This document shows, piece after piece, positions 1 to 64,000 of a stretch of 64,000 nucleotides of DNA. The DNA comes from Halostella pelagica (GTDB lineage: Archaea; Halobacteriota; Halobacteria; Halobacteriales; Natronoarchaeaceae), in NCBI GenBank assembly GCA_005954745.1, contig CP040678.1:1860001-1924000 (forward strand), given 5' to 3'. The stretch's first letter is position 1. Every line of letters begins with the position of its first letter. The notes beneath the pieces were generated by a model, which was not told the DNA's origin, ran no database searches, and saw only the letters and a list, made by a program, of their open reading frames with translations. The translations under genes were made by a program, and so were the position numbers.

Positions 1-423
1 GGAATCGTCCTGGTTCCACGCCGGTGACAGCGCCGCACCGTACACGTGGGAGGTGTCGAACTGCTGTTCGCCGCGGGCGTCGGCGATCCGCGCTTCGCCG
101 CGCCGGTACCAGTAGTTGACGACGTCGATGGGCGCGAGCGGTACGTCCACGCCGTTTTGCGTGTTCGTCTCGAAGGCATCGGTGTCGATGGACCGTTCGT
201 TCGGTACGTCGTCGAACTCCGGCGGATAGCCGTCTGCAGGGTCCTCGTCGGGCGGGAAGTCACCGTTCGTTTCGTACTCGCCGTTTCTCTCTGTCGATGC
301 GGTCGTCTCGGTGTTCGTATCGTCGGTCGACGTGTCGCCGGTTGACGTATCGTCGTCCGTCCCGAGACAACCCGCGAGGCTGGCGGTAAACGCCGCGCTC
401 GCGAGAAACGTTCGTCGTCTCAT
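1..423 (-). CDS. Rhodanese-like Tat/lipoprotein, 3' end cut by window edge
   Basis: This is the N-terminal 141 codons of a leftward gene; the rest lies outside the window. It begins MRRRTFLASAAFTASLAGC, a Tat-like signal with a lipobox (Cys19), followed by a Thr/Asp-rich linker. From about residue 100 the segment IDVVNYWYRRGEARIADAR and then EQQFDTSHVYGAALSPA matches the start of a rhodanese domain (acidic DAR, then the H-x-x-GA turn). The catalytic Cys would lie beyond the edge, so activity cannot be judged. It follows the DyP-like gene on the same strand, 81 bases downstream of it, and probably belongs to the same operon. The rhodanese call rests on recognised motif spacing only. Confidence 0.6.
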   Translation of the reverse strand, partial: MRRRTFLASAAFTASLAGCLGTDDDTSTGDTSTDDTNTETTASTERNGEYETNGDFPPDEDPADGYPPEFDDVPNERSIDTDAFETNTQNGVDVPLAPIDVVNYWYRRGEARIADARGEQQFDTSHVYGAALSPAWNQDDS

Positions 424-504
424 ACAGTTTCTTGTCGGATCATATCTGTTTAATCTTCTGCTCGTAGTTCGGTCGAAACTGACCCGCGAAGGCAGTCTCG
501 CCGG

Positions 505-1806
505 TTACTCCGGTCGAGGCCTCGGAAGCGCGCGGTGTCGGCGCGGCGGAACCAGGAAGTTCCCGCGATGTTTCACGAAGATGTACTCCAGGATCCCGTT
601 GTTCACTCGCTGACGAACCGAGGGGCTGTCGACGTCGGTTCCGTTCATGGCCTGACGGACCCGTTCGAACTGGGCGATATCTTGCTGAAGCGACGGGAAG
701 TGAAGGCTCACTTCGTCGTTGTCAGTCGATTCGACGTGGCGGCGGAGCAACAGGGGATTTCCGTCGTCGTCACGGTTCGCACGGGCCATCTTCTGTGCGT
801 GCCCGACCCGGCCGAACTCGCGGGCGTGGTCCGGCATCGCCTCGGTCGTCTCGGGCGTGACTCCGCTGTGGTCTCCCAGTTCGTGTCCGGTCGACTCGAC
901 CAACCCTTCCTCCGAGTGGAGCGGACTGAACATCTTCTGAGTGCGTTCCTCGAAATCGTTCTCGACGTACCAGTCGCTGAGCCGCTGGCGGATCGTGGCC
1001 AGGTGTTTCGTCGTCCCCTCGGCAAAGGGGCCCTCGTCGATGCTCACGTACTCCTCGGTCGCCTGGTTGCCGACGAAGCCGGCTTTGAACCCCATAAACA
1101 GCGGCGACTCCTCGGGGACCGGCTTACTGTCAGGAATTCCCTTAACGTCCTGGCGCTCGGCCGGCATGCCGTCGCCGATGAACCCCGTCCGGCGGTCAGC
1201 GTCCGTGACGACATCGAACAGGGGCGTTTCCATCTCGACGCCGTTGGCCTCGACGTTCCCGCGAAGCGCCTCCTCCGCTTCGAGAACCACGTCCGCGCGG
1301 TCGCTCGACATGTGTAACAGGGCGTCCTGCGTATCGAGTTCCGGTTCCTCGAACGACGAGAGCCGTCTCGGCTCGGGCAGGTTCACGCTGTCCGGGAGCG
1401 ACTCGTCGAATCGGTCGAAGTACGACGGTGAATACGCCACGGAGTAAATGAGCCCCTCGTTCGAGCGCTCGTACGCCCGGTCGAGCGTAGCGAGAGCGGA
1501 CGCGACCGTCTCGCGGGCCTCCTCGCTCGGTTCGCCCGACTCGTCGAGGTTCAGATAGAGGAAGACGTGGTGTCGGGGTAACACGGCGTTGCCGTGTTCG
1601 TCTTCGGGCAACTGGTCGTTCCAGCCGTGCTGGCTGGCTGGGAGGTCGGCGGGGTCGTCGACCCCGGAGGGAACCGGTCCGGCCGTCGTCTCCGACTCGC
1701 CCGACTCGTCATCGCGGTCGAGACACGCGGACAGGGCCGACGCCCCTCCCATCGCGACGGCCGCTTTCATGAACTCGCGGCGCGACTGGTCCGGGGACAG
1801 CGTCAT
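505..1806 (-). CDS. DyP-type heme peroxidase-like Tat lipoprotein
   Basis: The 433-residue protein starts with a twin-arginine signal (RREFMKAAVAMGGASALSAC) whose Cys28 fits a lipobox, so it should be exported folded and anchored outside the membrane. Features of dye-decolorizing peroxidases are visible: a GFIGDG segment near residues 208-213 (the GxxDG motif), His336 in GHAQKMARANR where DyP enzymes have the proximal heme ligand, LLRR near 353-356 (distal Arg region), and a following LHFPSLQQDIAQFERVRQAM helix. EfeB-type DyP proteins work in iron uptake beside P19 or EfeO-like proteins, and here a P19-like gene heads the operon. Residue 1806 is an ATG. Heme binding is inferred, not shown. 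Confidence 0.72.
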   Translation of the reverse strand: MTLSPDQSRREFMKAAVAMGGASALSACLDRDDESGESETTAGPVPSGVDDPADLPASQHGWNDQLPEDEHGNAVLPRHHVFLYLNLDESGEPSEEARETVASALATLDRAYERSNEGLIYSVAYSPSYFDRFDESLPDSVNLPEPRRLSSFEEPELDTQDALLHMSSDRADVVLEAEEALRGNVEANGVEMETPLFDVVTDADRRTGFIGDGMPAERQDVKGIPDSKPVPEESPLFMGFKAGFVGNQATEEYVSIDEGPFAEGTTKHLATIRQRLSDWYVENDFEERTQKMFSPLHSEEGLVESTGHELGDHSGVTPETTEAMPDHAREFGRVGHAQKMARANRDDDGNPLLLRRHVESTDNDEVSLHFPSLQQDIAQFERVRQAMNGTDVDSPSVRQRVNNGILEYIFVKHRGNFLVPPRRHRALPRPRPE

Positions 1807-1882
1807 CGTCGCCCCCTTGGGTCCCCGAGCAAATGGGGGTTCTGGTGCGATTCTCGAAGGGGGATCCCGCGCTCTCCAACGG

Positions 1883-2863
1883 TCATCGCCGTCTCACCGC
1901 CAGTAGCAGTCCCAGCAGTACGGCGACGACCGTTCCAACGACGCCGACTGCGGGCGTATCCGTTTCCTCGCCGCCCGACGTGCCGTCGTTCGCGTCATCG
2001 GACGCTCCCGTCGTATCGTGGCTCGTGGCCGCCCCGGTTGTCGTCGGTTCCGGCGTGTTGACGCCGACGGACATGTCCGATTCGGTCGCGTTCAGTTGCG
2101 CGACGATCCGCGACTGTACCGGCGACCCGGCGACGGTGACGGGGTCGTCGCGTTCGGCATCGAACGCCCCGTCGCCGTCGTCGTTGTACACCGACACCCA
2201 GAGATACACTGTCGAATCATTGCCGGTGAGCATCTCCCGGTCGACCGGAACGGTTGTGTTCTCGTGCGTCCCGCCTTCGAGTCGCTCCCGGCCGATTACC
2301 TCACCCGGTTCGCCCTCCTCGTTCGCCCTGACGACGAGATATCCGTCGTCGGCGAGTTGGACGCGCGGGACCGTCACCGAGTCCTCGACGGCGTGTCCTT
2401 CGAACGAGGTCGCGACGACACTGACCGGCTTATCACCCTCCCGAACGTCAAACTCCGCCCCGGCGAGGCTTCCGAACGCGGACACCGGCGTGTCGGCGTC
2501 CGGGTCGAACTCGTCGCCGCCTTCTGCATCCCGGTGGAGTACGGCTACGAGAGATTCGTTGTCCGCGGCGGTGTCCCACCACGACTCGTCGAGCGAAACG
2601 GAGACGCCCCGGTGGTAGCCTGATTCGATCGCCACGTGTCCGAGTATCTTTCCGGGGTCGCCGTCGTCGCTCTCGTGGATGACGAGGTAGCCGTTTTCGA
2701 GGATGAACAGTTCCTCGACGACGACTGTTCCGTCAGCGGCCACCTGCGACCCCGCTGTGACGTGGTTTCCGTGCGCGTCGGCCGGGGCGGAACCGATCCC
2801 AAGAAGCGGCGCGACGACCAGCATGAGTGCGACCACGACAACTGCCGACCGTCGGCCGTTCAT
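1883..2863 (-). CDS. Secreted DUF7282-like repeat protein with C-terminal membrane anchor
   Basis: A 326-residue secreted protein. It has an N-terminal hydrophobic signal (AVVVVALMLVVAPLLGIGSAPADA) and two related beta-rich repeats, roughly residues 30-145 and 150-255. Each contains the pattern DGYLVVR or NGYLVIH, then GEPGEVIG or GDPGKILG, then a GxHxxxxVxxD segment. After a Thr/Asp/Gly-rich stretch it ends with one membrane helix and Arg residues (VVGTVVAVLLGLLLAVRRR), an archaeosortase-like or simple C-terminal anchor. I recall this repeat as DUF7282, a haloarchaeal surface domain of unknown function. It overlaps the stop of the upstream P19-like gene by 4 bases, so translation is probably coupled. 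Confidence 0.72.
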   Translation of the reverse strand: MNGRRSAVVVVALMLVVAPLLGIGSAPADAHGNHVTAGSQVAADGTVVVEELFILENGYLVIHESDDGDPGKILGHVAIESGYHRGVSVSLDESWWDTAADNESLVAVLHRDAEGGDEFDPDADTPVSAFGSLAGAEFDVREGDKPVSVVATSFEGHAVEDSVTVPRVQLADDGYLVVRANEEGEPGEVIGRERLEGGTHENTTVPVDREMLTGNDSTVYLWVSVYNDDGDGAFDAERDDPVTVAGSPVQSRIVAQLNATESDMSVGVNTPEPTTTGAATSHDTTGASDDANDGTSGGEETDTPAVGVVGTVVAVLLGLLLAVRRR

Positions 2864-3930
2864 AATGTCATGTCCACTGTCGGCGTGTCCAGAAACGCCG
2901 TTTCGTACCCCTGGTGGCGGGCGACCTGCGGCGGCACGTCGACGGACAGCGAGAGTTCGTCGCCCGTTGCGACGCCGTCGACGAGCGCTCCGTAGTGGTA
3001 ATCCAGTTCGGGGTCGAGCGTCCGTTCGAACGCCCCGTCGTACACCGTTTCGCCGTCCCGAGTGATCGTTCCGGACAGCCCCATCGCCGGCACCAGAAGG
3101 CCGTTGTACCGCGTCCGGGCGGAGACTGCGACGTACGTTCCGTCGCCGAACCGCTCGTCGCCGATACTCGTGACGACGTACGTGATCCCGTCGGCTGTGG
3201 TCGATCCGAGTACCGTCCCCGGCAGGTCGGCCGGGTCCTTCGCCCGACCGATCGGAAGCATCCCCATGTCCATGGGTTCGACCGCGCCGGGATCACCGCC
3301 GGCATCGATGTCCTGCGTGGTCAACTTATCCCGCTGTTCCTTCGTGAAATCGAAATCGACTGTCGCGCTCGCAGGGTCCTCGAACCGGCCCTCGAACGAC
3401 CCCGTTCGGCGGAGATCAGTTCCGCCGATACTCACTGTCACCGAGTACGTTCCGTTGTCGCCCAGCTTGAAGTTCGCGCCGTAGTGAAAGCCCATCCGCT
3501 GGGAGAACATCGGATAGATGACCTCCTCGGAGACGAGGTCGCCGTCCCGAGTGATCTCGACCGAGAGGCCGGTGTTGGGTAGGACTGTCTCCGTCTCTGA
3601 GTCCCAGACACTCGCCATCAGGTGGAGCGAATGGTCGTCGCTACGCGGTTGCTCGGACCGCTCCGTCCCGGTCACCGTCCAGAACTGGTGCGGGAAGGTG
3701 TAAAACACACCGAACTCGTACTCCCCGCTCGCCGTCGTCCCGGCCGTGAGCATGTTCTCGACGAACGGTTGCACGTAGATGCCGTCGGAGTCGGGCGACC
3801 CGGGTTCGGTCGACGTGGTACTGTCCGTCGGTTCCGCGTTCGTCGTGTCGCCGTCGTCGGTCTGACCGTCTAAACAACCGGCGAGGAGGGGGACCGACAG
3901 GCCGGCGGCGAGATACTGTCGACGCTTCAT
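2860..3930 (-). CDS. P19/Tp34-like periplasm-type metal (iron) lipoprotein
   Basis: A 356-residue lipoprotein (KRRQYLAAGLSVPLLAGC, lipobox Cys19). Residues about 50-195 resemble the P19/Tp34/FetP family: an HSLHLMASV strand rich in His and Met, LPNTGLSVEI, a YPMFSQRMGFHYGANFKL segment (HYG at 149-151) and GTYSVTVSI. In P19 proteins the equivalent Met and His residues bind Cu/Fe. The C-terminal part (about 245-356) repeats the theme, with a second LDYHYGAL and a VPAMGLSGTITRDG strand, matching what I recall as DUF7350. It is the first gene of the leftward surface operon. A role in iron or copper delivery is inferred from family and from the neighbouring DyP-like gene. Confidence 0.72.
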   Translation of the reverse strand: MKRRQYLAAGLSVPLLAGCLDGQTDDGDTTNAEPTDSTTSTEPGSPDSDGIYVQPFVENMLTAGTTASGEYEFGVFYTFPHQFWTVTGTERSEQPRSDDHSLHLMASVWDSETETVLPNTGLSVEITRDGDLVSEEVIYPMFSQRMGFHYGANFKLGDNGTYSVTVSIGGTDLRRTGSFEGRFEDPASATVDFDFTKEQRDKLTTQDIDAGGDPGAVEPMDMGMLPIGRAKDPADLPGTVLGSTTADGITYVVTSIGDERFGDGTYVAVSARTRYNGLLVPAMGLSGTITRDGETVYDGAFERTLDPELDYHYGALVDGVATGDELSLSVDVPPQVARHQGYETAFLDTPTVDMTL

Positions 3931-4103
3931 TCGGCTGCAATTGGGGTCGAAACAAGAAAAGTCTCCGGTTCGTTTTCTCTGCCGACATCGATCCGCTGCT
4001 CTCGGACCTTCCGACGGGATGCATTGAGCGGTCTACCGCCGGTCGACCTCTCTTCTCACCGTCTCTGTTCTGGTTGCATACATTTATACTACTCCGAAGT
4101 AAA

Positions 4104-5453
4104 ATGACATCTATGGTTCACTCACGACGCACGTTCCTACGCGCAAGCGGAGTGTCCGCCCTCTTGGGTCTCGCCGGTTGTACCGGTATCCTGGAGGACG
4201 ACGATAGTCTCACGCAGGCTGGCGGTCAGCCCGAATACGCGTCCTGGCTGTACGACCCCAAGGACCTGCTCGGGATCGACACGCGGGGGTTCGCGTCCTA
4301 CGACGTGGAAAGCGTCATGGAACAGCGCGACGAACTCCCGCAGGACCCGTTCGAGGGTCTGGAACAGGCCAACGAGCAGATAGAGGGCGTTGACCTAACC
4401 GAGATCGCAGAGTTGACCGCCGTCGGCGGTAGCACGCTCAACGTCGAGCGCGACGACGCATCCGCCGGGGCGTCGTTCGTCGTCGAAGGGTCGTTCGATG
4501 TCGACTCGATCCAGACCCAGATAGAGGAGGAAAGTGACAGCGACGCTGAGTATCAGACCGGCTCCTACGAGGGGTACGAGCTGTACTACGGCGACGATGG
4601 CAACCAGTACAGCGACATGACCGTCGCTTTCGCCCTCGACAGCGAGCACATCGTCGTCGGGATGATAGAGGACGCCGACGTGACCGGCCGCGATGCTGTC
4701 GAGAAGATGATAGATGCCAATAAGGGCAACGCGGACCGGTACTACGACCAGAGCGAGTACGCCGAACTCCTCATCGACAAGCTAGGCGAAGCGACAGTCG
4801 TGATGGGCGGCCAATTCGACCTCGGATCGCCCGTCCGCGACCAAATCTCGGACCCGCGCGCCCGGACACTGGTTGAGGGGCTCTACGGCGCCGGTATGTC
4901 GGGTACCCTCGACGGCGAAACGACCGACAACGAGATCATTCTCGCCTACGACGAGGAGACGGAGGTTCCCGTAGACACCGCACAGGACCTCGTGGACGAG
5001 GCCCGCAATCAATCGCCGCGAGCCTTCGAGAACATAGAGGACGTATCCGTCACCGGCGGTGAACGGACGCTTACTATCTCGATGACTCTGGACGCCGCGG
5101 CGTTCTGGGAGAACTATTCGGGGATGACGGGGGCCACCAGCATGTCCGGTTCGGCCACCAGTAGCAGACAGTCGGAAACCCCGATGGTGTCGTGGGAGGC
5201 CGATTGGGAGGAGACATCGAACGGCGGACTGGTCACTATCACGCACCATGGAGGAGACAACGTCGACGCTGACAACCTGTCGATCGAAGGCGACATCCGC
5301 AGCACGTCGGAGTGGCAAGGATCCAGTGACGGCCGGATCACCGCGGGGAATTCCATCGAGGTCGAGGTCGAATCCGGCGGTTACGTCGAACTCGTCTGGG
5401 AGGGCGATTCCGGATCCGAAATGGTGCTTGCCTCGTTCGTGAATCCGAACTAG
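4104..5453 (+). CDS. Haloarchaeal Tat lipoprotein with pilin-like C-terminal domain
   Basis: A 449-residue protein from the ATG at 4104; ATG 4113 is an equally good start. The signal SRRTFLRASGVSALLGLAGC gives a Tat motif and a lipobox. The body is very acidic, with no enzymatic motif I recognise. The last 100 residues (VSWEADWEETSNGGLVTITHHGGDNVDADNLSIEG onwards, read as short segments) resemble the beta-sandwich seen after the helix of haloarchaeal type IV pilins (DUF1628-like), in which HxGGD and D-x-D-x-L are typical. It is transcribed divergently from the P19-like operon. Its function is unknown. Confidence 0.6.
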   Translation: MTSMVHSRRTFLRASGVSALLGLAGCTGILEDDDSLTQAGGQPEYASWLYDPKDLLGIDTRGFASYDVESVMEQRDELPQDPFEGLEQANEQIEGVDLTEIAELTAVGGSTLNVERDDASAGASFVVEGSFDVDSIQTQIEEESDSDAEYQTGSYEGYELYYGDDGNQYSDMTVAFALDSEHIVVGMIEDADVTGRDAVEKMIDANKGNADRYYDQSEYAELLIDKLGEATVVMGGQFDLGSPVRDQISDPRARTLVEGLYGAGMSGTLDGETTDNEIILAYDEETEVPVDTAQDLVDEARNQSPRAFENIEDVSVTGGERTLTISMTLDAAAFWENYSGMTGATSMSGSATSSRQSETPMVSWEADWEETSNGGLVTITHHGGDNVDADNLSIEGDIRSTSEWQGSSDGRITAGNSIEVEVESGGYVELVWEGDSGSEMVLASFVNPN

Positions 5454-5747
5454 CGGCGGTTTCTACCCTGTTTGTGTGTGACGAGGCCGCTCTCTGCGGC
5501 GTCGGAACGCTCGCGACGTTTTCCCGGTCGTGTCTTGGACCTGTTTCATCGAGTCGAGTTCTCGTGGCTGGACTGTGTCCCGTGGATTGTTCGCACCGGA
5601 TAACTCCCCGTGAACAACGGGTTGCGAAACGATTTTGGGACAGGAATTTAACATAATATCCACGGAGAGTACAAAATATTGTCATTCCAGCTCGGTCCCT
5701 CTCGGTGAGAAATAGAACTGAACCACCACTAACAGTTACACCAAATT
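5454..5747. other. Intergenic region with AT-rich promoter for the repeat protein
   Basis: No gene is supported here. The stretch from about 5646 to 5690 is markedly AT-rich (ATTTAACATAATATCC, then AAAATATTG) and probably holds the promoter of the large secreted protein that starts at 5748. The remainder shows no repeat or RNA structure that I can see. Confidence 0.4.
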
Positions 5748-7727
5748 ATGTATAAGAAGTCGAAACTCCTCGCGTTGGCTCTCGGTATCGTAGCGGTCTC
5801 AAGCGTTGTCGTTGCCGGCACCGCTCTCGGTTCGATGCCCGTACGTGCGACTGACGGTGGCCACGAGTCTATCGACGCCGCGGTCGGATCGTCCGGTTCT
5901 CCGGGGTACATCTCGGGACAGGTAGTCGACGATGAGAACAACGCCATCTCGGGTGCGTCGGTGACCGTCGAAGACGACTCCGGGACGGTCGTCGCGTCTA
6001 CGTCGACGTCTGCTTCGGGCGAGTACACCGTCGAGGTCGCTCCGGGCGAGTACACGGTCGTCGCCCAGAACGACGGAACCGAGGGACGAACCTCGGTCAC
6101 CGTCGAGTCGGGGTTTACGACTTCGGCGGACATTGTCCTCGTGACCGCGTCACCGGGATACGTATCGGGGACTGTAACGAACGCAGGCAGTGACCCGGTT
6201 TCGGGGGCATCAGTAACCGTCGAAAACGAGACCGGTTCGGTCGTCGCGTCCGCGTCGACGTCTGCTTCAGGCGAGTACACCGTCGAGGTCGCTCCGGGCG
6301 AGTACACTGTGTTCGCTGAAGGCGACGGAACGGAGGGGCGAACATCGGTCACCGTCGAGTCAGACCAGACGACGGGAGCAGATATCGTCGTTCGTCCTGT
6401 GACCGAATCCGGGTCTATCACGGGCGCGGTGGTCGACGAGGAGAACAACGCGATTTCGGGGGCGTCGGTGACTGTCGAAAACGACTCCGGATCGGTCGTC
6501 GCGTCTGCGTCGACATCTGCTTCAGGCGAGTACACCGTCGAAGTCGCTCCGGGCGAGTACACTGTGTACGCCGAGAGCGATGGTACCGTGGGACAGAATT
6601 CGGTCACCGTGTACTCTGCGAAGACGACCACTGCGGACTTTGTTCTCGACGTCCCTGACCGTCCCGGTACCATCATCGGCACCGTATTCGACGGCGAGAA
6701 CGACTCGATTTCGGGAGCGGTGGTGTCTGTCAAAGACACGTCCGGACTGGTCGTCGCAGAGACGACGACAGACGCAGAGGGGGACTACACAGTCCTGATC
6801 GCTCCGGGCGAGTACACGGTTGTCGCCGAGAGCGACGGAAACACAGACCAGACGGTGGCAGTCAGTGTCGAGTCCGAACGGACGACTGAGGCGAACTTCG
6901 TCGTTTCCTCTGGGTCAGACCCCGGAGAGAACGAGTCGCCAGCAGCGTCGATCACGTGGACGACAGCGGACCCTGTCCCCGGTCAAGAGGTGACGTTCGA
7001 CGCCTCGGCGTCCGCCGATTCCGACGGCGAGATCGCGAGTTACACCTGGGACTTCGATGGCGACGGGCAGGCAGATGTACAGACGTCCAGCCCGACAGCT
7101 ACCCATACGTACTCCGAGGCGGGGACCTACACCGCAGTAGTGACAGTCACTGATGACGACGGCGCGACGGACACCGCATCAGAAACGGCGACGGTCGAGG
7201 GTGGTGACTCGTCTGCCGAACGCCATCTCGAATCCACGCAGATAGCACCCGGGGGTGAGACGACGGTCACCGTGGAAGCCACCGCACAGAGTAACGATCT
7301 GACCGTCAGCGAATCGTTCTCTCCGGAGGTCGCGGCCGCGTCGATCGAATCTGTTACTGTCGACGGGGAGTCGCGGTCCCCGGTCGTCGAGGTTGCCGAT
7401 CCCACGGGTGCGCTCGTCGCCGTTGGCGGAGTAAACCCGGGCCAGACGGTTGTAACTGAGTACACGGTCGAAGCGGGCGAGAACGCCGATCCGGGAACGA
7501 CCTACTCGGTCTCGGGATCGGTGACAAGCGACAGTGAGGTCTCTCTGGGGAGTGACGATATCGTCGTCGTGGAAGGGAGCCCCTTGGACGGCGTATCGGG
7601 TGAATACGACGCGGATAACGACGGGGAAATCGATCTCGGTGAACTCTCGCAGGCGGCTACCCAGTACGCGAGTGGCGCGCTCACTCTCGCCGAGTTAAGC
7701 GAAGTTGCAACCGCCTACGCTAGCTGA
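5748..7727 (+). CDS. Large secreted repeat protein: 4 CarboxypepD-reg-like repeats, PKD, dockerin-like tail
   Basis: A 659-residue exported protein. The N-terminus (KKSKLLALALGIVAVSSVVVAG) is a Sec-type signal. Four tandem repeats of about 80 residues follow (about residues 53-385), each with GxVxDxxNxxISGASVTV, a GEYTVEVAPGEYTV core and a closing TTxADxVL strand, typical of carboxypeptidase regulatory-like domains. A PKD domain follows (about 400-483: VTFDASASADSDGEIASYTW, then ATHTYSEAGTYTAVVTV). After another beta domain the C-terminus has DADNDGEIDLGEL and a second helix pair, a dockerin type I-like calcium module. There is no catalytic domain, so a surface or adhesive role is likely. Repeats 1-3 are nearly identical at the DNA level. 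Confidence 0.78.
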   Translation: MYKKSKLLALALGIVAVSSVVVAGTALGSMPVRATDGGHESIDAAVGSSGSPGYISGQVVDDENNAISGASVTVEDDSGTVVASTSTSASGEYTVEVAPGEYTVVAQNDGTEGRTSVTVESGFTTSADIVLVTASPGYVSGTVTNAGSDPVSGASVTVENETGSVVASASTSASGEYTVEVAPGEYTVFAEGDGTEGRTSVTVESDQTTGADIVVRPVTESGSITGAVVDEENNAISGASVTVENDSGSVVASASTSASGEYTVEVAPGEYTVYAESDGTVGQNSVTVYSAKTTTADFVLDVPDRPGTIIGTVFDGENDSISGAVVSVKDTSGLVVAETTTDAEGDYTVLIAPGEYTVVAESDGNTDQTVAVSVESERTTEANFVVSSGSDPGENESPAASITWTTADPVPGQEVTFDASASADSDGEIASYTWDFDGDGQADVQTSSPTATHTYSEAGTYTAVVTVTDDDGATDTASETATVEGGDSSAERHLESTQIAPGGETTVTVEATAQSNDLTVSESFSPEVAAASIESVTVDGESRSPVVEVADPTGALVAVGGVNPGQTVVTEYTVEAGENADPGTTYSVSGSVTSDSEVSLGSDDIVVVEGSPLDGVSGEYDADNDGEIDLGELSQAATQYASGALTLAELSEVATAYAS

Positions 7728-7892
7728 CTGTCTCGGCCGCTCGCGAGTCCCCCTCGTTCACGACTGGACTGCCGCAACGCGGTGTTTTGACCCGGTATTG
7801 ACTGAGGGCGATTCAGGTCTGCTTGGCGAGATTCGAAAGGGAACTGAATGGAAAACGATGAATCCTCGTCAAGTGCAGGAAAACTCAATTGA

Positions 7893-8042
7893 TTAGTTCC
7901 GTTCTTTCTCTGCGTTCTCAACCGCTTCCTTGGCTTCTTTTGGCGCCCCCGGTCCTGCTCCTCCTAACTTGCCACAGAAGGGACAGTAAGGAACCGGATC
8001 ATCTTCCCATTCCCAAGCCCACCCGCATTCACAATGAAGCAT
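7893..8042 (-). CDS. CPxCG-type zinc-finger microprotein (49 aa)
   Basis: A short leftward frame encodes MLHCEC-GWAW, then YCPFCGK and an Ala/Glu/Lys-rich tail ending in ERN. The pair of knuckles HCEC and CPFC gives a four-Cys zinc site, characteristic of the small single-domain zinc-finger proteins abundant in haloarchaea. It lies just downstream of tRNA-Leu on the same strand. Its composition (lysine-containing, modest GC) differs from its neighbours. Such proteins have been linked to regulation and biofilm or swarming traits in Haloferax, but no specific role can be assigned here. Confidence 0.72.
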   Translation of the reverse strand: MLHCECGWAWEWEDDPVPYCPFCGKLGGAGPGAPKEAKEAVENAEKERN

Positions 8043-8268
8043 TGTTTCTCACAGACGTAGTTGGAGTGCCACGTTCAATACTGTTCGGACGTCTGAGAGG
8101 AAATCACCAGACGGTGATCGGGGGTTCGCCCATCGGGGCGGGACAAGTTTGATGAGGCGTCCGGAACTCAAATCCGCCTCTAATTCATCGTCACTGCCTT
8201 TCGTTGGGTTCGCCTGATATAGTTGCTTTGACAGGCAGAAAACCGCAAGGAAGCTCCCGATTATTGTA

Positions 8269-8352
8269 TGCGCGGGACCGGATTTGAACCGGCGGACCCC
8301 TACGGGACAGCGTCCTAAGCGCTGCGCCGTTTCCTGGCTTGGCTACCCGCGC
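8269..8352 (-). tRNA. tRNA-Leu (anticodon UAG)
   Basis: The reverse complement folds as a class II tRNA. The 7-bp acceptor stem is GCGCGGG/CCCGCGC with an A discriminator. The D arm contains AGCCAAGCCAGG, the anticodon stem is CAGCG/CGCTG with loop CTTAGGA (anticodon TAG), there is a long variable arm CCCGTAGGGG, and the T arm is CCGGTTCAAATCCGG. The CCA end is not encoded. No intron is visible. It is divergent from the TFB-like gene at 8435. Confidence 0.93.
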
Positions 8353-8434
8353 TCGTCCCCACGTACCCGTGTCTGCAAAAAATACCTGTCGTTCCGACCG
8401 CGCGCTTAAGTTCGCCGGACCACAATCACCGCTC

Positions 8435-8743
8435 ATGTATCGGGCCCGTGATAGAGTCGATAACGAGGAGTGGATCGAAGTGCTCCACGCCGCGGCTGAC
8501 CGCCTCGACCTCGGATCCGAGGCGCGGTCGACGGCGACAGACCTCTTTCTCACGGCCATCCAGACCGAAGACGGGTCCAAACGAACGTCTCTCGCGGCGA
8601 GTCTCTACGCCGGATCGTTGATCGCAGGCGAGGAGCGGTCCCAGGGGGCAGTCGCGGATGCGGCCGACGTTTCGCGGCTGAGTATCCAGCAGCGGTGGAA
8701 AGACGTACTGGAAAACGCCGGACTCGAACCCCCGGGCTGGTAG
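8435..8743 (+). CDS. Single-repeat TFB/cyclin-box-like protein (102 aa)
   Basis: A 102-residue protein starting at ATG 8435. Residues about 50-92 (LAASLYAGSLIAGEERSQ, then VADAADVSRLSIQQRWKDVL) match the last helices of a TFB/TFIIB cyclin repeat: an Ala-rich helix ending in LIAGEERSQ, then a V-S-x-x-x-I-x-x-R-W-K recognition segment. The usual N-terminal zinc ribbon, B-finger and second cyclin repeat are absent. Full TFB proteins are about 320 residues, so this is either a stand-alone cyclin domain or a reduced paralogue. It starts 82 bases from the divergent tRNA-Leu. A role in transcription is inferred from the fold only. Confidence 0.6.
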   Translation: MYRARDRVDNEEWIEVLHAAADRLDLGSEARSTATDLFLTAIQTEDGSKRTSLAASLYAGSLIAGEERSQGAVADAADVSRLSIQQRWKDVLENAGLEPPGW

Positions 8744-8754
8744 ATACCGGGCGG

Positions 8755-8834
8755 ATACTGTCGGACAGAATCCCGAACGCTATCGGCCCGGGACTATTCG
8801 GGGTCTAAGCGACGGCTGCCGAAAGCGGCGTCGT
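8755..8834. repeat. Possible diverged copy of the 80-bp palindromic element
   Basis: The left end ATACTGTCGG followed by AATCCC and an ATCGG-CCCGGG core resembles the left half of the element at 44639-44718. The right arm is poorly conserved, so this may be a decayed copy or coincidence. It sits in the convergent gap between the TFB-like gene and coaD. Confidence 0.3.
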
Positions 8835-8947
8835 AAGCAGCCTCGTCGATTCGACGAGTTCGGACGGAACGCTGACGCCGTCCCGTACACGACCGCGTCG
8901 ACATCGGGATCGGTTCAATCATCACCGAGGGTGCGAAGTCGATAGAG

Positions 8948-9439
8948 TCAGCTATCCTGTCGTTCGCGGCCCTCACGGTCCGGCGTGAGGGTCCCGTGTT
9001 CGTCTATCTCGCCGCGGACGATGCGGGTACTCGAGATGATGTCGCCGTCCTCGGCGCGGGCGTACTCGACGACTTCGATGGTAAGCGGAGCGTTGCCAGA
9101 TTCTTCCCGTATCTCGTTTATCCGCTCGGCGACGTCGACCGTCTCCGGCGAGACGATCAGGTAGTCGAACTGCGGTTCCGTGGCAATGCCTGTCGGTTGC
9201 GTCAACGTCCGTATCTCGTACTCGCGGTCGTACTCCTCGGCGAACGAGGCGAGTTCTTCGTCGAGGTCCGCTTCTCGTTCGGAGAAGGGTCTGACGTAGC
9301 GGTCCTCCTTGCGGGTCTTCGGCGCGAGTTCGTCACTGGTGAGACCGACGGTAACGTCGCCGAGTTCGAACGCCCGTTCGAACAGCGATCGATGCCCGTC
9401 GTGCACCGGGTCGAACGTCCCACCCAGCGCTACCTTCAT
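8948..9439 (-). CDS. coaD: Phosphopantetheine adenylyltransferase (archaeal type)
   Basis: This 163-residue cytoplasmic enzyme transfers AMP from ATP to 4'-phosphopantetheine to give dephospho-CoA, the fourth step of CoA synthesis. The nucleotidyltransferase signature is clear: GGTFDPVHDGH with His13 and His16, the later TxPTGIATEPQFDYLIVSPET strand and the ISSTRI motif near the C-terminus that closes on the phosphates. Its length fits the archaeal/eukaryotic-type family. The ATG at 9439 is used. It lies downstream of the HTH gene on the same strand, 39 bases after it, and may be co-transcribed. Confidence 0.93.
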   Translation of the reverse strand: MKVALGGTFDPVHDGHRSLFERAFELGDVTVGLTSDELAPKTRKEDRYVRPFSEREADLDEELASFAEEYDREYEIRTLTQPTGIATEPQFDYLIVSPETVDVAERINEIREESGNAPLTIEVVEYARAEDGDIISSTRIVRGEIDEHGTLTPDREGRERQDS

Positions 9440-9478
9440 ATCGTCGTAAATCGGTTCCCGGTGCTTAAAAGAGTCGGG

Positions 9479-10147
9479 TTACGTCTCGGCGTCGTCGTCC
9501 CGAGACTCCTCAGTGTCTCTGTCCCTGTCGTCCTTGACGGTGATAGTTACCGGGTCTTCCGCCTCTTCGTCGAGGACTGACTCGGTCTCCGAGAGGTAAT
9601 CGTCTAGGTTGAACACGGTGTTCAGTTCGCTCTGAACCTGTCCGACGATGCCGCCGACCAGGTCGCTCGGGGCGATAGCAGTGTACTCGTACGGGTTGTT
9701 GCCCGCGCCGTCGCTCTCGCGTTTGCGCCGGTTCACTATCTCTTCCTCGTGGAGTTCCGCAAGCGCCTCGCGGACCGTACTCGGATACAGACCGGTCCCG
9801 CCGGCGATCTCTTCGCTCGTGCTGCCCGGATTCTTTCGCAGGTGGACGTATATTCTCGCGCGAGTCTCCGTGTCGAGTATCCACGAGAGGAGATCGACGA
9901 CGCCCTGATCGAACCCGTCGACTGCACGTTGCGTGGTGCTCTCGGTCTCCACGTCAGTGTCTTCGTCAACGACGGTGGTCTCGTCGTCGCCCTCCGAGAC
10001 GGCAACTTCCTCGTGGACGTCTCCCTCCTCGTCGACTTCCAGTCGTTCCTCGACCTCCACGTCCTCGTCGACGTCGACTGCCGCTTCCTCGACCTCGTCG
10101 CCTTCGACCGCTACGTCGTCGTTGTCGTTTTCAGTATCGTCGTCCAT
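9479..10147 (-). CDS. Acidic winged-helix transcriptional regulator
   Basis: A 222-residue protein from ATG 10147; an in-frame start at 10177 would add ten residues. The first 90 residues are an extremely Glu/Asp/Val-rich low-complexity tail. A winged-helix domain follows (LLSWILDTETRARIYVHLRK, GSTSEEIAGGTGLYPSTVREALAELHEEEIVNRRK), with a typical recognition helix and wing. The C-terminus (residues about 150-222) includes DLVGGIVGQVQSELNTVFNLDDYL and a second acidic tail. This domain order is common among haloarchaeal regulators related to the TrmB/ArsR group. No ligand domain is seen. Its targets are unknown. Confidence 0.75.
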   Translation of the reverse strand: MDDDTENDNDDVAVEGDEVEEAAVDVDEDVEVEERLEVDEEGDVHEEVAVSEGDDETTVVDEDTDVETESTTQRAVDGFDQGVVDLLSWILDTETRARIYVHLRKNPGSTSEEIAGGTGLYPSTVREALAELHEEEIVNRRKRESDGAGNNPYEYTAIAPSDLVGGIVGQVQSELNTVFNLDDYLSETESVLDEEAEDPVTITVKDDRDRDTEESRDDDAET

Positions 10148-10193
10148 TGTCCTTTCTGTAAGGACGGAATACCCCAACGGTGAAAAACCTTGC

Positions 10194-11303
10194 TTAGAGG
10201 AGGAGCGCTTCGCAGAGCGCGTCGAGACCTTCCGATTCGCGAAGTCGGCGCTGCCGACTTGCCCCGCTTTCGGACCCGTAGATGTCGCGGATGCCCGTCA
10301 CGCCGAGGCGCTCCGATTCCCTGTCGACGAGTTCGCCGAGGTCTATCGTCTCCGCGCCGTCGCGGGTGACGAACGCGGCGTCGTGACCGCGCCGGAGTGC
10401 GCGCCACTTGTTCTCGTCGAGCAGTTCGCGCCGCAGGCCCTCGGTCCCCACGTCTCCGCCCGCGATATCCGGCGGCTCGGGGTTCGCGCTGTCCTCGTAT
10501 CGTTCGGCCAGGTCAAACACCAGCGCACGCGTGTACTCCACGAACGCCATCACGCGCTCGGGGTCAGCCTGTCCGTCCGGCGTCCGCACCTCGACGGTCC
10601 CGTGTTCCGTGTGGGGCCTGACCTCGTGCCAGAGCTCCCCGCGGTCGTGTATCGACTCGGTCGCTAACATCCGTTGCTCGAACTCGTGGTAGGCGGCGAA
10701 GTCCTCGAACGCGGTCGGCATCCCCGTGTTCGGCAACCCCTCGAATATCTTGGCACGGGCGGACTGCAGGCCGGTGTCGAACCCGTTCCAGTACGGCGAG
10801 TTCGCCGATAACGCGAGCATTACGGGCAGGAACCAGCGCAACTCGTTGGCTATCCACGTCGCCTTGTCGGCATCGTCGATGCCGACGTGAACGTGCAGGC
10901 CGGCCGTGGTGTTGCGGTGTTGCGGGTACTGGATTCGGTCGAGCTGAGACCTGTAACGCGGCTTTTCGGCGTGTTCCAGTTCGCGCCACTTCGCCGTAGG
11001 GTGGAGGCCCGCCGCGGCGATTCGGTACCCGTGTCGCTCCGCGTGGTCGACGAGCGCCTCCCGAACCGCGCCCAGCGACTCTTCGGCGTCACCGAGCGAC
11101 TCGACGGCAGGCGTCTGCGTCTCGATGACGCACTTGAACAACTCGTGGTCCAGTCGACCGTCGAGTATCTCTGGTGGGTCGTGCCGGTAGACGAGGTCGT
11201 CCGTACCGGAGACGGGACGGCCCTCCTCGTCGACGACGTAGAACTCCTCCTCTATCCCAAGCGTCCCGAACTCGTCGAACCTCTCGGCGGCGGCCCGGTC
11301 CAT
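10194..11303 (-). CDS. gshA: Glutamate-cysteine ligase (haloarchaeal GCS2/YbdK type)
   Basis: A 369-residue enzyme predicted to make gamma-glutamylcysteine, the main low-molecular-weight thiol of haloarchaea. The N-terminus [18 protein letters not shown] is the Glu-rich ATP/Mg-binding start of the GCS2 family, and [14 protein letters not shown] is the HxH core strand. [16 protein letters not shown] is another conserved segment. I chose ATG 11303 ([16 protein letters not shown]), because an upstream in-frame start at 11360 adds an unconserved 19-residue tail. The gene ends 46 bases before the HTH gene start region, on the same strand. Confidence 0.9.
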
Positions 11304-11415
11304 CGCCCGAGAGTTTGCAACCCGCGAATAAATAGGGTTTGGAGTCGGCAGGCCTGCCACCGGATCGTCTCAACGCCGGCGAGACGGGCCAGACGGTTGT
11401 CCGACGGGTCGACCG

Positions 11416-11455
11416 TTTAAGTGCTTCTCGCGACAAGGGGTCATAGTAGAGGATT
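11416..11455 (+). repeat. Promoter-like direct repeat, copy 1
   Basis: The copy begins TTTAAGTGCTTCTCGCGA and continues with CAAGGGG, TCATAGTAGAGGATT. TTTAAG fits a haloarchaeal TATA box, and the conserved CATAGT lies about 27 bases downstream, where a transcription start would fall. Confidence 0.6.
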
Positions 11456-11487
11456 ATGCCTGAGCTCAATCCGGGGAGCGATGCGCT

Positions 11488-11504
11488 CGTCAGTCGCACT
11501 GACG
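11488..11504. terminator. 7-bp hairpin between promoter-like repeats
   Basis: CGTCAGT-CGC-ACTGACG forms a perfect 7-bp stem with a 3-base loop. A short T run (GTTTCTTT) follows on the + strand, immediately before repeat copy 2. It could terminate transcripts begun at copy 1. This is inferred from structure alone. Confidence 0.35.
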
Positions 11505-11511
11505 GCGTTTC

Positions 11512-11551
11512 TTTAAGTGCTTCTCGCGACAAGGGTTCGTAGTGAAGGATT
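11512..11551 (+). repeat. Promoter-like direct repeat, copy 2
   Basis: The first 18 bases (TTTAAGTGCTTCTCGCGA) are identical to copy 1, followed by CAAGGGT, TCGTAGTGAAGGATT. Copy 2 lies 96 bases downstream of copy 1 in the same orientation. Confidence 0.6.
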
Positions 11552-11638
11552 CTCGGGAGACTATCTGTCTTCGAGCGTAGCGTCTCTCGTCCGGAACCGC
11601 TGGCCGCGACTACGGATCTCACGTGAGGCCATTGACCC

Positions 11639-11678
11639 TTTAAGTGCTTCTCGCGATAAGGGTTCATTGTGAGGAAAT
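11639..11678 (+). repeat. Promoter-like direct repeat, copy 3
   Basis: It begins with the same 18 bases, then TAAGGGT, TCATTGTGAGG. It lies 127 bases downstream of copy 2 in the same orientation. The downstream third is more diverged than in copies 1 and 2. Confidence 0.6.
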
Positions 11679-11708
11679 GCGTCGGGTTCTGCGGTCCAGT
11701 TTTCTTCC

Positions 11709-11788
11709 GACAGAGTCGGCTGTACGCCAGTGAAGAACTCCGGCACCCCAAGTATCGAACATCGTTCCAACGAGACAGCCGACAGTAC
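11709..11788. repeat. 80-bp palindromic interspersed element, copy A
   Basis: The arms GTCGGCTGTA (11715-11724) and ACAGCCGACAGTA (11775-11787) are inverted. Internal blocks TGAAGAA, CGG, CCC, ATC and TTCC appear in the same order and spacing as in the element at 44639-44718, allowing small indels. The two are therefore homologous copies. The left arm here is less perfect. Confidence 0.6.
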
Positions 11789-11832
11789 GAAGCCATGCCT
11801 TTCTATACCCTCGGGAGCGTAAACCGCACGAG

Positions 11833-12582
11833 ATGAGTGGCGGCCCGCCGCAGACGTCGACCGGACCACCCACGAGCATCGAACGGGCGTGGCTACGTAG
11901 GGACATTAGCACCGGCCCAGGCGACGGATCGCTGTCGCGGTTAGATGCCGTCAAGGACGAACGCATCAGGCGATGGGACGTGGTGACGCCGAGCGCGACG
12001 CTCATCGGCCGTGCCGACCGTCCGGACGCGGACGTGGGGGAGAACCTCCGACGACTCCACGACGAGCAACACCCGGCGATGGACGGTCACAGCGCGCGGA
12101 TGCATCGACTGGAGAAGGCTCGAATCACCCACGCCTTCTGCAGTACGCTCTCGCTCACCGCCTGGGAACGCGACCGCGCGCTCGGGATCATGGTCGACCT
12201 CGACCTGACGGCGTTCGGAAGCCAGCGCGCTATCGAGAAGGTCGCACTGGTCGTCGTCCAGTACGTCGTCGACGACGAGCGACGACGGCAACTCGGCCTC
12301 CACGACCAGGGGTGGGTGAGCGACCAGTCGCCGGAGAGACTCGAATCGCTGTACGAGCGCTTCGAATCCATCAAAGAGAACCCCGAGTATCGAGAGTTGC
12401 TGGCGGCCCACGGTCTGGACACGACCAGCGTGAACCGACTGAACCGGACGCTACGGGAGCAACTCGACGAACAGGACCTCGAAGGGAACGTCCTCGGCCG
12501 CTCCCCGTATCGGGACCCGAGCATGCCGGTTATCAGGGACCGCTCGAACGGTAACGGGGACGCCCCCGACGGCACTGAGTGA
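11833..12582 (+). CDS. Probable haloarchaeal RNA polymerase subunit epsilon
   Basis: A 249-residue protein. The segments RRWDVVTPSATLIGR, DVGENLRRLHDEQHP, TAFGSQRAIEKVALVVVQYVVDDE and DEQDLEGNVLGRSPYRDP match my recollection of the haloarchaea-specific RNA polymerase epsilon subunit (RpoEps). Residues about 90-150 (RLEKARITHAFCSTLSLTAW onwards) look like the helices of a TFB-type cyclin repeat, with RAIEKVALVVVQYVV in place of the GRSIE...A helix. A TATA-like TTCTATA near 11802 is about 29 bases before the ATG, so the mRNA is probably leaderless. Its exact role in transcription is not established. The convergent neighbour is flpA. Confidence 0.62.
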   Translation: MSGGPPQTSTGPPTSIERAWLRRDISTGPGDGSLSRLDAVKDERIRRWDVVTPSATLIGRADRPDADVGENLRRLHDEQHPAMDGHSARMHRLEKARITHAFCSTLSLTAWERDRALGIMVDLDLTAFGSQRAIEKVALVVVQYVVDDERRRQLGLHDQGWVSDQSPERLESLYERFESIKENPEYRELLAAHGLDTTSVNRLNRTLREQLDEQDLEGNVLGRSPYRDPSMPVIRDRSNGNGDAPDGTE

Positions 12583-12604
12583 GGACGCTCGCCCGACAGA
12601 GGGT

Positions 12605-13234
12605 CTACCGCGGCCGCGCGACAACGGCGAGGTGGTCGTCGTGGAACGGTTCCAGCCGCTCGGTTTCGAGCAGTTCGTACGTCTCTTCCAGTTCAGAGAG
12701 GACACTGTCGAAGACGCTGTCCGGGTCCCTGGTGACGTCCTCGCTGCGCGCCTTGACTGCGGCGATCAGTCGGCCGTCGTCGGCGAGGAACCGTCGGTTT
12801 TCGGCTGCGACGCGGGCCTGTCCGCGCGTCGCAACGTCTTGCACGATAGCGTCCAGTTCGTTCTCGACGACGTGCGCGTAGGTCTCCGGCTTCCGGGCGT
12901 CCTTGAGCAGCGGAAACAGGCGCTCGCGGTCGCGCGCGACATCTAACAGGTCCCGTACCGGCCGCGCAGCGAACTCCACGGCGTACGTCGGCCCGGCGAA
13001 GTCGGCGACGTGGCTGACGGTCGTCCCGCTCGCTGCGCCCAGATAGAGGACTGCATCGCCGTCCGACAGTCCCGTTTCCATACCGTTCTCGAACATCGCA
13101 CCGAGTTTCGACCGGCGGGCGTCCCACAGCCGCCACTCCCCGTCGGTCGGCTCGCCGTAGACGGGCGCGCCGCGGGTCGCGAGCCGTTCGGCCCCGTCGA
13201 TAGTCCGCCGGGCGACGCCGTCGGGACGGCTCAT
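12605..13234 (-). CDS. flpA: Fibrillarin, rRNA/tRNA 2'-O-methyltransferase
   Basis: This 209-residue protein is the catalytic subunit of archaeal C/D-box sRNPs and methylates ribose 2'-OH in rRNA and tRNA using S-adenosylmethionine. The SAM-binding motif is VLYLGAASGTTVSHVADF (residues about 62-79). YAVEFAARPVRDLL, NELDAIVQDVATRGQA and the LIAAVKARSEDVT strand (catalytic Lys region) follow in the usual order. Its length is slightly below the family average. Its start overlaps the stop of the upstream nop5 gene by 4 bases, and the two form a coupled operon. Confidence 0.95.
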   Translation of the reverse strand: MSRPDGVARRTIDGAERLATRGAPVYGEPTDGEWRLWDARRSKLGAMFENGMETGLSDGDAVLYLGAASGTTVSHVADFAGPTYAVEFAARPVRDLLDVARDRERLFPLLKDARKPETYAHVVENELDAIVQDVATRGQARVAAENRRFLADDGRLIAAVKARSEDVTRDPDSVFDSVLSELEETYELLETERLEPFHDDHLAVVARPR

Positions 13235-14082
13235 TCGTCGCCACCCCGCGAGCGGATAGACGCGATTCTGTCGTCCAGTTCGTCGTCCAGTTCCGGTTTG
13301 CGCTCGCCCGAGTAGTGGTCGACGCGGGCGGCGATAGTCAGTTTCCCGGCGAGCGCACGCGACGCGGACCCGCGCTGGTCGGGAGCGGTGTTGCGGACGT
13401 ACTCGTGCGTGTAGATGATCCCGTGTTTCGGCGAACTCGCCTGCCCGCGCAGGTGCGCGAACAGCGCGTCCTCGGCACCGAGAACCTGAACGGTGCCGCT
13501 CGGCATCTTAGCGAGCGACCCCAGGCCGCCCGCGAGTGCGATGAGACGCGCGGAAAGCACCGGGCCGGCCATCGCAGCCAGGTTCGGCGCGACGACGCTC
13601 GCCTGTTGCTGGACGAACGTCCGGAGTTCGTCGCGCTCGTCGGCCAGCGACGCCACCCGTCGAGCAAGGTCGACGACCCGTCGCTCGGTGGGGCCGTCAG
13701 GGTCACTCTCCGCGAGCGTCCGTGCGTACTCGACGCCGGTCCCAGCATCGTCGAACAGCGTGCCCGCCCACTCCGCGACGCGCTCCGCCAGTTCGTTTGC
13801 CGTCCGCTCGCAGTCGTCCATGGCTCGAACCGCGTGTGCGAGCTGGCGGTCGTCGGCCCGCTCGGCTTCCTCGACGGCCGCTGCCGTCGCCGCGAGCGTC
13901 GCCTCGCGGAGCCGGTCGTAGTAGTCGTCTTCGCCGTCGGCGAAGCCGGCCTCGACCGCTTGCACCGGCCAATCACGGGGCGCGGCCGCGCTACCATCGC
14001 GTATTCCAGTGGCGGCTCCCTCCACGTTGCCGGGATCTACGCTCTCGAACCATCCCGCCCCGGAGGGGGTCCTATCGTTCAT
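13231..14082 (-). CDS. nop5: Nop5/Nop56-like C/D-box sRNP scaffold protein
   Basis: This 283-residue protein (ATG 14082; a GTG two codons upstream is possible) is the scaffold that bridges fibrillarin and L7Ae on C/D-box sRNAs. An N-terminal region is followed by a long coiled-coil helix pair (about residues 60-160). The signature Nop domain includes SVVAPNLAAMAGPVLSARLI, ALAGGLGSLAKMPSGTVQVLGAEDALFAHL and PKHGIIYTHEYVRNT, with the conserved PKHGIIY-type RNA/protein contact loop. The C-terminal tail is charged. It overlaps flpA by 4 bases, as is usual in archaea. Confidence 0.95.
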   Translation of the reverse strand: MNDRTPSGAGWFESVDPGNVEGAATGIRDGSAAAPRDWPVQAVEAGFADGEDDYYDRLREATLAATAAAVEEAERADDRQLAHAVRAMDDCERTANELAERVAEWAGTLFDDAGTGVEYARTLAESDPDGPTERRVVDLARRVASLADERDELRTFVQQQASVVAPNLAAMAGPVLSARLIALAGGLGSLAKMPSGTVQVLGAEDALFAHLRGQASSPKHGIIYTHEYVRNTAPDQRGSASRALAGKLTIAARVDHYSGERKPELDDELDDRIASIRSRGGDE

Positions 14083-14185
14083 ACTCACCCGTTAGACGCC
14101 GGCCTTGTATATGCGTTCTCGATACGGTGGTTCGGTAATCGGACTAGAATCTCTAAATCACTGTACACCGATCCCCCTATATTGC

Positions 14186-14794
14186 ATGCCGAAATCAACG
14201 TTACAAACACTGACCGGGCATTCACCAGCTACCACTACTACGCGGCGTCGTCTACTCAAAGGAACGCTGGGCGTTGGAGCTACCGTCGCCGCTCTCCCGG
14301 CCCTGAGCGGCGTCGCGGCAGCGCACTTTCCGCACGAACTCAGTATCGATATCCAACCGCAGAACGCGGATAACTTCATAGACCGACACACCCACGAGTC
14401 CGTCTCCGTTGCCGTCCACCCCGTCGAGTTCCTGAATGAGGACGGCGAACGGAAAACGTTCGACCCGACAGACGAACCCGTACGCTATCGCTTCGGGTCG
14501 CGGTTCACGGTGAAAGACGGCGAGGGAGCGCGCCCGATGGACGGCGGGACAGTCACTCAGGTCGAGAGCGGACACGGTGACGGTCACGACGCGCTCGTAC
14601 TGGAGTTCCCGGTCGACGAAACCGGACTCGACGGCGAGGAAGAAACTGCGTGGCTGTACTGGGAGCGCGACGAGTCCGGAGAACACGGCTACTCGGGCGT
14701 CGACTCCGTGAGAGTCTACGGATCGGAGTCATCCGAACAGAACCTCAGTGGCCTTCTCGGACGGTTGTTGAACGCACGGGCGACCGGCGAGTGA
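14186..14794 (+). CDS. Tat-exported haloarchaeal protein, function unknown
   Basis: A 202-residue protein from ATG 14186. The signal TTRRRLLKGTLGVGATVAAL ends at a plausible cleavage site (SGVAAAHF), with no lipobox Cys, so it is probably secreted and free or loosely attached. The mature part has a beta-rich pattern (ELSIDIQPQNADNF, ESVSVAVHPVEFL, YRFGSRFTV, LVLEFPVDETGL) resembling a small immunoglobulin-like sandwich. I recognise no enzyme motif. It stands alone between nop5 (divergent) and the kinase-like gene. Confidence 0.62.
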   Translation: MPKSTLQTLTGHSPATTTTRRRLLKGTLGVGATVAALPALSGVAAAHFPHELSIDIQPQNADNFIDRHTHESVSVAVHPVEFLNEDGERKTFDPTDEPVRYRFGSRFTVKDGEGARPMDGGTVTQVESGHGDGHDALVLEFPVDETGLDGEEETAWLYWERDESGEHGYSGVDSVRVYGSESSEQNLSGLLGRLLNARATGE

Positions 14795-14967
14795 CTGTCG
14801 ACTAACTGGTTTCTCGTCGCGATTTGTACGACTGCCGCGTCTGTCACCGCTCGGCGTCACGTGACGGAAGCGGTCGACCCAGTTCGGTCGGCTGATAAGA
14901 TCATACCCAACAGACACATCACAGACGCGACGAGTTTTATGTTCCCACAGGCGAACCGTGAGATACA

Positions 14968-15855
14968 GTGGGAGTTCCAAGTGACCGTGGCGCGCTAAAA
15001 ATCGCCTCAGTGTATGCGCTACTCGGCGTGCTGTGGGTGACGATGTCCGACATCGTCGTCGTTCAGTTAGTCCCTCAGCCGGAGTCGGCGGTCCGCTTTC
15101 AGATCCTCAAGGGTAGCGTTTTCGTCGCCGTTTCCGCGGCGTCGATCTACTTCCTGACGGCCAGAAGTTTCGAATCGCTACACGAGTCAAAGGCGGACCT
15201 CGAACGCTCCACGAAGCAGGCACAGATCCTGCGGCGGGTACTCCGACACAACGTCTGCAACGCGACCAACGTGATCCACGGCCGCGCGGAGATGATCGTC
15301 GACGAAGTCGACGACACGCAGGCGCAAGTGCACGCGGAGGCGATGCTCGAAACCGCGGAGGACCTCCTGCAATTGACCGAGGAAACCCGTCTCCTCCGGC
15401 GAGTGATGAACGATCCGGACCGCCCGAACACGCCTGTCGACGTGGACGAACTGGTATGCAACTGCGTCGAAGAACTGGCTTCCGACTACCCGACGGCAAC
15501 GATCGCCACGGAACTCGCCGGCGACTCCCGGGCGTTAGCTGACGAGTACGTCGATGTCGCCATAGAGAACGTGGTCGAATTACCGCTGCGGTACACGACA
15601 GCGTCGTCTCCGTCGGTACGGGTCGTGACCGAGCACGATGGAAACGACGTGGTCATCCGCGTGACGAGCGACCAGATGTCCGTGCCCGAAACCGAACGCA
15701 CAGCGCTGGAGGATACGCCTGAGACCCCGATCTCTCACGCCGAAGGTCTGGGACTCCGCGTCGCGCAGGCGGTCGTCGCCCGTTCGGACGGCGATCTATC
15801 TATCGTCGACGAGGGCGAGAAGACTGTCGTTCAGGTGACGTTGCCCCAGGTCTGA
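14968..15855 (+). CDS. Membrane histidine-kinase-like protein with degenerate ATP site
   Basis: A 295-residue protein read from GTG 14968; no better start is visible. Two membrane helices (IASVYALLGVLWVTMSDIVV and ILKGSVFVAVSAASIYFLTA) precede a short coiled linker. The H-box ILRRVLRHNVCNATNVIHGRAEMI keeps the phosphoacceptor His of the haloarchaeal LRHN type. The ATPase domain is eroded: the N-box reads VAIENVVELPLRY without the second Asn, and the DxGxG lid region reads VTSDQMSVPE. Only AEGLGLRVAQAVV (G2-like) survives. It could be a phosphotransfer-only or scaffolding protein. No response regulator is adjacent. Confidence 0.72.
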   Translation: MGVPSDRGALKIASVYALLGVLWVTMSDIVVVQLVPQPESAVRFQILKGSVFVAVSAASIYFLTARSFESLHESKADLERSTKQAQILRRVLRHNVCNATNVIHGRAEMIVDEVDDTQAQVHAEAMLETAEDLLQLTEETRLLRRVMNDPDRPNTPVDVDELVCNCVEELASDYPTATIATELAGDSRALADEYVDVAIENVVELPLRYTTASSPSVRVVTEHDGNDVVIRVTSDQMSVPETERTALEDTPETPISHAEGLGLRVAQAVVARSDGDLSIVDEGEKTVVQVTLPQV

Positions 15856-15924
15856 CGGGCCGACAGGTCAGTCTGTCGCCGAGACACGCTTTTATACCCG
15901 GCAGCACGGACAATCAGGTAGCGA

Positions 15925-16071
15925 ATGGAAGCGAACAACGACCCCCCTGCAAACCAGGAGGAAGACAGATACTGCGCGTACGAGACTGAGGACGACCGCT
16001 TCGTGGTGTACGACGCGGACAACGACGAGGCGTGGATTCACTCGTCGGAAACGGTTGCGGTCGAACGATAG
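15925..16071 (+). CDS. Small acidic haloarchaeal protein (DUF7331-like, 48 aa)
   Basis: A 48-residue protein: an Asn/Pro/Glu-rich start, then EDRYCAYETEDDRFVVYDAD and NDEAWIHSSETVAVER. The pattern aromatic-Tyr, E-D-x-x-F-V-V-Y-D, then E-A-W-I-x-S matches a widespread short haloarchaeal family that I recall as DUF7331. A TTTTATAC sequence (15891-15898) is about 30 bases before the ATG, giving a leaderless start. Its function is unknown. Confidence 0.72.
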   Translation: MEANNDPPANQEEDRYCAYETEDDRFVVYDADNDEAWIHSSETVAVER

Positions 16072-16208
16072 ACCCGACCGCTTCGTACCGATCTATTCGT
16101 ATTTCTCGAACGGCTTTCCGAAGACGGTACACGTGTGGAAACGGACGGAGCGTCGGCTACTTCGGAAGCTTGTGCACTTCGTCGCGGTAGTGTATCCGGC
16201 CAGTCCCG

Positions 16209-17054
16209 TTAGATGTCGTCCGGGTCCTCGACGATGCGATTGGCTTCCACTCGTTCCCGTTCCCGGTACGCCCGGCGCATCTCGGCGTGGAGGCCGTCCC
16301 AGTCGTCAGTGTGATTCTGGGCCCGCCCGCCGACGTCTGACAGGCCGTTCGCGGGAGCAGTTCCCGCTTCGATAGGGAGTCGGAGGCCGTTCGATTCGAG
16401 GAACGGTTCGACCGTCGCGAGCCACTCCATGTGAACATCGTCGAGTCCCCTCCGGCGTATGCCCAGGTCGACGATGTCGGTTTCGACGTTCTCGTCGACC
16501 GGTTCGAACAGCGTCAGCGCGTGCGGGAACAGACGGTCGACGGCGTTTTGCAGACGCTCGCGGCCGCGCTCGCCCTCGGCGAGTCGTTCGAGGCAACTGC
16601 GGGCACGCTTGCGGTGGTACTCTTCCTCGCCGCGAACCTTCTCCAGGCGGTCGGCGATCGGCGGATAGGTCGAACTCTCCAGCGATGCCAACCGCAGGTC
16701 CTCGGCGACGTCGTAGAAGTAGCTCCGCACTACCGCGCCGGCCCAGTTCCCGTCGGCGAGCCGTAGCTCCGGGAGCGTTGAGTGACGGAACTCGCCGGGG
16801 TCGCGTTCGTAAATGAGGGACAGTTCCGAGTGTCCGAAGTCCTGTAACAGGTCGTACCAGAGGCGTGCGTGGCTGAATTCGTCTTGAGCGATAGTGGCAA
16901 GCGCCAGGCCTGACCTGAGAGAGGGCGCGCGGGCCTCCCACTGGAAGTATCGCTCCGCGAGGACAAGTTCGTCGTCAGCCAGGCGGAACAGCAGGTGTTC
17001 GACTGCGGTTCGTTCCCGGTCGGAAAGGTCGTCTGGGTCGAGTGTGGATGTCAT
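16209..17054 (-). CDS. paaC: PaaC-like subunit of phenylacetyl-CoA 1,2-epoxidase
   Basis: A 281-residue helical ferritin-like protein. In the PaaABCE monooxygenase, which epoxidises phenylacetyl-CoA, PaaC is the structural partner of catalytic PaaA. Visible carboxylate/His signatures are LAERYFQWEARAP (Glu), ATIAQDEFSHARLWYDLLQD (ExxH-type), YDVAEDLRLASLE and VRGEEEYHRKRARSCLERL (second ExxH). RLFPHALTLFEP and GLDDVHMEWLATVEPFL are typical of the PaaC C-terminus. No paaA, paaB or paaE gene lies beside it here. A thioesterase and a PaaG-like gene lie 0.45-0.9 kb upstream. Confidence 0.82.
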   Translation of the reverse strand: MTSTLDPDDLSDRERTAVEHLLFRLADDELVLAERYFQWEARAPSLRSGLALATIAQDEFSHARLWYDLLQDFGHSELSLIYERDPGEFRHSTLPELRLADGNWAGAVVRSYFYDVAEDLRLASLESSTYPPIADRLEKVRGEEEYHRKRARSCLERLAEGERGRERLQNAVDRLFPHALTLFEPVDENVETDIVDLGIRRRGLDDVHMEWLATVEPFLESNGLRLPIEAGTAPANGLSDVGGRAQNHTDDWDGLHAEMRRAYRERERVEANRIVEDPDDI

Positions 17055-17503
17055 GGGCCATCAAATAGCTGTCATACCGTCTCCGCGGCCACCGGTCGAC
17101 GAGCGATAGGTGTACGGTTCGGGGGTTGGCTGGTGAGCGGTCGCACCGGAGGCACGCCCACGACCAGACCGATAGAGGGGGATCTGTCTCGTCCGCGGGG
17201 TCGCCTCGGACCGAACCCGAGTTCGGGTACTGTACAGGCCGGATCTCCGGAGGGCGACCCGTTCTCCGATCGCGTCTTCGTCCATGTTCGTCCGTTATAG
17301 TTACTCGCCCATACTAATTACCTTGTCCATGTCTGTTTTTAAACACAGATACCGGATGAATCATCTCGGCCACGAGTGGTCCGAGGGCGAATCGTCGCCT
17401 CGTTCGTCTCCCTCGTCCCGCGACGGGCGTCGCTACTCATTCGGTCGGCGTTTCTCGAACGCTCTCAGCGAGAGCAAAGGAACTCTTCGAACAGTGGGTC
17501 GTC
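17055..17503. other. 449-bp gap containing an AT-rich palindrome
   Basis: No gene is supported in this gap between two leftward genes. It includes an AT-rich patch around 17298-17350 with an 18-bp near-palindrome (separate entry). Overlapping open frames here are high-GC shadows with Arg/Ser/Pro-rich composition. Confidence 0.5.
17332..17349. promoter_or_regulatory. 18-bp near-perfect palindrome, possible operator
   Basis: TCTGTTTTTAAACACAGA is symmetric about 17340/17341 with a single mismatched pair. Its centre is a TATA-like TTTTTAAA. A palindrome over a TATA core is a plausible repressor site in an otherwise empty region upstream of paaC. No regulator gene is adjacent. Confidence 0.35.
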
Positions 17504-17887
17504 TCAGCCCGTTTTGTACACGCCGCGAGCGTCAGCGACGACAGTACCGTCCTCCGCGATCACGTCAACGTCGACGACGCCAACGTCGCTCCCGCAACGC
17601 ACTACGTCGGCCTCCGCCCGCAGGTCCCCGGTCCCGGCTTTGAGATAGTCGATCCGCATGTCGATTGTCGGCACAGGCTGGTCCACGACGGAGACGAGCG
17701 CCGCGCCCCCGACGGTGTCAGCGAGCGTGAACGTGACGCCGCCGTGGGCCATCTCGCGGTCGGCGTTCCACGAGAGGTCTTCGCGCATTTCGACGCGCCC
17801 CTCGGCGTGGCCGTCGTCGACCTCGGTCACTTCGACGCCGAGCAGTTCTGCAAACGGCATCTCCTCGAAGAAAGACTCTACGTCCAT
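17504..17887 (-). CDS. paaI: Hotdog-fold acyl-CoA thioesterase (PaaI-like)
   Basis: A 127-residue hotdog protein. FAELLGVEVTEVDDGHAEGRVEM is the first strand pair. NADREMAHGGVTFTLADTVGGAALVS carries the HGG...D signature (catalytic Asp in LAD), and PVPTIDMRIDYLKAGTGDLRAEADVVRCG completes the fold. PaaI thioesterases remove dead-end CoA esters in phenylacetate degradation, and the neighbours here (PaaG-like, PaaC-like) support that assignment. It is divergent from the hydratase with only 51 bases between starts. Confidence 0.85.
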   Translation of the reverse strand: MDVESFFEEMPFAELLGVEVTEVDDGHAEGRVEMREDLSWNADREMAHGGVTFTLADTVGGAALVSVVDQPVPTIDMRIDYLKAGTGDLRAEADVVRCGSDVGVVDVDVIAEDGTVVADARGVYKTG

Positions 17888-17938
17888 GCGGCGGGCTACA
17901 CAAAGTAACTAATTAAACCCTCAGGATATAGGTCAGGT
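17888..17938. promoter_or_regulatory. Symmetric divergent promoter with one palindromic TATA core
   Basis: The 51-bp gap contains AACTAATTAAAC with a self-complementary TAATTA at 17910-17915. Its centre is about 25-26 bases from both start codons (17887 leftward, 17939 rightward). One TATA element could thus serve two leaderless genes. No second AT-rich box exists in the gap. Confidence 0.6.
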
Positions 17939-18703
17939 ATGCACGTATCTGACGAGGACGGCGTCCGGACCGTGACGTTCGACCGCCCCGATTCGCGCAA
18001 TGCGATGACGAGAGAGATAGCGAGCGAGCTGGCAGACCGGATCGAGGACGTGTCACACGAGACGTTCGACGCCCTCGTGTTGACCGGTGAGGGCGAGGCG
18101 TTCTGCGCCGGCGGCGACATCGAGTCGATGGCGGAACGCGAGATGTCGACCCGCGAGGCGTACGAAGAGGTCCGAGCGACGTTCGGTCGAGTCGTCGAAG
18201 CGGCGCTGACGGCGGACGTACCGATCGTCGCGAAGGTAAACGGCGACGCCGTCGGCGCGGGCCTGGCTCTCGCCGCAGTCTCTGATTTCGCGTACGGCGT
18301 GGAGTCAGCGTCGTTCGGATGCGCCTTCGTCCATGTCGGACTTATTCCGGACACGGGCGGGACGTTTCTCCTCCCGCAGTTGATCGGACTTCGCGCGGCG
18401 AAGCAACTCGCGTTCACCGGCGAGACGTTCTCCGCGGACGCCGCCGCCGAACTCGGCCTGATAAACGAGTCGGTGGCCGACGACGCCATCGACGGGGTAG
18501 TCGAGGAACTGCTGTCGACGCTCGCGAACCGGCCGACGCAAACGATCGGCCTGACGAAGCAGGCGCTCCACGAGAACGCGGGGCGACACTGGCGGGAGGC
18601 GCTCGACTACGAGAACCATCTTCAGGCGCAGGCGTACGACACGCCGGCCCACGAGGAGGGCGTCGACGCGTTCCTGGAGGGGCGTCCGCCCGAATTCGAC
18701 TGA
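17939..18703 (+). CDS. Enoyl-CoA hydratase/isomerase (PaaG-like)
   Basis: A 254-residue crotonase-fold enzyme. The oxyanion-hole segments are LTGEGEAFCAGGDIESM and KVNGDAVGAGLALAAVSDFAYG. The catalytic region reads HVGLIPDTGGTFLLPQLIGLRAAKQLAFTGE, with Asp in the IPDTGG position used by PaaG-type ring-1,2-epoxyphenylacetyl-CoA isomerases, rather than Glu of standard hydratases. The C-terminal helix with ALDYENHLQAQAYDTPAHEEGVDAFLEGRPPEF is normal. The context with PaaI- and PaaC-like genes suggests aryl-acetate degradation, although beta-oxidation cannot be excluded. Confidence 0.85.
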   Translation: MHVSDEDGVRTVTFDRPDSRNAMTREIASELADRIEDVSHETFDALVLTGEGEAFCAGGDIESMAEREMSTREAYEEVRATFGRVVEAALTADVPIVAKVNGDAVGAGLALAAVSDFAYGVESASFGCAFVHVGLIPDTGGTFLLPQLIGLRAAKQLAFTGETFSADAAAELGLINESVADDAIDGVVEELLSTLANRPTQTIGLTKQALHENAGRHWREALDYENHLQAQAYDTPAHEEGVDAFLEGRPPEFD

Positions 18704-18797
18704 AGGGAAGTCGACCCGGGGTCACGCGAGGCGGTTGGTCGCGTCCCAAACACGTCGGCAAAGGGTTCATGTCCGTGGGGGAAATAGCCACCCTACG

Positions 18798-19034
18798 ATG
18801 CCTCGCATAGAAGTGACGCTACCGGACGACGTGGAAGTCCAGCTAGATCAGATGGTCGACCAGGGGAAGTTCGTCAACCGCGAGGAGGCGATAGAGGAAC
18901 TGTTGTCGCTCGGGATCAAGGAACACCAGACGGTCGCGGAAACCGAGGAGCGCGGCGAAGTCGGCTTCGAGGAGGAGATGATGGCGACGGACGAACGGTC
19001 GATCGGCGATGACGACGACGGGTACGCCTTCTAA
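18798..19034 (+). CDS. CopG-type ribbon-helix-helix protein (78 aa)
   Basis: A 78-residue protein starting MPRIEVTLPDDVEVQLDQMV, the beta strand and first helix of a ribbon-helix-helix DNA-binding domain. FVNREEAIEELLSLGI, the second helix, follows. The last 35 residues are a very acidic tail (EERGEVGFEEEMM, DDDDGYAF). The gene is monocistronic and convergent with the amidohydrolase. It has no toxin neighbour, so it is more likely a regulator than an antitoxin. I recall similar haloarchaeal proteins as DUF7120. Confidence 0.8.
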   Translation: MPRIEVTLPDDVEVQLDQMVDQGKFVNREEAIEELLSLGIKEHQTVAETEERGEVGFEEEMMATDERSIGDDDDGYAF

Positions 19035-19047
19035 CCGGCCAGGAATA

Positions 19048-19920
19048 CTACAGGCCGAGGAACCGCTCCGCGTTCTCCCAGAGGATCTTTCGCTGAACGT
19101 CTTCGGGCAGGTCCAGTTCCGCGAACTGCTCCAGCCACGGCCCGGGATCGATCATCGGGTAGTCAGTTCCGAACATCACCTTGTCCGATAGGAGCGTCTT
19201 CGCGTAGTGGATCACCTGGTCGTCGATGTACCGCGGCATCCACCCGGAAAGGTCCATGTAGACGTTGCCCTTCTGCTGGCAGATGGCCAGTTGTTCTTTC
19301 TCCCACGGGAACGCCGGATGCGCGATGAGTATCTGCAGGTCCGGGTGTTCGGCGGCGAGGTCGTCTATCAACATCGGATTGCCGTACTTGATCTTGAGGC
19401 CGCGTCCGCCCGGGCTACACGCGCCGAGCGTCGAGTTGCCGCCGTGGAACACGACGGGGACTCCCAGATCCTCGATGGTGGAGAACAGTTCCTCGTGGGC
19501 CGGGTCGCTCGGGTCGAACCCCTGTGCGATCTGCTGGAACTTGAACCCGGAGAGGTTGAGGTCTTCGACCGCGCGGCGGGCCTCTTCGGCGCAGTCGTCT
19601 TTCAGCGGGTCCACGCCCGCGAACCCGACGAAGAAGTCGTCGTACTCGTCGCGGACCTCGGCGACGTAGTCGTTCGGCACTGGCGGGTTACCCGTATTGG
19701 TCTCGGCGTCCCATCCCAGGAGGACCGCGTTGCCGACGCCCGCCTCCTCGTACTCCGCGACCATCTCGTCGTAACCGTTAGTCTCTAGATCCGTTCCGAA
19801 ACGGTCGGCGGCGTCGCGCATCATCTGTCCGCCCGCGTCGTGGAGGAACTCGGACGTCGGCTGATGGGCGTGCGTATCGATAGCACGAGCGTCGTCCGCG
19901 AGTAGGTCCGGCAGCGTCAT
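19048..19920 (-). CDS. Amidohydrolase 2 family (ACMSD-like TIM barrel)
   Basis: A 290-residue metal-dependent hydrolase or decarboxylase. AIDTHAHQPTSEF gives the HxH metal ligands on strand 1. VVFHGGNSTLGACSPGGRG and LQILIAHPAFPWEKEQL supply further His ligands, and VMFGTDYPMIDPG gives the terminal Asp. WLEQFAELDLPEDVQRKILWENAERFLGL is the standard C-terminal helix of the amidohydrolase_2 family. Members include aminocarboxymuconate-semialdehyde decarboxylase and 4-oxalomesaconate hydratase. The substrate cannot be told, though the aromatic-degradation neighbours are suggestive. Confidence 0.85.
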   Translation of the reverse strand: MTLPDLLADDARAIDTHAHQPTSEFLHDAGGQMMRDAADRFGTDLETNGYDEMVAEYEEAGVGNAVLLGWDAETNTGNPPVPNDYVAEVRDEYDDFFVGFAGVDPLKDDCAEEARRAVEDLNLSGFKFQQIAQGFDPSDPAHEELFSTIEDLGVPVVFHGGNSTLGACSPGGRGLKIKYGNPMLIDDLAAEHPDLQILIAHPAFPWEKEQLAICQQKGNVYMDLSGWMPRYIDDQVIHYAKTLLSDKVMFGTDYPMIDPGPWLEQFAELDLPEDVQRKILWENAERFLGL

Positions 19921-20242
19921 AGGTGTCTCAACGGCGGTCCCCCCGAAAAATCCCCCCGGTTAGCACTGACCCCGAACTGACGAGACGACCTGTCGCAACT
20001 CCGACCGGGGGTGGGCGATGAAACCGCGGACCGTCGATGAAGATGCCGTTTTCGGACGCGTATCCGCCGCTCGGGAGCCACGAGAGGTCGAACACCGGCA
20101 TAAATTCGGGCTGAGGAGTGATAGAGATACAAGGGGAAGTTTATTTACATATAACAGCGTATCATTCGAAGAATGAAATATCCACACAGAGGAATGAAAC
20201 GCTCTCCGGAGCGAATGGAACTGCTCCGAGGAGGGGTGTGTC
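19921..20242. other. 322-bp divergent promoter region
   Basis: No gene is supported. A TTTATTTA box at 20140-20147 within AT-rich sequence is a good promoter for the rightward gene and gives an approximately 70-base leader. CATTC-GAA-GAATG (20163-20175) is a small inverted repeat just inside that leader, and GAATGAAA recurs at 20193-20200. The rest looks featureless. Confidence 0.45.
20230..20236 (+). promoter_or_regulatory. Shine-Dalgarno site supporting a GTG start
   Basis: GGAGGGG ends 6 bases before GTG 20243. This strong site supports the GTG start for the pilin-like gene and distinguishes it from the leaderless genes common in the window. Confidence 0.65.
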
Positions 20243-21835
20243 GTGTTCGACCGCGATAACCGGCGCGGACAGTCCGCCGTGATCGCAGTCGTGTTGCTGT
20301 TCGGTCTCGCGGCAACCGTCACCGTCGGGATCCTCTTCGTCACAACCGAAGCCGTTAGCGATTCGAAACAGGCCGCCGAAACCGAGCGCGTCGAACAGGC
20401 GTTTCTTCACCTAGACAGCGAAGTCGATGCCGTCTCGCGGAGCGAGACCAACGTGTCCCGCTCCGTCGATATGGACCTCTCTGGGACCGAAGGTGCCGTT
20501 CGACAGTCCGGGACCGGCCGCATCGTCATCAATACGTCCGGCAGTTCAGACCCCGTAGTCGACCAGCCACTCGGCGCTATCGTCTACGAACAGGACGGGA
20601 CGACGTTTGCGTATCAGGCCGGTGCGGTCTGGCGTAACGAGGGCAACGAGACACAGGTCATCTCCCGACCCGACCTCAACTATCGGACCAACGGCTCGAA
20701 CGTCGACCACACGCTGTCGCTCCCTATCACGAGTTTCGAGGGTGACGAACACCTCACTGGCGGGGAAGTCACCGTCACCAAGCAGGAGACCGTGTCACCG
20801 CTCTCGGACATCTCGCTGGTCGAGGGAGAGGTAGTTACCGTCAACATCACCAGCCCGTACTACACCGGCTGGGCCGAATATTTCCGCGAGAACGTCGACG
20901 ATTCGGCCATCCGAGAGCTAGACCACGACGAGAACCGCGTCATCGTCGTACTCGGACAGCGTGAGATCGACGGTAACTTCGATACGGGACTGGTGGCCTC
21001 AGGCGATGTCACCGTCGGTAATCGGGGTAATCCGGACGTGACGACCGAGATATCCGCCGGAGGTTCCGTCGTCGGAAAAGGCAACGTCGACTGCGACGCT
21101 GGAACGGGTACCGACTGCGTTACGGAAGGCGATTCGATGGAAATGATGGCGCTCGACGGCGTCATCAAACAGCGGATGCGGTCAGTCCAGAACAACAGCA
21201 CTGTCGTAACGTCGCTCCCGCCGAACAACGAACTCGACGAGGGGACGTACTATCTTGACGACGATCTCCATCTGAGTAGTCAGGACCTCGAAGTCGACGT
21301 GGGGACCGGAAACGTCACCTTGTTCGTCAACGGGAGCGTCGCTCTCGACGGCCAGGCCATCCGCGTGGTCAACGATACGGGGACCGACACGGCCCTGAGA
21401 GTGTACATGACCGGCGATATGGCCGTCTCCAACGGCGGAGGTGGAGCGTACGTCGACAGCGGTAATCCGGGTCGGTTGCAGATCTACGGCACCTCCCAGA
21501 TGCACTTCGCGCTCGGCCAGGGTGATTTCACCGGAAGCGTCTATGCGCCGCGGAACACGCCGGCGACCGGGACGAACGAGGCAGCAGACAGATACGCGTC
21601 TTCGGCCACGTCCTCTTGTCAGACCGGTATCGACGTCTGCCTGGCGACAGGCGGCGGAAGCGTCACGGGATCGATCATCGCGGGACCGATGGAGGTCGCG
21701 AACATCGGCGAGTTCGAATACGACGACCGCCTGGAAAACGTCGAACCGACTCTCCCGACCGCTGGAGTCGTTCCGCCACCGATCACGTACCTCCACGCCT
21801 CGGTCCACAAAGTCGAGATAGAGAACTCAGCCTGA
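20243..21835 (+). CDS. Type IV pilin-like secreted protein (DUF7289-like)
   Basis: A 530-residue protein starting at GTG 20243. The N-terminus NRRGQSAVIAVVLLFGLAATVTVGILF has the short basic leader and RRGQS-A/V processing site of archaeal class III (prepilin) signals, followed by the hydrophobic helix. The large ectodomain is rich in N-glycosylation sequons and ends with a parallel-beta-like region (GNVTLFVNGSVALDG, YGTSQMHFALGQGDFTGSVYAPRNTP, GGGSVTGSIIAG). That order is typical of the haloarchaeal family that I recall as DUF7289. It is probably a minor pilin-like surface protein. No pilus assembly genes are nearby. Confidence 0.75.
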   Translation: MFDRDNRRGQSAVIAVVLLFGLAATVTVGILFVTTEAVSDSKQAAETERVEQAFLHLDSEVDAVSRSETNVSRSVDMDLSGTEGAVRQSGTGRIVINTSGSSDPVVDQPLGAIVYEQDGTTFAYQAGAVWRNEGNETQVISRPDLNYRTNGSNVDHTLSLPITSFEGDEHLTGGEVTVTKQETVSPLSDISLVEGEVVTVNITSPYYTGWAEYFRENVDDSAIRELDHDENRVIVVLGQREIDGNFDTGLVASGDVTVGNRGNPDVTTEISAGGSVVGKGNVDCDAGTGTDCVTEGDSMEMMALDGVIKQRMRSVQNNSTVVTSLPPNNELDEGTYYLDDDLHLSSQDLEVDVGTGNVTLFVNGSVALDGQAIRVVNDTGTDTALRVYMTGDMAVSNGGGGAYVDSGNPGRLQIYGTSQMHFALGQGDFTGSVYAPRNTPATGTNEAADRYASSATSSCQTGIDVCLATGGGSVTGSIIAGPMEVANIGEFEYDDRLENVEPTLPTAGVVPPPITYLHASVHKVEIENSA

Positions 21836-21875
21836 CCGTCCGCGGGTTTTTGCCGGCCGCATCCGAGAACAGGGT

Positions 21876-22433
21876 ATGGACGGGGAACCGAGCCCAGATA
21901 TCGACGATTTACTCGACGAACTCGAAGACCTCGAGGAGTCCGTCGACTCGACATCGGAACGGGAACAGGTCCGCGAGACGATGCGAATGGCCAGGCGGGT
22001 CGACACCGGTTCCGGGGTCTTCGGCAACGTTATCAAGGGGTTCGACCGCGGCGACGTCGCGGAGGCGCTCGTCGGAAGCGTCGTGTTCGGCATCCCCATG
22101 CTGGTCGAGGGCGGAACGCTGGAAGTGGGTGAGTTCATCGCCACCCATCCGGCCTACCTCGCGGGAACGCTTACCTTCGGAGTCGCGATAGTCGTCGGGA
22201 TACTGTACGTCGCAGATATTCAGGACGTCCGGGTGCACGAACCGCTGTTCGGGCTGATACCGCGCCGGCTGGTCGGCGTTGTCGGGGTCGCTTCGGTCAC
22301 GGCGGTAGTGGCAATGACCGCGTGGGGCCGCGTCGATTGGTCGGACCCGCACGTCGCAGCTTCGCAAGTGACTGTCTGTTTCGTGGCGATGGCTATCGGT
22401 GGTGCCCTCGGGGATATCCTGCCCGGGAGCTAG
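21876..22433 (+). CDS. DUF2391-family membrane protein
   Basis: A 185-residue protein. The first 55 residues are a charged, probably coiled-coil region (DDLLDELEDLEESVDS). Then come four hydrophobic segments: ALVGSVVFGIPMLVEGGTLEVG, LAGTLTFGVAIVVGILYVAD, LVGVVGVASVTAVVAMTAWG and VTVCFVAMAIGGALGDILPG. The GIPMLVEGG...EVGEF and IGGALGDILP segments match DUF2391/TIGR02587-type proteins. Function unknown. Its last 4 bases overlap the 3' end of the convergent lipoprotein gene. Confidence 0.78.
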   Translation: MDGEPSPDIDDLLDELEDLEESVDSTSEREQVRETMRMARRVDTGSGVFGNVIKGFDRGDVAEALVGSVVFGIPMLVEGGTLEVGEFIATHPAYLAGTLTFGVAIVVGILYVADIQDVRVHEPLFGLIPRRLVGVVGVASVTAVVAMTAWGRVDWSDPHVAASQVTVCFVAMAIGGALGDILPGS

Positions 22434-23074
22434 TGTTCGATTCCGGTTATGTTCGTGTACGTCTCCGGTTCCTCGTCGACCATCTGCGGGTAGACAGCGA
22501 TTGGAATGACGATGTCCCCGTCGTGGTCCGTCTGTCCGACGTGGATATACACGGGGACTTCGGTACCGTCGAGGTCGGCGCTGCCTTCGAATTTCGTTAT
22601 GTCGACGGTGGATCCGAGGAGTTCGGTTTCGCGGGTTCCGACCTCGTTGCCGACAGTGAGACCTTCGTACTTCCCCTGTGCCTGTTCGATGAGTTTCTTG
22701 TTGTCCATTTCGCCGACCGGATTGAGCGTTTTGCCCAGTATCTCGACTTCCGGCGTGGAAAAGGCGATGAACACCGCGGCGCGTTTCTCCTGGCCGAGGA
22801 ATTCGACGGTTTTCTCGTACTGGCTGATGTAGTTGACCGCGACGATGTCGCGCTCCTGACCCCCTCCCTCCACAGTTCGTTCGATCCGCATCTCCTCGGA
22901 CTCCGGTTCGCTCGCCTGTTCGTAGCCCGTCTCGCCGCTCGCCTCGGCACTGATGGTTGCGGGCGACGCTTCGAACTTCTGGGCTTCGTCGCCCAAGATA
23001 AATCCGAGACAGCCCGTTCCGGCGACGATAGCACCGCTCACCAACCCACCGAACGCTCGTCGTGTAAGAGTCAT
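22430..23074 (-). CDS. DUF6517-like Tat lipoprotein
   Basis: A 214-residue protein with signal TRRAFGGLVSGAIVAGTGCLG (Tat, with lipobox Cys22). The mature part has the order SPATISAEASGETGYEQ, VNYISQYEKTV, VFIAFSTPEVEILGKTLNPVGEM, VGTRETELLGSTVDITKFEG and VYIHVGQTDHDGDIVIPIAVYP. This matches a haloarchaeal lipoprotein family that I recall as DUF6517. The function is unknown. It is convergent with the DUF2391 gene. Confidence 0.72.
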   Translation of the reverse strand: MTLTRRAFGGLVSGAIVAGTGCLGFILGDEAQKFEASPATISAEASGETGYEQASEPESEEMRIERTVEGGGQERDIVAVNYISQYEKTVEFLGQEKRAAVFIAFSTPEVEILGKTLNPVGEMDNKKLIEQAQGKYEGLTVGNEVGTRETELLGSTVDITKFEGSADLDGTEVPVYIHVGQTDHDGDIVIPIAVYPQMVDEEPETYTNITGIEH

Positions 23075-23119
23075 GAACTGGTGTTCCGGGTCAGAACATA
23101 TAAGGTTCGTGGCCTATCT

Positions 23120-24604
23120 TCAACGCCGGAATGTCGGTCCGTCGTCGCTGTCTTCGACAGTAACGCCGAGGCGTTCTAGTTCGTTCCGCAGATCGTCGGC
23201 GCGCTCGTAGTTGCCGGCCGCGCGTTCGCGTTCGCGCAGGTCCAACACGAGTTCGATGGCTTCGTCGGCGAGGCGGGCGTCACCGTCGGCCGCCTCAGCG
23301 CCGAACGCGAGACCGAGTACGTCTCGCCCGAACTCGTCAAACGTCTCGATCGCCGCGTTGAGACTCCCGTAGTCGTATCGGTCGTGTTCGTCGACGTGGC
23401 GGTGGACTGCCGAGGCCAGTTCGAGGAGTGCGGATAGCGCCTCGCGGGTGTTGAAATCGTCGTTCATCGCCGCGGGGAACGCGTCTCGGGTCTCGACGAC
23501 GGCGTCGCGGAGGTCGTCGTCGACTACCTTGGTCCGAGCGTCTGCGCTGTCGGCGGCGGCGGCGGCCCTGTCGTACGCCCGGTCGAGGCGCTCCCAGCGC
23601 TCGCGGGCCTCGTTCAGAGTCGCTTCGGAGAATGTGGCACGGTTGTGGTACGCCGTCGAGAGCAGGAACGTTCGGACCACGTTCGTACCCTCCTCGGAAA
23701 CGAGGGTCTCGACGGTTGCGAAGTTCCCCAGCGATGACGACATCTTCTCTCCGCTGGTCTCTAACAGTCGGACGTGGACCCAGTAGCGGGAGAACTGCTC
23801 GCCCGTGGCGGCCTCGCTCTGCGCTATCTCGTTTTCGTTGTGCGGGAACACGAGGTCCTGCCCGGCGACGTGGATGTCGATAGTGTCGTCCAGATGCGTC
23901 GTCGACATGGCCGAGCACTCGATGTGCCAGCCCGGACGGCCCTCGCCCCACGGCGACTCCCACGTCTCGGCAGTCTCGACGGCTTCGTCGGCCGGTCCGG
24001 CATCGTCGTGACGATGCTCCGCGATGTCGCTCTCGGCGACGCCGTTTGCCTTCCAGAGTGCGAAGTCGGCCGGGTTTCGCTTCTCGGTCCGGTCGCCTTC
24101 GTCGCCCTGGGACTCCATCTCCGATATGTCCTGATTCGAGAGCTTTCCGTAGTCGGGGTACTCGCTCACGTCGAAGTAGACCGAGCCGTTCGACTCGTAG
24201 GCGTAGCCCTTCTCGACGAGCGTCTCCACCATATCGATAATTTCCGGGACGTGCTCGGAGACTCGCGGGTAGACAGTCGCCCGTTTCAGGTTCAGCGAGC
24301 GCATGTCCTGCAGAGTCTCGTCGACGTAGTTCTCGGCGACATCGGCCTCGCTGTCGCCGTCTTCGCCGACGCGAGCCACTATCTTCTCGTTGATGTCGGT
24401 GAAGTTCTCCACGTGGCGAACCTCGTACCCCTCGTGTTCGAGCCATCGGTGGATAACGTCAGTGTGCGTCCACGCCCGGGCGTGGCCGAGATGGGCCGGG
24501 TCGGAAACCGTCAGGCCACAGAGATAGAGGAGAACGGAGTCCGGGTCCTGTGGCTCGAACGGTTCCTTCTCGCCGGTGAGCGTGTTCGTCACGTGTACCG
24601 TCAT
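23120..24604 (-). CDS. cysS: Cysteinyl-tRNA synthetase
   Basis: A 494-residue class I synthetase that charges tRNA-Cys. The zinc/ATP-site region [19 protein letters not shown] contains the HIGH-type HLGH and the Cys ligand. Further Zn ligands appear in [11 protein letters not shown] and [13 protein letters not shown]. The KMSKS equivalent is KMSSSLGNF. The C-terminal DALR and anticodon-binding domains are present to the end ([24 protein letters not shown]). Its length is normal for archaea. Monocistronic, divergent from the cupredoxin gene. Confidence 0.97.
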
Positions 24605-24771
24605 TGCCCGCCACTACTTCCCCGCTCCCTTTGAAATCGTCGGAACCGCTTTGCGGCGTCGAAACCGGCGGTAATCCCGCGTTGTGTCTCGGAACACACC
24701 CATTGCGAGAGAGAACTGTAAACAACTGTCTCTCGGATTTATTCTCGTAACGGTAGCAGTTTCCGGTGGCA

Positions 24772-25977
24772 ATGACTCGAAACGACTGGAACGGTGCGTC
24801 GCGGCGTGACGTACTCAAGTATGCGGCAAGCACCGGCGCTGTCGCCGGGATCGGTGGCGTGACAGCAGCACAGAGTAACGCGTACCGTCAGCAGGGGTCG
24901 TACGAACTGCTCGGGGTCGTCGACGGCTGGGAAGGCCAGTCGCCGGAAGAGATAGCCGACGAGACGAACCCGACGCTCCAGTTCGTCGTCGGACAGACCT
25001 ACACGCTCACCTGGGAGAACGGCGACGGAGCCCAACACCGTCTAGTCATCGAGGACGCGGACGGGAACGAACTCGAATCGACCGATACGGTGAGCGAGGA
25101 GGGCGAAACGGCGTCTCTCGAATTCACCGCGAGCGAGGAGATGGCCGAGTATTACTGTAGCTTCCACCCGACCTCAATGCGCGGAAGCATCGAAAGTTCG
25201 TCGGACGGGGGCGACGCCAGTCAAGCTACCGGACAGATACGTCCCGCGTTCGGTTTCCCGGCGCTCTCCGACGACGTCGAACCGCCGGTCGAACCCGACA
25301 GAGAGGTCGAACTCTACACGGAAATGCGGGAGGACCGCCCGAACCCCGAGTTCTTTTTCGACCCGACCGGCGTGTACGTGGAACCCGGCGACACGGTGCG
25401 GTTCTCGTTAGTTTCGCCGTTCCACAACGTGATGGCCTATCATCCCGGGTTCGGACAGACTCGGCGCGTGCCGGAGGACGTTCCGCCCATCTCCTCGCCG
25501 CTGTTCGCCGAGGGCGCGTACTGGCTCTACACGTTCGACGAACCGGGCGTGTACGACCTCTACTGCGGTCCGCACGAGTTCCTCGGCATGGTCGTCCGCG
25601 TCGTTGCGGGCGAAGCGTCGGGCCCCGGTGCCGAGGAAGTTCCGGAGCCGGCGTTCTCCGCCAGTCAGGACGCCGGAGAGGGCGTTCCCGGAAACGTAAC
25701 GGCCGAGAACGCGACAGTCGACGCGAACGAAACCGTTGGCGGCCAGGCGGACAACATGTCGGCCGGGAACGAAACAGCGGGCAACGCAACTGCGGACAAC
25801 GAGACAGCGGGTGACGGCCAACCGTCGGAGGACCAGGAACTGTCGCCGCCGTCGGGCCTTGCAGCGACTGTCCTTCGCGACGACGCTCTCGACCCGGAGA
25901 ACATCATCGAACAGGAGACGGTCAGTTGGGACGACATCGCCGACGAGAGCAAGGAGATCCCGGGGGGAAGTTCGTAA
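24772..25977 (+). CDS. Tat-exported tandem cupredoxin (halocyanin-like) protein
   Basis: A 401-residue protein from ATG 24772 (a second ATG lies two codons upstream). A Tat signal (SRRDVLKYAASTGAVAG) precedes two cupredoxin domains. Domain 1, about residues 35-145, has GAQHRLVIEDADG and YYCSFHPTSMRG. Domain 2, about 165-280, has SPFHNVMAYHPGF and YDLYCGPHEFLGMVVRV. Both keep the His, Cys-x-x-His and Met ligands of a type 1 copper site. The following 90 residues are packed with Asn-x-Thr sequons (NVTAENATVDANET). A redox or copper-binding surface role is expected. No oxidase genes are near. Confidence 0.82.
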   Translation: MTRNDWNGASRRDVLKYAASTGAVAGIGGVTAAQSNAYRQQGSYELLGVVDGWEGQSPEEIADETNPTLQFVVGQTYTLTWENGDGAQHRLVIEDADGNELESTDTVSEEGETASLEFTASEEMAEYYCSFHPTSMRGSIESSSDGGDASQATGQIRPAFGFPALSDDVEPPVEPDREVELYTEMREDRPNPEFFFDPTGVYVEPGDTVRFSLVSPFHNVMAYHPGFGQTRRVPEDVPPISSPLFAEGAYWLYTFDEPGVYDLYCGPHEFLGMVVRVVAGEASGPGAEEVPEPAFSASQDAGEGVPGNVTAENATVDANETVGGQADNMSAGNETAGNATADNETAGDGQPSEDQELSPPSGLAATVLRDDALDPENIIEQETVSWDDIADESKEIPGGSS

Positions 25978-26356
25978 CGTTCCAGTTTTCGTCCGCTAAG
26001 CCTCGCTTACTCGTTTCTCCCGTACCGAAACCGTCGACCGTGGCCCCGCTATTGCCGCTATTTCGCGGTTTCGCCTTCGCACCGGTACTCATTCAAATGC
26101 GGCTCGTAACGATCTATTACCGGGACTAAGAACGCGTTTCCGAAGCAGAGGCCCCAGTAACCCATGTGAAACGGTTCTAAAGCGTGTTCTACGTTTATCT
26201 CCCCGAGTCGGCTACGGTAGTTCGCTCCGCGACGGACGGCTAATCCGGACGTACTGACGGCGGCGCGGAAACGTCAGAGTACCCTGCTACTCGGCGTGGA
26301 AACGTCAGTATACCCGGCCGCTCCCGCTGGCCGCCCGCAGACAGCATCCCTATACC
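25978..26356. other. 379-bp intergenic region with a short direct repeat
   Basis: No protein gene is supported. It contains a 24-bp imperfect direct repeat (26261-26284 and 26292-26315, separate entry), close to the start of the small membrane protein gene. AT-rich patches at about 26110 and 26180 are of unknown use. Confidence 0.45.
26261..26315. repeat. 24-bp imperfect tandem repeat, 31-bp period
   Basis: CGGCGCGGAAACGTCAG plus AGTACCC at 26261-26284 recurs as CGGCGTGGAAACGTCAG plus TATACCC at 26292-26315, with three mismatches. The repeat lies 40 bases upstream of the gene at 26357 and may be a regulatory site. It may also be a chance local duplication. Confidence 0.45.
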
Positions 26357-26593
26357 ATGACGACGCTGATAGACACCGAGTACCGACGCTCACAGCTACC
26401 GAGTCGACTGACGACGCTCTTCGCGGGCCACGTCCGCAAATCGGGTGTAGCCGTGCTGGCTGTCCTCTTGGTTCTCGTCTTCGCTGGACTGCCGGCCGCG
26501 GCCACCGATAGCGATGTGACGAACGAAACGACGGCGGAACCTCAGGATGACGGTCTCGCTGAGACGACCGACGACCAACTCGACGATCAGTGA
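26357..26593 (+). CDS. Small membrane or secreted protein (78 aa)
   Basis: A 78-residue protein with a basic, Arg-containing N-terminus (RRSQLPSRLTTLFAGHVRK) and one hydrophobic segment (SGVAVLAVLLVLVFAGLPAAA) that could be a signal peptide or anchor. It has an acidic Thr-rich tail (TNETTAEPQDDGL) typical of haloarchaeal extracellular sequence. Codon composition fits a real gene. Its last 7 bases overlap the 3' end of the convergent gene. No family is recognised. Confidence 0.5.
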   Translation: MTTLIDTEYRRSQLPSRLTTLFAGHVRKSGVAVLAVLLVLVFAGLPAAATDSDVTNETTAEPQDDGLAETTDDQLDDQ

Positions 26594-27081
26594 TCCCGGT
26601 TCGGGACGGCCTCCAGCGTGCCTTCAACCGTTCTGACGGCGTCTGCACCCGAACGACGGTCCACGACGACCAGTAGCACGTCGCCCGCAGTCCCTGCCGC
26701 TTCGACGGTGACGCCTGCCGTCGACAGTTGCCGAAGCACCGCTGCGAGCGCCGCGGCGTCGACGTCACCTGTCGCTAACACGCCCTGAAGTGATCCCCCT
26801 GTCGGCGCGAGGGCGGTGTCGCCGACGACGAACAACGCGTCGCCGTGGTCGGCGACCTCGCCGAGACCGCCCTCCATCGTCACGCGAGCCTCGCGCTCGG
26901 CCGTTTCGTACGGCGGTAACTCGTCTGCGAACCGACGGAGCGCGGTCGCCACGGCATCGACATCGCCCTCCACGTCGAGAAACCGGGCGACTGCCGTGTA
27001 GTTCACCACGCCGGCCCTGAGTGCGTCGACGAGAAACGGTCGGTCGGCGACGGCCTCGCGCGTTCGAGCAGCGAGTGACAT
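26587..27081 (-). CDS. Haloarchaeal protein with ACT-like C-terminal domain (DUF7523-like)
   Basis: A 164-residue protein. The N-terminal half (AARTREAVADRPFLVDALRAGVVNYTAVARFL and VATALRRFADELPPYE) looks like a small helix-turn-helix or helical bundle. The C-terminal half (DALFVVGDTALAPTGGSL, LRQLSTAGVTVEAAGTAGDVLLVVVD) has the beta-alpha-beta pattern of an ACT-like regulatory domain. I recall this haloarchaeal family as DUF7523. A ligand-sensing role is inferred from the fold, with no operon partner to support it. Confidence 0.65.
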   Translation of the reverse strand: MSLAARTREAVADRPFLVDALRAGVVNYTAVARFLDVEGDVDAVATALRRFADELPPYETAEREARVTMEGGLGEVADHGDALFVVGDTALAPTGGSLQGVLATGDVDAAALAAVLRQLSTAGVTVEAAGTAGDVLLVVVDRRSGADAVRTVEGTLEAVPNRDH

Positions 27082-27217
27082 GAGCCTGTCACGCCGCTCC
27101 GAAGGGATAAAACCGACCCCTGTTTGGGTTCGAGGTACGGTACCGTCACCCTGGGATCCGCTGTATGCTGACGGCCCTGGCGAAGTCCCTAAGTTGCTTT
27201 GCCCCTTCGATAGACGT

Positions 27218-28090
27218 ATGCAAGCGCTGGTTATCGTGGCACACGGCTCTCACCTGAATCCGGACTCCAGCACGCCGACCTACCGTCACGCGGACACCGT
27301 CTGCGAGACGGACGCCTTCGACGAGGTCGTCACCGGGTTCTGGAAGGAACAGCCCCACTTCAGGGAAGTGCTGCGGACGGTCGAGAGCGACGAAGTGTAC
27401 GTCGTACCGCTGTTCGTCAGTGAAGGGTACTTCACGGAGGAAGTCATCCCGCGGGAACTCCGCGTCGACGACGACGTCGGCCTGGACGACCCCAACCCCG
27501 GATGGGAACCGCGGAGCGGCACGCCGGACGACGTCGACAAGACCGTCCACTACTGCGGGCCGGTCGGAACTCACGACGCCATGAGCGATGTCATCGTCCA
27601 GCGAGCGGAGAGCGTCACCGGCGACGCGGACCTCAGTGACGGCGTCGGACTGGCCGTGGTCGGCCACGGCACGGAACGCAACGAGAACAGCGCCAAGGCC
27701 ATCGAGTACCACGCCGACCGCATCAGTGAGCGCGGCGAGTTCGACGAAGTCGAGGCCCTGTTCATGGACGAAGAGCCCGAAGTCGACGACGTAACCGACT
27801 TCTTCTCCTCGCCCGACATCGTCGTGGTACCGCTGTTTATCGCGGACGGCTACCACACGCAGGAGGACATTCCCGAGGACATGGGGCTTACTGACGACTA
27901 CAGAACCGGGTGGGAGACGCCTGCTACAGTCGATGGGCACCGCATCTGGTACTCCGGTGCGGTCGGGACGGAGGACCTCATGGCGGACGTGATTCTGGAG
28001 CGGGCAGCCGAGGCCGGCGCTGACATCGGCGATGCCGTCGAAACCGTCCGCGACCTGACGGGCGGCACAAAACCGTTTGCAGACGACTGA
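27218..28090 (+). CDS. cbiX: CbiX-type sirohydrochlorin cobaltochelatase-like protein
   Basis: A 290-residue protein from ATG 27218, containing two CbiX/SirB chelatase domains. Domain 1 starts MQALVIVAHGSHLNPDS with the catalytic-type His in HGSH and continues VYVVPLFVSEGYFTEEVIPREL. Domain 2 has LAVVGHGTERNENSAKAIEYHADRI and IVVVPLFIADGYHTQEDIPEDM, with His in GHGT and GYHT. Such proteins insert cobalt (or iron) into sirohydrochlorin on the route to cobalamin or siroheme. The DR2241-family gene that often accompanies it lies 3.5 kb downstream. No other cob genes are seen. Confidence 0.85.
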   Translation: MQALVIVAHGSHLNPDSSTPTYRHADTVCETDAFDEVVTGFWKEQPHFREVLRTVESDEVYVVPLFVSEGYFTEEVIPRELRVDDDVGLDDPNPGWEPRSGTPDDVDKTVHYCGPVGTHDAMSDVIVQRAESVTGDADLSDGVGLAVVGHGTERNENSAKAIEYHADRISERGEFDEVEALFMDEEPEVDDVTDFFSSPDIVVVPLFIADGYHTQEDIPEDMGLTDDYRTGWETPATVDGHRIWYSGAVGTEDLMADVILERAAEAGADIGDAVETVRDLTGGTKPFADD

Positions 28091-28156
28091 CTAGACATTC
28101 GAGTGCTGTGTGGCCCGGTTGCTCCGGTTTTTCTCGCTCGGAAAGTACTCGGGGAA

Positions 28157-28162
28157 TTTAAA
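28157..28162 (+). promoter_or_regulatory. TATA box of the wHTH gene
   Basis: TTTAAA lies 25 bases upstream of GTG 28187. This spacing supports a leaderless transcript and the choice of that GTG over the in-frame upstream start at 28103. Confidence 0.6.
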
Positions 28163-28186
28163 ACGGAACTGGCCGTTGCTCGACAC

Positions 28187-28552
28187 GTGAGTGAGGATCG
28201 GGAACTCGATGACGTGCTCGATCTCATCAGTGACGAGTACGCTCGTTCGATCCTCGCGGAGACCAGTGTGGAACCAATGTCAGCCAAAAGGCTCAGTGAC
28301 CGCTGCGACGCATCTCTCCCGACGATATACCGACGTATCGAACGGTTAAAGCAGCACGAACTCATCGAGGAACAGACCAGAGTTGATCCGGACGGCGGCC
28401 ACCACAAGGTGTTCTCCGCCACGCTGTCGTCTGTGTCGATAGAACTCGAAGACGGAGCGTACGAGGCGCGGATAGAACGCACGGAACGCGCTCCGGCGCT
28501 CGACGCCGACGACACGGCTGACCGACTGACGTACATGTGGGAGAACCTCTGA
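28187..28552 (+). CDS. Winged-helix regulator paired with DUF7521-like membrane protein
   Basis: A 121-residue protein from GTG 28187, chosen because a TATA box lies 25 bases upstream. The domain is an ArsR-type winged helix: DVLDLISDEYARSILAETSVEPMSAKRLSDRCDASLPTIYRRIERLKQHELI, with recognition helix SLPTIYRRIERL and a basic wing (DPDGGHHKVF). The last 25 residues are acidic. It is followed after 2 bases by a small membrane protein gene; this two-gene pairing is recurrent in haloarchaea. The effector is unknown, possibly membrane or redox signals relayed by the partner. Confidence 0.8.
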   Translation: MSEDRELDDVLDLISDEYARSILAETSVEPMSAKRLSDRCDASLPTIYRRIERLKQHELIEEQTRVDPDGGHHKVFSATLSSVSIELEDGAYEARIERTERAPALDADDTADRLTYMWENL

Positions 28553-28554
28553 CT

Positions 28555-28866
28555 ATGTCACTCGCAACGTCCCCCATCCAGTGGGCCATCCTGGCCGCCT
28601 CGTTCGCCTCGACAGTCGTCGGACTGTACGTCGCCTATCAGGCGTACCGCGGCTACCGCCGCCACCAAAGTCGGCCGATGCAGTATCTCTCGCTCGGCCT
28701 CGTCATTCTGATGGGTGTCACCTTCGCTTCGGCGTTCGTTGGCTCCTTGTTGCTCCGAGGCGGGGTCGTTCCGATCGACTACCAGCCGGGCTTTACCCTG
28801 CTCGTCAGACTGCTTCAACTTCTCGGCGTCGCGTTCATCGCGTACTCGTTGTCGCTGCGTGCCTGA
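28555..28866 (+). CDS. Three-helix membrane protein (DUF7521-like)
   Basis: A 103-residue protein from ATG 28555 with three hydrophobic segments (IQWAILAASFASTVVGLYVAYQ, LSLGLVILMGVTFASAFVGSLL, LLVRLLQLLGVAFIAYSLSL). The QAYRGYRRHQSRPMQYLSLG basic loop between helices 1 and 2 is characteristic of the family that I recall as DUF7521, found next to ArsR-like regulators. It is coupled to the wHTH gene and overlaps the convergent LolA-like gene by 52 bases at its 3' end. Confidence 0.75.
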   Translation: MSLATSPIQWAILAASFASTVVGLYVAYQAYRGYRRHQSRPMQYLSLGLVILMGVTFASAFVGSLLLRGGVVPIDYQPGFTLLVRLLQLLGVAFIAYSLSLRA

Positions 28867-30104
28867 TCGGTCGCCCGCTCACAGTCGACCGAGGCGGTGA
28901 CACCGAGAACGGCCGACCGGCTGGCGTTTCGTCCGGTGACGCTGTACCGCCGTCCCCCACACTCCCAGACCGCTATCTGGACCGACCCGAACTCGGTGTA
29001 CTGTACCGTCCGTCCGTCGACCGACACGCGTTCGGCGTCGCTGAGTCCGCCCGACGTAGTCCGATTCATCTTCGTGACGGTGAGTTCAGACGGCCCGTTA
29101 GTGTAGCTGATCGAAACCGAGCGATAGGCTCCGCTCAACCGACGGAACGTTTCGGGTTCGAATCCGGACGGCGGGTCAGGGTCGGGAACAGTCATTTCAG
29201 CCGCCTCCGCGAGTGCCTCTCTGGAGTCGTACGTCGTCGTTTCCGGGAACGACTGCTCGGTGACAGTCACGTTCTCCGGCGGATCGAACTCGAACGTTGA
29301 CTCGTCGAACCCCGGATCGAACGTGACGTTCGAGTACGTCACCCGGGTTTCGTAACGGTCGCCGTTCATCCACCAGCGCTGGTGGTACTTCAGCGGGAAA
29401 TACCGCTCCGCGTCGATCCACAGCGTCTGTGTCATGTTCGTCATTCCGAGGCTTGACCCGTTACCCGCCGCCAGCGTACCGTTAATCCGGACGACGTGTG
29501 TTTTCCGCTCGTCGACCGTTCCGGTCCCGAGGTAGGTCACCTCGTAATCCGTTTCGTCCGCTGCGGGAGTTTCGATCGACGCCGTCGTCGACTGGGGCGA
29601 CGATACGACTGGCAACGGTGAGACGCCCCGATCCGTATCGTCCGTGTCGTCCGCCTCCGCCGCTCCGCGTTGTTCGTTGATCCGCGCGAAGATATCGTCT
29701 AGTTGGTCCTGCGTTCTCGAGGACCGTTCCATCTGCTCCGGGAGTTCCTGCCGGATCGCTTCGCCCGCGTCACGGTCGTACAGCCACATGACCGAACCGT
29801 TGGTGTATATCTCGGTCTCGTTCCTGCTATCGTCGACGGTTCGCTGGTAGAGTTTCTGAGTCCCGGGCCGCTCCTTCGTAACCATCACCGACTGCTCGGA
29901 GGTGTTCGGACCCTCGAACTCGGAGGTGACGGTTGCGGCAACGCCGTCTATCTGTGCGTACTTCTCCGAGGCGTTCTCTCCTATCGGCTTCGTCTCCGAC
30001 GCGCCGGTGTCGCCGCCGAACGCGACGAACACGCCCGCAGAGATCAGGAAAACGGCGAAGATACCCACGATGGCCCGCTGGAGAGGGGACTCTATGAACG
30101 GCAT
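28815..30104 (-). CDS. LolA/DUF4367-like membrane-anchored protein, paralogue 1
   Basis: A 429-residue protein from ATG 30104. It is anchored by an N-terminal helix (LQRAIVGIFAVFLISAGVFVAFGGD) and has no lipobox. The ectodomain has the pattern of LolA-like carriers: TVTSEFEGPNTSEQSVMVTKERPGTQKLYQR, NGSVMWLYDRDAGEAIR, THVVRINGTL, LWIDAERYFPLKYHQRW, and a C-terminal domain with ETFRRLSGAYRSVSISYTNGPSELTVTKM resembling DUF4367. It is homologous in order and motifs to the next gene. A lipid or hydrophobic cargo is inferred. Archaea lack the Lol outer-membrane pathway. Confidence 0.7.
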   Translation of the reverse strand: MPFIESPLQRAIVGIFAVFLISAGVFVAFGGDTGASETKPIGENASEKYAQIDGVAATVTSEFEGPNTSEQSVMVTKERPGTQKLYQRTVDDSRNETEIYTNGSVMWLYDRDAGEAIRQELPEQMERSSRTQDQLDDIFARINEQRGAAEADDTDDTDRGVSPLPVVSSPQSTTASIETPAADETDYEVTYLGTGTVDERKTHVVRINGTLAAGNGSSLGMTNMTQTLWIDAERYFPLKYHQRWWMNGDRYETRVTYSNVTFDPGFDESTFEFDPPENVTVTEQSFPETTTYDSREALAEAAEMTVPDPDPPSGFEPETFRRLSGAYRSVSISYTNGPSELTVTKMNRTTSGGLSDAERVSVDGRTVQYTEFGSVQIAVWECGGRRYSVTGRNASRSAVLGVTASVDCERATDQARSDNEYAMNATPRS

Positions 30105-30260
30105 ACAGTTCGGACGAACAGGGAGACGAAGCAAAAATCCTTGCATCTCGGCGAGAGAACAAGTTCGAAACGAGAGAAAGAAGGGCGTGGCGGAGGGGAA
30201 AGCGTCAGCGAGAGTGCCGCGCCCGGGTGGCGGCGGCAGGGAGCTATCGGTTCGGCGGTC

Positions 30261-31412
30261 TCAGTGACAGCCGATGGACTCGGCTATCTCGACCAGTCCC
30301 GCCTCGTCGAACGGGCCGTGCACGGAGTAGGTTTTGCCGTCGCAGGACCACGTGACGAGCCCTCTGTCGTCGAAGTCAGTGTACCGAGCTTCGTTTCCGT
30401 CAATGGTGACGTTCTCGGCGCTACCGTCCGCCGTTTCGTAGGTGGTGTTTATCGCCGTAATGGAGAGTTGTCGGTCCCCGTTGGTGTAGGTGATAGACAC
30501 CGATTCGGTAGTCCCCTCGACGATCCGTCCGGTTTCGAACTCGTACCCTGTGGGAACGTCCGGTGCCGGAACCGACAGGTTCGACTCTCCCGTCATGGCC
30601 TCGCGGGAGTCGTAGGTCGAGGTGTCGGGCGTGCTGTACTCTTCCCACTCAACGTCTTCCGGGAGGTCATCGAACGTAAACGTCGTGTCCGGAATCGTCG
30701 GATTCAGGCTGACGTTCTCGTACTCGATGGTGGTCGTCGTGTTGAGTGCGGAGGTCGAACTGGTGGTCTCGACCCGTTTGGGGAAGTACGTCTCGGCGTC
30801 GAGCCATGCGGTCATCTCAGCCTCTGCGTTCATCGTACCGTTAGGAACGAGGGTAACGCGGTACGTCCGATCGCCGTCGATTTGCTCGGTCGCCTCGTAC
30901 TCGACGGACGCCTCCCGGAGACTGCCGACGATAGTCAATCCGGCCGCGGATCCGCCGTTAAATTCGCGGTCGTACACCGTCACCTTCTGCTCGTCGGCGT
31001 CGTATATCGCCATCCTGCTCTCGTTGAGAAGGGACACGTCGCCGGCACGGGACTCCGGAGCGAGCGTTTGACTCCGCATCTCGCCCGACTCCGGGCGGAG
31101 CCACACCTTCGTCGCGGCCTTAGTCTCGTCGCCGTCGAAGACGACCGTCATCCGCTGGGTCATCGTCAGGCTCTCTATCTCCGACATCCGCTCGTTGAGC
31201 GTGTCGGTCAGTTCCTCGTCGCTCGGGGGTGCGTTGTCGTCGCTGTCGTCAGTATCGTCGTCAGACTGTTCTTCCGGAAGATCTGTGGGCTCAGCAGTCG
31301 TCTGGTCCGCGTCCCCGCTGCCGGGAGCGACGGTGCCCAAACAACCGCTGAGCACTAACATGCCGACCAGCAACAGGGCCGGGACGGAGGACCGAAGTGA
31401 GTCGGAAACCAT
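30261..31412 (-). CDS. LolA/DUF4367-like lipoprotein, paralogue 2
   Basis: A 383-residue lipoprotein (SSVPALLLVGMLVLSGCLG, lipobox Cys23) with a long acidic linker. Segments SLTMTQRMTVVFDGDETKAA, NESRMAIYDADEQKVTVYDREF, TAWLDAETYFPKRVETT and FDDLPEDVEWEEYSTPDTSTYDSREAM align with paralogue 1. The C-terminal half (PTGYEFETGRIVEGTTESVSITYTNGDRQLSI, DRGLVTWSCDGKTYSVHGPF) ends with the DUF4367-like strand pair. The two genes are tandem, same strand, 156 bases apart, which suggests an old duplication. Confidence 0.74.
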   Translation of the reverse strand: MVSDSLRSSVPALLLVGMLVLSGCLGTVAPGSGDADQTTAEPTDLPEEQSDDDTDDSDDNAPPSDEELTDTLNERMSEIESLTMTQRMTVVFDGDETKAATKVWLRPESGEMRSQTLAPESRAGDVSLLNESRMAIYDADEQKVTVYDREFNGGSAAGLTIVGSLREASVEYEATEQIDGDRTYRVTLVPNGTMNAEAEMTAWLDAETYFPKRVETTSSTSALNTTTTIEYENVSLNPTIPDTTFTFDDLPEDVEWEEYSTPDTSTYDSREAMTGESNLSVPAPDVPTGYEFETGRIVEGTTESVSITYTNGDRQLSITAINTTYETADGSAENVTIDGNEARYTDFDDRGLVTWSCDGKTYSVHGPFDEAGLVEIAESIGCH

Positions 31413-31574
31413 TGCATTTCTTCCGTGTCTCCGTATCTACATAAATGGGTCAGCGCTCTCTCCCTATCGGAAAGGCGGGGAAAAACTTATATACTTCATC
31501 TGTTCAAAACGGCGAGACGGCGCTTCCGTGGTCGAATAGCCGGGCTTATGCCGTCCCTGTCCTACGACGTACGT

Positions 31575-32648
31575 ATGCAAGCCGAGCAGATCGAGGCGCT
31601 CCGCGAAGCGGCGTCCGACGGGATCGCCCTGGACGGCCTCGAAGCCGAGTACGACGGCGACGTGTACCGGTTTGCGGTCCCGGACGACGAGCGGACCGGC
31701 CTCTCGGAGTCGGCGTTCGTTCAGGCGGCCGAAGACGCCCCCGCCTACGTCACGAACTGGTACTTCTGGGCGCAGATCGCTCCGACCCACAGCGCCCGAC
31801 GCGCGTTTCTTCGGTGGCTCGAATGGTCCGACGCCGGTGACGTTCTGACGCGGTACGACGAACTCGCTGCCGGCGTCAGTCGGACCTGGGGCGAACTCGA
31901 ACTTACGGTGACGCTCGGCGACGACGGCCGCCGAGCGTACGACGTTCGCCACGAGAACGACGCCGGCGCGCCGGTCACGGACCTCCGGACGTACGAAGAC
32001 CCGACCGATGCGCGCGAACTCGTCAAGTACGACCGAAAAGAGCGATACCGACCCCTGAAGACCGCCCCGTCGCTCCGCGACGGGTGGGTGTTTCCCGATC
32101 TCACTGCGCCGGAACTGGTCGAAACCGTTGGCATCGTCTATCCGGCGACGATACCGAACTGGCACCGAGAGCGTGAAGGCGAACTCGATATCTCTCACTG
32201 GCGCGAGACGGCGGAGCGACAGACCGGCATCTACGACATCGTCGACGAACTCGACCCCGAGGCGGTCGACCGGATCGCCGCAACCTGTTGTGTCGACTCG
32301 CAGTGTCTCAAACGCCGAGAGTGGGAGTTCGACGAGGACCGCGAACTCGATGCCGACGGCGGAGACGGGCAGTTCCCCTGTCGCGAGCCGTGTTCGCTCG
32401 TCGTCGCCGCCGCGCGCAAGTGGACCACGCTGGAACGCGAGGAATCGCGCACCTACGAGTTCGACCTCACCCCGAGCGAGAAAGAGCAGATAGAGGACGT
32501 GATCGACGCCGTCGCCGACGGCAGGTCCGACGATATCCGCGAGGCGGACGTGTACGAGGGAGCGAACCGCTATCGCACCCGCTACCTGCGGGAGAAGCTA
32601 TTCGACGAGGAGGGACGACTCTGCGGCGTGCCGACCGAGGAAGAGTAG
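31575..32648 (+). CDS. DR2241-family protein with C-terminal Cys (4Fe-4S-type) cluster
   Basis: A 357-residue protein from ATG 31575. The N-terminal 240 residues (ALDGLEAEYDGDVYRFAVPD, NWYFWAQIAPTHSARRAFLRWLEWSDA) match the DR2241 family. The C-terminal part has ATCCVDSQCLKRREWEFDED and then FPCREPCSLVVAAARKW, in total five Cys residues arranged as in the DR2241 iron-sulfur domain. Members often sit next to or fused with CbiX chelatases, fitting the cbiX gene at 27.2 kb. A role in cobalt chelation or tetrapyrrole chemistry is inferred from this association only. Confidence 0.78.
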   Translation: MQAEQIEALREAASDGIALDGLEAEYDGDVYRFAVPDDERTGLSESAFVQAAEDAPAYVTNWYFWAQIAPTHSARRAFLRWLEWSDAGDVLTRYDELAAGVSRTWGELELTVTLGDDGRRAYDVRHENDAGAPVTDLRTYEDPTDARELVKYDRKERYRPLKTAPSLRDGWVFPDLTAPELVETVGIVYPATIPNWHREREGELDISHWRETAERQTGIYDIVDELDPEAVDRIAATCCVDSQCLKRREWEFDEDRELDADGGDGQFPCREPCSLVVAAARKWTTLEREESRTYEFDLTPSEKEQIEDVIDAVADGRSDDIREADVYEGANRYRTRYLREKLFDEEGRLCGVPTEEE

Positions 32649-32808
32649 CTACTCCGTACCCACGACGACCGGACTCCCTCGACTAACGAGACAGTCGCAT
32701 CTGTTCGCGCAGTCGTGCATGCACACTTGGCCCGACTTCATTCCGTCCCTGACCTCGTTCTGGACCGTCCGTAACCGTCTCGACGTCGCACTGCTTTACG
32801 ATGAACGT

Positions 32809-33396
32809 TCAGCCGCGAACCAGAATCGCACCCGCTGCGAAGACACCGACGAGGACGACAGCAAGTCCGAACAGGGCGAACATGGCGTCGACGACAGTCG
32901 CGGCGAGCAACGCCACGAACAGGGCGACGCCCGCCAGCGCGACGACTGGCGCACTCTTCGCAAGCGGTGTCGGCGGGAGCGAACGAGCGTCCGTCTGTCG
33001 GTCCACATCCGTGTCGGCGGTTCCGCCCGGCTCGGCGAGCGTTTCGTCGATGTCGACGGCATCGACGCTGTTCTCGGCTTCCCTGGCGGTCACGTCGACG
33101 TACGCGGTCTCCGCGCCGTAGCCCGTGACGATCTTTAGCTTGCCGCTGGCCGGGAGCGCGCCGTCCACGACGTCGAGAGCGACTCTCCTGACCGTCTCCG
33201 TTTCGACGAAGTGGTTGGTCGCTTCGAGCGTCGCTCCGCGTTCCAGCCCCTCCATGAGATTGAGGTGAACGTGGACCGCGCGGCCGTGGTTCACCAGTTC
33301 GATGTCGAACGCCCCCGCCGTCTCGAACGACCGCGTTTCCACTGTGATGGCGTGGAGAGTCTCGTCATTCACGTGGACCGACAGCGTCCGGGGCAC
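32809..33396 (-). CDS. DUF7524-like membrane protein
   Basis: A 195-residue protein from GTG 33396; an in-frame TTG at 33423 would add nine residues. It starts MPRTLSVHVNDETLHAITVETRSFETAG. A beta-rich N-terminal domain (FDIELVNHGRAVHVHLNLMEGL, SGKLKIVTGYGAETAYVDVT) is followed by an acidic linker and two close membrane helices (APVVALAGVALFVALLAATVV and AMFALFGLAVVLVGVFAAGAILV). I recall this arrangement as haloarchaeal DUF7524. It sits just downstream of the Trm112-like gene and is probably co-transcribed. Confidence 0.72.
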   Translation of the reverse strand: MPRTLSVHVNDETLHAITVETRSFETAGAFDIELVNHGRAVHVHLNLMEGLERGATLEATNHFVETETVRRVALDVVDGALPASGKLKIVTGYGAETAYVDVTAREAENSVDAVDIDETLAEPGGTADTDVDRQTDARSLPPTPLAKSAPVVALAGVALFVALLAATVVDAMFALFGLAVVLVGVFAAGAILVRG

Positions 33397-33429
33397 GGCT
33401 ACTTCGTCGGACCCCGGGAGCAAAAACCT

Positions 33430-33624
33430 TCAGGCTGGGGCCTCGTCTCGCATGTCCGGCGGAAGGAGGTTGGGGATCCCGTCCTCGATGGGGTAACTCT
33501 CCCCGCATTCCGTACAGACGAGTTTCCCAGACATGATCTCGCCGTCGTCTCGCTCCTCGTCTTGCAGTTCGAGGTCGTGTTTGTCCATCGGGCAACAGAG
33601 TATGTCCATGAGTGATTCTTTCAC
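33430..33624 (-). CDS. Trm112-like methyltransferase activator (64 aa)
   Basis: A 64-residue zinc protein. GTG 33624 (MKESLMDILCCPMDKHDLEL) is preferred to the longer frame, since it matches the usual start and has GGTGAG about 8 bases upstream. CCPMD and CTECGESYPIEDGIPNLLPPDM form the four-Cys zinc site and the beta strand that pairs with partner methyltransferases. Trm112 stabilises several class I SAM methyltransferases acting on tRNA, rRNA and protein release factor. The family call is firm; the partner cannot be told. Confidence 0.87.
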   Translation of the reverse strand: MKESLMDILCCPMDKHDLELQDEERDDGEIMSGKLVCTECGESYPIEDGIPNLLPPDMRDEAPA

Positions 33625-33732
33625 GACGAACTCACCTGATAGTCGACACCACGGCTCCCCCGGCAAAAAACGTGCCGGGTCGTCCCCGTGCTGACACAAG
33701 CTATTTACTTTGCTCACTGCGTGTGAAACTAT

Positions 33733-34098
33733 ATGCCCGGAGACGAGTCACTGTACCACGAAATCGGCGGTGAGGAAGCGATCGGAGCAGTCGTCGACGA
33801 GTTTTACGACCGCGTCCTCGCCGACGAGAAACTAGCTGGGTACTTCTCGGAGGTAAATCTCGACGAACTCAGGTCGCACCAGACCGCGTTCATCTCCGCG
33901 GTGACTGGCGGACCGGTCGAGTACGACGGTGACGACATGCGCGACGCGCACGCTCACCTCGACCTGACGAACGACGATTTCCGGCGGGTCGCCGGTCACC
34001 TGCGGGAGAGCCTGGAATCGTTCGACGTTCAACCGGAACACGTCGACGCGATACTCTCCGAAGTGGCGGCTCTCGAATCCGATATCGTCGCGAAGTAA
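33733..34098 (+). CDS. Group I truncated hemoglobin
   Basis: This 121-residue 2-over-2 globin begins SLYHEIGGEEAIGAVVDEFYDRVLADEKLAGYF, the typical first helices with a Tyr in the B helix (FYDRV). The proximal heme ligand fits His73 in DAHAHLDLTNDDFRRV, and FISAVTGGPVEYDGDDMRDAH is the conserved E-F connection. Such proteins bind O2 or NO. The gene is divergent from the Trm112-like gene, with a promoter in the 108-bp gap that includes CTATTTACTTTG. Regulation by oxygen or nitrosative stress is not visible. Confidence 0.9.
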   Translation: MPGDESLYHEIGGEEAIGAVVDEFYDRVLADEKLAGYFSEVNLDELRSHQTAFISAVTGGPVEYDGDDMRDAHAHLDLTNDDFRRVAGHLRESLESFDVQPEHVDAILSEVAALESDIVAK

Positions 34099-34162
34099 GC
34101 GCCCGTCGGAGAGAGCGACGACGGTCCGCGGTTCGCTCCGTGGTCGCTGTCGGTTTCAGGCG

Positions 34163-35539
34163 TTAGAACGGCTCTTCGACTACGACCGTCTCGTCGCGGT
34201 CCGCACCGACTCCGACGGCGTACACCGGCGTGTCGAGTTCGTCGCTTACGTACTCAAGATACGTCTGGGCACCGTCCGGAATGGCGTCGTAGCCGTCCGC
34301 GGCGACGGAGGACCAGTCGACGTCCGGCCAGCCGTCGAACGACCGGAAGTTCGGTTCACAGCGCCGCCAGTGTTCGGTCGTCGCCGGCATGCTGAACGTT
34401 TCTTCGCCCTCCAGGTCGTAGGAGTGGCCGACTTTCACCTCGTCTAGCCCGGAGAGGACGTCGATGTGATTGACCGCGAGCCCGGTGAAGCCGCTCGTGC
34501 GGGCGGCGTGGCGGAGCATCGGCATGTCAAGCCACCCGACGCGGCGGGGGCGACCGGTAACCGTACCGTATTCGCCGCCCTCTTCGCGGATGTACGTCGC
34601 GAGTTCCTCGTTCTCGCCCTCGCCCTGCTCGTCGTAGCCGGGCGTGTCGCCGACGACACCGCCGAGTTCGGTCGGCATCGGTCCGCTCCCGACCCGCGTG
34701 AGATACGCTTTGACGATGCCGATGACCTCGCCGCCACCGACGACGCCGGGGCTGAGGCCGGTGCCGGTCGCCGCCCCGCCGGCAGTCGGGTTGGACGACG
34801 TGACGTACGGGTAGTTTCCGTGGTCGATATCGATGATGGTCCCCTGTGCGCCTTCGAGCATGACGCTCTCCTCCTCCTCTATGGCGTCAGTGAGGAAGGA
34901 GCCAGCGTTGACGGTCATGTCCTGGTCGTCGAGACGGCGACCGAACTCCCGGTACTGCTCGAACACGGCGTCGATGTCGAACGCCTCGGGAGCGTCGAGG
35001 TCCGCAACGTCGAGGCCGTACACGTCCTCGATGAGCGCGCGCTTCTGCGGGACGGCGTATTCGAGACGCTCGCGGAGGACATCGGGTTCGAGAAGGTCGC
35101 CGACGCGGACTCCGCGACGGCCCGCCTTGTCCTCGTACGTCGGTCCGATGCCGCGGCCCGTCGTGCCTACCTCCTGGTCCGACTCGCTCTTTATCTCCTC
35201 CTCGATGCCGTCTAACACGCGGTGGTAGGGAAGGATGACGTGGGCGCGGCGTGCCACCCGAACGTCCGGGTCGAGGCCGCGCTCTCGGAGGTCGTCTATC
35301 TCGTCGAACAGCGTCGCGGGGTTGACGACGCACCCGTTTCCGAGCACCCCCACTTTGCCGCGAACAGCCCCGCTGGGAACCAGCGAAAGCTTGTACTCGG
35401 TGCCGTCTTCGACGACAGTGTGGCCGGCGTTGTCGCCGCCCTGGTACCGGGCGACAACGTCGGCCTCGTCGCAGTAGAGGTCGACAATGCCGCCTTTCCC
35501 CTCGTCGCCCAGTTGGGCACCGACGATGGTAACGGTCAT
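34163..35539 (-). CDS. purA: Adenylosuccinate synthase
   Basis: This 458-residue enzyme joins IMP and aspartate with GTP to give adenylosuccinate, the first step from IMP to AMP. The P-loop region is GAQLGDEGKGGIVDLY, and ARYQGGDNAGHTVV holds the IMP-binding loop. QEVGTTGRGIGPTYEDKAGRRGVRVGDLL, EGAQGTIIDIDHGNYPYVTSSNPTAGGAATG and the GTP-specificity motif NHIDVLSGLDEVKVG are all present. The length is typical for haloarchaea. A single gene, convergent with the hemoglobin gene. Confidence 0.96.
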   Translation of the reverse strand: MTVTIVGAQLGDEGKGGIVDLYCDEADVVARYQGGDNAGHTVVEDGTEYKLSLVPSGAVRGKVGVLGNGCVVNPATLFDEIDDLRERGLDPDVRVARRAHVILPYHRVLDGIEEEIKSESDQEVGTTGRGIGPTYEDKAGRRGVRVGDLLEPDVLRERLEYAVPQKRALIEDVYGLDVADLDAPEAFDIDAVFEQYREFGRRLDDQDMTVNAGSFLTDAIEEEESVMLEGAQGTIIDIDHGNYPYVTSSNPTAGGAATGTGLSPGVVGGGEVIGIVKAYLTRVGSGPMPTELGGVVGDTPGYDEQGEGENEELATYIREEGGEYGTVTGRPRRVGWLDMPMLRHAARTSGFTGLAVNHIDVLSGLDEVKVGHSYDLEGEETFSMPATTEHWRRCEPNFRSFDGWPDVDWSSVAADGYDAIPDGAQTYLEYVSDELDTPVYAVGVGADRDETVVVEEPF

Positions 35540-35969
35540 AACAGGGTTCGATTCTCTCTACCCCGGTAAACCGATTACGATAGTGACGCTCGTCACCGGA
35601 GAAGTACCCCACGTTCGTGTATTGCCCGGACTGCGAACGCCGTCAAGCAAGCACTTCCGTGATTACGGCGGGTGCTACCGCGTGACGCGTACGCAAATCC
35701 GAGTATCGGCGGCGCTCCGCGGTGTGAATTCTACTGCGAGGAGGATCCACCGGATCCGAGTAGTCGGGGACCGTCGTTCGGACAAGCCGGCCTGCGGTCG
35801 CACGTTCCCGTTCGGGTTCTATCGCGCACGTTCCCGGTAGCAGCCGCGATCACCGACTGTGGCTCCGATCCAAAGTGTTAACCTTCATCACGGGAAACGT
35901 CTGAGACGTATTCGACGCACCGCTCTGAAGACAACTTTTAAAACCCCGAAAGACAAGTTAACAAATGCC
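35540..35969. other. 430-bp intergenic region
   Basis: No gene is supported. The region carries divergent promoters for purA (left) and the wHTH gene (right; TATA at 35936-35943). The middle has no repeat or RNA fold that I can see. Short open frames here are Arg-rich shadows. Confidence 0.4.
35936..35943 (+). promoter_or_regulatory. TATA box of the small wHTH gene
   Basis: TTTTAAAA lies 27-34 bases before ATG 35970. A second ATG at 35965 is out of frame. The spacing supports a leaderless mRNA starting near 35965. Confidence 0.6.
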
Positions 35970-36275
35970 ATGATAGACCGACTTGAGAAAGAGGTCGATA
36001 TGCTTGAACGTCACCTCCAGGTTCTGAAGATGGTCATCGAGAGCGAGCCCATCGGGATCGTCAAGATGTCCAACGAAACTGGTTACCCACATCACAAGGT
36101 TCGATACTCCCTTCGCGTTCTCGAAGAGGAGAACCTCATCGAACCCTCCAGCCAGGGTGCCATCAAGACGGAGCGTACCGACGAGTTTGTCGACGAACTC
36201 GACGAGAAGTTAGACGAGATAGTCGACAAACTCGACAGTATGAAGATAGACGAGAGCGCCGAAGTCGAAAGTTAG
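35970..36275 (+). CDS. Haloarchaeal winged-helix regulator with coiled tail (101 aa)
   Basis: A 101-residue protein from ATG 35970. A short coiled-coil start (MIDRLEKEVDMLERHLQVLKMVIE) leads into a winged helix: EPIGIVKMSNETGYPHHKVRYSLRVLEEENLIEPSSQGAI, with recognition helix PHHKVRYSLRVLEEE. The C-terminal helix FVDELDEKLDEIVDKLDSM probably dimerises. This is a compact, strongly conserved type of haloarchaeal regulator. Its targets are unknown. Its last 4 bases overlap the convergent coiled-coil gene. Confidence 0.78.
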   Translation: MIDRLEKEVDMLERHLQVLKMVIESEPIGIVKMSNETGYPHHKVRYSLRVLEEENLIEPSSQGAIKTERTDEFVDELDEKLDEIVDKLDSMKIDESAEVES

Positions 36276-38956
36276 AGTTCCGGCACGTTGAGGTGGAAGT
36301 CTCTGCCGCGTGATTCGACGAGACAGAGGTGATAGCCTTTCTTACGGGCCAGTTTCACGAAGCTCTCCTTCGAGTCTCGACTCAGGAAACTCCCACTCGT
36401 CGCTTCGGCCGCGGTCTCCAGCGCGCCCGGTTCGAAGAAACTCGACGTGACGACGAACGCCGAACACAGGCGGTCGTTGGTCTCTTTGACCTTCGAAGCA
36501 CTGTTTTGAAGCCCGGCCATCCCGTCCTGCGTGACGGGTTGGCGCGAGTCGTTCAGGTCCGCGACGACGAGCGGGTTCCCCATCCGGTCGCGCAAGACGA
36601 TGTCGAACTGCTGTTGCTCGCGTACTTCGTCCCCGTTTTCGGTGTAGACGAGGCTGACGTTGCCCTTTATCTCGGCGCGGTCGATCTCGGGGATCGCGTT
36701 GTAGAGGTCTTCGAGCGCCGTCGCGTGTCCGGTATCGCGGATCTCGTACAACAGACCGCCGACTATCCAGTCAACGAAGTTGAACTCTAAGGTGTTCGTG
36801 AGGAACTCGTCGAACGCCTGGCCGTCGACTGCCACGTCGTCGGTTTCGAACTGCGTGTGATGTTCGAGGCGCAGGTTCGCGTTCACCGCTTCGGCGTCGG
36901 CTTCGCCGGCCCTCGCGTCGTCCAGCGTCGCGTCTCCTTTCGAGCCGTAGCGGACGAACAAGTTGGTCCCCTGAAGCGCCTCCGCCGGACTGATCCGCTG
37001 ACTGGCGTTCGGCGTGTCCCCTGCGGCTTGGCGCGCGTCCTCGACTTCCGTTTTCAGGCGGTTGACCGTCTGTTCGAGGCGCTCTATCTCGGATTCGAGC
37101 TCCTCGACTTCCCCGCGGAGCGACTCGTTTTTCCCGGCGAGGTCGTCGCGCTCGGACCTGAGCCGGTCCCGTTCGCCCTGGAGGTCCGAAACGCGCTGTT
37201 GCAGTTGGTCGATCTTGTCCTCGCGTTCCAGCACTTCCTGTTTCAACGCCTCGCTGTTCTCGGTCGATCGCTGCGTGCTGGACCCGTTATCTCCGGTTCC
37301 ACGGGCTTTCGCCCGGTCTCGGTCGGCTGTTTGTCCCTGGGTCCCTGCACGGTCGCGATTGGTCGGTCCACCTCGATTCCTGGCCTGGCGACCCGAAGCG
37401 CCGCGTGTTCCGGTTCCCCGGGCGCTGCTTTGTGCCTGTGAGTCGCTCCGTCCTCCGTCGTCACCGGTCGACGTGCGGTCGGGGTCAAGCGCGGGGATCG
37501 TCTGGGTCTCGCGCCACTCCGCCTCGTCTTCGTTGCCCGGATCGGTTCGTTCGGCCTCGGCCGACGCCGCGTCGTCTGACCCGAGGTCGGTGTCCCAACT
37601 CTCCTGTTTCGGATCGTCGTCGGCTCTCTGGTCGGGTCCGGCCGTGTCCGTTCGGTCCGCGCCGCTATCGCCCGCGTTTGCCGGCGTTTCAGGCGGTTCC
37701 GTGGAAGCCGACGCGGTGTCACTGTCGGGATCGGGTTCTGTTTCGACCGCGGGGTCAGCGTCCGTCGGATCCGTCGCGTCACCGGCGGCGGTGCCGAACG
37801 ACTCCCGTTCGGTAGGGTGTGTCGGATCGAGGTCTGGCTCCGAACCCGACGGCGATTCTCTAGTGGTCTCCTCGCTCGGCATCGGATCCGAGGCGTCCTC
37901 GTGCGATACCGAGTCCGTGACGCTCTCGGTCGGGGACTGATCTGCGGTGCTCCCGTCGGTTCGCGCCGCATCGTCACGTTCCGGGGAAGTCGTTACGTCG
38001 TCTTCCGGGGAAGGCGTCACGTCGCCTACCTCGGTCGCCCCGCTCTCGTCAGTCGAGGTCTCTGTTCTCTCCGTGGCCGTCGTGTCGGGGGACACGTCCG
38101 ACTGCCGGTCGGTGGCTGCGTCAGTCGGCGGGGTTTCCCCACCGCTGGATCGCTCTGAACCGGACTGTCGCGCGTCGCTCGTCCCCGTCGTCGCGGCGTC
38201 GTCGACGGTCGGTGACCCACCCGTTCCGCTACCGGCATCGATGTCGTCCGTCACCCCTACACCGCCGGCCTCGTCCGTCACGCCGGTTCCGGCGCTCGAA
38301 TTCTCAACCGTCGTGCCCGTGCCGACGCCGGTTCCCGTCTCCGGTTCGGCGTTCGAATCACTGTCGGTCGACCCCACGCCGTCCGCATCGCCGTGTGCGT
38401 CGCCGGTTGTACCCGACGCGGACGGTACGTCGGTCACCTCGATATCGACGTTCCGAACCTCGTAGATGCCGACCTCGTCGTTGGCGCGCTCGAACGCCTC
38501 GTCGCCGGTCAGGAGGTCCTCGCTGTTGCCGACGAACGCGCATTTCATCGAGCGTCCGCCGTAGTAGACGACGTAGTAGTCGCCGCTCAGAACGTTCTCG
38601 CTGAGTTCGATGTAGCCGGTGAACGAACCGGAAGAGAGCGTTCCGTCGGCCTCGGCCACGGGCGTGTCCTCCGTGTAGTATTTGGCCTGCTGTTCGCCGC
38701 CCTTTTCGAGCATGGTAAACAGAAGCGGGAGAGAGGGATCCGGTGCCTTGTACGGTGTCGCAGATGCAGACTCGAAGTCCTCTATCTCCCCCTCGAACAC
38801 CCCCACGATGCGGCCGTTTAGCATGAATAACCACGTGCCGCGCGCGCGCACCGCACCCGAGAATCCGTCGTCCGCGAGGTCTCGTAACCCATCGTACCCC
38901 GTCGTTGTCGGACGGGTACTCCAGTCATCCACCCGCTCCTCCGTGCGCGTTTTCAT
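36272..38956 (-). CDS. Long multi-domain protein: sensor-like N-domain, coiled coil, nuclease-like C-domain (DUF7527-like)
   Basis: An 894-residue protein from ATG 38956. Residues 1-180 form a compact alpha/beta domain (GYDGLRDLADDGFSGAVRARGTWLFMLNGRIVGVFEGEIEDF onward), reminiscent of DUF4388-type sensor domains. Residues about 185-560 are a long Ser/Thr/Asp/Gly linker. Residues about 570-650 are a heptad-rich coiled coil (VLEREDKIDQLQQRVSDLQGERDRL). The C-terminal 240 residues contain QFDIVLRDRMGNPLVVADLND, similar to a PD-(D/E)xK nuclease core but with VADLND in place of the usual ExK. I recall the family as DUF7527. Function unknown. Confidence 0.7.
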   Translation of the reverse strand: MKTRTEERVDDWSTRPTTTGYDGLRDLADDGFSGAVRARGTWLFMLNGRIVGVFEGEIEDFESASATPYKAPDPSLPLLFTMLEKGGEQQAKYYTEDTPVAEADGTLSSGSFTGYIELSENVLSGDYYVVYYGGRSMKCAFVGNSEDLLTGDEAFERANDEVGIYEVRNVDIEVTDVPSASGTTGDAHGDADGVGSTDSDSNAEPETGTGVGTGTTVENSSAGTGVTDEAGGVGVTDDIDAGSGTGGSPTVDDAATTGTSDARQSGSERSSGGETPPTDAATDRQSDVSPDTTATERTETSTDESGATEVGDVTPSPEDDVTTSPERDDAARTDGSTADQSPTESVTDSVSHEDASDPMPSEETTRESPSGSEPDLDPTHPTERESFGTAAGDATDPTDADPAVETEPDPDSDTASASTEPPETPANAGDSGADRTDTAGPDQRADDDPKQESWDTDLGSDDAASAEAERTDPGNEDEAEWRETQTIPALDPDRTSTGDDGGRSDSQAQSSARGTGTRGASGRQARNRGGPTNRDRAGTQGQTADRDRAKARGTGDNGSSTQRSTENSEALKQEVLEREDKIDQLQQRVSDLQGERDRLRSERDDLAGKNESLRGEVEELESEIERLEQTVNRLKTEVEDARQAAGDTPNASQRISPAEALQGTNLFVRYGSKGDATLDDARAGEADAEAVNANLRLEHHTQFETDDVAVDGQAFDEFLTNTLEFNFVDWIVGGLLYEIRDTGHATALEDLYNAIPEIDRAEIKGNVSLVYTENGDEVREQQQFDIVLRDRMGNPLVVADLNDSRQPVTQDGMAGLQNSASKVKETNDRLCSAFVVTSSFFEPGALETAAEATSGSFLSRDSKESFVKLARKKGYHLCLVESRGRDFHLNVPEL

Positions 38957-39079
38957 GCATGGCAAAAGCCACATGCGAAACATATACTTTCCGCCGCTAG
39001 CAGAGAATGTGTCCCGCCGTGACAGGTCAGAGGTGGACCTGCGGGCGGCTAGAAGCTACCGCCGACCGAACTACTCGCC

Positions 39080-39358
39080 TCAGATCTTCTGTTCGGCGTC
39101 GTCGGCGAGTTCCTCCATGCGCTTGCCGATACGGCCCGCGGAGGAGAACTCGTCTTCGCTCATCGCGTTTGCGAGCGCGTTTCCGAGCACGAACACGGCG
39201 TGTTTGTGCTCGCTTTTCGATTTGTGAACGTGAGACGGGTCGACGTCTAGCTGATAGTACGGGTCGAACAGTTCCGGATCGACTTCCTCACGCTCGGCGA
39301 CGTTCTCCATGATCGTCACCATCTGCTCGTGTAATTCGAGTAGCTCGTCCTTATGCAT
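39080..39358 (-). CDS. UPF0058-family protein (92 aa)
   Basis: A 92-residue protein from ATG 39358 (MHKDELLELHEQMVTIMENV). The segments LFDPYYQLDVDPSHVHKSKSEHKHAVFVLGNALANAM are the UPF0058 signature, with a His-rich loop (HVHKS, EHKHA) that may bind metal. UPF0058 proteins are small helical archaeal proteins of unknown function. Single gene, divergent from the K+ channel gene, with a 140-bp gap. Confidence 0.88.
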   Translation of the reverse strand: MHKDELLELHEQMVTIMENVAEREEVDPELFDPYYQLDVDPSHVHKSKSEHKHAVFVLGNALANAMSEDEFSSAGRIGKRMEELADDAEQKI

Positions 39359-39498
39359 GGATCCCTCTATGGGGGGTCCGAATTTCAACCTTTTGACCGT
39401 GCCACCCCCCGTTCGGTGGAAAATCGGTGACCTGACCCTCCATCGGCGAGTTCTTCGACGGAACCCTTTTTGTCCTCTGTGTGGGAAAGAGTGTGCGA

Positions 39499-41130
39499 AT
39501 GAGTACCTGGCGACGACGAACGATACTCTATCTCCTCGGACTGGCGGGTATCATCCTCCTGTACGCGCTCGCGTACCACTTCGGGATGGGGATCTTCGAG
39601 AATCGACCGTCGACGTTCCCGCACTCGCTTCAGGTCGTCGTCGAGACGTTCACTACGACCGGGTTCGGGTCGGACGCCCCCTGGTCCTCGCCGTGGATGA
39701 ACGTCCTGGTCATTCTGATGGACCTGACCGGCGTGTTTCTCATTTTCATGACGCTCCCGGCGTTCGTGTTCCCGCTGTTCGAGGAGACGCTGGCAACCGC
39801 CGCACCGACCGCGGTCAAGGACCTCTCAGACCACGTCGTCGTCTGCGAGTACACGCCTCACGGAGAGGCGCTCGTCGACGAACTCGAAACGCGCGGACAG
39901 GAGTACGTCGTCGTCGAATCGGACGAACCGACGGCGACGGAACTCCACGAGACGGGACTGTCAGTGATTCATGGTGACCCGGAATCGACCGCGACGCTCC
40001 GGAACGCGAACGTCTCGGGGGCGACTGCGGTCGTCGCGGACGCCGACGACGAACGTAACGCCAGCATCGTCCTCTCCGTCCGGGAAGTCGACGGCGAGGT
40101 ACAGACGGTGACGCTCGTCGAGGATACCGCAAACTCGGGGTATCACCGGTACGCCGGTGCGGACCACGTGCTCTCTCCCGAGCGGATCCTCGGCGAGAGC
40201 CTCGCCGACAAGATAACGCGGACGGTCGACTCCCGGGTCGGTGAGGCCGTAACGGAGGATTACGAGATAGCGGAACTCATCGTCCAGCGAAACAGCGCTC
40301 TCGACGGCACGCAACTGGTCGACAGCGGTATCCGGGAGGGGACTGGGGCGAACGTCGTCGGTATCTGGGAGCACGGTGAGTTCCAAAGTCCGCCGTCCCC
40401 CGAAACCGAACTCTCGGAGGGGACGGTCCTCCTTGCCGCGGGACGCGTGTCCAACCTGAAGGCGCTCCGACGACTGACGCGGTCGAAGCGCCGCCGGCCG
40501 TCGCGATCGGACGTCGTCCTTCTCGGTACCGGTGAGGTCGGGTCGACCGTTGTCGACGTGCTGGCATCAGCCGACATCGATGCGACGGTCGTTGACCACC
40601 GGGACACGTCTCTCACGGACGTGGTCGGCGACGCAACGAGCGAACGGACGCTTCGGGAGGCAGGCGTTCCCGACGCGACGACAGTGGTTATCACGCTGGG
40701 GAGCGACACGGCGACGACGTTTGCGACTCTCGTCGTCGACCAACTCAATCCGGACGCCGAGATCGTCTGCCGGGCCGAGGAGGACGAGAGCGTTCCGAAA
40801 CTCTACCGGGCCGGCGCGGACTACGTGCTAGCGCTGTCGACGGTCAGCGGTCGCATGCTCGCATCGACAGTACTCGACAGGGATGTCATCTCGCTCGACA
40901 CACAGGTCGAGGTCGTGCGCACCGAGGCACCCGCGCTCGCGGGACAGACGATCCGTGCCGCGGACATCCGCAACCGAACGGGGTGTACCGTCATCGCGGT
41001 CGAACGCGACGGAGAGACGATAACTGACCTCGCCCCGAGCTTCCGATTCAAGGTCGGCGACGAGGTCATCGTCGCCGGGATAGACGCCGACGTCAACGAG
41101 TTCACGGCGCTTGTCACGGAATCCGAGTAA
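39499..41130 (+). CDS. Potassium channel with two RCK (TrkA-N/TrkA-C) domains
   Basis: A 543-residue protein from ATG 39499. Helix 1 (ILYLLGLAGIILLYALAYHFG), a pore loop LQVVVETFTTTGFGSDAPW and helix 2 (MNVLVILMDLTGVFLIFMTLPAFVFPLF) form a 2-TM channel subunit. The selectivity filter reads TTTGFGSD (about residues 52-59) instead of TVGYGD. Two cytoplasmic RCK units follow: DHVVVCEYTPHGEALVDELE (first; its GxGxxG is replaced by EYTPHG) and DVVLLGTGEVGSTVVDVLASA (second; intact). Each has a TrkA-C-like domain. This type gates K+ (or Na+) flow in response to nucleotides. Ion preference cannot be fixed. Confidence 0.85.
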   Translation: MSTWRRRTILYLLGLAGIILLYALAYHFGMGIFENRPSTFPHSLQVVVETFTTTGFGSDAPWSSPWMNVLVILMDLTGVFLIFMTLPAFVFPLFEETLATAAPTAVKDLSDHVVVCEYTPHGEALVDELETRGQEYVVVESDEPTATELHETGLSVIHGDPESTATLRNANVSGATAVVADADDERNASIVLSVREVDGEVQTVTLVEDTANSGYHRYAGADHVLSPERILGESLADKITRTVDSRVGEAVTEDYEIAELIVQRNSALDGTQLVDSGIREGTGANVVGIWEHGEFQSPPSPETELSEGTVLLAAGRVSNLKALRRLTRSKRRRPSRSDVVLLGTGEVGSTVVDVLASADIDATVVDHRDTSLTDVVGDATSERTLREAGVPDATTVVITLGSDTATTFATLVVDQLNPDAEIVCRAEEDESVPKLYRAGADYVLALSTVSGRMLASTVLDRDVISLDTQVEVVRTEAPALAGQTIRAADIRNRTGCTVIAVERDGETITDLAPSFRFKVGDEVIVAGIDADVNEFTALVTESE

Positions 41131-41233
41131 CAGTGTCCAGACCCGTCGCGTTCGGACGTACCAGCCGTGCGGTCTGCTGTGCGGACGTACTGCCCCGCTG
41201 TCTGGCGACAGGGCGGGCGGTGACGTTCGATGG

Positions 41234-41806
41234 CTACTGTCGGAGCAGGCGGCGAGCGGTGGCGACCGTCCACACGCCGAAGACGGCCGCGCCGGCGAAC
41301 TCCGCGCCCGCAAACCAGTCGGGCGCGAGCAGTCCGGCCCAGCCGATCCACAGCAGGACGTGACCGATGCCGAGCCAGACGGTCGCCAGTCCCCGTCGAA
41401 CGTCGCCCGCGAGCGCCTCGCCGCTGCCCCACACCCACAGCGTTACCGTGGCGAAGAGATAGTGGGCGATAGCGGTGATCCCGTGGCCCGCTCTCGGGAG
41501 GTGGAAGACGCCGACGAGCCCCATCAAGGCGGTCGCGAGGACGAACGCGACCGCACCCGCGGTCTGTACGGCGTTTTCCGCCCGGCCGTAGAGCGCGTAC
41601 GCGAACGGCAGTCCGACGACGCCGGCCGCGACGAGTCCGCCGTTGAACAGTCGAAACGTGGGTTCGTTCGGCCGCCCCATGTCAGACAGCGCCGCCCCGC
41701 TCCAGGTGAACGACGGCGAAAGAAGCGTCGCCACGAGGATGGAACCAAGCGCCAGCGTGGGCGCGGCGAGTCCGGCCGCCGCAGTGACCCGGCGAGTTGA
41801 TGGCAT
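41234..41806 (-). CDS. DUF998-family membrane protein
   Basis: A 190-residue protein from ATG 41806 (ATG 41818 is possible). It has six predicted helices: RVTAAAGLAAPTLALGSILVATLL, FNGGLVAAGVVGLPFAYAL, TAGAVAFVLATALMGLVGVF, ITAIAHYLFATVTLWVWG, TVWLGIGHVLLWIGWAGLLA and EFAGAAVFGVWTVATA. The SPSFTWSGAALSDMG loop after helix 1 is typical of DUF998. Its function is unknown, with a possible link to membrane lipids. It is convergent with the channel gene. Confidence 0.8.
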   Translation of the reverse strand: MPSTRRVTAAAGLAAPTLALGSILVATLLSPSFTWSGAALSDMGRPNEPTFRLFNGGLVAAGVVGLPFAYALYGRAENAVQTAGAVAFVLATALMGLVGVFHLPRAGHGITAIAHYLFATVTLWVWGSGEALAGDVRRGLATVWLGIGHVLLWIGWAGLLAPDWFAGAEFAGAAVFGVWTVATARRLLRQ

Positions 41807-41989
41807 GGTTTCGTCCATCGAGCCGGGAGTGAAATACGTTCTCACACATCGCGGCTGTTTCTCCGCGTTTCACGCCGTCGCCCGCAAAGTCTCGGATCGC
41901 CGACTCCCTATATCAACTGGGCGACGGTCGATCCCCGTTGTTTTTGGCAAACCTAAAAACTCAAGTACTCCCGAGCGAAACCGCCAGTA

Positions 41990-42718
41990 ATGAGTATACG
42001 GGCAGATCGGGACCGCGACGACGGAGACGGGAGCGAGGACCAGTTCACCTTCGACGACCTGAGCGTCGTGATGGGGACGTACAACGAGGCCGAGGCCATC
42101 GGAACAGTGCTCGACGACGTCGCCGATGTGACGGACGGACGCGCCGAGGTGGTCTGTGTCGACAGTTCCGACGACGAGACGCCGGAGGTAGCGCGTGAAC
42201 ACGGCGCTCGCGTGGTCAGACAACCCCCGCAAGGGTACGGCGTCGCGGTCCGCGAAGCCATCCTGACGCCGGACCGGCCTATCGTCGTCACCACTGACTG
42301 CGACGACACCTATCCGATGGAGCAGTTGCCGGAGTTCCTCGCCGCGATAAACGACGGGTACGACGTGGTCAGCGGGGACCGACTCTACCACGGTGCCGAC
42401 GCGATGCCGGACCTCAACCGCCGCGGCAATCAGGCGTTTGCCCTGCTCGCGAGCGGTCTGATGGGCCAGCGCGTCCACGACACGACGACGGGGATGCGCG
42501 CGTACCGCCGGGACGTGGTCGAGTCAATCGAGTGGACCGAAAACACGGGGCTCTCGGCGGAACTGCTGATCCGGCCGCTGATGCGGGGATACGACGTGAA
42601 GGAAGTGCCCATAGCGTACCGCGAACGGAAAGGCGAGACGAAACTCGACCCGTTCTCGGGCGGCGTCGCCATCGCGAAGTCCATCGTCAAAGTCTGCCTC
42701 GAAGAGCAGTTCCGGTGA
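41990..42718 (+). CDS. GT2 glycosyltransferase (dolichyl-phosphate hexosyltransferase type)
   Basis: This 242-residue GT-A enzyme has DDLSVVMGTYNEAEAIGTVLDDVAD as its nucleotide-sugar start, RAEVVCVDSSDDETPEVAREHGARVV, and VVTTDCDDTYPMEQLPEF with the DxD-like metal site (DCDD). LNRRGNQAFALLASGLMGQRVHDTTTGMRAYRRDVV matches dolichol-phosphate mannose/glucose synthases. No C-terminal membrane helices are present, so it is of the soluble DPM1-like kind. It likely loads a sugar onto dolichyl phosphate for S-layer N-glycosylation or a related pathway. The substrate is inferred. Confidence 0.85.
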   Translation: MSIRADRDRDDGDGSEDQFTFDDLSVVMGTYNEAEAIGTVLDDVADVTDGRAEVVCVDSSDDETPEVAREHGARVVRQPPQGYGVAVREAILTPDRPIVVTTDCDDTYPMEQLPEFLAAINDGYDVVSGDRLYHGADAMPDLNRRGNQAFALLASGLMGQRVHDTTTGMRAYRRDVVESIEWTENTGLSAELLIRPLMRGYDVKEVPIAYRERKGETKLDPFSGGVAIAKSIVKVCLEEQFR

Positions 42719-42867
42719 GCCTCTCGGAGTGATTCTATCGGGGGAACACCGTCGAACAGTTCCATTCCCAAGAAACGATATGCACCGGACAATAGTGATA
42801 CAGACCGTCCAGTACCCCGCTGTACGGCTATTATAAACCTATTCCTGTACTATTCGGGAATCCCGAG

Positions 42868-44625
42868 ATGTCGATGTCCAGAGACCTACAACTCGGCCGG
42901 CGGGAGGTACTGAAGGTTCTCGGCGTCCTCGGTACACCATGGGGCGTGACGAGCGCGCGGAGTGACAGCACTGCAGGGGTCGACACTGACCCCACGCTGA
43001 ACCGGTTCGCAACCACGGCAAGCGGTGCTGAGATCACTGGCCTCTTTCTCACCGACGACGGAACGCTGTTTTTCAACGTGCAACACCCGGACGACGACAA
43101 CATGTGGTGGGGCTACCGGCACGGGGGCGTCGGCGTCGTTCAGGACACCTCTCTCCACGACCTGCCGCGTGATTTCGGCAGCGTGCAGACGCCGACGTCC
43201 GACTCGTCGGCGGAGATGGTCAGAACCGCGGCCGGCACTCACTCCGTGCTCCGCAACGGCGGCGACGACATCGGCGACGGCGAACGGCTCGGCGTTCCCA
43301 CGACGCCCGATGGCGAACCGCTGACCGACGCTGACACGCCGGATTTCAACGGGTTCATCCCTGCGAACGACGCCGGTGACGAAGGGTATCTGTTCACCAA
43401 CTGGGAGACTCGTCCCGGTGCCGTAAGCAGGATGCACGTTCGGCGCGAGGGCGGCCGCTGGACTGTCGTCGACGCCATGAACGTCGATTTCCGCGACGTG
43501 GAGGGAACGTGGGTGAACTGCTTCGGAACCGTCTCGCCGTGGGGAACGCCGCTTACCTCCGAGGAGAACTACGCCCACACGAGCACAGCACACTGGAACG
43601 ACCCCGAATGGGACTACGTCGGCGGCGTCGAGAACCTGGAGCAGTATCTCGGCCACTATCCGAACCCGTACAGATACGGGTACATCGTCGAGATAACGGA
43701 GCCGGAGTCCGAGGACCCGACGCCGGAAAAGCGGTTCGCCATCGGCCGGTCCGCCCACGAAAACGCCGTCGTCATGCCCGACGAGCGAACCGTATACACC
43801 AGCTCCGACGGCACCGGGAAACACCTCTACAAGTTCGTCGCCGACGAGGCGCAGGACCTCTCGTCGGGAACGCTGTACGCCGCCAGTGCGTCTCAGGACG
43901 GTCGTGGCGACCCGGCGGATGTCGGCTTCGACCTGGAGTGGGTCGAACTCGGCCACGCGTCGGACGACGAGATAGCGGAGTGGGTGGCCGAATACGACGG
44001 CATCTCGCAGGCCGACTACGCGGACGGCGAGACGAGCTACATCACCGACGCCGAGGTAACGGCCTGGGCGAACGGAAACGCCGACGACGACCGCGTCGCG
44101 TTCCTCGAATCGCGGAAAGCGGCCGAGGTGGCCGGTGCCACGAGCGAGTTCCGGAAGATGGAGGGGATCAACATCCGTCCCGACGCCGAACCGGGCGACT
44201 ACATGTATGTCGCGATGTCCGCCGTCAGCGAGACGATGGCGGACGACGAGGGAGATATCCAGCTCCGCGGCAACGAGTACGGAGCCGTCTATCGGATGCA
44301 GCTACGACAGAACTACGATGTCGACCGGATGGAACCGGTTGTCACCGGCGGTCCGGACGCCAACATCTGCGGCGGCTGTCCGTACGACGCCGACCCGAAT
44401 TCGAACGAGTCCGTCTGCCAGGACTGCGGGTACAACCCTCAACAGGACGAAGAGGGCGCGTTCGGCTTCGGCGAGCTATCGCTCTCGCCCGACCAGGACC
44501 CCGAGAACACTATCGCGAATCCGGATAACGTCGTCGTGATGCCCGACGGTCGCGTCATCATCGGGGAGGACACCGGGTTCCACGACAACAACATGATCTG
44601 GGTGTACGACCCCGCGGACGGGTGA
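42868..44625 (+). CDS. PhoX-type alkaline phosphatase-like protein (DUF839)
   Basis: A 585-residue protein from ATG 42868 (ATG 42874 also fits) with a Tat signal (LGRREVLKVLGVLGTPWGV). The mature part shows the order of PhoX proteins: FLTDDGTLFFNVQHPDDDNMWW, NWETRPGAVSRMHVRREGGRW, FGTVSPWGTPLTSEENY (metal-binding loop), EKRFAIGRSAHENAVV, SSDGTGKHLYKFV, FRKMEGINIRPDA and DNVVVMPDGRVIIGEDTGF. PhoX enzymes use Ca2+ and Fe3+ to release phosphate from organic esters outside the cell. It lacks an obvious Pho operator. Confidence 0.85.
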   Translation: MSMSRDLQLGRREVLKVLGVLGTPWGVTSARSDSTAGVDTDPTLNRFATTASGAEITGLFLTDDGTLFFNVQHPDDDNMWWGYRHGGVGVVQDTSLHDLPRDFGSVQTPTSDSSAEMVRTAAGTHSVLRNGGDDIGDGERLGVPTTPDGEPLTDADTPDFNGFIPANDAGDEGYLFTNWETRPGAVSRMHVRREGGRWTVVDAMNVDFRDVEGTWVNCFGTVSPWGTPLTSEENYAHTSTAHWNDPEWDYVGGVENLEQYLGHYPNPYRYGYIVEITEPESEDPTPEKRFAIGRSAHENAVVMPDERTVYTSSDGTGKHLYKFVADEAQDLSSGTLYAASASQDGRGDPADVGFDLEWVELGHASDDEIAEWVAEYDGISQADYADGETSYITDAEVTAWANGNADDDRVAFLESRKAAEVAGATSEFRKMEGINIRPDAEPGDYMYVAMSAVSETMADDEGDIQLRGNEYGAVYRMQLRQNYDVDRMEPVVTGGPDANICGGCPYDADPNSNESVCQDCGYNPQQDEEGAFGFGELSLSPDQDPENTIANPDNVVVMPDGRVIIGEDTGFHDNNMIWVYDPADG

Positions 44626-44638
44626 GCGGTTCGAACTG

Positions 44639-44718
44639 ATACTGTCGGCTGTAATCCCTTGAAGAATATCGGACTCCCGGGGGTCCGATTATCTTTCCGA
44701 AGTTACAGCCGACAGTAT
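44639..44718. repeat. 80-bp palindromic interspersed element, copy B
   Basis: A perfect 16-bp terminal inverted repeat, ATACTGTCGGCTGTAA (44639-44654) and TTACAGCCGACAGTAT (44703-44718), encloses a second internal hairpin at 44668-44689 (ATCGGACTCCC/GGGGGTCCGAT). It occupies the convergent gap between PhoX and the GT39-like gene, where it could also serve as a bidirectional terminator. A homologous copy occurs at 11709-11788. Confidence 0.72.
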
Positions 44719-44758
44719 GAGCCATCGGACGGGTTGCCGGCGCGGTCGGCAGGCCAGT

Positions 44759-46927
44759 TCACCGACCGCCGACAGCCTCCCCCTCCTTCGGCCGGAGCGT
44801 ACTGTTGATACTCGCGCCGTCGACGCGCGTCTCCGGCCGGTCCGGGAGGTAGGTGCCCTCCGATCCGCAGTCCATGACCAGATTGCACACAGACCGTTCG
44901 GGCGGCCAGATCACCTCGACCGTTTCGTCGCCCGTCCGGACTGAAACGTCCTCGCGGTAGGTGATAGACGCCCCGCCCCGCTGGATCATCGTCACAGTCA
45001 CTGCGACGTTCTCGCTGCCGTCGACCGGGACGAACTCGCCGTCGCCGACGACCCGGGTCAGATTGTCACCGGTCGCGCGAACGCCGCGGGGCGTCAGCTC
45101 CCACTCGACCGCGAGTTCGTCGCCGAGTCGTTCCCGGTCGACGGCGTACTCGTGTACCGTTCCATCGGATTCGACTCGGACCGTCACCGATTCGACCGCG
45201 CGGATGACGCCGACCCGCGTCACCCCGTCGAACGCCGCCGCTTCGCGGACTCGAAGGCGTTCGAGTTTCGGATCGACCTGCTCAGACGGGTCCGGAGTCC
45301 ACTCGCCCTGATACGCGTAGCGGTAGAGCGTGCGGTTCGAGTAGGCGTCGACTACCGCGAAGTCCCCGCTTGCGGACCTGTCGAGGGCGTACACGGCCTC
45401 ACCGCCGAAACCGGGGTCGTTTCGGATCGACTGGAATGGATGGTTGAGCCAGTCCCCGTACGGTGTGGGGACGAACACCAGCGCGTTCTCGAACTCGGCG
45501 TTCTCGACCGGCGCGTACGCCTGCTCGTACTTCTCGGTGTGGGCCACGTTTCGCTCGACTGGGCCGTCGATGACGGAACGCTCCGCGACGCCGACGGCGG
45601 GAAGGGTGACGACGAGAACCAGCAGGAGCGATAGTTTCGCGTATCGCGTCGGAAAGCGGTTCGCGGCCGCGGAGCGGAGTCGTCGCCACCCGCCTACGGC
45701 GGCGCTGGCGGCGAACGCGGACAGTGGGAGGAGCAGGTCGAAGTGATAGAACGGTCCGAAATGAGAGATCAGGCCGTCAGTCGGGTCGTCGAACGTCGCG
45801 AGGACGTTGTAGTTGCCCCAGAAGAGCACGTTGCCCGCGACGACGGTGACGAACAGCCCCGCGAGAACGGTCCGAAGTTCGAGGTCAGACAGCGGGGTGT
45901 CGGGAGTGCCGCCGCTGGTCTCCCGTCGGGACCGCCGACTGTGCCGGAGCGAAGTGAGGAGGCGCGCGACGCCAGCCGCCGCCAGAAGCGTTCCTATCGG
46001 TCCGGCGACCGCCCACCGCGTCGCGAAGTACCACAGCACCCAAGCGTTCGCACGGAGCGCAACCGCCGGCGTGTACCGGAGATCGTGGCTCAGTATCTTC
46101 CGGTGGCCGAAGCCGAGACCGTCGAGCGGGGCAAACGCCTCGTACGGGAACAGGAGCGCTGACCCCGTCATCGCGGCGTTGTACGAAAGCGACAGTCCGA
46201 CAAACGCGAGTCCACCGGCCGCGATCACTGCGTCGATCCGAACCCACTCGCGGATATCCCACTCGTCGCGGGTCCCGGCCCGGTACAGCGTACGGAACGC
46301 ATGGGCGATAAACGGCGCGGCGAAAAGCACCGCGGTGTACGGCCGGGCGAAAAACGCCAGGCCGACCGCGACGCCCGCCAACGCGGCGTATCGAGCGCTC
46401 CGTTCCCGCACCGCTCGGACGTACGCCAGCGCGAACGTCCAGTTTAGGAGCGCCGTCGGGGCGTACGGGAGAAACACGGACGAAGTCAGCAGAAACAGCG
46501 GGGCTCCGAGGAGGGCGACGACCGCGACGACGCCGGTCCGTCGGTCGTACGCCTCGGCGGTGAGACTGTAGGCAAGTGCGGCGTTTCCGGCGGCGACGAC
46601 GGCGAGGGCGACGCGGAACTCGCCGGTCAGCGCCTTCGCCGTCGCGAACATGGCGGCGGGGACGGGGGTGTACTTGGGATAGAGCCGCCCGCCGTCGTCG
46701 ACGAAAAACCACGGGCGAACCGCGTCCGGGACTGCCGGAGAGAGAGACAACTGCCCGTTCAGTAGCATCTCGGCCTGCTGAAGATAGACACCCTCGTCGT
46801 GGTTGTTTGAGTGATACGGGAACAGATCGTTCGCGACGAGGAACACGACAGCACCGGTTAGCACCGCGAGCAGCGCCGCGACCCGCGCCGGGGTGACGTG
46901 GTCGCGGAAGCCGCTCGCGGGCGACAT
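44759..46927 (-). CDS. GT39/ArnT-like multi-pass membrane glycosyltransferase
   Basis: A 722-residue protein from ATG 46927, which overlaps the ABC ATPase stop by one base. Helix 1 (VAALLAVLTGAVVFLVAND) is followed by YHSNNHDEGVYLQQAEMLL, whose Asp44-Glu45 is the catalytic acidic pair in the first outer loop of GT-C enzymes. About ten more helices follow up to residue 470. The last 230 residues form an extracellular beta-rich domain (GDYAVVDAYSNRTLYRYAYQ, EYAVDRERLGDELAVEWELTPRGVRA). GT39/ArnT-like enzymes transfer sugars from dolichyl or polyprenyl phosphate to exported acceptors. Its coupling to an iron ABC operon is unusual. Confidence 0.78.
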   Translation of the reverse strand: MSPASGFRDHVTPARVAALLAVLTGAVVFLVANDLFPYHSNNHDEGVYLQQAEMLLNGQLSLSPAVPDAVRPWFFVDDGGRLYPKYTPVPAAMFATAKALTGEFRVALAVVAAGNAALAYSLTAEAYDRRTGVVAVVALLGAPLFLLTSSVFLPYAPTALLNWTFALAYVRAVRERSARYAALAGVAVGLAFFARPYTAVLFAAPFIAHAFRTLYRAGTRDEWDIREWVRIDAVIAAGGLAFVGLSLSYNAAMTGSALLFPYEAFAPLDGLGFGHRKILSHDLRYTPAVALRANAWVLWYFATRWAVAGPIGTLLAAAGVARLLTSLRHSRRSRRETSGGTPDTPLSDLELRTVLAGLFVTVVAGNVLFWGNYNVLATFDDPTDGLISHFGPFYHFDLLLPLSAFAASAAVGGWRRLRSAAANRFPTRYAKLSLLLVLVVTLPAVGVAERSVIDGPVERNVAHTEKYEQAYAPVENAEFENALVFVPTPYGDWLNHPFQSIRNDPGFGGEAVYALDRSASGDFAVVDAYSNRTLYRYAYQGEWTPDPSEQVDPKLERLRVREAAAFDGVTRVGVIRAVESVTVRVESDGTVHEYAVDRERLGDELAVEWELTPRGVRATGDNLTRVVGDGEFVPVDGSENVAVTVTMIQRGGASITYREDVSVRTGDETVEVIWPPERSVCNLVMDCGSEGTYLPDRPETRVDGASINSTLRPKEGEAVGGR

Positions 46928-48060
46928 CAGCGTTGTGAGGCCGGGAACCAGGCCAGGTCGTGGTTTGCATCGAGTACGACCGCCACCCGCGTACCGACGG
47001 CGACCTGGTCGGTGTGGTCGTGCATGCACTCTAACACGTCGCCGTTGTCCAGTTCGACGCGGTACAGCACCGTCGGTCCCAGATATCTGCGGTGGACAAC
47101 CTCGCCGTCGGACTGGTCGTCGGGCGCGGGTGACGCCGTGAGGTCGTCGGGTCGGGCGAGAACGTCTAGCTTCGTCCCGTCGTACTCCTCGGCGAGGCCG
47201 TGGATGCGGTCGCGAGAGAGCGTCCCGAGTCCCGTCTCCACCTCGTCGCCGGTGACGAATCCGGAGAGGAAACTCGCGTGACCGAGGAAACCGGCGACGA
47301 AGCGGGATTCGGGGTGTTGGAACACCTGTTCGGGGCGGTCGATCTGCTCGATCCGCCCGTCGTTCATCACCGCGACGCGGTCGCTTATCGAGAGCGCCTC
47401 CTCCTGGTCGTGCGTGACAGAGATGGCCGTGACGCCGGCGTCTTTCAGGATCCGCCGGACCTCCTCGCGCATCTCGACGCGGAGGTCGACGTCGAGGTTC
47501 GAGAACGGTTCGTCGAGCAGGAGCATCTCGGGTTCGGGGGCGAGCGACCGGGCGAGCGCGACGCGCTGTTGCTGGCCGCCGGATAGTTCGTCGGGATGGC
47601 TGTCGCGGTGGGCGTCGAGGCCGACGAGGTCGAGCATCTCGTCGACGCGGTCCTCGCGTTCGCTCTCCGGGGCGTCCTTCAGGCCGAAGGCGATGTTCTC
47701 TTCGGCGGTCATGTGGGGAAACAGCGCGAACTCCTGGAACACGACGCCGACGCCTCGCTGTTCGGGCGCGACGAAGTCGCCGTTGCCCGCCACTGGTGCG
47801 CCATCGAGGAGAACTTCGCCGCTGCCCGGCCGTTCAAGCCCGGCGATGAGGCGGAGCGTCGTCGTCTTGCCACAGCCCGACGGACCCAGGAGCGTCAGTA
47901 TCTCACCGTCGGTGACCGACAGCGACAGGTCGTCTATCACCCGTTCGTCGCCGTAAGTCTTGCAGACGCCGTCGAGTTCGAGAACCGTCTCCGCCGTCGA
48001 ATCCGGTTGACTCGTCCCCTCAGTTTCGGACGACCCCTGCGTGAACGTGCTATTTGACAT
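46927..48060 (-). CDS. ABC transporter ATPase, FbpC/PotA type (iron)
   Basis: A 377-residue ATPase: Walker A LGPSGCGKTTTLRLIAG, Q-loop GVGVVFQEFALFPHM, signature LSGGQQQRVALARSL, Walker B MLLLDEPFSNLD and H-loop ISVTHDQEEAL. After residue 245 come TOBE-type regulatory strands (RPDDLTASPAPDDQSDGEVVHRRYLGPTVLYRVEL). FbpC-like ATPases drive import by binding-protein systems. The start overlaps the permease stop by 11 bases, and its stop overlaps the GT39-like start. Iron specificity comes from the neighbours. Confidence 0.93.
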   Translation of the reverse strand: MSNSTFTQGSSETEGTSQPDSTAETVLELDGVCKTYGDERVIDDLSLSVTDGEILTLLGPSGCGKTTTLRLIAGLERPGSGEVLLDGAPVAGNGDFVAPEQRGVGVVFQEFALFPHMTAEENIAFGLKDAPESEREDRVDEMLDLVGLDAHRDSHPDELSGGQQQRVALARSLAPEPEMLLLDEPFSNLDVDLRVEMREEVRRILKDAGVTAISVTHDQEEALSISDRVAVMNDGRIEQIDRPEQVFQHPESRFVAGFLGHASFLSGFVTGDEVETGLGTLSRDRIHGLAEEYDGTKLDVLARPDDLTASPAPDDQSDGEVVHRRYLGPTVLYRVELDNGDVLECMHDHTDQVAVGTRVAVVLDANHDLAWFPASQR

Positions 48061-49705
48061 CGTACCCCTCCTGTGAGATTATCACGAAGATAGAGAGCGC
48101 CGAGATGGCGACGAGCACGAGCGCGGGGACCGCGGCGTCGCCGTAGTAGCCGTCTTCTTGCATCTGCCAGATGTAGGTGACGAGGGTTTTGTAACCGTGT
48201 GGTTGCAGCATCAGTGTTGCCGGTAACTCCTTCATCGTCGTGAGAAAGACCAGCGCCGCGCCGCCGAGCAGTCCGGGCGCGGCGAGCGGGAGCGTCACCG
48301 CGCGGAACGCGCCGACGGAACTCCGTCCGAGCGTCCGGGCCGCCTCCGGAAGTGCGGGATTGACCTGCAGGAACGAGGCCCGGGTCGATCCGACGGACTG
48401 GGGCAGGAAGCGAACGACGTACGCGAAGATGAGAAGCGGGAGCGTGAGATACAGGTCCGGAAAGAGGTTGATCCCGAGGAAGACGAGTGCGAGCCCCATC
48501 ACGACGCCCGGCACCGCGTAACCGACGTAGGTCACGCGTTCGAACAGGTCGCCGAGGCGGGTGTCATATCGCGCCGACAGGTACGCGACTGGAATGCCGG
48601 CGAGCGTCGCGATCAGCGCGGCGGCGAGCGACACGTCGATGGAGTTAGCGACGTACTCCAATTCGAAGGGAACGCCGCTCCCCGTGGCACTGCCGCGGAG
48701 CAGCCACATGCCGAGCGTCCCGATAGGAACAACCAGTGCGAGTCCGACGACGGCAAGCGGAAAGGCGAGGACGGGCCACCGCCACCGGCCGAGTCTCACT
48801 CGGCTGGCGGCCTGCCCGCCCCGACTGCTGTGAAGCGTATCGTCGCCGCGAACTCTGGATTCGACGGCAAGGATGAGTACAGTCACTGCGAGCAACTGGA
48901 GCGACAGCACGGACACGAACTCGGCGCTGTCCGCCCAGCGGGTGTAGATGATACGCGTGAACACGTGGTACCGCATGATCTGCGGCGTGCCGAAATCGGA
49001 CAGCGTGTACAGCGCGGTGAGTAGCGACCCGGCGGCGACAGCGGGCCGGATCTGGGGGACGACGACGCGCTTGAACGCCTCCCACCGACTGTGTCGGAGG
49101 GTCCGTGCGGCGTCGACGAGACTCGTGTCGAGCGTCTTCAGCGCCGCGCGGGACGTGATGTACACGTATGGGTAGGTGTATAGCGTCAGCACGAGCACCG
49201 TACCCTCCAGACCGTAGATCCCGGGGAGTTCCTCCACACCGAGGGGGGCGAGAAGCGACTGCACTTGCCCCTTCGGCGAAAACACCGAGACGAAGGCGAA
49301 CGCGCCGATGTAACTCGGAATGACCAGCGGCAGCATGACGGCGATAGTGAAAAACCGTCGGAACGGGAGGTCCGTCCGAACGGTGAGATACGCTAAGGGG
49401 ACGGAGATGAGGATGGATGCGGCCGTCACACAGACCACGAGGACGACGCTATTTCTCAGAACCCGTATCGACGCTGGTTCGAGCAACAGCGAGAGCGGGT
49501 CCAGAACCCCGAGCCAGGTCGTGGGGTCAGCCAACTGGACCGGCTTCGAGGCCCGGAACGCGGTGTCGAACAACCAGTACAGCGGGAGCACGGTGGCCGC
49601 GGCGATCGCGCCGGAAAGCAGTGTCAGTCCGACCGGTCGCGAGGACGACGAACGCCCGGCGTCGGTCGGATCGTCGGTCGTGGTCGTGCCGTTGTCCGTT
49701 TCCAT
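48050..49705 (-). CDS. ABC transporter permease, FbpB type (iron)
   Basis: A 551-residue fused permease with two homologous six-helix halves. Each half holds an EAA-type loop that contacts the ATPase: LKTLDTSLVDAARTLRHSRWEAFKRVVVPQIRPAV in the first half and LQVNPALPEAARTLGRSSVGAFRAVTLPLAAPGLL in the second. The size and double EAA arrangement fit FbpB/ThiP-type importers. The gene begins 7 bases after the stop of the binding-protein gene and overlaps the ATPase gene. Transported ion: ferric iron, inferred. Confidence 0.92.
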   Translation of the reverse strand: METDNGTTTTDDPTDAGRSSSSRPVGLTLLSGAIAAATVLPLYWLFDTAFRASKPVQLADPTTWLGVLDPLSLLLEPASIRVLRNSVVLVVCVTAASILISVPLAYLTVRTDLPFRRFFTIAVMLPLVIPSYIGAFAFVSVFSPKGQVQSLLAPLGVEELPGIYGLEGTVLVLTLYTYPYVYITSRAALKTLDTSLVDAARTLRHSRWEAFKRVVVPQIRPAVAAGSLLTALYTLSDFGTPQIMRYHVFTRIIYTRWADSAEFVSVLSLQLLAVTVLILAVESRVRGDDTLHSSRGGQAASRVRLGRWRWPVLAFPLAVVGLALVVPIGTLGMWLLRGSATGSGVPFELEYVANSIDVSLAAALIATLAGIPVAYLSARYDTRLGDLFERVTYVGYAVPGVVMGLALVFLGINLFPDLYLTLPLLIFAYVVRFLPQSVGSTRASFLQVNPALPEAARTLGRSSVGAFRAVTLPLAAPGLLGGAALVFLTTMKELPATLMLQPHGYKTLVTYIWQMQEDGYYGDAAVPALVLVAISALSIFVIISQEGYDVK

Positions 49706-49712
49706 GATGACG

Positions 49713-50870
49713 TTACACGTCGATCCCGGCCTCGCGCATCAGGTCGAGGGTGGGACCGATCTCTGATAGTCGTGTCAGGTCTAACTCCGGCGGGTTCAAC
49801 TCGTCGATAGTCGGGAGTTCCCCGACGGGTTCAACCTCGGCGATCAGCGGGTATTCGAACGTCCGAACGGCGAAGTACTCCTGGGCTTCGGCCGACAGGA
49901 GGTGTCGGATGAAGTTCGCAGCGAGATCTGACTGGTCGGTGGCGCTGACGACCGCCGCGCCCGCGACGTTGAAGATGGTGCCGGCATCGCCCTCGGTGAA
50001 GGCCGTCGCTATCGGCGGATCGTCGCGGTTGTCGACCACGCGTTGGATGTAGTAGTGGTTCGTGAACCCCGCGCCGAGTTCGCCGTCGGCGATGCGGCGC
50101 GCGACGGTGAACTCGTCGGAGTACGGTTCGACACCTTGGTCGATCATCCCCTCTAGCCAGGACCTCGCTTCGTCCTCGCCGTTGAGGATCCGCATCGCCG
50201 TGACGAACGCCTGAAACGACCCGTAAGAGGGGGCCCAACCCATCGTGTCCTGGAACTGGTCGGCGTCCGGAAACGCGAAGATGTCGTCCGGGATGTCGCT
50301 CTCGGAGAACTGGTTCGTGTTGTACGGGATCGTCCGTGCGCGACCGGATGTACCGACCCACTGGTCGTCGTCGTCGCGGTACACGCTGTCGACTTTCCCG
50401 GCCACGTCGTCGGGGAGCGTCGCGGCAAGGTTCTCGTCGGCGAGAAGTCCCAGAGCACCGGCGTTGACCGAGAAGAAGACGTCGGCGGGGCTCGCTTCAC
50501 CCTCTTGGCGGATCTGGTTCACCAGGTCCGTCGAACTGTTGTAACGAGGTTCGATCTCGAAGTCGTCGTACGTATCGACGATGTAGGAGATGAGTTCTCC
50601 GACGAGCGGCTCTCCGCGGCCGGAGTATAGCGTCAGCGTCCCGCTCAGGTCGGGCATTTCGCTCATCGGCGTACCGCCCGGCGCGTCCCGTCCCTCGCGC
50701 CCGGATCCGATCAGTCCAGGTTCGTCGTCGCCGCTACTGTCCTCGTCACCCGAGAGAAGATCGAGAGCGGCGCTACACCCGGCGAGAGACGCCATCCCTG
50801 CGGCCCCGGTGCCGGCGAGGAACCGGCGTCGGTTCGCCGTTCGACCGTCGGCTCCGTCGTGTCCGTTCAT
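49713..50870 (-). CDS. ABC iron(III) substrate-binding Tat lipoprotein, FbpA/FutA type
   Basis: A 385-residue lipoprotein (RRRFLAGTGAAGMASLAGC, lipobox Cys32). The mature protein starts with the FbpA fold: GTLTLYSGRGEPLVGELISYIVDTY, DLVNQIRQEGEASPADVFFSVNAGALGLL, SGRARTIPYNTNQ and a GAGFTNHYYIQRVV loop, whose paired Tyr residues are the usual ferric ligands. ADVFFS is in the place of the ADVFxS signature. ATG 50870 lies 7 bases from an 18-bp metal-repressor-like palindrome. It heads the fbp transcription unit and should be expressed when iron is low. Confidence 0.93.
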   Translation of the reverse strand: MNGHDGADGRTANRRRFLAGTGAAGMASLAGCSAALDLLSGDEDSSGDDEPGLIGSGREGRDAPGGTPMSEMPDLSGTLTLYSGRGEPLVGELISYIVDTYDDFEIEPRYNSSTDLVNQIRQEGEASPADVFFSVNAGALGLLADENLAATLPDDVAGKVDSVYRDDDDQWVGTSGRARTIPYNTNQFSESDIPDDIFAFPDADQFQDTMGWAPSYGSFQAFVTAMRILNGEDEARSWLEGMIDQGVEPYSDEFTVARRIADGELGAGFTNHYYIQRVVDNRDDPPIATAFTEGDAGTIFNVAGAAVVSATDQSDLAANFIRHLLSAEAQEYFAVRTFEYPLIAEVEPVGELPTIDELNPPELDLTRLSEIGPTLDLMREAGIDV

Positions 50871-50876
50871 ACATAG

Positions 50877-50894
50877 ATTTAGGCCGGCCTAAAT
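50877..50894. promoter_or_regulatory. DtxR-family-like operator of the fbp unit
   Basis: ATTTAGGCCGGCCTAAAT is a perfect 18-bp palindrome. It lies between the TATA-like ATATATA (50896-50902) and ATG 50870, so a bound repressor would block a leaderless start. The half-site TTTAGGC and spacing resemble sites of haloarchaeal SirR/Idr iron regulators (DtxR family). No such regulator gene lies in the window. Confidence 0.75.
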
Positions 50895-50913
50895 CATATA
50901 TACCTACCGATCC

Positions 50914-52086
50914 TCAGTCGTCGGCGGTGGCCGGAGCCGGGGCCTGTGCGTCCAGCGGATCGAGGGCGTTCAGGCAGTCAAGCCAATCGCGCATGTACTC
51001 GCCGACGTGGGTGAAGAACTCGCCGTTCTCGTACTCGTCCCAGTCGCCCTCGGCGAGTGCGGTCGCCATCGCGTCGAAGGCGTCGGCATACGACTCGGCG
51101 TCGTCGCCAACCTCGTCGACGACCGTCCAGAGGTGTTCGTTCAGTTCGAGGCCGGGCACCTCGTTGTTCAGGTCGTCGAACGTACTGCGCGGTGCCTTGT
51201 TGTGTTCGCAAAGCGGTGCGCCGTTGTAGATCCGCTTGCCGAGAGCGTCGCAGGCGCGCTTGAGGAAGACGCCGCTCCAGATGTCGTCGAAGCGTCCAAC
51301 GTTCCAGGGATTCTCGTCCATCGGACACTGGTAGAACGCGGGGACGACTTCCCGGCGGAAGGCGAGGTTCATCGAGCAGACCGTGAGGTAGTTCCCTCGT
51401 GCCGCGACGAAATCGCTTCCGTAGTCCTCCGCGCTCGTGCGCGTCTGGGCCTGTCCCCGAAGGTCGCCGTCCATCAGAATGCGGACCGCGTCGAGGTCGG
51501 GAACGTTCGTCCAGAGGCCCTGCGAGGCGACGACCTCGCCGCGGGCTATCTCGGCGGTGTCAGTTTCGACCGTCTCGTCCATCGCGGAGTAGGGGTAGCC
51601 GCGGGGGTAGAGACCGTGTTCGTCGAAGTTTTGATAGAGGACGTTCACCCACCGCTCGTCGGAGGCGACCGACTCTATCTCGCCTTCGTACGCCAGGTTC
51701 GTCAGGTGGCGGCCGAAGAAATCGTCGTCCTCGTGGGGGAGCGTGTCGTCGTCGATGAAAAAGCCGTAGTCGAAATCGTTGGCCCACATGTAAAGCAGTC
51801 CGAAACTCGTCTCCGCGTGACTCGCTGCGGGGACGAGATGCGAATACTCCGCGATGCCCCGGGACTCGTACCACTGGTCGCGGCGGGTCCCGTCGAACAC
51901 TTCGCCTGAAACGCCTTCGTCGTCGAGCATTGCCTCCATCGCCGCCGTGTCACAGAAGTCCTCCGTGACGAGCAACACGTGAAGCCGGTCGAGATCGAAC
52001 CCGTGGTCCCGGGCGTTCTCGAAGTACGCCCGCATGCACTCGTACTCGCGGATAGTCGGGACGATAACGCAGATGTCGCCGTTCAT
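50914..52086 (-). CDS. Alpha-1,4-glucan-protein synthase / RGP-like glycosyltransferase (GT75-type)
   Basis: This 390-residue protein resembles reversibly glycosylated proteins and UDP-arabinopyranose mutases (GT75). It shows ICVIVPTIREYECMRAYFENA at the N-terminus, a DFDYGFFIDDDTLPHEDDDFFGRHL segment with the DDD metal motif, YPRGYPYSAM, CSMNLAFRREVVPAFYQCPM and WNVGRFDDIWSGVFLKRACDALG. The family transfers or isomerises sugars on UDP carriers in the cytoplasm. Its promoter carries the same metal-repressor palindrome as the iron transporter gene that follows 43 bases downstream. No signal peptide. Confidence 0.78.
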   Translation of the reverse strand: MNGDICVIVPTIREYECMRAYFENARDHGFDLDRLHVLLVTEDFCDTAAMEAMLDDEGVSGEVFDGTRRDQWYESRGIAEYSHLVPAASHAETSFGLLYMWANDFDYGFFIDDDTLPHEDDDFFGRHLTNLAYEGEIESVASDERWVNVLYQNFDEHGLYPRGYPYSAMDETVETDTAEIARGEVVASQGLWTNVPDLDAVRILMDGDLRGQAQTRTSAEDYGSDFVAARGNYLTVCSMNLAFRREVVPAFYQCPMDENPWNVGRFDDIWSGVFLKRACDALGKRIYNGAPLCEHNKAPRSTFDDLNNEVPGLELNEHLWTVVDEVGDDAESYADAFDAMATALAEGDWDEYENGEFFTHVGEYMRDWLDCLNALDPLDAQAPAPATADD

Positions 52087-52127
52087 CAGTTACGACGAAC
52101 TCTTTAGGCCAGCCTAAAATAACTGAT
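52085..52127. promoter_or_regulatory. Metal-repressor-like operator with flanking inverted repeat
   Basis: TTTAGGCCAGCCTAAA (52103-52118) repeats the operator of the fbp unit with one central mismatched pair. It is framed by an outer inverted repeat, ATCAGTTA (52085-52092) and TAACTGAT (52120-52127). The TATA-like TTATTTTA read leftward overlaps its right arm. It controls the GT75-like gene that starts at 52086. Confidence 0.72.
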
Positions 52128-52176
52128 CATCTCGGGTCGACGCTTCCCGCGACGGACCGGCCGCGGAGAATCGGCC

Positions 52177-52818
52177 TTATCGGTCTTCGGGCAAGTCGTC
52201 GATGAGGACGACGGCTTCGCCCTCGATGACGTTTTTCTCCTGGTTCTCGTCGGTGATAATCGTCGACAGTCGGAACTGGTTGTCCCCCAGGTCCTCGATG
52301 ATTTCGACGGTCGCGGTTATCCGGTCACCGATGTTCACCGGCCCCGTAAACTCGAGGTCCTGCGATAGATAGATCGTCAGGCCGGGGAGTCGTGCCAGTG
52401 CAGCGCTGATGAGTCCGGACACGAGGGTCCCGTGTGCGATGCGTCCGCCGAACCGCGTCGTCTCGGCGAACTCTTCGTCGAGGTGGAGTCGGTTCGTATC
52501 TCCGCTCGCGCGTGCGAAATCGTGAACGTCGTCGTCGTCGACTTCCTTCGAGAAGCGTACCGTGTCGCCGACCGTGATGTCCGCGGCGTTCTCTACGGAG
52601 CGCTCGGACTCCCAATCGGCCTCGTCATATTCGACGGACGAAACGGATGCTGGCCGCCGGTTCGTCTCGTCGGCGTCGACCTTTCTGTCAGCGTCGAACG
52701 CTGTGAGGGCTGCAGTGTTAGCCGCCGCAGCACTCTTGAAAAACGAACCCGTCATCTGGGCCCACGCGTTCGTCATCGTCGACAGCGGGGTTGTCAATTC
52801 CTGCGAATGATCGCTCAT
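52177..52818 (-). CDS. MaoC-type (R)-enoyl-CoA hydratase, PhaJ-like
   Basis: A 213-residue protein from ATG 52818. The first 85 residues are a helical extension that includes MTNAWAQMTGSFFKSAAAANTAALTAFDADRK, a phasin-like segment. The hotdog hydratase follows: VGDTVRFSKEVDDDDVHDFARASGDTNRLHLDEEFAETTRFGGRIAHGTLVSGLISAALA, with the Asp/His catalytic pair in SGDTNRLHLD. (R)-specific hydratases feed (R)-3-hydroxyacyl-CoA into polyester synthesis. It is divergent from phaR, as in other haloarchaeal PHA loci. The N-terminal part might tether the enzyme to granules. Confidence 0.87.
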   Translation of the reverse strand: MSDHSQELTTPLSTMTNAWAQMTGSFFKSAAAANTAALTAFDADRKVDADETNRRPASVSSVEYDEADWESERSVENAADITVGDTVRFSKEVDDDDVHDFARASGDTNRLHLDEEFAETTRFGGRIAHGTLVSGLISAALARLPGLTIYLSQDLEFTGPVNIGDRITATVEIIEDLGDNQFRLSTIITDENQEKNVIEGEAVVLIDDLPEDR

Positions 52819-52958
52819 GGACAAATCCCCCTTTGCGGTTAACTGTTAAGACTTCTTTGGCTGTTCAGCACGATAATCAAACCGAAATACGACCCGATGG
52901 ATCCTACACGCGCCTTAACCCCCTCTCCGACGTAAGTCCACGTTCTATGGACACCATT

Positions 52959-52983
52959 GGTATTGGATGGTATCAGATGGTAT
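52959..52983 (+). promoter_or_regulatory. Three phased GGTAT repeats upstream of phaR
   Basis: GGTAT occurs at 52959, 52969 and 52979 with exact 10-bp spacing (TTGGTATTGG, ATGGTATCAG, ATGGTATTCAG), i.e. on one face of the helix. The site is 40-70 bases before phaR and 140 bases from the divergent maoC gene. It could bind PhaR or another regulator of the cluster. Confidence 0.45.
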
Positions 52984-53025
52984 TCAGCGGAACTCTTATG
53001 TAGAGTGGCGTAGTACGTACTGTCG

Positions 53026-53352
53026 ATGACGGAGGACGACGACGACCGCAACGGAATGCCCTGGTCGCCCGCCGCGTTCGCACGGCAGATGCAACAAGCG
53101 AGTGAACACGCCGCCGAATCCCAACAGGAACTGTTCGAGCAGTTCCTCTCGGCAAACGCCGGTGGAGTCTCCGGAGCGGCCGATCTCGGACCGATGAGCA
53201 TGGGAACGGCGACGTTCAAGACACGTGTCCAGAGCGGCGGCCGGATCAGCATTCCCGATGCAGAGCGCGAAGCCCTCGACATCCAGGAGGGCGACATCGT
53301 GCAGACAGTCGTCGTCCCCGTTAAACGCAACCGAAGTGATACCAATGAGTAA
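53026..53352 (+). CDS. phaR: PhaR: AbrB/SpoVT-type regulator of PHA granules
   Basis: A 108-residue protein. The N-terminal part (PWSPAAFARQMQQASEHAAESQQELFEQFLSANAG) is an amphipathic, phasin-like helix. Residues 62-102 (TFKTRVQSGGRISIPDAEREALDIQEGDIVQTVVVPV) form a swapped-hairpin AbrB/SpoVT DNA-binding domain with the usual GRISIP start. In Haloferax mediterranei a protein of this layout binds both granules and the phaRP promoter as a repressor. It overlaps phaP by 8 bases. Confidence 0.88.
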   Translation: MTEDDDDRNGMPWSPAAFARQMQQASEHAAESQQELFEQFLSANAGGVSGAADLGPMSMGTATFKTRVQSGGRISIPDAEREALDIQEGDIVQTVVVPVKRNRSDTNE

Positions 53353-53830
53353 CAACAACCCCATCCAGACCGCGTTCGAATTCCAGCGCACCGCCGTCGA
53401 ACAGACCCAGCAGGCCACCCACGACGCCGTCGAGGCACAGCGGACCGCGTTCCAGACGCTCGCCGAGAACCTCGACACCGTTCAGGCGCTCCAGAGCCAG
53501 ACCAACCAGATGAGCCAGGAAGCCGCCCACGCGTACCTCGACGCCGTCGAGGCCGCCGTCCCCGAGGACGCTGCGCCCGAAGACGCCGCGCAGTTCGACG
53601 ACCTGCGTCAGATGATCGACGACGGTTTCGAATCCGCCGACGAGGTTCAGGCTGACGCCTGGGACTCCTTCGACGACATCGTCGACGAAAGCGTCGCCGC
53701 GTTCGACGAGTACGCCGACAACTACACCGAAGCCGTCGACACCACCTTCGACACCTTCCTCGACGCTCACGAAGAGGTCGAGAACAACGTCGAGGGCGTC
53801 GCCGACGACTTCGACGTCGCGGCGAACTAG
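53345..53830 (+). CDS. phaP: PhaP: PHA granule phasin
   Basis: This 161-residue acidic, Gln/Ala-rich helical protein (FEFQRTAVEQTQQATHDAVEAQRTAFQTLAENLDTV onward) shows no Cys or Gly-rich loops. This matches haloarchaeal phasins, which coat PHA granules and control their size and number. The gene starts inside the last codons of phaR (8-base overlap) and precedes phaE by 38 bases. The short gap before phaE contains CCCTTTT but no clear terminator. Confidence 0.87.
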   Translation: MSNNNPIQTAFEFQRTAVEQTQQATHDAVEAQRTAFQTLAENLDTVQALQSQTNQMSQEAAHAYLDAVEAAVPEDAAPEDAAQFDDLRQMIDDGFESADEVQADAWDSFDDIVDESVAAFDEYADNYTEAVDTTFDTFLDAHEEVENNVEGVADDFDVAAN

Positions 53831-53868
53831 AAGCGACCCTTTTCACTGACGACCCCGTTCTTTCCAAC

Positions 53869-54417
53869 ATGACAGACTCATACACCCCCGATGCGGCCGC
53901 ACAGAACTGGAACAGCTTCGTCGAGCAGATGAACGAGCAGTTCATGGACGCCTTCGAGCAGAACGTCGAAGCGCAGGCCGAGTTCGTCGAATCCTGGACC
54001 GAGACGCTCGAAACGAGCATCGACGACGACGAGATGACGGAGGGCGTCAAAGGCTACGCCCGCGCCTACGAAGCCTGGATGGACGCCGCCCAGCAGATGG
54101 TCGACCGCGTCAACGACTCCGCACAGGGCGAGGACGTCGAGGTCGAAGAGTTCCGAGACATCTGGCTCAACACCGCCAACGAGGCGTTCAAGGAAGCGAT
54201 GAGTACGACGGCCTTCGCCGCCGCGACCGGCGAATCAGTGCAACAGGCGCTCGACATCCGCCAGCAGGCCGACGAGGCCGCCGAGTCCACGCTCCACGAC
54301 CTCGGCTTCGCCACCGAGGGCGATATCGTCGAGATAGGCGAGCGACTGGTCGAACTCGAACGCCGCCAGCACGCAGTCGAGCAGAAACTCGACCGCATCA
54401 TCGAGGAACTCGAATGA
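53869..54417 (+). CDS. phaE: PhaE: subunit of class III PHA synthase
   Basis: This 182-residue acidic helical protein is the haloarchaeal PhaE, which is much shorter than bacterial PhaE and forms the active synthase with PhaC. Seen in sequence: [70 protein letters not shown] and a C-terminal coiled coil [29 protein letters not shown]. Its stop overlaps the phaC start (ATGA), giving tight stoichiometric coupling. Confidence 0.87.
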
Positions 54418-55946
54418 TGAACCCCTACGCCGACGCGATCGATCTCCAGCGCAAAGCCTGGGAGAACGCCACCGAGGTCGTCGAGAAGGCGAGGTCTGCG
54501 CCCGAAGCGGGCGAAACGCTCTCCGACGTCGACGTCGGCCAGACGCCGAAGGAGGTCGTCTACGAGGAGAACAAGCTCAAGCTGTACCACTACGAGTCGA
54601 GGACCGAGGAGCAACACGACGTTCCGATCCTCATCGTGTACGCGCTGATCAACCGGCCGTACATCCTCGACCTCCAGCCCGACAGGTCGGTCGTCCAGAC
54701 GCTTTTGGACAACGGGTACGACGTCTACCTCATCGACTGGGGCGAGCCGTCGAAGATGGACGCCTCGCTCACGCTCGACGATTACGTGAACCGCTACATC
54801 GACAACTGCGTCGACGAGGTTCGCGACCGCTCCGGCCAAGACAGTATCAACATCCTCGGCTACTGCATGGGCGGTACGATGAGCGTCATGTACTCCGCGC
54901 TCCACCCCGAGAAGGTCCGTAACCTCGGGCTGATGGCCGCCGGTCTCTGTTTCGCAGGCGACGGCGGCGTCCTCGAACTGTGGGGTGCCGAGGACTACTA
55001 CGACCCGGAGAAGGTGACTGAAACGTTCGATAACGTCCCCGCGGAGTTCCTAGACGTCGGATTCGCGCTGATGGACCCGATAGCGAACGGTATCACGAAG
55101 TACGTCCGCCTCTACGAAAACATCGAGGACGAGGACTTCGTCGAGAACTTCGCCCGGATGGAGGAGTGGCTCGGCGACGGTATCGACGTCGCGGGCGAGA
55201 CGTACAACCAGTTCCTGAGCGACGTGTACCAGCAGAACAAGCTGTACGAGAACGAACTCTATCTGGACGGGAAACACGTCGACATCGACAACATCGAGAT
55301 GCCCGTGTTGCAGATAGTCGCCGAGTACGACCACCTTATCCCGCCGCAGGCCTCCAAACCGTTCAACGACGTCATCCCGAGCGACGACGTCACGACGATG
55401 GAGTTCCCGACAGGCCACATCGGGATGTCCGTCTCTTCGAGTTCGCACGCCGAACTCTGGCCCGACGTCTGCGAGTGGTTCGAGGAGCGCTCGCAGGTCG
55501 AGGAGGACCTCCCCGGCGAGGAGCGCTCAGACGAAGAGATAACGGAACTCGGCGAGGAAGACATTCAGGACGAACCCGCGGAACCGGGTGAGATGCACGT
55601 CGACGAGGAGGCCGTCGAGGAAGTCGTCGACGGCGAAGAGACAAGCGCCGAAGCGACGACCGACCCCGAGGAACCGGACGCCGCCCTCGCGGAGGACGTC
55701 GACAGAGACGAAACCGAGGCTGAGGACATCGCATCGGACGGTACACACGTCGAGTCGTCGTCGACTCTCGAAGACATTGAGGGCGTCGGCCCGTCCTACG
55801 CCGACGAACTCCGTGGGGCCGGCGTCGAGAGCGTCGCCGACCTCGCTGCGGCGGCTGTCGAGGACGTCGCTGCCGACGCGGCCGTGCCAGTTAGCAATCT
55901 CGAAGACTGGATCGATCAGGCACAGTCCCTGACCGACGGGCAGTAG
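54414..55946 (+). CDS. phaC: PhaC: class III PHA synthase with C-terminal HhH domain
   Basis: A 510-residue alpha/beta hydrolase polymerising (R)-3-hydroxyacyl-CoA. The lipase-like box GYCMGG puts the nucleophile at Cys151. Asp306 ([10 protein letters not shown]) and His335 (TGHIGMS) complete the triad. The core ends near residue 360. An acidic, disordered stretch (about 361-450) then leads to [32 protein letters not shown] (about 450-482), a helix-hairpin-helix domain of the kind that binds DNA or mediates contacts. Haloarchaeal PhaC enzymes carry C-terminal extensions, but an HhH there is notable. ATG 54414 or 54417 is the start. Confidence 0.93.
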
Positions 55947-56077
55947 TTTCGCCTCATTTTTCGTCCCAGTTGGGGGAATCCTTATACGTAGACTGGTTGA
56001 CTGTGCAACTAGAGTCGGGCGTGGCCAGCGGTTTCGGACCGATTCGACCGACCTGGCCGCCCCTACCGTTTCCAACC

Positions 56078-56821
56078 ATGTCAATGGACGACCGCACGTG
56101 TTTGATCACTGGATCGGGGCGAGGAATCGGCCGCGGTATCGCTGAACATTTCGGCAAGGAGGGCGCGAACGTCGTCGTCAACTACCGCTCGTCCGAGGCG
56201 TCCGCGGTAGAGGCTGTCGACGCGATCAAGGAGTCCGGCGGCGACGCTATCGCCGTACAGGCGGACGTCACGGACCGCGACGATGTCGACGCGATGCGCG
56301 AGACCGTCCACGAGGCGTTCGGCTCCCTAGACGTGCTCGTAAACAACGCCGGCATCACCAAAGACACCCGCTTCACCAAGATGTCTCGCGACGAGTGGGA
56401 CCAGGTGATGAACGTCAACCTCGGCGGGACGTTCAACTGCACGCAGGCGTTTTACGACGACATCTGGAACGCCGACGAGGGCAGATTGATCAATATTTCT
56501 AGCATCGTCGGCAAGCAGGGCAACTTCGGACAGGCGAACTACGCCACCGCGAAAAGCGGCCTGTTCGGCTTTACGCGCACCATGGCGCTGGAACTTGCCA
56601 ACGGCGGCTCCACCGCGAACTGCGTCGCTCCCGGGTTCACGCGCACCGATATGTTAGAAACCGTTCCGGACGACGTTCAGGAGAAGATCATCGCCGAGAT
56701 CCCGCTCGGCCGCTTCGCTGAGATAGAGGACATCGCCGCCACGGTCTGTTTCCTCGCTGACGAGGATTCCTCGTACATCACCGGCGAGGTGCTCGACGTT
56801 AACGGCGGGATGGATCTGTAA
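56078..56821 (+). CDS. phaB: PhaB/FabG: acetoacetyl-CoA reductase
   Basis: A 247-residue short-chain dehydrogenase that should reduce 3-ketoacyl-CoA to (R)-3-hydroxyacyl-CoA with NADPH. LITGSGRGIGRGIAEHFGKEG is the TGxxxGxG cofactor loop, LDVLVNNAGITKDT the NNAG motif, INISSIVGKQGNFGQANYATAKSG the Ser/Tyr/Lys catalytic set, and VAPGFTRTDML closes the active site. ATG 56078 (MSMDDRTCLITG) is chosen over a frame 108 bases longer. A run of six T at 56828-56833 just after the stop may help termination. Confidence 0.92.
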   Translation: MSMDDRTCLITGSGRGIGRGIAEHFGKEGANVVVNYRSSEASAVEAVDAIKESGGDAIAVQADVTDRDDVDAMRETVHEAFGSLDVLVNNAGITKDTRFTKMSRDEWDQVMNVNLGGTFNCTQAFYDDIWNADEGRLINISSIVGKQGNFGQANYATAKSGLFGFTRTMALELANGGSTANCVAPGFTRTDMLETVPDDVQEKIIAEIPLGRFAEIEDIAATVCFLADEDSSYITGEVLDVNGGMDL

Positions 56822-57061
56822 CACGACTTTTTTCGCGCTCGGGTGCGGCTTCGGTGCATCACTCGCGCAAAAAATGTCGAGCAAAAGAGACCGCTCGTTC
56901 GCTACACTCACTCGCGGATCCACTGCTCGATGACGGCCTGCCCTCCCCCGAGTCGCACGGCACTCGGCCCACCGCCTCGCGCCGCGCTCCCGGCCCGTTC
57001 TCTTCTTTCATATCTTTCTTTCATATCTAGCTGTTCCGCGAACGTCTGCGCCATCACCGAC

Positions 57062-57069
57062 ATATAAAT
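57062..57069 (+). promoter_or_regulatory. TATA box of the ketothiolase operon
   Basis: ATATAAAT has its centre about 27 bases from ATG 57093, giving a leaderless start. Two tandem copies of the 13-mer TTCTTTCATATCT (57003-57028) lie about 35 bases further upstream. The intervening 56822-57002 stretch holds no gene that I can support. Confidence 0.6.
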
Positions 57070-57092
57070 CATTGCCCCGTGAGCGTTCGTGT

Positions 57093-58244
57093 ATGGAACG
57101 CGTAGCGATAATCGGCGCGTCGATGACCCAGTTCGGGCAACGCGACGCCTGGATCCGCGAGTTGCTCGCGCAGGCGGGGGAAGCGTGTCTGGACGACGCG
57201 GGGGTCGAGGGCGACGACCTCGACCATCTGTACGTGTCGAACATGGCGAGCGGGGAGTTCGAGGGGATGACTGGCGTCCCGAACGCCCTCGCTCACGACC
57301 TCGGTGCGATGCCCGCCTACACCCAGCGTGTCGACCAGACGAGTTCCAGCGGCGGCGCGGGAACCTACGCCGCCTGGCAGTCGGTCGCAAGCGGCGCGAG
57401 CGACCTCACCATGCTCGTCGGCGGGGAGAAGATGACCCACAAGACAACGGCGGAGGCGACCGACGTCATCGCGTCGCTGACCCACCCGGTCGAGTACAAA
57501 CACGGCGTTACGCTCCCGAGTTTCGCCGGGATGACCGCGCGACACTACCTGGAGAAGTACGACGCGCCGCGCGAATCTCTGGCCAAGGTCGCCGTCAAGA
57601 ACCACGAGAACGGCCTCGACAATCCGCACGCGCAGTTCCGGAAGGAGGTCGACCTGGAGACGGTTCTGGAGTCGCCGATCATCGCCGACCCGCTCCGTCT
57701 CTACGACTTCTGTCCGATCACGGACGGCAGCGCCGCTCTCTTGCTCTGTCCCGAGTCCGTCGCGGCGGAGTACACCGACGACTACTCCGTCATTACCGGC
57801 GTCGCGGGCGCGACTGACACCCACGTCGTCCACGAACGCGACGACCCGACGACGATGGGCGGCGTCGTCGAGAGCGGGCGAGAGGCTTACGAGATGGCTG
57901 GCCGCGACCCGGAGGATATCGACGTTGCGGAACTCCACGACATGTTCACCATCCTGGAGTTCCTCCAGATGGAGGGGCTCGGCTTCGCCGAACCGGGCGA
58001 GGCGTGGACGGCGGTCGAGGCGGGGGAAACGGAGAAAAACGGCGAACTCCCGATCAACACCTCGGGTGGGCTGAAGTCGAAGGGCCATCCGCTCGGTGCC
58101 AGCGGCGTCGCACAGATATACGAGATACACAAGCAGATGACCGGCAACGCCGGACCGCGGCAGGTCGAGGCTGACGTGGGTCTCGCCTGCAACGTCGGCG
58201 GGTTCGGCAACTGCGTCACCACGACTATTCTGGAGCAAGCATGA
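57093..58244 (+). CDS. Beta-ketothiolase large subunit (BktB-alpha-like, Ser nucleophile)
   Basis: This 383-residue thiolase condenses acyl-CoA units to 3-ketoacyl-CoA for PHA synthesis. It has an SCP2-thiolase-like fold: VAIIGASMTQFG, MLVGGEKMTH, VAELHDMFTILEFLQMEGLG and INTSGGLKSKGHPLGASGVAQIYEI (catalytic His in KGHP). At the nucleophile position, where thiolases have Cys (C-S-S-G), it reads TSSSGGAGTY, with Ser84 in place of Cys. A Ser-type thiolase is reported for Haloferax mediterranei BktB. Its stop overlaps the start of the small subunit (ATGA). Confidence 0.88.
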   Translation: MERVAIIGASMTQFGQRDAWIRELLAQAGEACLDDAGVEGDDLDHLYVSNMASGEFEGMTGVPNALAHDLGAMPAYTQRVDQTSSSGGAGTYAAWQSVASGASDLTMLVGGEKMTHKTTAEATDVIASLTHPVEYKHGVTLPSFAGMTARHYLEKYDAPRESLAKVAVKNHENGLDNPHAQFRKEVDLETVLESPIIADPLRLYDFCPITDGSAALLLCPESVAAEYTDDYSVITGVAGATDTHVVHERDDPTTMGGVVESGREAYEMAGRDPEDIDVAELHDMFTILEFLQMEGLGFAEPGEAWTAVEAGETEKNGELPINTSGGLKSKGHPLGASGVAQIYEIHKQMTGNAGPRQVEADVGLACNVGGFGNCVTTTILEQA

Positions 58245-58603
58245 GCCTGAACGCACACCGCTGTCCGAACAGCCACGTAACGTATCCGGGCCACACTCGC
58301 TGCCCGGAGTGCGGCGAGAAACAGGTCGAGACGGTCGACCTCAGCGACCGAACTGCGGAGGTCGTCACGTGGACGAAAAGCACCGCGACGCCGCCGGGCG
58401 TCCGCGAACCCAACACGCTCGCTATCGTCGAGTTCGAACTGGACGACGATTCCGTCCGCGCGCTCGGCGGGGCGACGACGGACGAGATAGAGACCGGCGA
58501 TACGGTCGAACCCGTCTACGTCGACGAGGTCCGCGACCCCGACGCAGGCATCCGGGAGCCGGAGAGCCAGGAGTGGGACGGGTATCGCTTTGAACCGGTC
58601 TGA
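58241..58603 (+). CDS. Beta-ketothiolase small subunit: Zn-ribbon/OB-fold (DUF35)
   Basis: A 120-residue protein. The N-terminal rubredoxin-like ribbon CPNSHVTYPGHTRCPECGEKQ supplies three Cys plus His for zinc. The OB-fold follows (AEVVTWTKSTATPPGVREPNTLAIVEFELDDDSVRALGG, TGDTVEPVYVDEVRD). DUF35 proteins pair with SCP2-type thiolases, and the haloarchaeal ketothiolase needs both subunits. It overlaps the large-subunit gene by 4 bases. The last codons and stop form the first terminator hairpin of this island. Confidence 0.9.
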   Translation: MSLNAHRCPNSHVTYPGHTRCPECGEKQVETVDLSDRTAEVVTWTKSTATPPGVREPNTLAIVEFELDDDSVRALGGATTDEIETGDTVEPVYVDEVRDPDAGIREPESQEWDGYRFEPV

Positions 58604-58618
58604 GGACCGTTTTATCGG
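58592..58618 (+). terminator. Terminator copy 1, stop codon in the loop
   Basis: GAACCGGTCTGAGGACCG followed by TTTTATCGG: stem CGGTC/GACCG, loop TGAG containing the ketothiolase small-subunit TGA stop, then a T run. This fits an intrinsic terminator. Confidence 0.65.
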
Positions 58619-58648
58619 TTCTTTCACGGTTCAAAGCGAGTCAGGTTC

Positions 58649-58675
58649 GAACCGGTCTGAGGACCGTTTTATCGG
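58649..58675 (+). terminator. Terminator copy 2 (27-bp perfect direct repeat)
   Basis: The identical 27 bases recur 57 bases downstream of copy 1, and the stretch TTCGAACCGGTCTGA again encodes Phe-Glu-Pro-Val-stop. It lies just beyond the 3' end of the convergent HTH gene. It looks like a tandem duplication of the gene end. Confidence 0.65.
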
Positions 58676-58683
58676 ATCTCTCT

Positions 58684-59583
58684 TCACCGGTCGGTGGTGT
58701 GACGCTGCACGTTTCGAACCGTCGCGTCCGGCGCGATTTCGGCGGTGATGGTTTCGCCCTCGTGCGCGAAGATGATCTCCACCCTCGGCGGGTCGTTCGC
58801 GACGATCTGCGAGTCGAAGCGGTCGAGGCGACTCCACGCTCGGGACGGGTGCCCGGAGAGCAGGTCAAGGCCGTGGTCCAAGAAGAAGCCCTCCACCTCA
58901 GGATGATGGGTCACCAGGGTCGAACCGGAGAACCGCATTCCCCCGCCGCACTGCCGGCATTCGAAGGTGATCTGTGTGGGCTTCGGGTCGGACTCAGTAC
59001 CGCCGGGAAGCCGTTCGAGTCTCCCGTCCACGCGGCCCGCACAGACGTGACAGAACCTGGCGGTGGTCTGTTGGACGAGGTGACGTAGCCACCGCGCGAA
59101 CGCCGCCGGGAGTTCGTCGCGGTCGAACTGGTCGAGACTCCCTGGCGGGAACGGGAACACGGCACCCTTCTCGCACGCTCGACAGTGAATGCGAGCGTGT
59201 TCTCTGAAGTACTCGGCGACCATCGCGCCGCCGCACAGAAGGCAGTCCCAGTCCAGCGGGATCGCGTCGACAGTCGCGTCAGCGGTGTAGGTTCCCGCGA
59301 GCATCGCACCGACTATCTGCTCGCCGGCGTGCGTGAGTTCGTAGTCGCCGTCTTTCCTGACGAAAGAGCCGAGTAGCTTCTCCAGGTGGTAGTTGAAGTT
59401 CCCGCTATCGTCGATGTCCGCCCGCTCCCGGAGTTCCGAGAACGACAGCTGTTTCTCGGGCGTTTCGCCGAGCACGCGGAGTATTTCGATGCGCACGCCG
59501 TTCCCGAGCAGGCCGAACACGTCCTCCGGCGACCGCCGTTCGACGGTCACAGAGTCGTCTTCGGCCGGCGGTTCGTCGAACAT
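58684..59583 (-). CDS. ArsR-type winged-helix and zinc-ribbon protein (DUF7351-like)
   Basis: A 299-residue protein from ATG 59583 (MFDEPPAEDDSV). Residues 17-100 form a winged helix: DVFGLLGNGVRIEILRVLGE, LSFSELRERADIDDSGNFNYHLEKLLGSFV. Residues 115-230 carry two zinc-ribbon-like Cys pairs (CLLCGG...CRACEKG and CHVCAG...CRQCGGG). The remaining part is beta-rich. I recall this domain set as a haloarchaeal DUF7351 regulator. The gene is divergent from the ABC exporter operon with a 173-bp gap that includes TTATATTTTACAG. A regulatory link to the exporter is plausible. Confidence 0.8.
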   Translation of the reverse strand: MFDEPPAEDDSVTVERRSPEDVFGLLGNGVRIEILRVLGETPEKQLSFSELRERADIDDSGNFNYHLEKLLGSFVRKDGDYELTHAGEQIVGAMLAGTYTADATVDAIPLDWDCLLCGGAMVAEYFREHARIHCRACEKGAVFPFPPGSLDQFDRDELPAAFARWLRHLVQQTTARFCHVCAGRVDGRLERLPGGTESDPKPTQITFECRQCGGGMRFSGSTLVTHHPEVEGFFLDHGLDLLSGHPSRAWSRLDRFDSQIVANDPPRVEIIFAHEGETITAEIAPDATVRNVQRHTTDR

Positions 59584-59756
59584 GTTCCAGTTCTCAGCCC
59601 TGCCGATAATCAATCTGTGGTGAGGGGGCCGAAGGTCGGTCGCGGAGAACGCAACGCCAGTGCAGACGGCCATAGTTGTATTATATTTTACAGTAACGCT
59701 CTACAGATTACGTTTATCTCGATGCAGTCGCTGTATCGGAACCACCCTTCGCAGAT

Positions 59757-61637
59757 ATGACTCAGTCGCAGTCTCCAGTCGGCTACGTACTCGACAGGTT
59801 CGCGAAACCGCGATGGCGGCGGTTTGCGCTCGGTATCGGCCTGCTCGTCGCGGCAGTGTTCCTCCAGCGCGTCCCGGCGCTCGTCGTCGGTGTCGCTCTC
59901 GACGCGCTCCTCCTGGGAAGCCAGTCGTACACGCTTCCATTCGTTCCTTCGGCGTGGATCCCGGCCGCTCCGGCCGGGCAAGCCGTACTCACTGTGAGCG
60001 TTCTCGGTACTGCCGTCGCCGCGGAGAGCGCCGCCAAGTGGTACGGAAGCCTCGTGTACGAAACGGCCTCACTGCGGACGCTACACGAGATCCGGGTCGT
60101 TGTCTACGACACGGCTGCGTCGCTACCGATGCCGTTCCACGACGACCGGGACCGCGGCGACGTCCTGAGCGTCGTCAACGACGACGTCGATAACCTCGGG
60201 GACCTGTTCGCGGGCGGCCGCGACGGTCTGCTGTACGGCGGTAGCCTCGTTAGCGCGTTCGCGTTCATGGTCGCCTTGAACTGGCAGCTCGCGGTGCTCC
60301 TCTTGGTGGTGCCGGTCGCGCTCGTGGCCACCGCCCGCGTCTACGCCGCGTTACTGGAACCGCGGTACGACGCCGTCCGCGAGAGCGTGGGGGCCGTCAA
60401 CGCCCGGATCCGAGACGCGATCCAGGGGTTGAGCACGGTGAAAGCGTTCACGGGCGAACCCACTGAACGCGCCCGGGTCGCCGACGCCTCGAACGACTTC
60501 AGGGAGTCGAAGTGGGCGGCGATCCGACTCCGCGTCGCGTACAACGGCATCTCGTGGTTCTCGGGGACCGTCGGCATCTGGGGGCTGTTCCTCCTCGGCG
60601 GCTACTGGGTACTCGCCGGTCCGCCTGCGTTCTTCACGGCGGAGCTGTCTGCGGGCAGCCTGCTCACGTTTCTCATCTACGCCGAGTCGTTTCTCGACCC
60701 GACCCGCCGGCTTGCTGTCCAGGTCGTCGACAAGGTCGAGAGCGCGCAGGCGTCCGCCCGGCGCGTCGCCGAAGTACTCCGACACGACACCGAAACCGAG
60801 GACGTCGACGCGTCGGAGATAGACGTGACTGCGGGGCGCGTAGAGTACGACGATGTTAGCTTCGCGTACGAGAACGCTGACCGCCAGGGCGGACAGGACG
60901 GCGGGACGCTCGCCGATGTCTCGTTCACCGCCGAACCGGGGGAGTTCGTCGGCGTCGTCGGGCCGACTGGGACCGGTAAGTCTACCCTTCTACAGTTGTT
61001 GTTCCGGTTCTACGAGCCGGATGCGGGTACGGTGCGCGTTGACGGCCAGGACGTCACGACCGCTGACCCCGCGAGTCTCCGGGAACACGTCGGGTACGTC
61101 AGTCAGACGCCGTATCTGTTCCCCTGCACCGTCGCGGAGAACGTCGCGTACGGTGACCGCGACCCCGACCGCCGAGAAGTCGTCGCGGCGGCGGAGGCGG
61201 CCGACGCCCACGAGTTCGTCACGGACCTCCCGGACGGCTACGACACCGAGGTCGGGGAGCGCGGGGCGAGCCTCTCGGGCGGGCAGCGACAGCGCATCGC
61301 TATCGCCCGCGCGCTTTACCACGACCCCGAGATACTCGTCTTCGACGAGGCGACCAGCCACGTCGACAACGAGACCGAAGCCGCGATCAAGCGACGCCTC
61401 TCGGCGTCGTCCGGCGACCGAACCGTGTTTGCGATCGCTCACCGCCTCTCGACGGTTCGGGATGCTGACCGCATACTCGTCCTCGACGACGGGGAGGTCG
61501 CGGAGTGCGGTACCCACGACGACCTCGTCGCTGCCGGCGGCGTCTACGCGACGCTCTGGCGCATCCAGACCGGCGCTATCGCCGCCGCCAGGGCCGACGA
61601 TACTCGCGGGCAAGCCGAACCGGAGGCGGTCAAATGA
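59757..61637 (+). CDS. ABC exporter half-transporter A
   Basis: This 626-residue protein has a six-helix ABC_membrane domain in residues 1-320. The ATPase domain shows Walker A GPTGTGKSTLLQLL, Q-loop VGYVSQTPYLF, signature LSGGQRQRIAIARAL, Walker B ILVFDEATSHVDNETE with the catalytic Glu, and H-loop AIAHRLSTV. All motifs are canonical. Its last 4 bases overlap the next gene, a paralogue, so the two probably form a heterodimer exporting lipids, drugs or peptides. Substrate unknown. Confidence 0.93.
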   Translation: MTQSQSPVGYVLDRFAKPRWRRFALGIGLLVAAVFLQRVPALVVGVALDALLLGSQSYTLPFVPSAWIPAAPAGQAVLTVSVLGTAVAAESAAKWYGSLVYETASLRTLHEIRVVVYDTAASLPMPFHDDRDRGDVLSVVNDDVDNLGDLFAGGRDGLLYGGSLVSAFAFMVALNWQLAVLLLVVPVALVATARVYAALLEPRYDAVRESVGAVNARIRDAIQGLSTVKAFTGEPTERARVADASNDFRESKWAAIRLRVAYNGISWFSGTVGIWGLFLLGGYWVLAGPPAFFTAELSAGSLLTFLIYAESFLDPTRRLAVQVVDKVESAQASARRVAEVLRHDTETEDVDASEIDVTAGRVEYDDVSFAYENADRQGGQDGGTLADVSFTAEPGEFVGVVGPTGTGKSTLLQLLFRFYEPDAGTVRVDGQDVTTADPASLREHVGYVSQTPYLFPCTVAENVAYGDRDPDRREVVAAAEAADAHEFVTDLPDGYDTEVGERGASLSGGQRQRIAIARALYHDPEILVFDEATSHVDNETEAAIKRRLSASSGDRTVFAIAHRLSTVRDADRILVLDDGEVAECGTHDDLVAAGGVYATLWRIQTGAIAAARADDTRGQAEPEAVK

Positions 61638-63529
61638 CGGACGACACGACCGCTGACATCGCTGACGATGCATCCGCCGACTACCCGCTACTGAGACTCA
61701 TACGCCGGTACGGCCGAGCGGATAGCCACTATCTTGCGGCCGGCGTCGGGTTCGACGCCGCGAAATCGTTCATCGGGTTCGCGGACGTCTTCATCGTCGG
61801 ACTCGCCATCGACGCGCTGTTCAACGGCCAGCCGCTCGCGCTGCCGTTACTCCCCGACGCCTGGACGCCCTCTGACCCGCTCCCGATGCTCGTGTTCGTC
61901 GGTGCGCTGCTGTTCGCCGTAAACGCCGTGACCGTCCTCGGCAGCTCCCTCGCGGAGTTCAGTTTCGGCGTGTTCGCCCAGCGGCTCCTCCACCGGATCC
62001 GCGTCGACACCTTCGACGCTTCCCTGGACCGCGGGCTCGACTACTTCGACACTCACCGCACTGGTGACGTGATGAGCGCGCTAAACGACGACGTCAACCA
62101 GCTTGAGACGTTTTTTACGGTGTTGCTCGGTGCAGCAGTCTGGATCGCCGTCACGCTCGTCGCCGCGCTCGTCTACATGTCCGTGCTGAACTGGCAGCTC
62201 GCGGTCTTCGTGCTTGCGTCCGGCCCGCTGGTCGCGGCAATCAACTACCGGTTCGCGCGGAGGCTCGAACCGCTACAGGACGCCGTCAGAAGAGAGCGCG
62301 GCGGGTTGAACGCGCACCTCGAAACCAGCCTCGACGGCGTCGGCGTCGTGAAGGCGTTCACCGCGGAGGACCACGAGCGCGACCGCGTCGAAGACGCCTC
62401 GCTGAACCACTTCCGTGCGCGCTTCCGGGCCAAGCGACTGGCGGTCCGGCAAGCGCCCCTGAACCGACTCGTCGCGGGCGCGTGGTTGCTCGCGACGCTC
62501 TCTATCGGGATCTACTGGATACTCGTGGAGCCGCCGTTCGTGTTCTCGGGGCCGCTGACCGCCGGCGAACTCGTCCCGTTTCTGTTCTACATGGAGCGAG
62601 TCACGCTCCCGCTGAAGAACCTCAGCGGAGTCATCGACGGGTACAAATCCGCAAAAGCGGCCGCAAAACGTATCGACGGCCTCACGAGCGGCGGGGAGCG
62701 CGACGGCGACGAACGCCGAACGGACGCCCGCGAGAGTGAGGACGGCAGCCCCGGGGACGACTCCGTAGCGGTCGAGGACGGTCGCGTTCGCTTCGAGGGC
62801 GTGACGTTCCGCTACTCGGACGACGACCAGCCTGCGGTCGAGGACGTCCGTTTCGGCGTCGATCCCGGGGAGACAGTCGGGATCGTCGGCGCGACTGGCG
62901 CGGGGAAATCTACGGTCGTGAAGCTCCTGCTCGGACTGTACGACCCCGACCGCGGAACCGTGTCCGTGGATCGCGAACCCGTCCGGAACGTTCCGGGGCG
63001 GCGTCTCCGGGACGCCGTCGGGTACGTAAACCAGGACTCGTTTCTGTTCAACGGTACCGTCCGTTACAACGTCGCGTACGGCGCTGATGACGACGTGTCC
63101 GACGAGCGGGTCCGCGAGGCGGCGCGTCTGGCAGGCGTTCACGACGACATCAAGGCGTTACCCGCTGGCTACGACACCGAGGTCGGCGATCGCGGCGTGA
63201 AGCTCTCGGGCGGTCAGCGACAGCGTATCGCCATCGCACGCGCCGTCGTTTCCGACCCAAAGATACTCGTCCTCGACGAGGCGACCAGCCACGTCGACAC
63301 GGAGACCGAACGGATCGTCCAAGAACGGCTCAGAGAACTCGTCGAAGACCGCACGACGTTCGTAGTCGCACACCGGTTATCGACGGTGCGGACGGCCGAC
63401 CGTATCCTCGTGCTCGACGACGGCGAGATCGTCGAGCGGGGCACGCACGAGGAACTGCTCGAATGCGACGGTGCATACGCTACCCTCTGGAACATTCAGG
63501 TCGGGACTATCGATACCCCTGCCGGCTGA
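61634..63529 (+). CDS. ABC exporter half-transporter B
   Basis: A 631-residue paralogue of the preceding gene from ATG 61634. The membrane domain spans residues about 30-340 and includes TGDVMSALNDDVNQLETFFTVLLGAAVW, a coupling helix as in MsbA-like exporters. An acidic linker (about 370-405) precedes the ATPase: Walker A GATGAGKSTVVKLLLG, LSGGQRQRIAIARAVV, ILVLDEATSHVDTETE and VVAHRLSTV. Both ATP sites of the predicted heterodimer look competent, unlike exporters with one degenerate site. Confidence 0.93.
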   Translation: MTDDTTADIADDASADYPLLRLIRRYGRADSHYLAAGVGFDAAKSFIGFADVFIVGLAIDALFNGQPLALPLLPDAWTPSDPLPMLVFVGALLFAVNAVTVLGSSLAEFSFGVFAQRLLHRIRVDTFDASLDRGLDYFDTHRTGDVMSALNDDVNQLETFFTVLLGAAVWIAVTLVAALVYMSVLNWQLAVFVLASGPLVAAINYRFARRLEPLQDAVRRERGGLNAHLETSLDGVGVVKAFTAEDHERDRVEDASLNHFRARFRAKRLAVRQAPLNRLVAGAWLLATLSIGIYWILVEPPFVFSGPLTAGELVPFLFYMERVTLPLKNLSGVIDGYKSAKAAAKRIDGLTSGGERDGDERRTDARESEDGSPGDDSVAVEDGRVRFEGVTFRYSDDDQPAVEDVRFGVDPGETVGIVGATGAGKSTVVKLLLGLYDPDRGTVSVDREPVRNVPGRRLRDAVGYVNQDSFLFNGTVRYNVAYGADDDVSDERVREAARLAGVHDDIKALPAGYDTEVGDRGVKLSGGQRQRIAIARAVVSDPKILVLDEATSHVDTETERIVQERLRELVEDRTTFVVAHRLSTVRTADRILVLDDGEIVERGTHEELLECDGAYATLWNIQVGTIDTPAG

Positions 63530-63538
63530 TCGCTCCGG

Positions 63539-64000
63539 TTACTCCTCGCCGTCCTCGCCCTGATCGCCGTTTCCGTCTTCCCCGCCGTCGTCTCGATACT
63601 GGTCGCGCAAGGAGTCGAGTTCGGCGTCGACATCGACCTTGACTCCTTGGTCCAGTTCCTCGTCGTCCGCGTCCGCGTCCTCGTACTCGTCGAGTCTGTG
63701 GTCCTCCTCGGTCGCCTCGCGGAGGCGACGGTCTATCTCGGCGCGGAGGTTGCGGGCGTCTTCGAGGACGGGACGGGCGGGCGAATCCTCGGGGAGTTCC
63801 CCCGACTCGATTGCAGTCTGGAGGTCGGCGAGCGCGCTATCGACCCGTTCGAGCGTGGACTGACTGAGGTCAGCCGCGCGGTTGCGGGCCTCGGTACCGC
63901 GCTGGCGGGCGTTCTCGCCTGTTCGTGCCAGCCGGATCGCCTGCTGAAACGCCTCGAGGATCCGGATGTTTGCCTCCAGAACGGCGATGACGGCGGGAAG
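63539..64000 (-). CDS. Acidic coiled-coil haloarchaeal protein, N-terminus outside window
   Basis: The C-terminal 153 residues of a leftward gene, running from the window end to a TAA at 63539. It reads VIAVLEANIRILEAFQQAIRL, ARTGENARQRGTEARNRAADL, SQSTLERVDSALADLQTAIES, DARNLRAEIDRRLREATEE and an Asp/Glu/Gly-rich tail ending GEDGEE. Helical heptads predict a coiled coil. The family may be one that I recall as DUF7547, but I am unsure. It is convergent with the ABC exporter, with 9 bases between stops. Confidence 0.55.
   Translation of the reverse strand, partial: LPAVIAVLEANIRILEAFQQAIRLARTGENARQRGTEARNRAADLSQSTLERVDSALADLQTAIESGELPEDSPARPVLEDARNLRAEIDRRLREATEEDHRLDEYEDADADDEELDQGVKVDVDAELDSLRDQYRDDGGEDGNGDQGEDGEE

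Follow-up and report, generated by a model that had tools for sequence, protein, structure and literature searches.

What are three promoter-like repeats doing in front of the gene for an RNA polymerase subunit whose own role is puzzling? The passages on epsilon in PMC8305020 describe it as an extra subunit of RNA polymerase, found in 1983 and needed for efficient transcription of native DNA, which co-purifies with the polymerase in Halobacterium (Madon and Zillig 1983, as cited there). RNA polymerase that contains epsilon transcribes native templates efficiently and the form without epsilon does not; the subunit occurs in Halobacterium salinarum and in some but not all other haloarchaea, and its biological relevance has been called enigmatic (PMC8305020). 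We found no report of a box, DNA element, promoter class or fold for epsilon in the open-access literature. In this study, we analyzed a stretch of 64,000 nucleotides from Halostella pelagica (hereafter the window), in which the epsilon gene, rpoeps, is preceded by three such repeats. We lean, if modestly, toward the reading that the repeats would be tandem copies of a dedicated promoter class that is read by epsilon and through which rpoeps is autoregulated.

Three tandem repeats precede rpoeps

The initial annotation of the locus described three copies of a ~40-bp sequence with an exact 18-base start, took them for tandem TATA-type promoter-like modules and noted that all are directed at a probable RNA polymerase epsilon gene. 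This description held up well. The three 40-bp copies lie on the plus strand where the annotation had placed them (Table 1) and have an exact 18-mer in common. They are spaced by 96 and 127 bp, and over the 40 bp the other two copies share 90% and 80% identity with copy 1. A dinucleotide shuffle predicts 0.01 chance matches with at most 3 mismatches in the whole window. The start site of copy 1 likely lies at about 11443-11447, and the downstream TTCT box of this copy is degenerate (TTAT). Random scatter of the motif, which the annotation had named as evidence against a promoter function, was not seen. The Halostella pelagica genome contains one further copy, with 2 mismatches, 109 kb away (C1:1980304). 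The hairpin reported between copies 1 and 2 is also present; we saw no recurrence of it, and as far as seen it is local to this genome.

The gene downstream is indeed rpoeps. Its product is 57-61% identical over 84-91% to four plasmid copies annotated as subunit epsilon (from Halorussus, Halococcus and Halocatena) and belongs to the same family as RpoEps of Halobacterium salinarum (OE_1279R); its distribution over a subset of haloarchaea agrees with PMC8305020. Of 19 rpoeps orthologues, 18 have an AT-rich box that spans -32 to -26 relative to the ATG, and the proximal TATA block is conserved in Halosimplex and in genomes of the same genus. Because the gene thus has a leaderless-type promoter of its own, the array of boxes is not the basic promoter of rpoeps.

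Table 1. Features of the rpoeps locus in the window (positions are those of the window)
Feature	Position	Strand	Basis or remark
Epsilon box copy 1	11416-11455	+	TATA-like TTTAAGT at 11416-11422; R1 E = 2.6e-10
Hairpin between copies 1 and 2 (CGTCAGT-CGC-ACTGACG)	11488-11504	+	Perfect 7-bp stem; sequence
Epsilon box copy 2	11512-11551	+	TATA-like TTTAAGT at 11512-11518; R1 E = 3.6e-12
TTCTnCGG-type box 3' of copy 2 (TTCTCGGG)	11550-11557	+	EM-derived second box
Epsilon box copy 3	11639-11678	+	TATA-like TTTAAGT at 11639-11645; R1 E = 1.4e-10
TTCTnCGG box 3' of copy 3 (TTCTGCGG)	11687-11694	+	EM-derived second box
Proximal TATA box of rpoeps (TTTCTATA)	11800-11807	+	33-26 bp before ATG; leaderless type
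rpoeps, RNA polymerase subunit epsilon, 249 aa	11833-12582	+	Annotated relatives; profile E = 2.6e-118 in own genome

The box has a promoter-like layout

We aligned 58 sites, taken from the rpoeps loci of 19 other haloarchaeal records and from 18-mer matches in related genomes. The epsilon box is about 40 bp long and consists of TTTAAGT, TTCTSGYNAYAAGG and a start-site-like block, followed 10-25 bp further on by TTCTnCGG. Among the 58 sites, TTTAAGT (positions 1-7) is essentially invariant, TTCTSGYNAYAAGG follows at fixed spacing (positions 10-23), and a third block is conserved at positions 28-38 from the start of TTTAAGT. This block looks like a start site with the first transcribed bases. 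The second conserved box, TTCTnCGG, emerged from EM on 146 sites, with a log-likelihood of 194 where shuffles reached about 20, and lies at positions 39-55 in most sites, and an AGCG-like word is also conserved downstream of the boxes. Conservation of the box is confined to short, promoter-spaced blocks. Archaeal promoters normally have a purine-rich upstream BRE. Immediately before the TATA of the boxes no such element was found in 60 sites: the bases at -3 to -1 are mostly T or C, and A at -3 and -2 occurs in none of the 60.

Upstream of rpoeps the boxes stand in tandem rows, with up to five in Halosimplex salinum, and 73 of the 78 boxes that adjoin the gene point in the sense direction. At five loci (L043, L061, L089, L048 and L011) there is also a box just 3' of rpoeps that is aimed against the 3' end of the gene, an arrangement that suggests antisense transcription or a bounded unit.

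The box occurs where the epsilon gene occurs

We searched one set of 194 genomes of the order both with the box model R1, which uses sequence only, and with an epsilon protein profile, and counted profile matches with E below 1e-80 as epsilon orthologues. Such an orthologue is encoded in 104 of the 194 genomes, and every one of these 104 genomes also has the box (540 sites). The 90 genomes without an orthologue yielded a single marginal box match (E = 0.0015), in a genome that holds an epsilon-like paralogue (G161). The pooled Fisher value for gene versus box is 1e-57. As this value ignores kinship, the mixed families, at least six (f1, f4, f6, f7, f12 and f14), and mixed genera (g16 and g39), in which gene and box switch together, are more telling. 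Nor does the co-occurrence merely follow from boxes adjoining the gene, because 58 sites in 27 carriers lie farther than 2.5 kb from rpoeps, next to 59 sites within this distance; the 32 non-carriers of the same sample had no site at E ≤ 0.01. In these distributions the box strictly follows the epsilon gene, which suggests that epsilon would be a specificity factor with its own promoters. With the box present alongside epsilon and absent without it, the enigmatic role of the subunit becomes a question for simple tests.

Boxes change and move with the gene

Within a genome, rpoeps-adjacent and distant sites agree with each other at 0.80 (positions 8-38), compared with 0.63 between families, and none of 500 label permutations reached the observed value. 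Joint drift of adjacent and distant sites is expected if one trans-acting factor reads all sites of a genome. In a genome of the same genus (G001), rpoeps and box are found on another contig, and the gshA-fibrillarin junction, which houses the gene and boxes in the window, has neither. Plasmid copies of rpoeps have different neighbours. The one of Halococcus dombrowskii is flanked by boxes on both sides, and the one of Halorussus vallis has one box, minus relative to the gene, which is aimed at the 5' region from the opposite strand or flank. No box was found near rpoeps at three loci, from Halapricum (L017), a Natrialbaceae MAG (L018) and a Halocatena plasmid (L203).

There is a second, more distant epsilon-like family with 22-35% identity. 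A variant box is present four times in the 12 genomes searched, once per genome and each time upstream of an epsilon-like paralogue. The box of a fifth paralogue (L180) is close to canonical, whereas for many further members of the epsilon-like group no box could be recognised. The pairing of paralogues with variant boxes is an independent hint of a shared reader. At the level of sequence, four things thus tie the box to epsilon: where the two occur, the subtypes that follow lineage, the move to new places and the pairing with paralogues.

Several members of the second family (L147-L149 and L180-L198) reside on small contigs or plasmids. An epsilon-like gene on the plasmid pSTJ003 of Halobacterium hubeiense (L202) is situated about 1 kb from a gene for a TATA-binding protein. 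At L149, L187 and L188 the variant box is followed by an inverted repeat, for example GGAACG-N6-CGTTCC, in the presumed first transcribed bases.

Co-occurrence alone cannot tell a reader from a companion. The main rival to our reading is that the box belongs to another regulator, or to a TFB paralogue, invariably co-inherited with rpoeps, in which case epsilon would be a target and not the reader. Haloarchaea carry many TFBs, with 22 TFIIB-repeat matches in the Halostella pelagica genome, but rpoeps has no constant neighbour across its contexts and it is epsilon's own paralogues that are accompanied by variant boxes; we consider a companion regulator rather unlikely. One candidate was rejected as reader of the box. 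A small single-repeat TFIIB-family protein of 102 aa is encoded 3 kb from rpoeps in the window (8435-8743, plus strand), and its gene is near rpoeps in G000, G002 and G004. Because the protein is present in all 194 genomes, its distribution is unlike that of the box.

A possible fold for epsilon

A pattern like one TFB cyclin repeat had been noted in the epsilon alignment prior to modelling. We obtained an AlphaFold model of the window epsilon, with a core confidence of 80-93, and a second model whose lead sequence is 46% identical to it; both were built on the same homologue set. The leading matches of both models were TFIIB, Brf2 and cyclins, with best Z scores of 11.1 and 9.1, where values of 8-11 are modest and values below about 13 are weak for helical proteins, and with Foldseek E values of about 0.3-0.6, which are non-significant. 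Profile-profile comparison of epsilon with haloarchaeal TFBs gave an hhalign probability of 0.3%, no better than shuffled columns, none of 25 epsilon members had a Pfam TFIIB match, and a sequence search of solved structures returned nothing meaningful. On the strength of the models, epsilon may have a TFB-like cyclin fold with a single repeat; we keep this fold as a lead only, because of the shared homologues, the weak Foldseek and Z values and the missing profile signal. The models match one cyclin repeat of TFIIB or Brf2. Epsilon differs from TFB/TFIIB in having one predicted repeat, with no zinc ribbon seen and no detectable sequence similarity. The first TFIIB repeat sits just downstream of TATA, and this is also the location at which the epsilon box is conserved.

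How epsilon could act at the box

If epsilon reads the box, TBP would bind TTTAAGT, and epsilon within RNA polymerase would recognise the block between TATA and start site, which would replace the upstream BRE. Epsilon would thereby act as a promoter-specificity factor. The array in front of rpoeps would be an autoregulatory element ahead of the gene's own leaderless promoter, and it could either feed transcription into rpoeps or, through interference, lower it. The distant boxes may yield short transcripts that lack structure, take part in local regulation or act by titrating epsilon.

A wider proposal, to which we give slightly less than even credence, is that epsilon is a sigma-like promoter-specificity factor with an autoregulated class of promoters to itself and a possible origin in a TFB repeat, and that its paralogues, some of them plasmid-borne, read variant boxes before their own genes. 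The functional analogy is with a bacterial alternative sigma factor, which likewise combines a specificity factor, an autoregulated gene, dedicated promoters and paralogues with variant promoters. The proteins are unrelated, however, and one would still expect TBP to be used in the archaeal epsilon system. Should epsilon be the reader of the boxes, archaea possess a dedicated specificity factor and promoter class in addition to their customary TBPs and TFBs.

Distant boxes and other readings of the repeats

We then considered where the boxes lie. Gene calls came from a simple script based on codon usage, and 151 of 153 sites fall outside these genes. For 43 of the 75 sites away from rpoeps the gene ahead runs in the same direction as the box, for the other 32 it is convergent, and the distant sites have no common target gene beyond small same-genus groups. 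Box positions turn over between genera and are kept within genera.

The next coding sequence is rarely less than 76 nt from a box and often about 100 nt away, even when the gene is convergent. This spacing, together with the TTCTnCGG box and AGCG-like word kept downstream, would suit boxes that serve as promoters for a small non-coding RNA family, with members of ~60-90 nt that work with the epsilon-containing RNA polymerase. We regard this as improbable. RNA structure downstream of the boxes showed no excess (mean fold z +0.2, 77 sites), there was no Rfam match in the window or at the sites and no tRNA at the sites, and the sequence 3' of the boxes, short words aside, is unconserved even between neighbouring species. 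The suggestion in the initial annotation that the repeats might be three small RNA genes is thus not borne out for structured RNAs, and we also rejected a structured non-coding RNA or known RNA family as the identity of the boxes. The sole Rfam match was a leuA-Halobacteria leader RNA (RF03001) at 2475-2527 of locus L004, which lies about 1 kb 3' of the fourth box of the Halostella pelagica genome.

The annotation had also proposed growth-rate promoters, a reading in which tandem basal promoters of the ordinary kind, like those of rRNA operons, would increase rpoeps expression at higher growth rates. One part of this stands, namely that tandem TATA modules face the gene and that nearly all adjoining boxes are in sense. 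As a simple explanation it is quite unlikely, though, given that rpoeps has its own leaderless TATA, that half of the sites in the 27 carriers are far from rpoeps, that the rRNA promoters of Halostella pelagica are without the motif and that a promoter of general use would not disappear from every genome lacking epsilon. There are no rRNA genes downstream of the repeats, as had been stated. In the proposed search at rRNA operons, the motif scored below zero at best in front of either 16S gene, and hence kinship with rRNA-type promoters is unsupported. Haloarchaeal tandem rRNA promoters resemble the epsilon boxes in being tandem arrays of several TATA modules at intervals of about 100 bp, and differ from them in sequence (TTTATG-type boxes). 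Upstream of the two 16S genes (L050 and L051), tandem TTTATG-type modules are followed by CTACAATGAAGTCCGAAGG, a different class.

An origin of the boxes as remnants of some dispersed mobile element is hardly credible: copies are dispersed, intergenic and turn over in position between genera, but in the aligned sites neither terminal repeats nor constant neighbours were noticed, only the promoter-spaced blocks are conserved, and the boxes have subtypes by lineage and keep their positions within genera. A viral or phage origin was rejected, with no epsilon relative in viral contigs or phages and one exact box match in viral contigs.

A regular arrangement of distant boxes is seen in genome G064. 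Here, five boxes (L116, L118, L119, L121 and L122) each stand in front of one of five related genes of ~139 aa, with 102-103 bp between the box and the nearer gene end; the genes are on the opposite strand, and the boxes are aimed at them.
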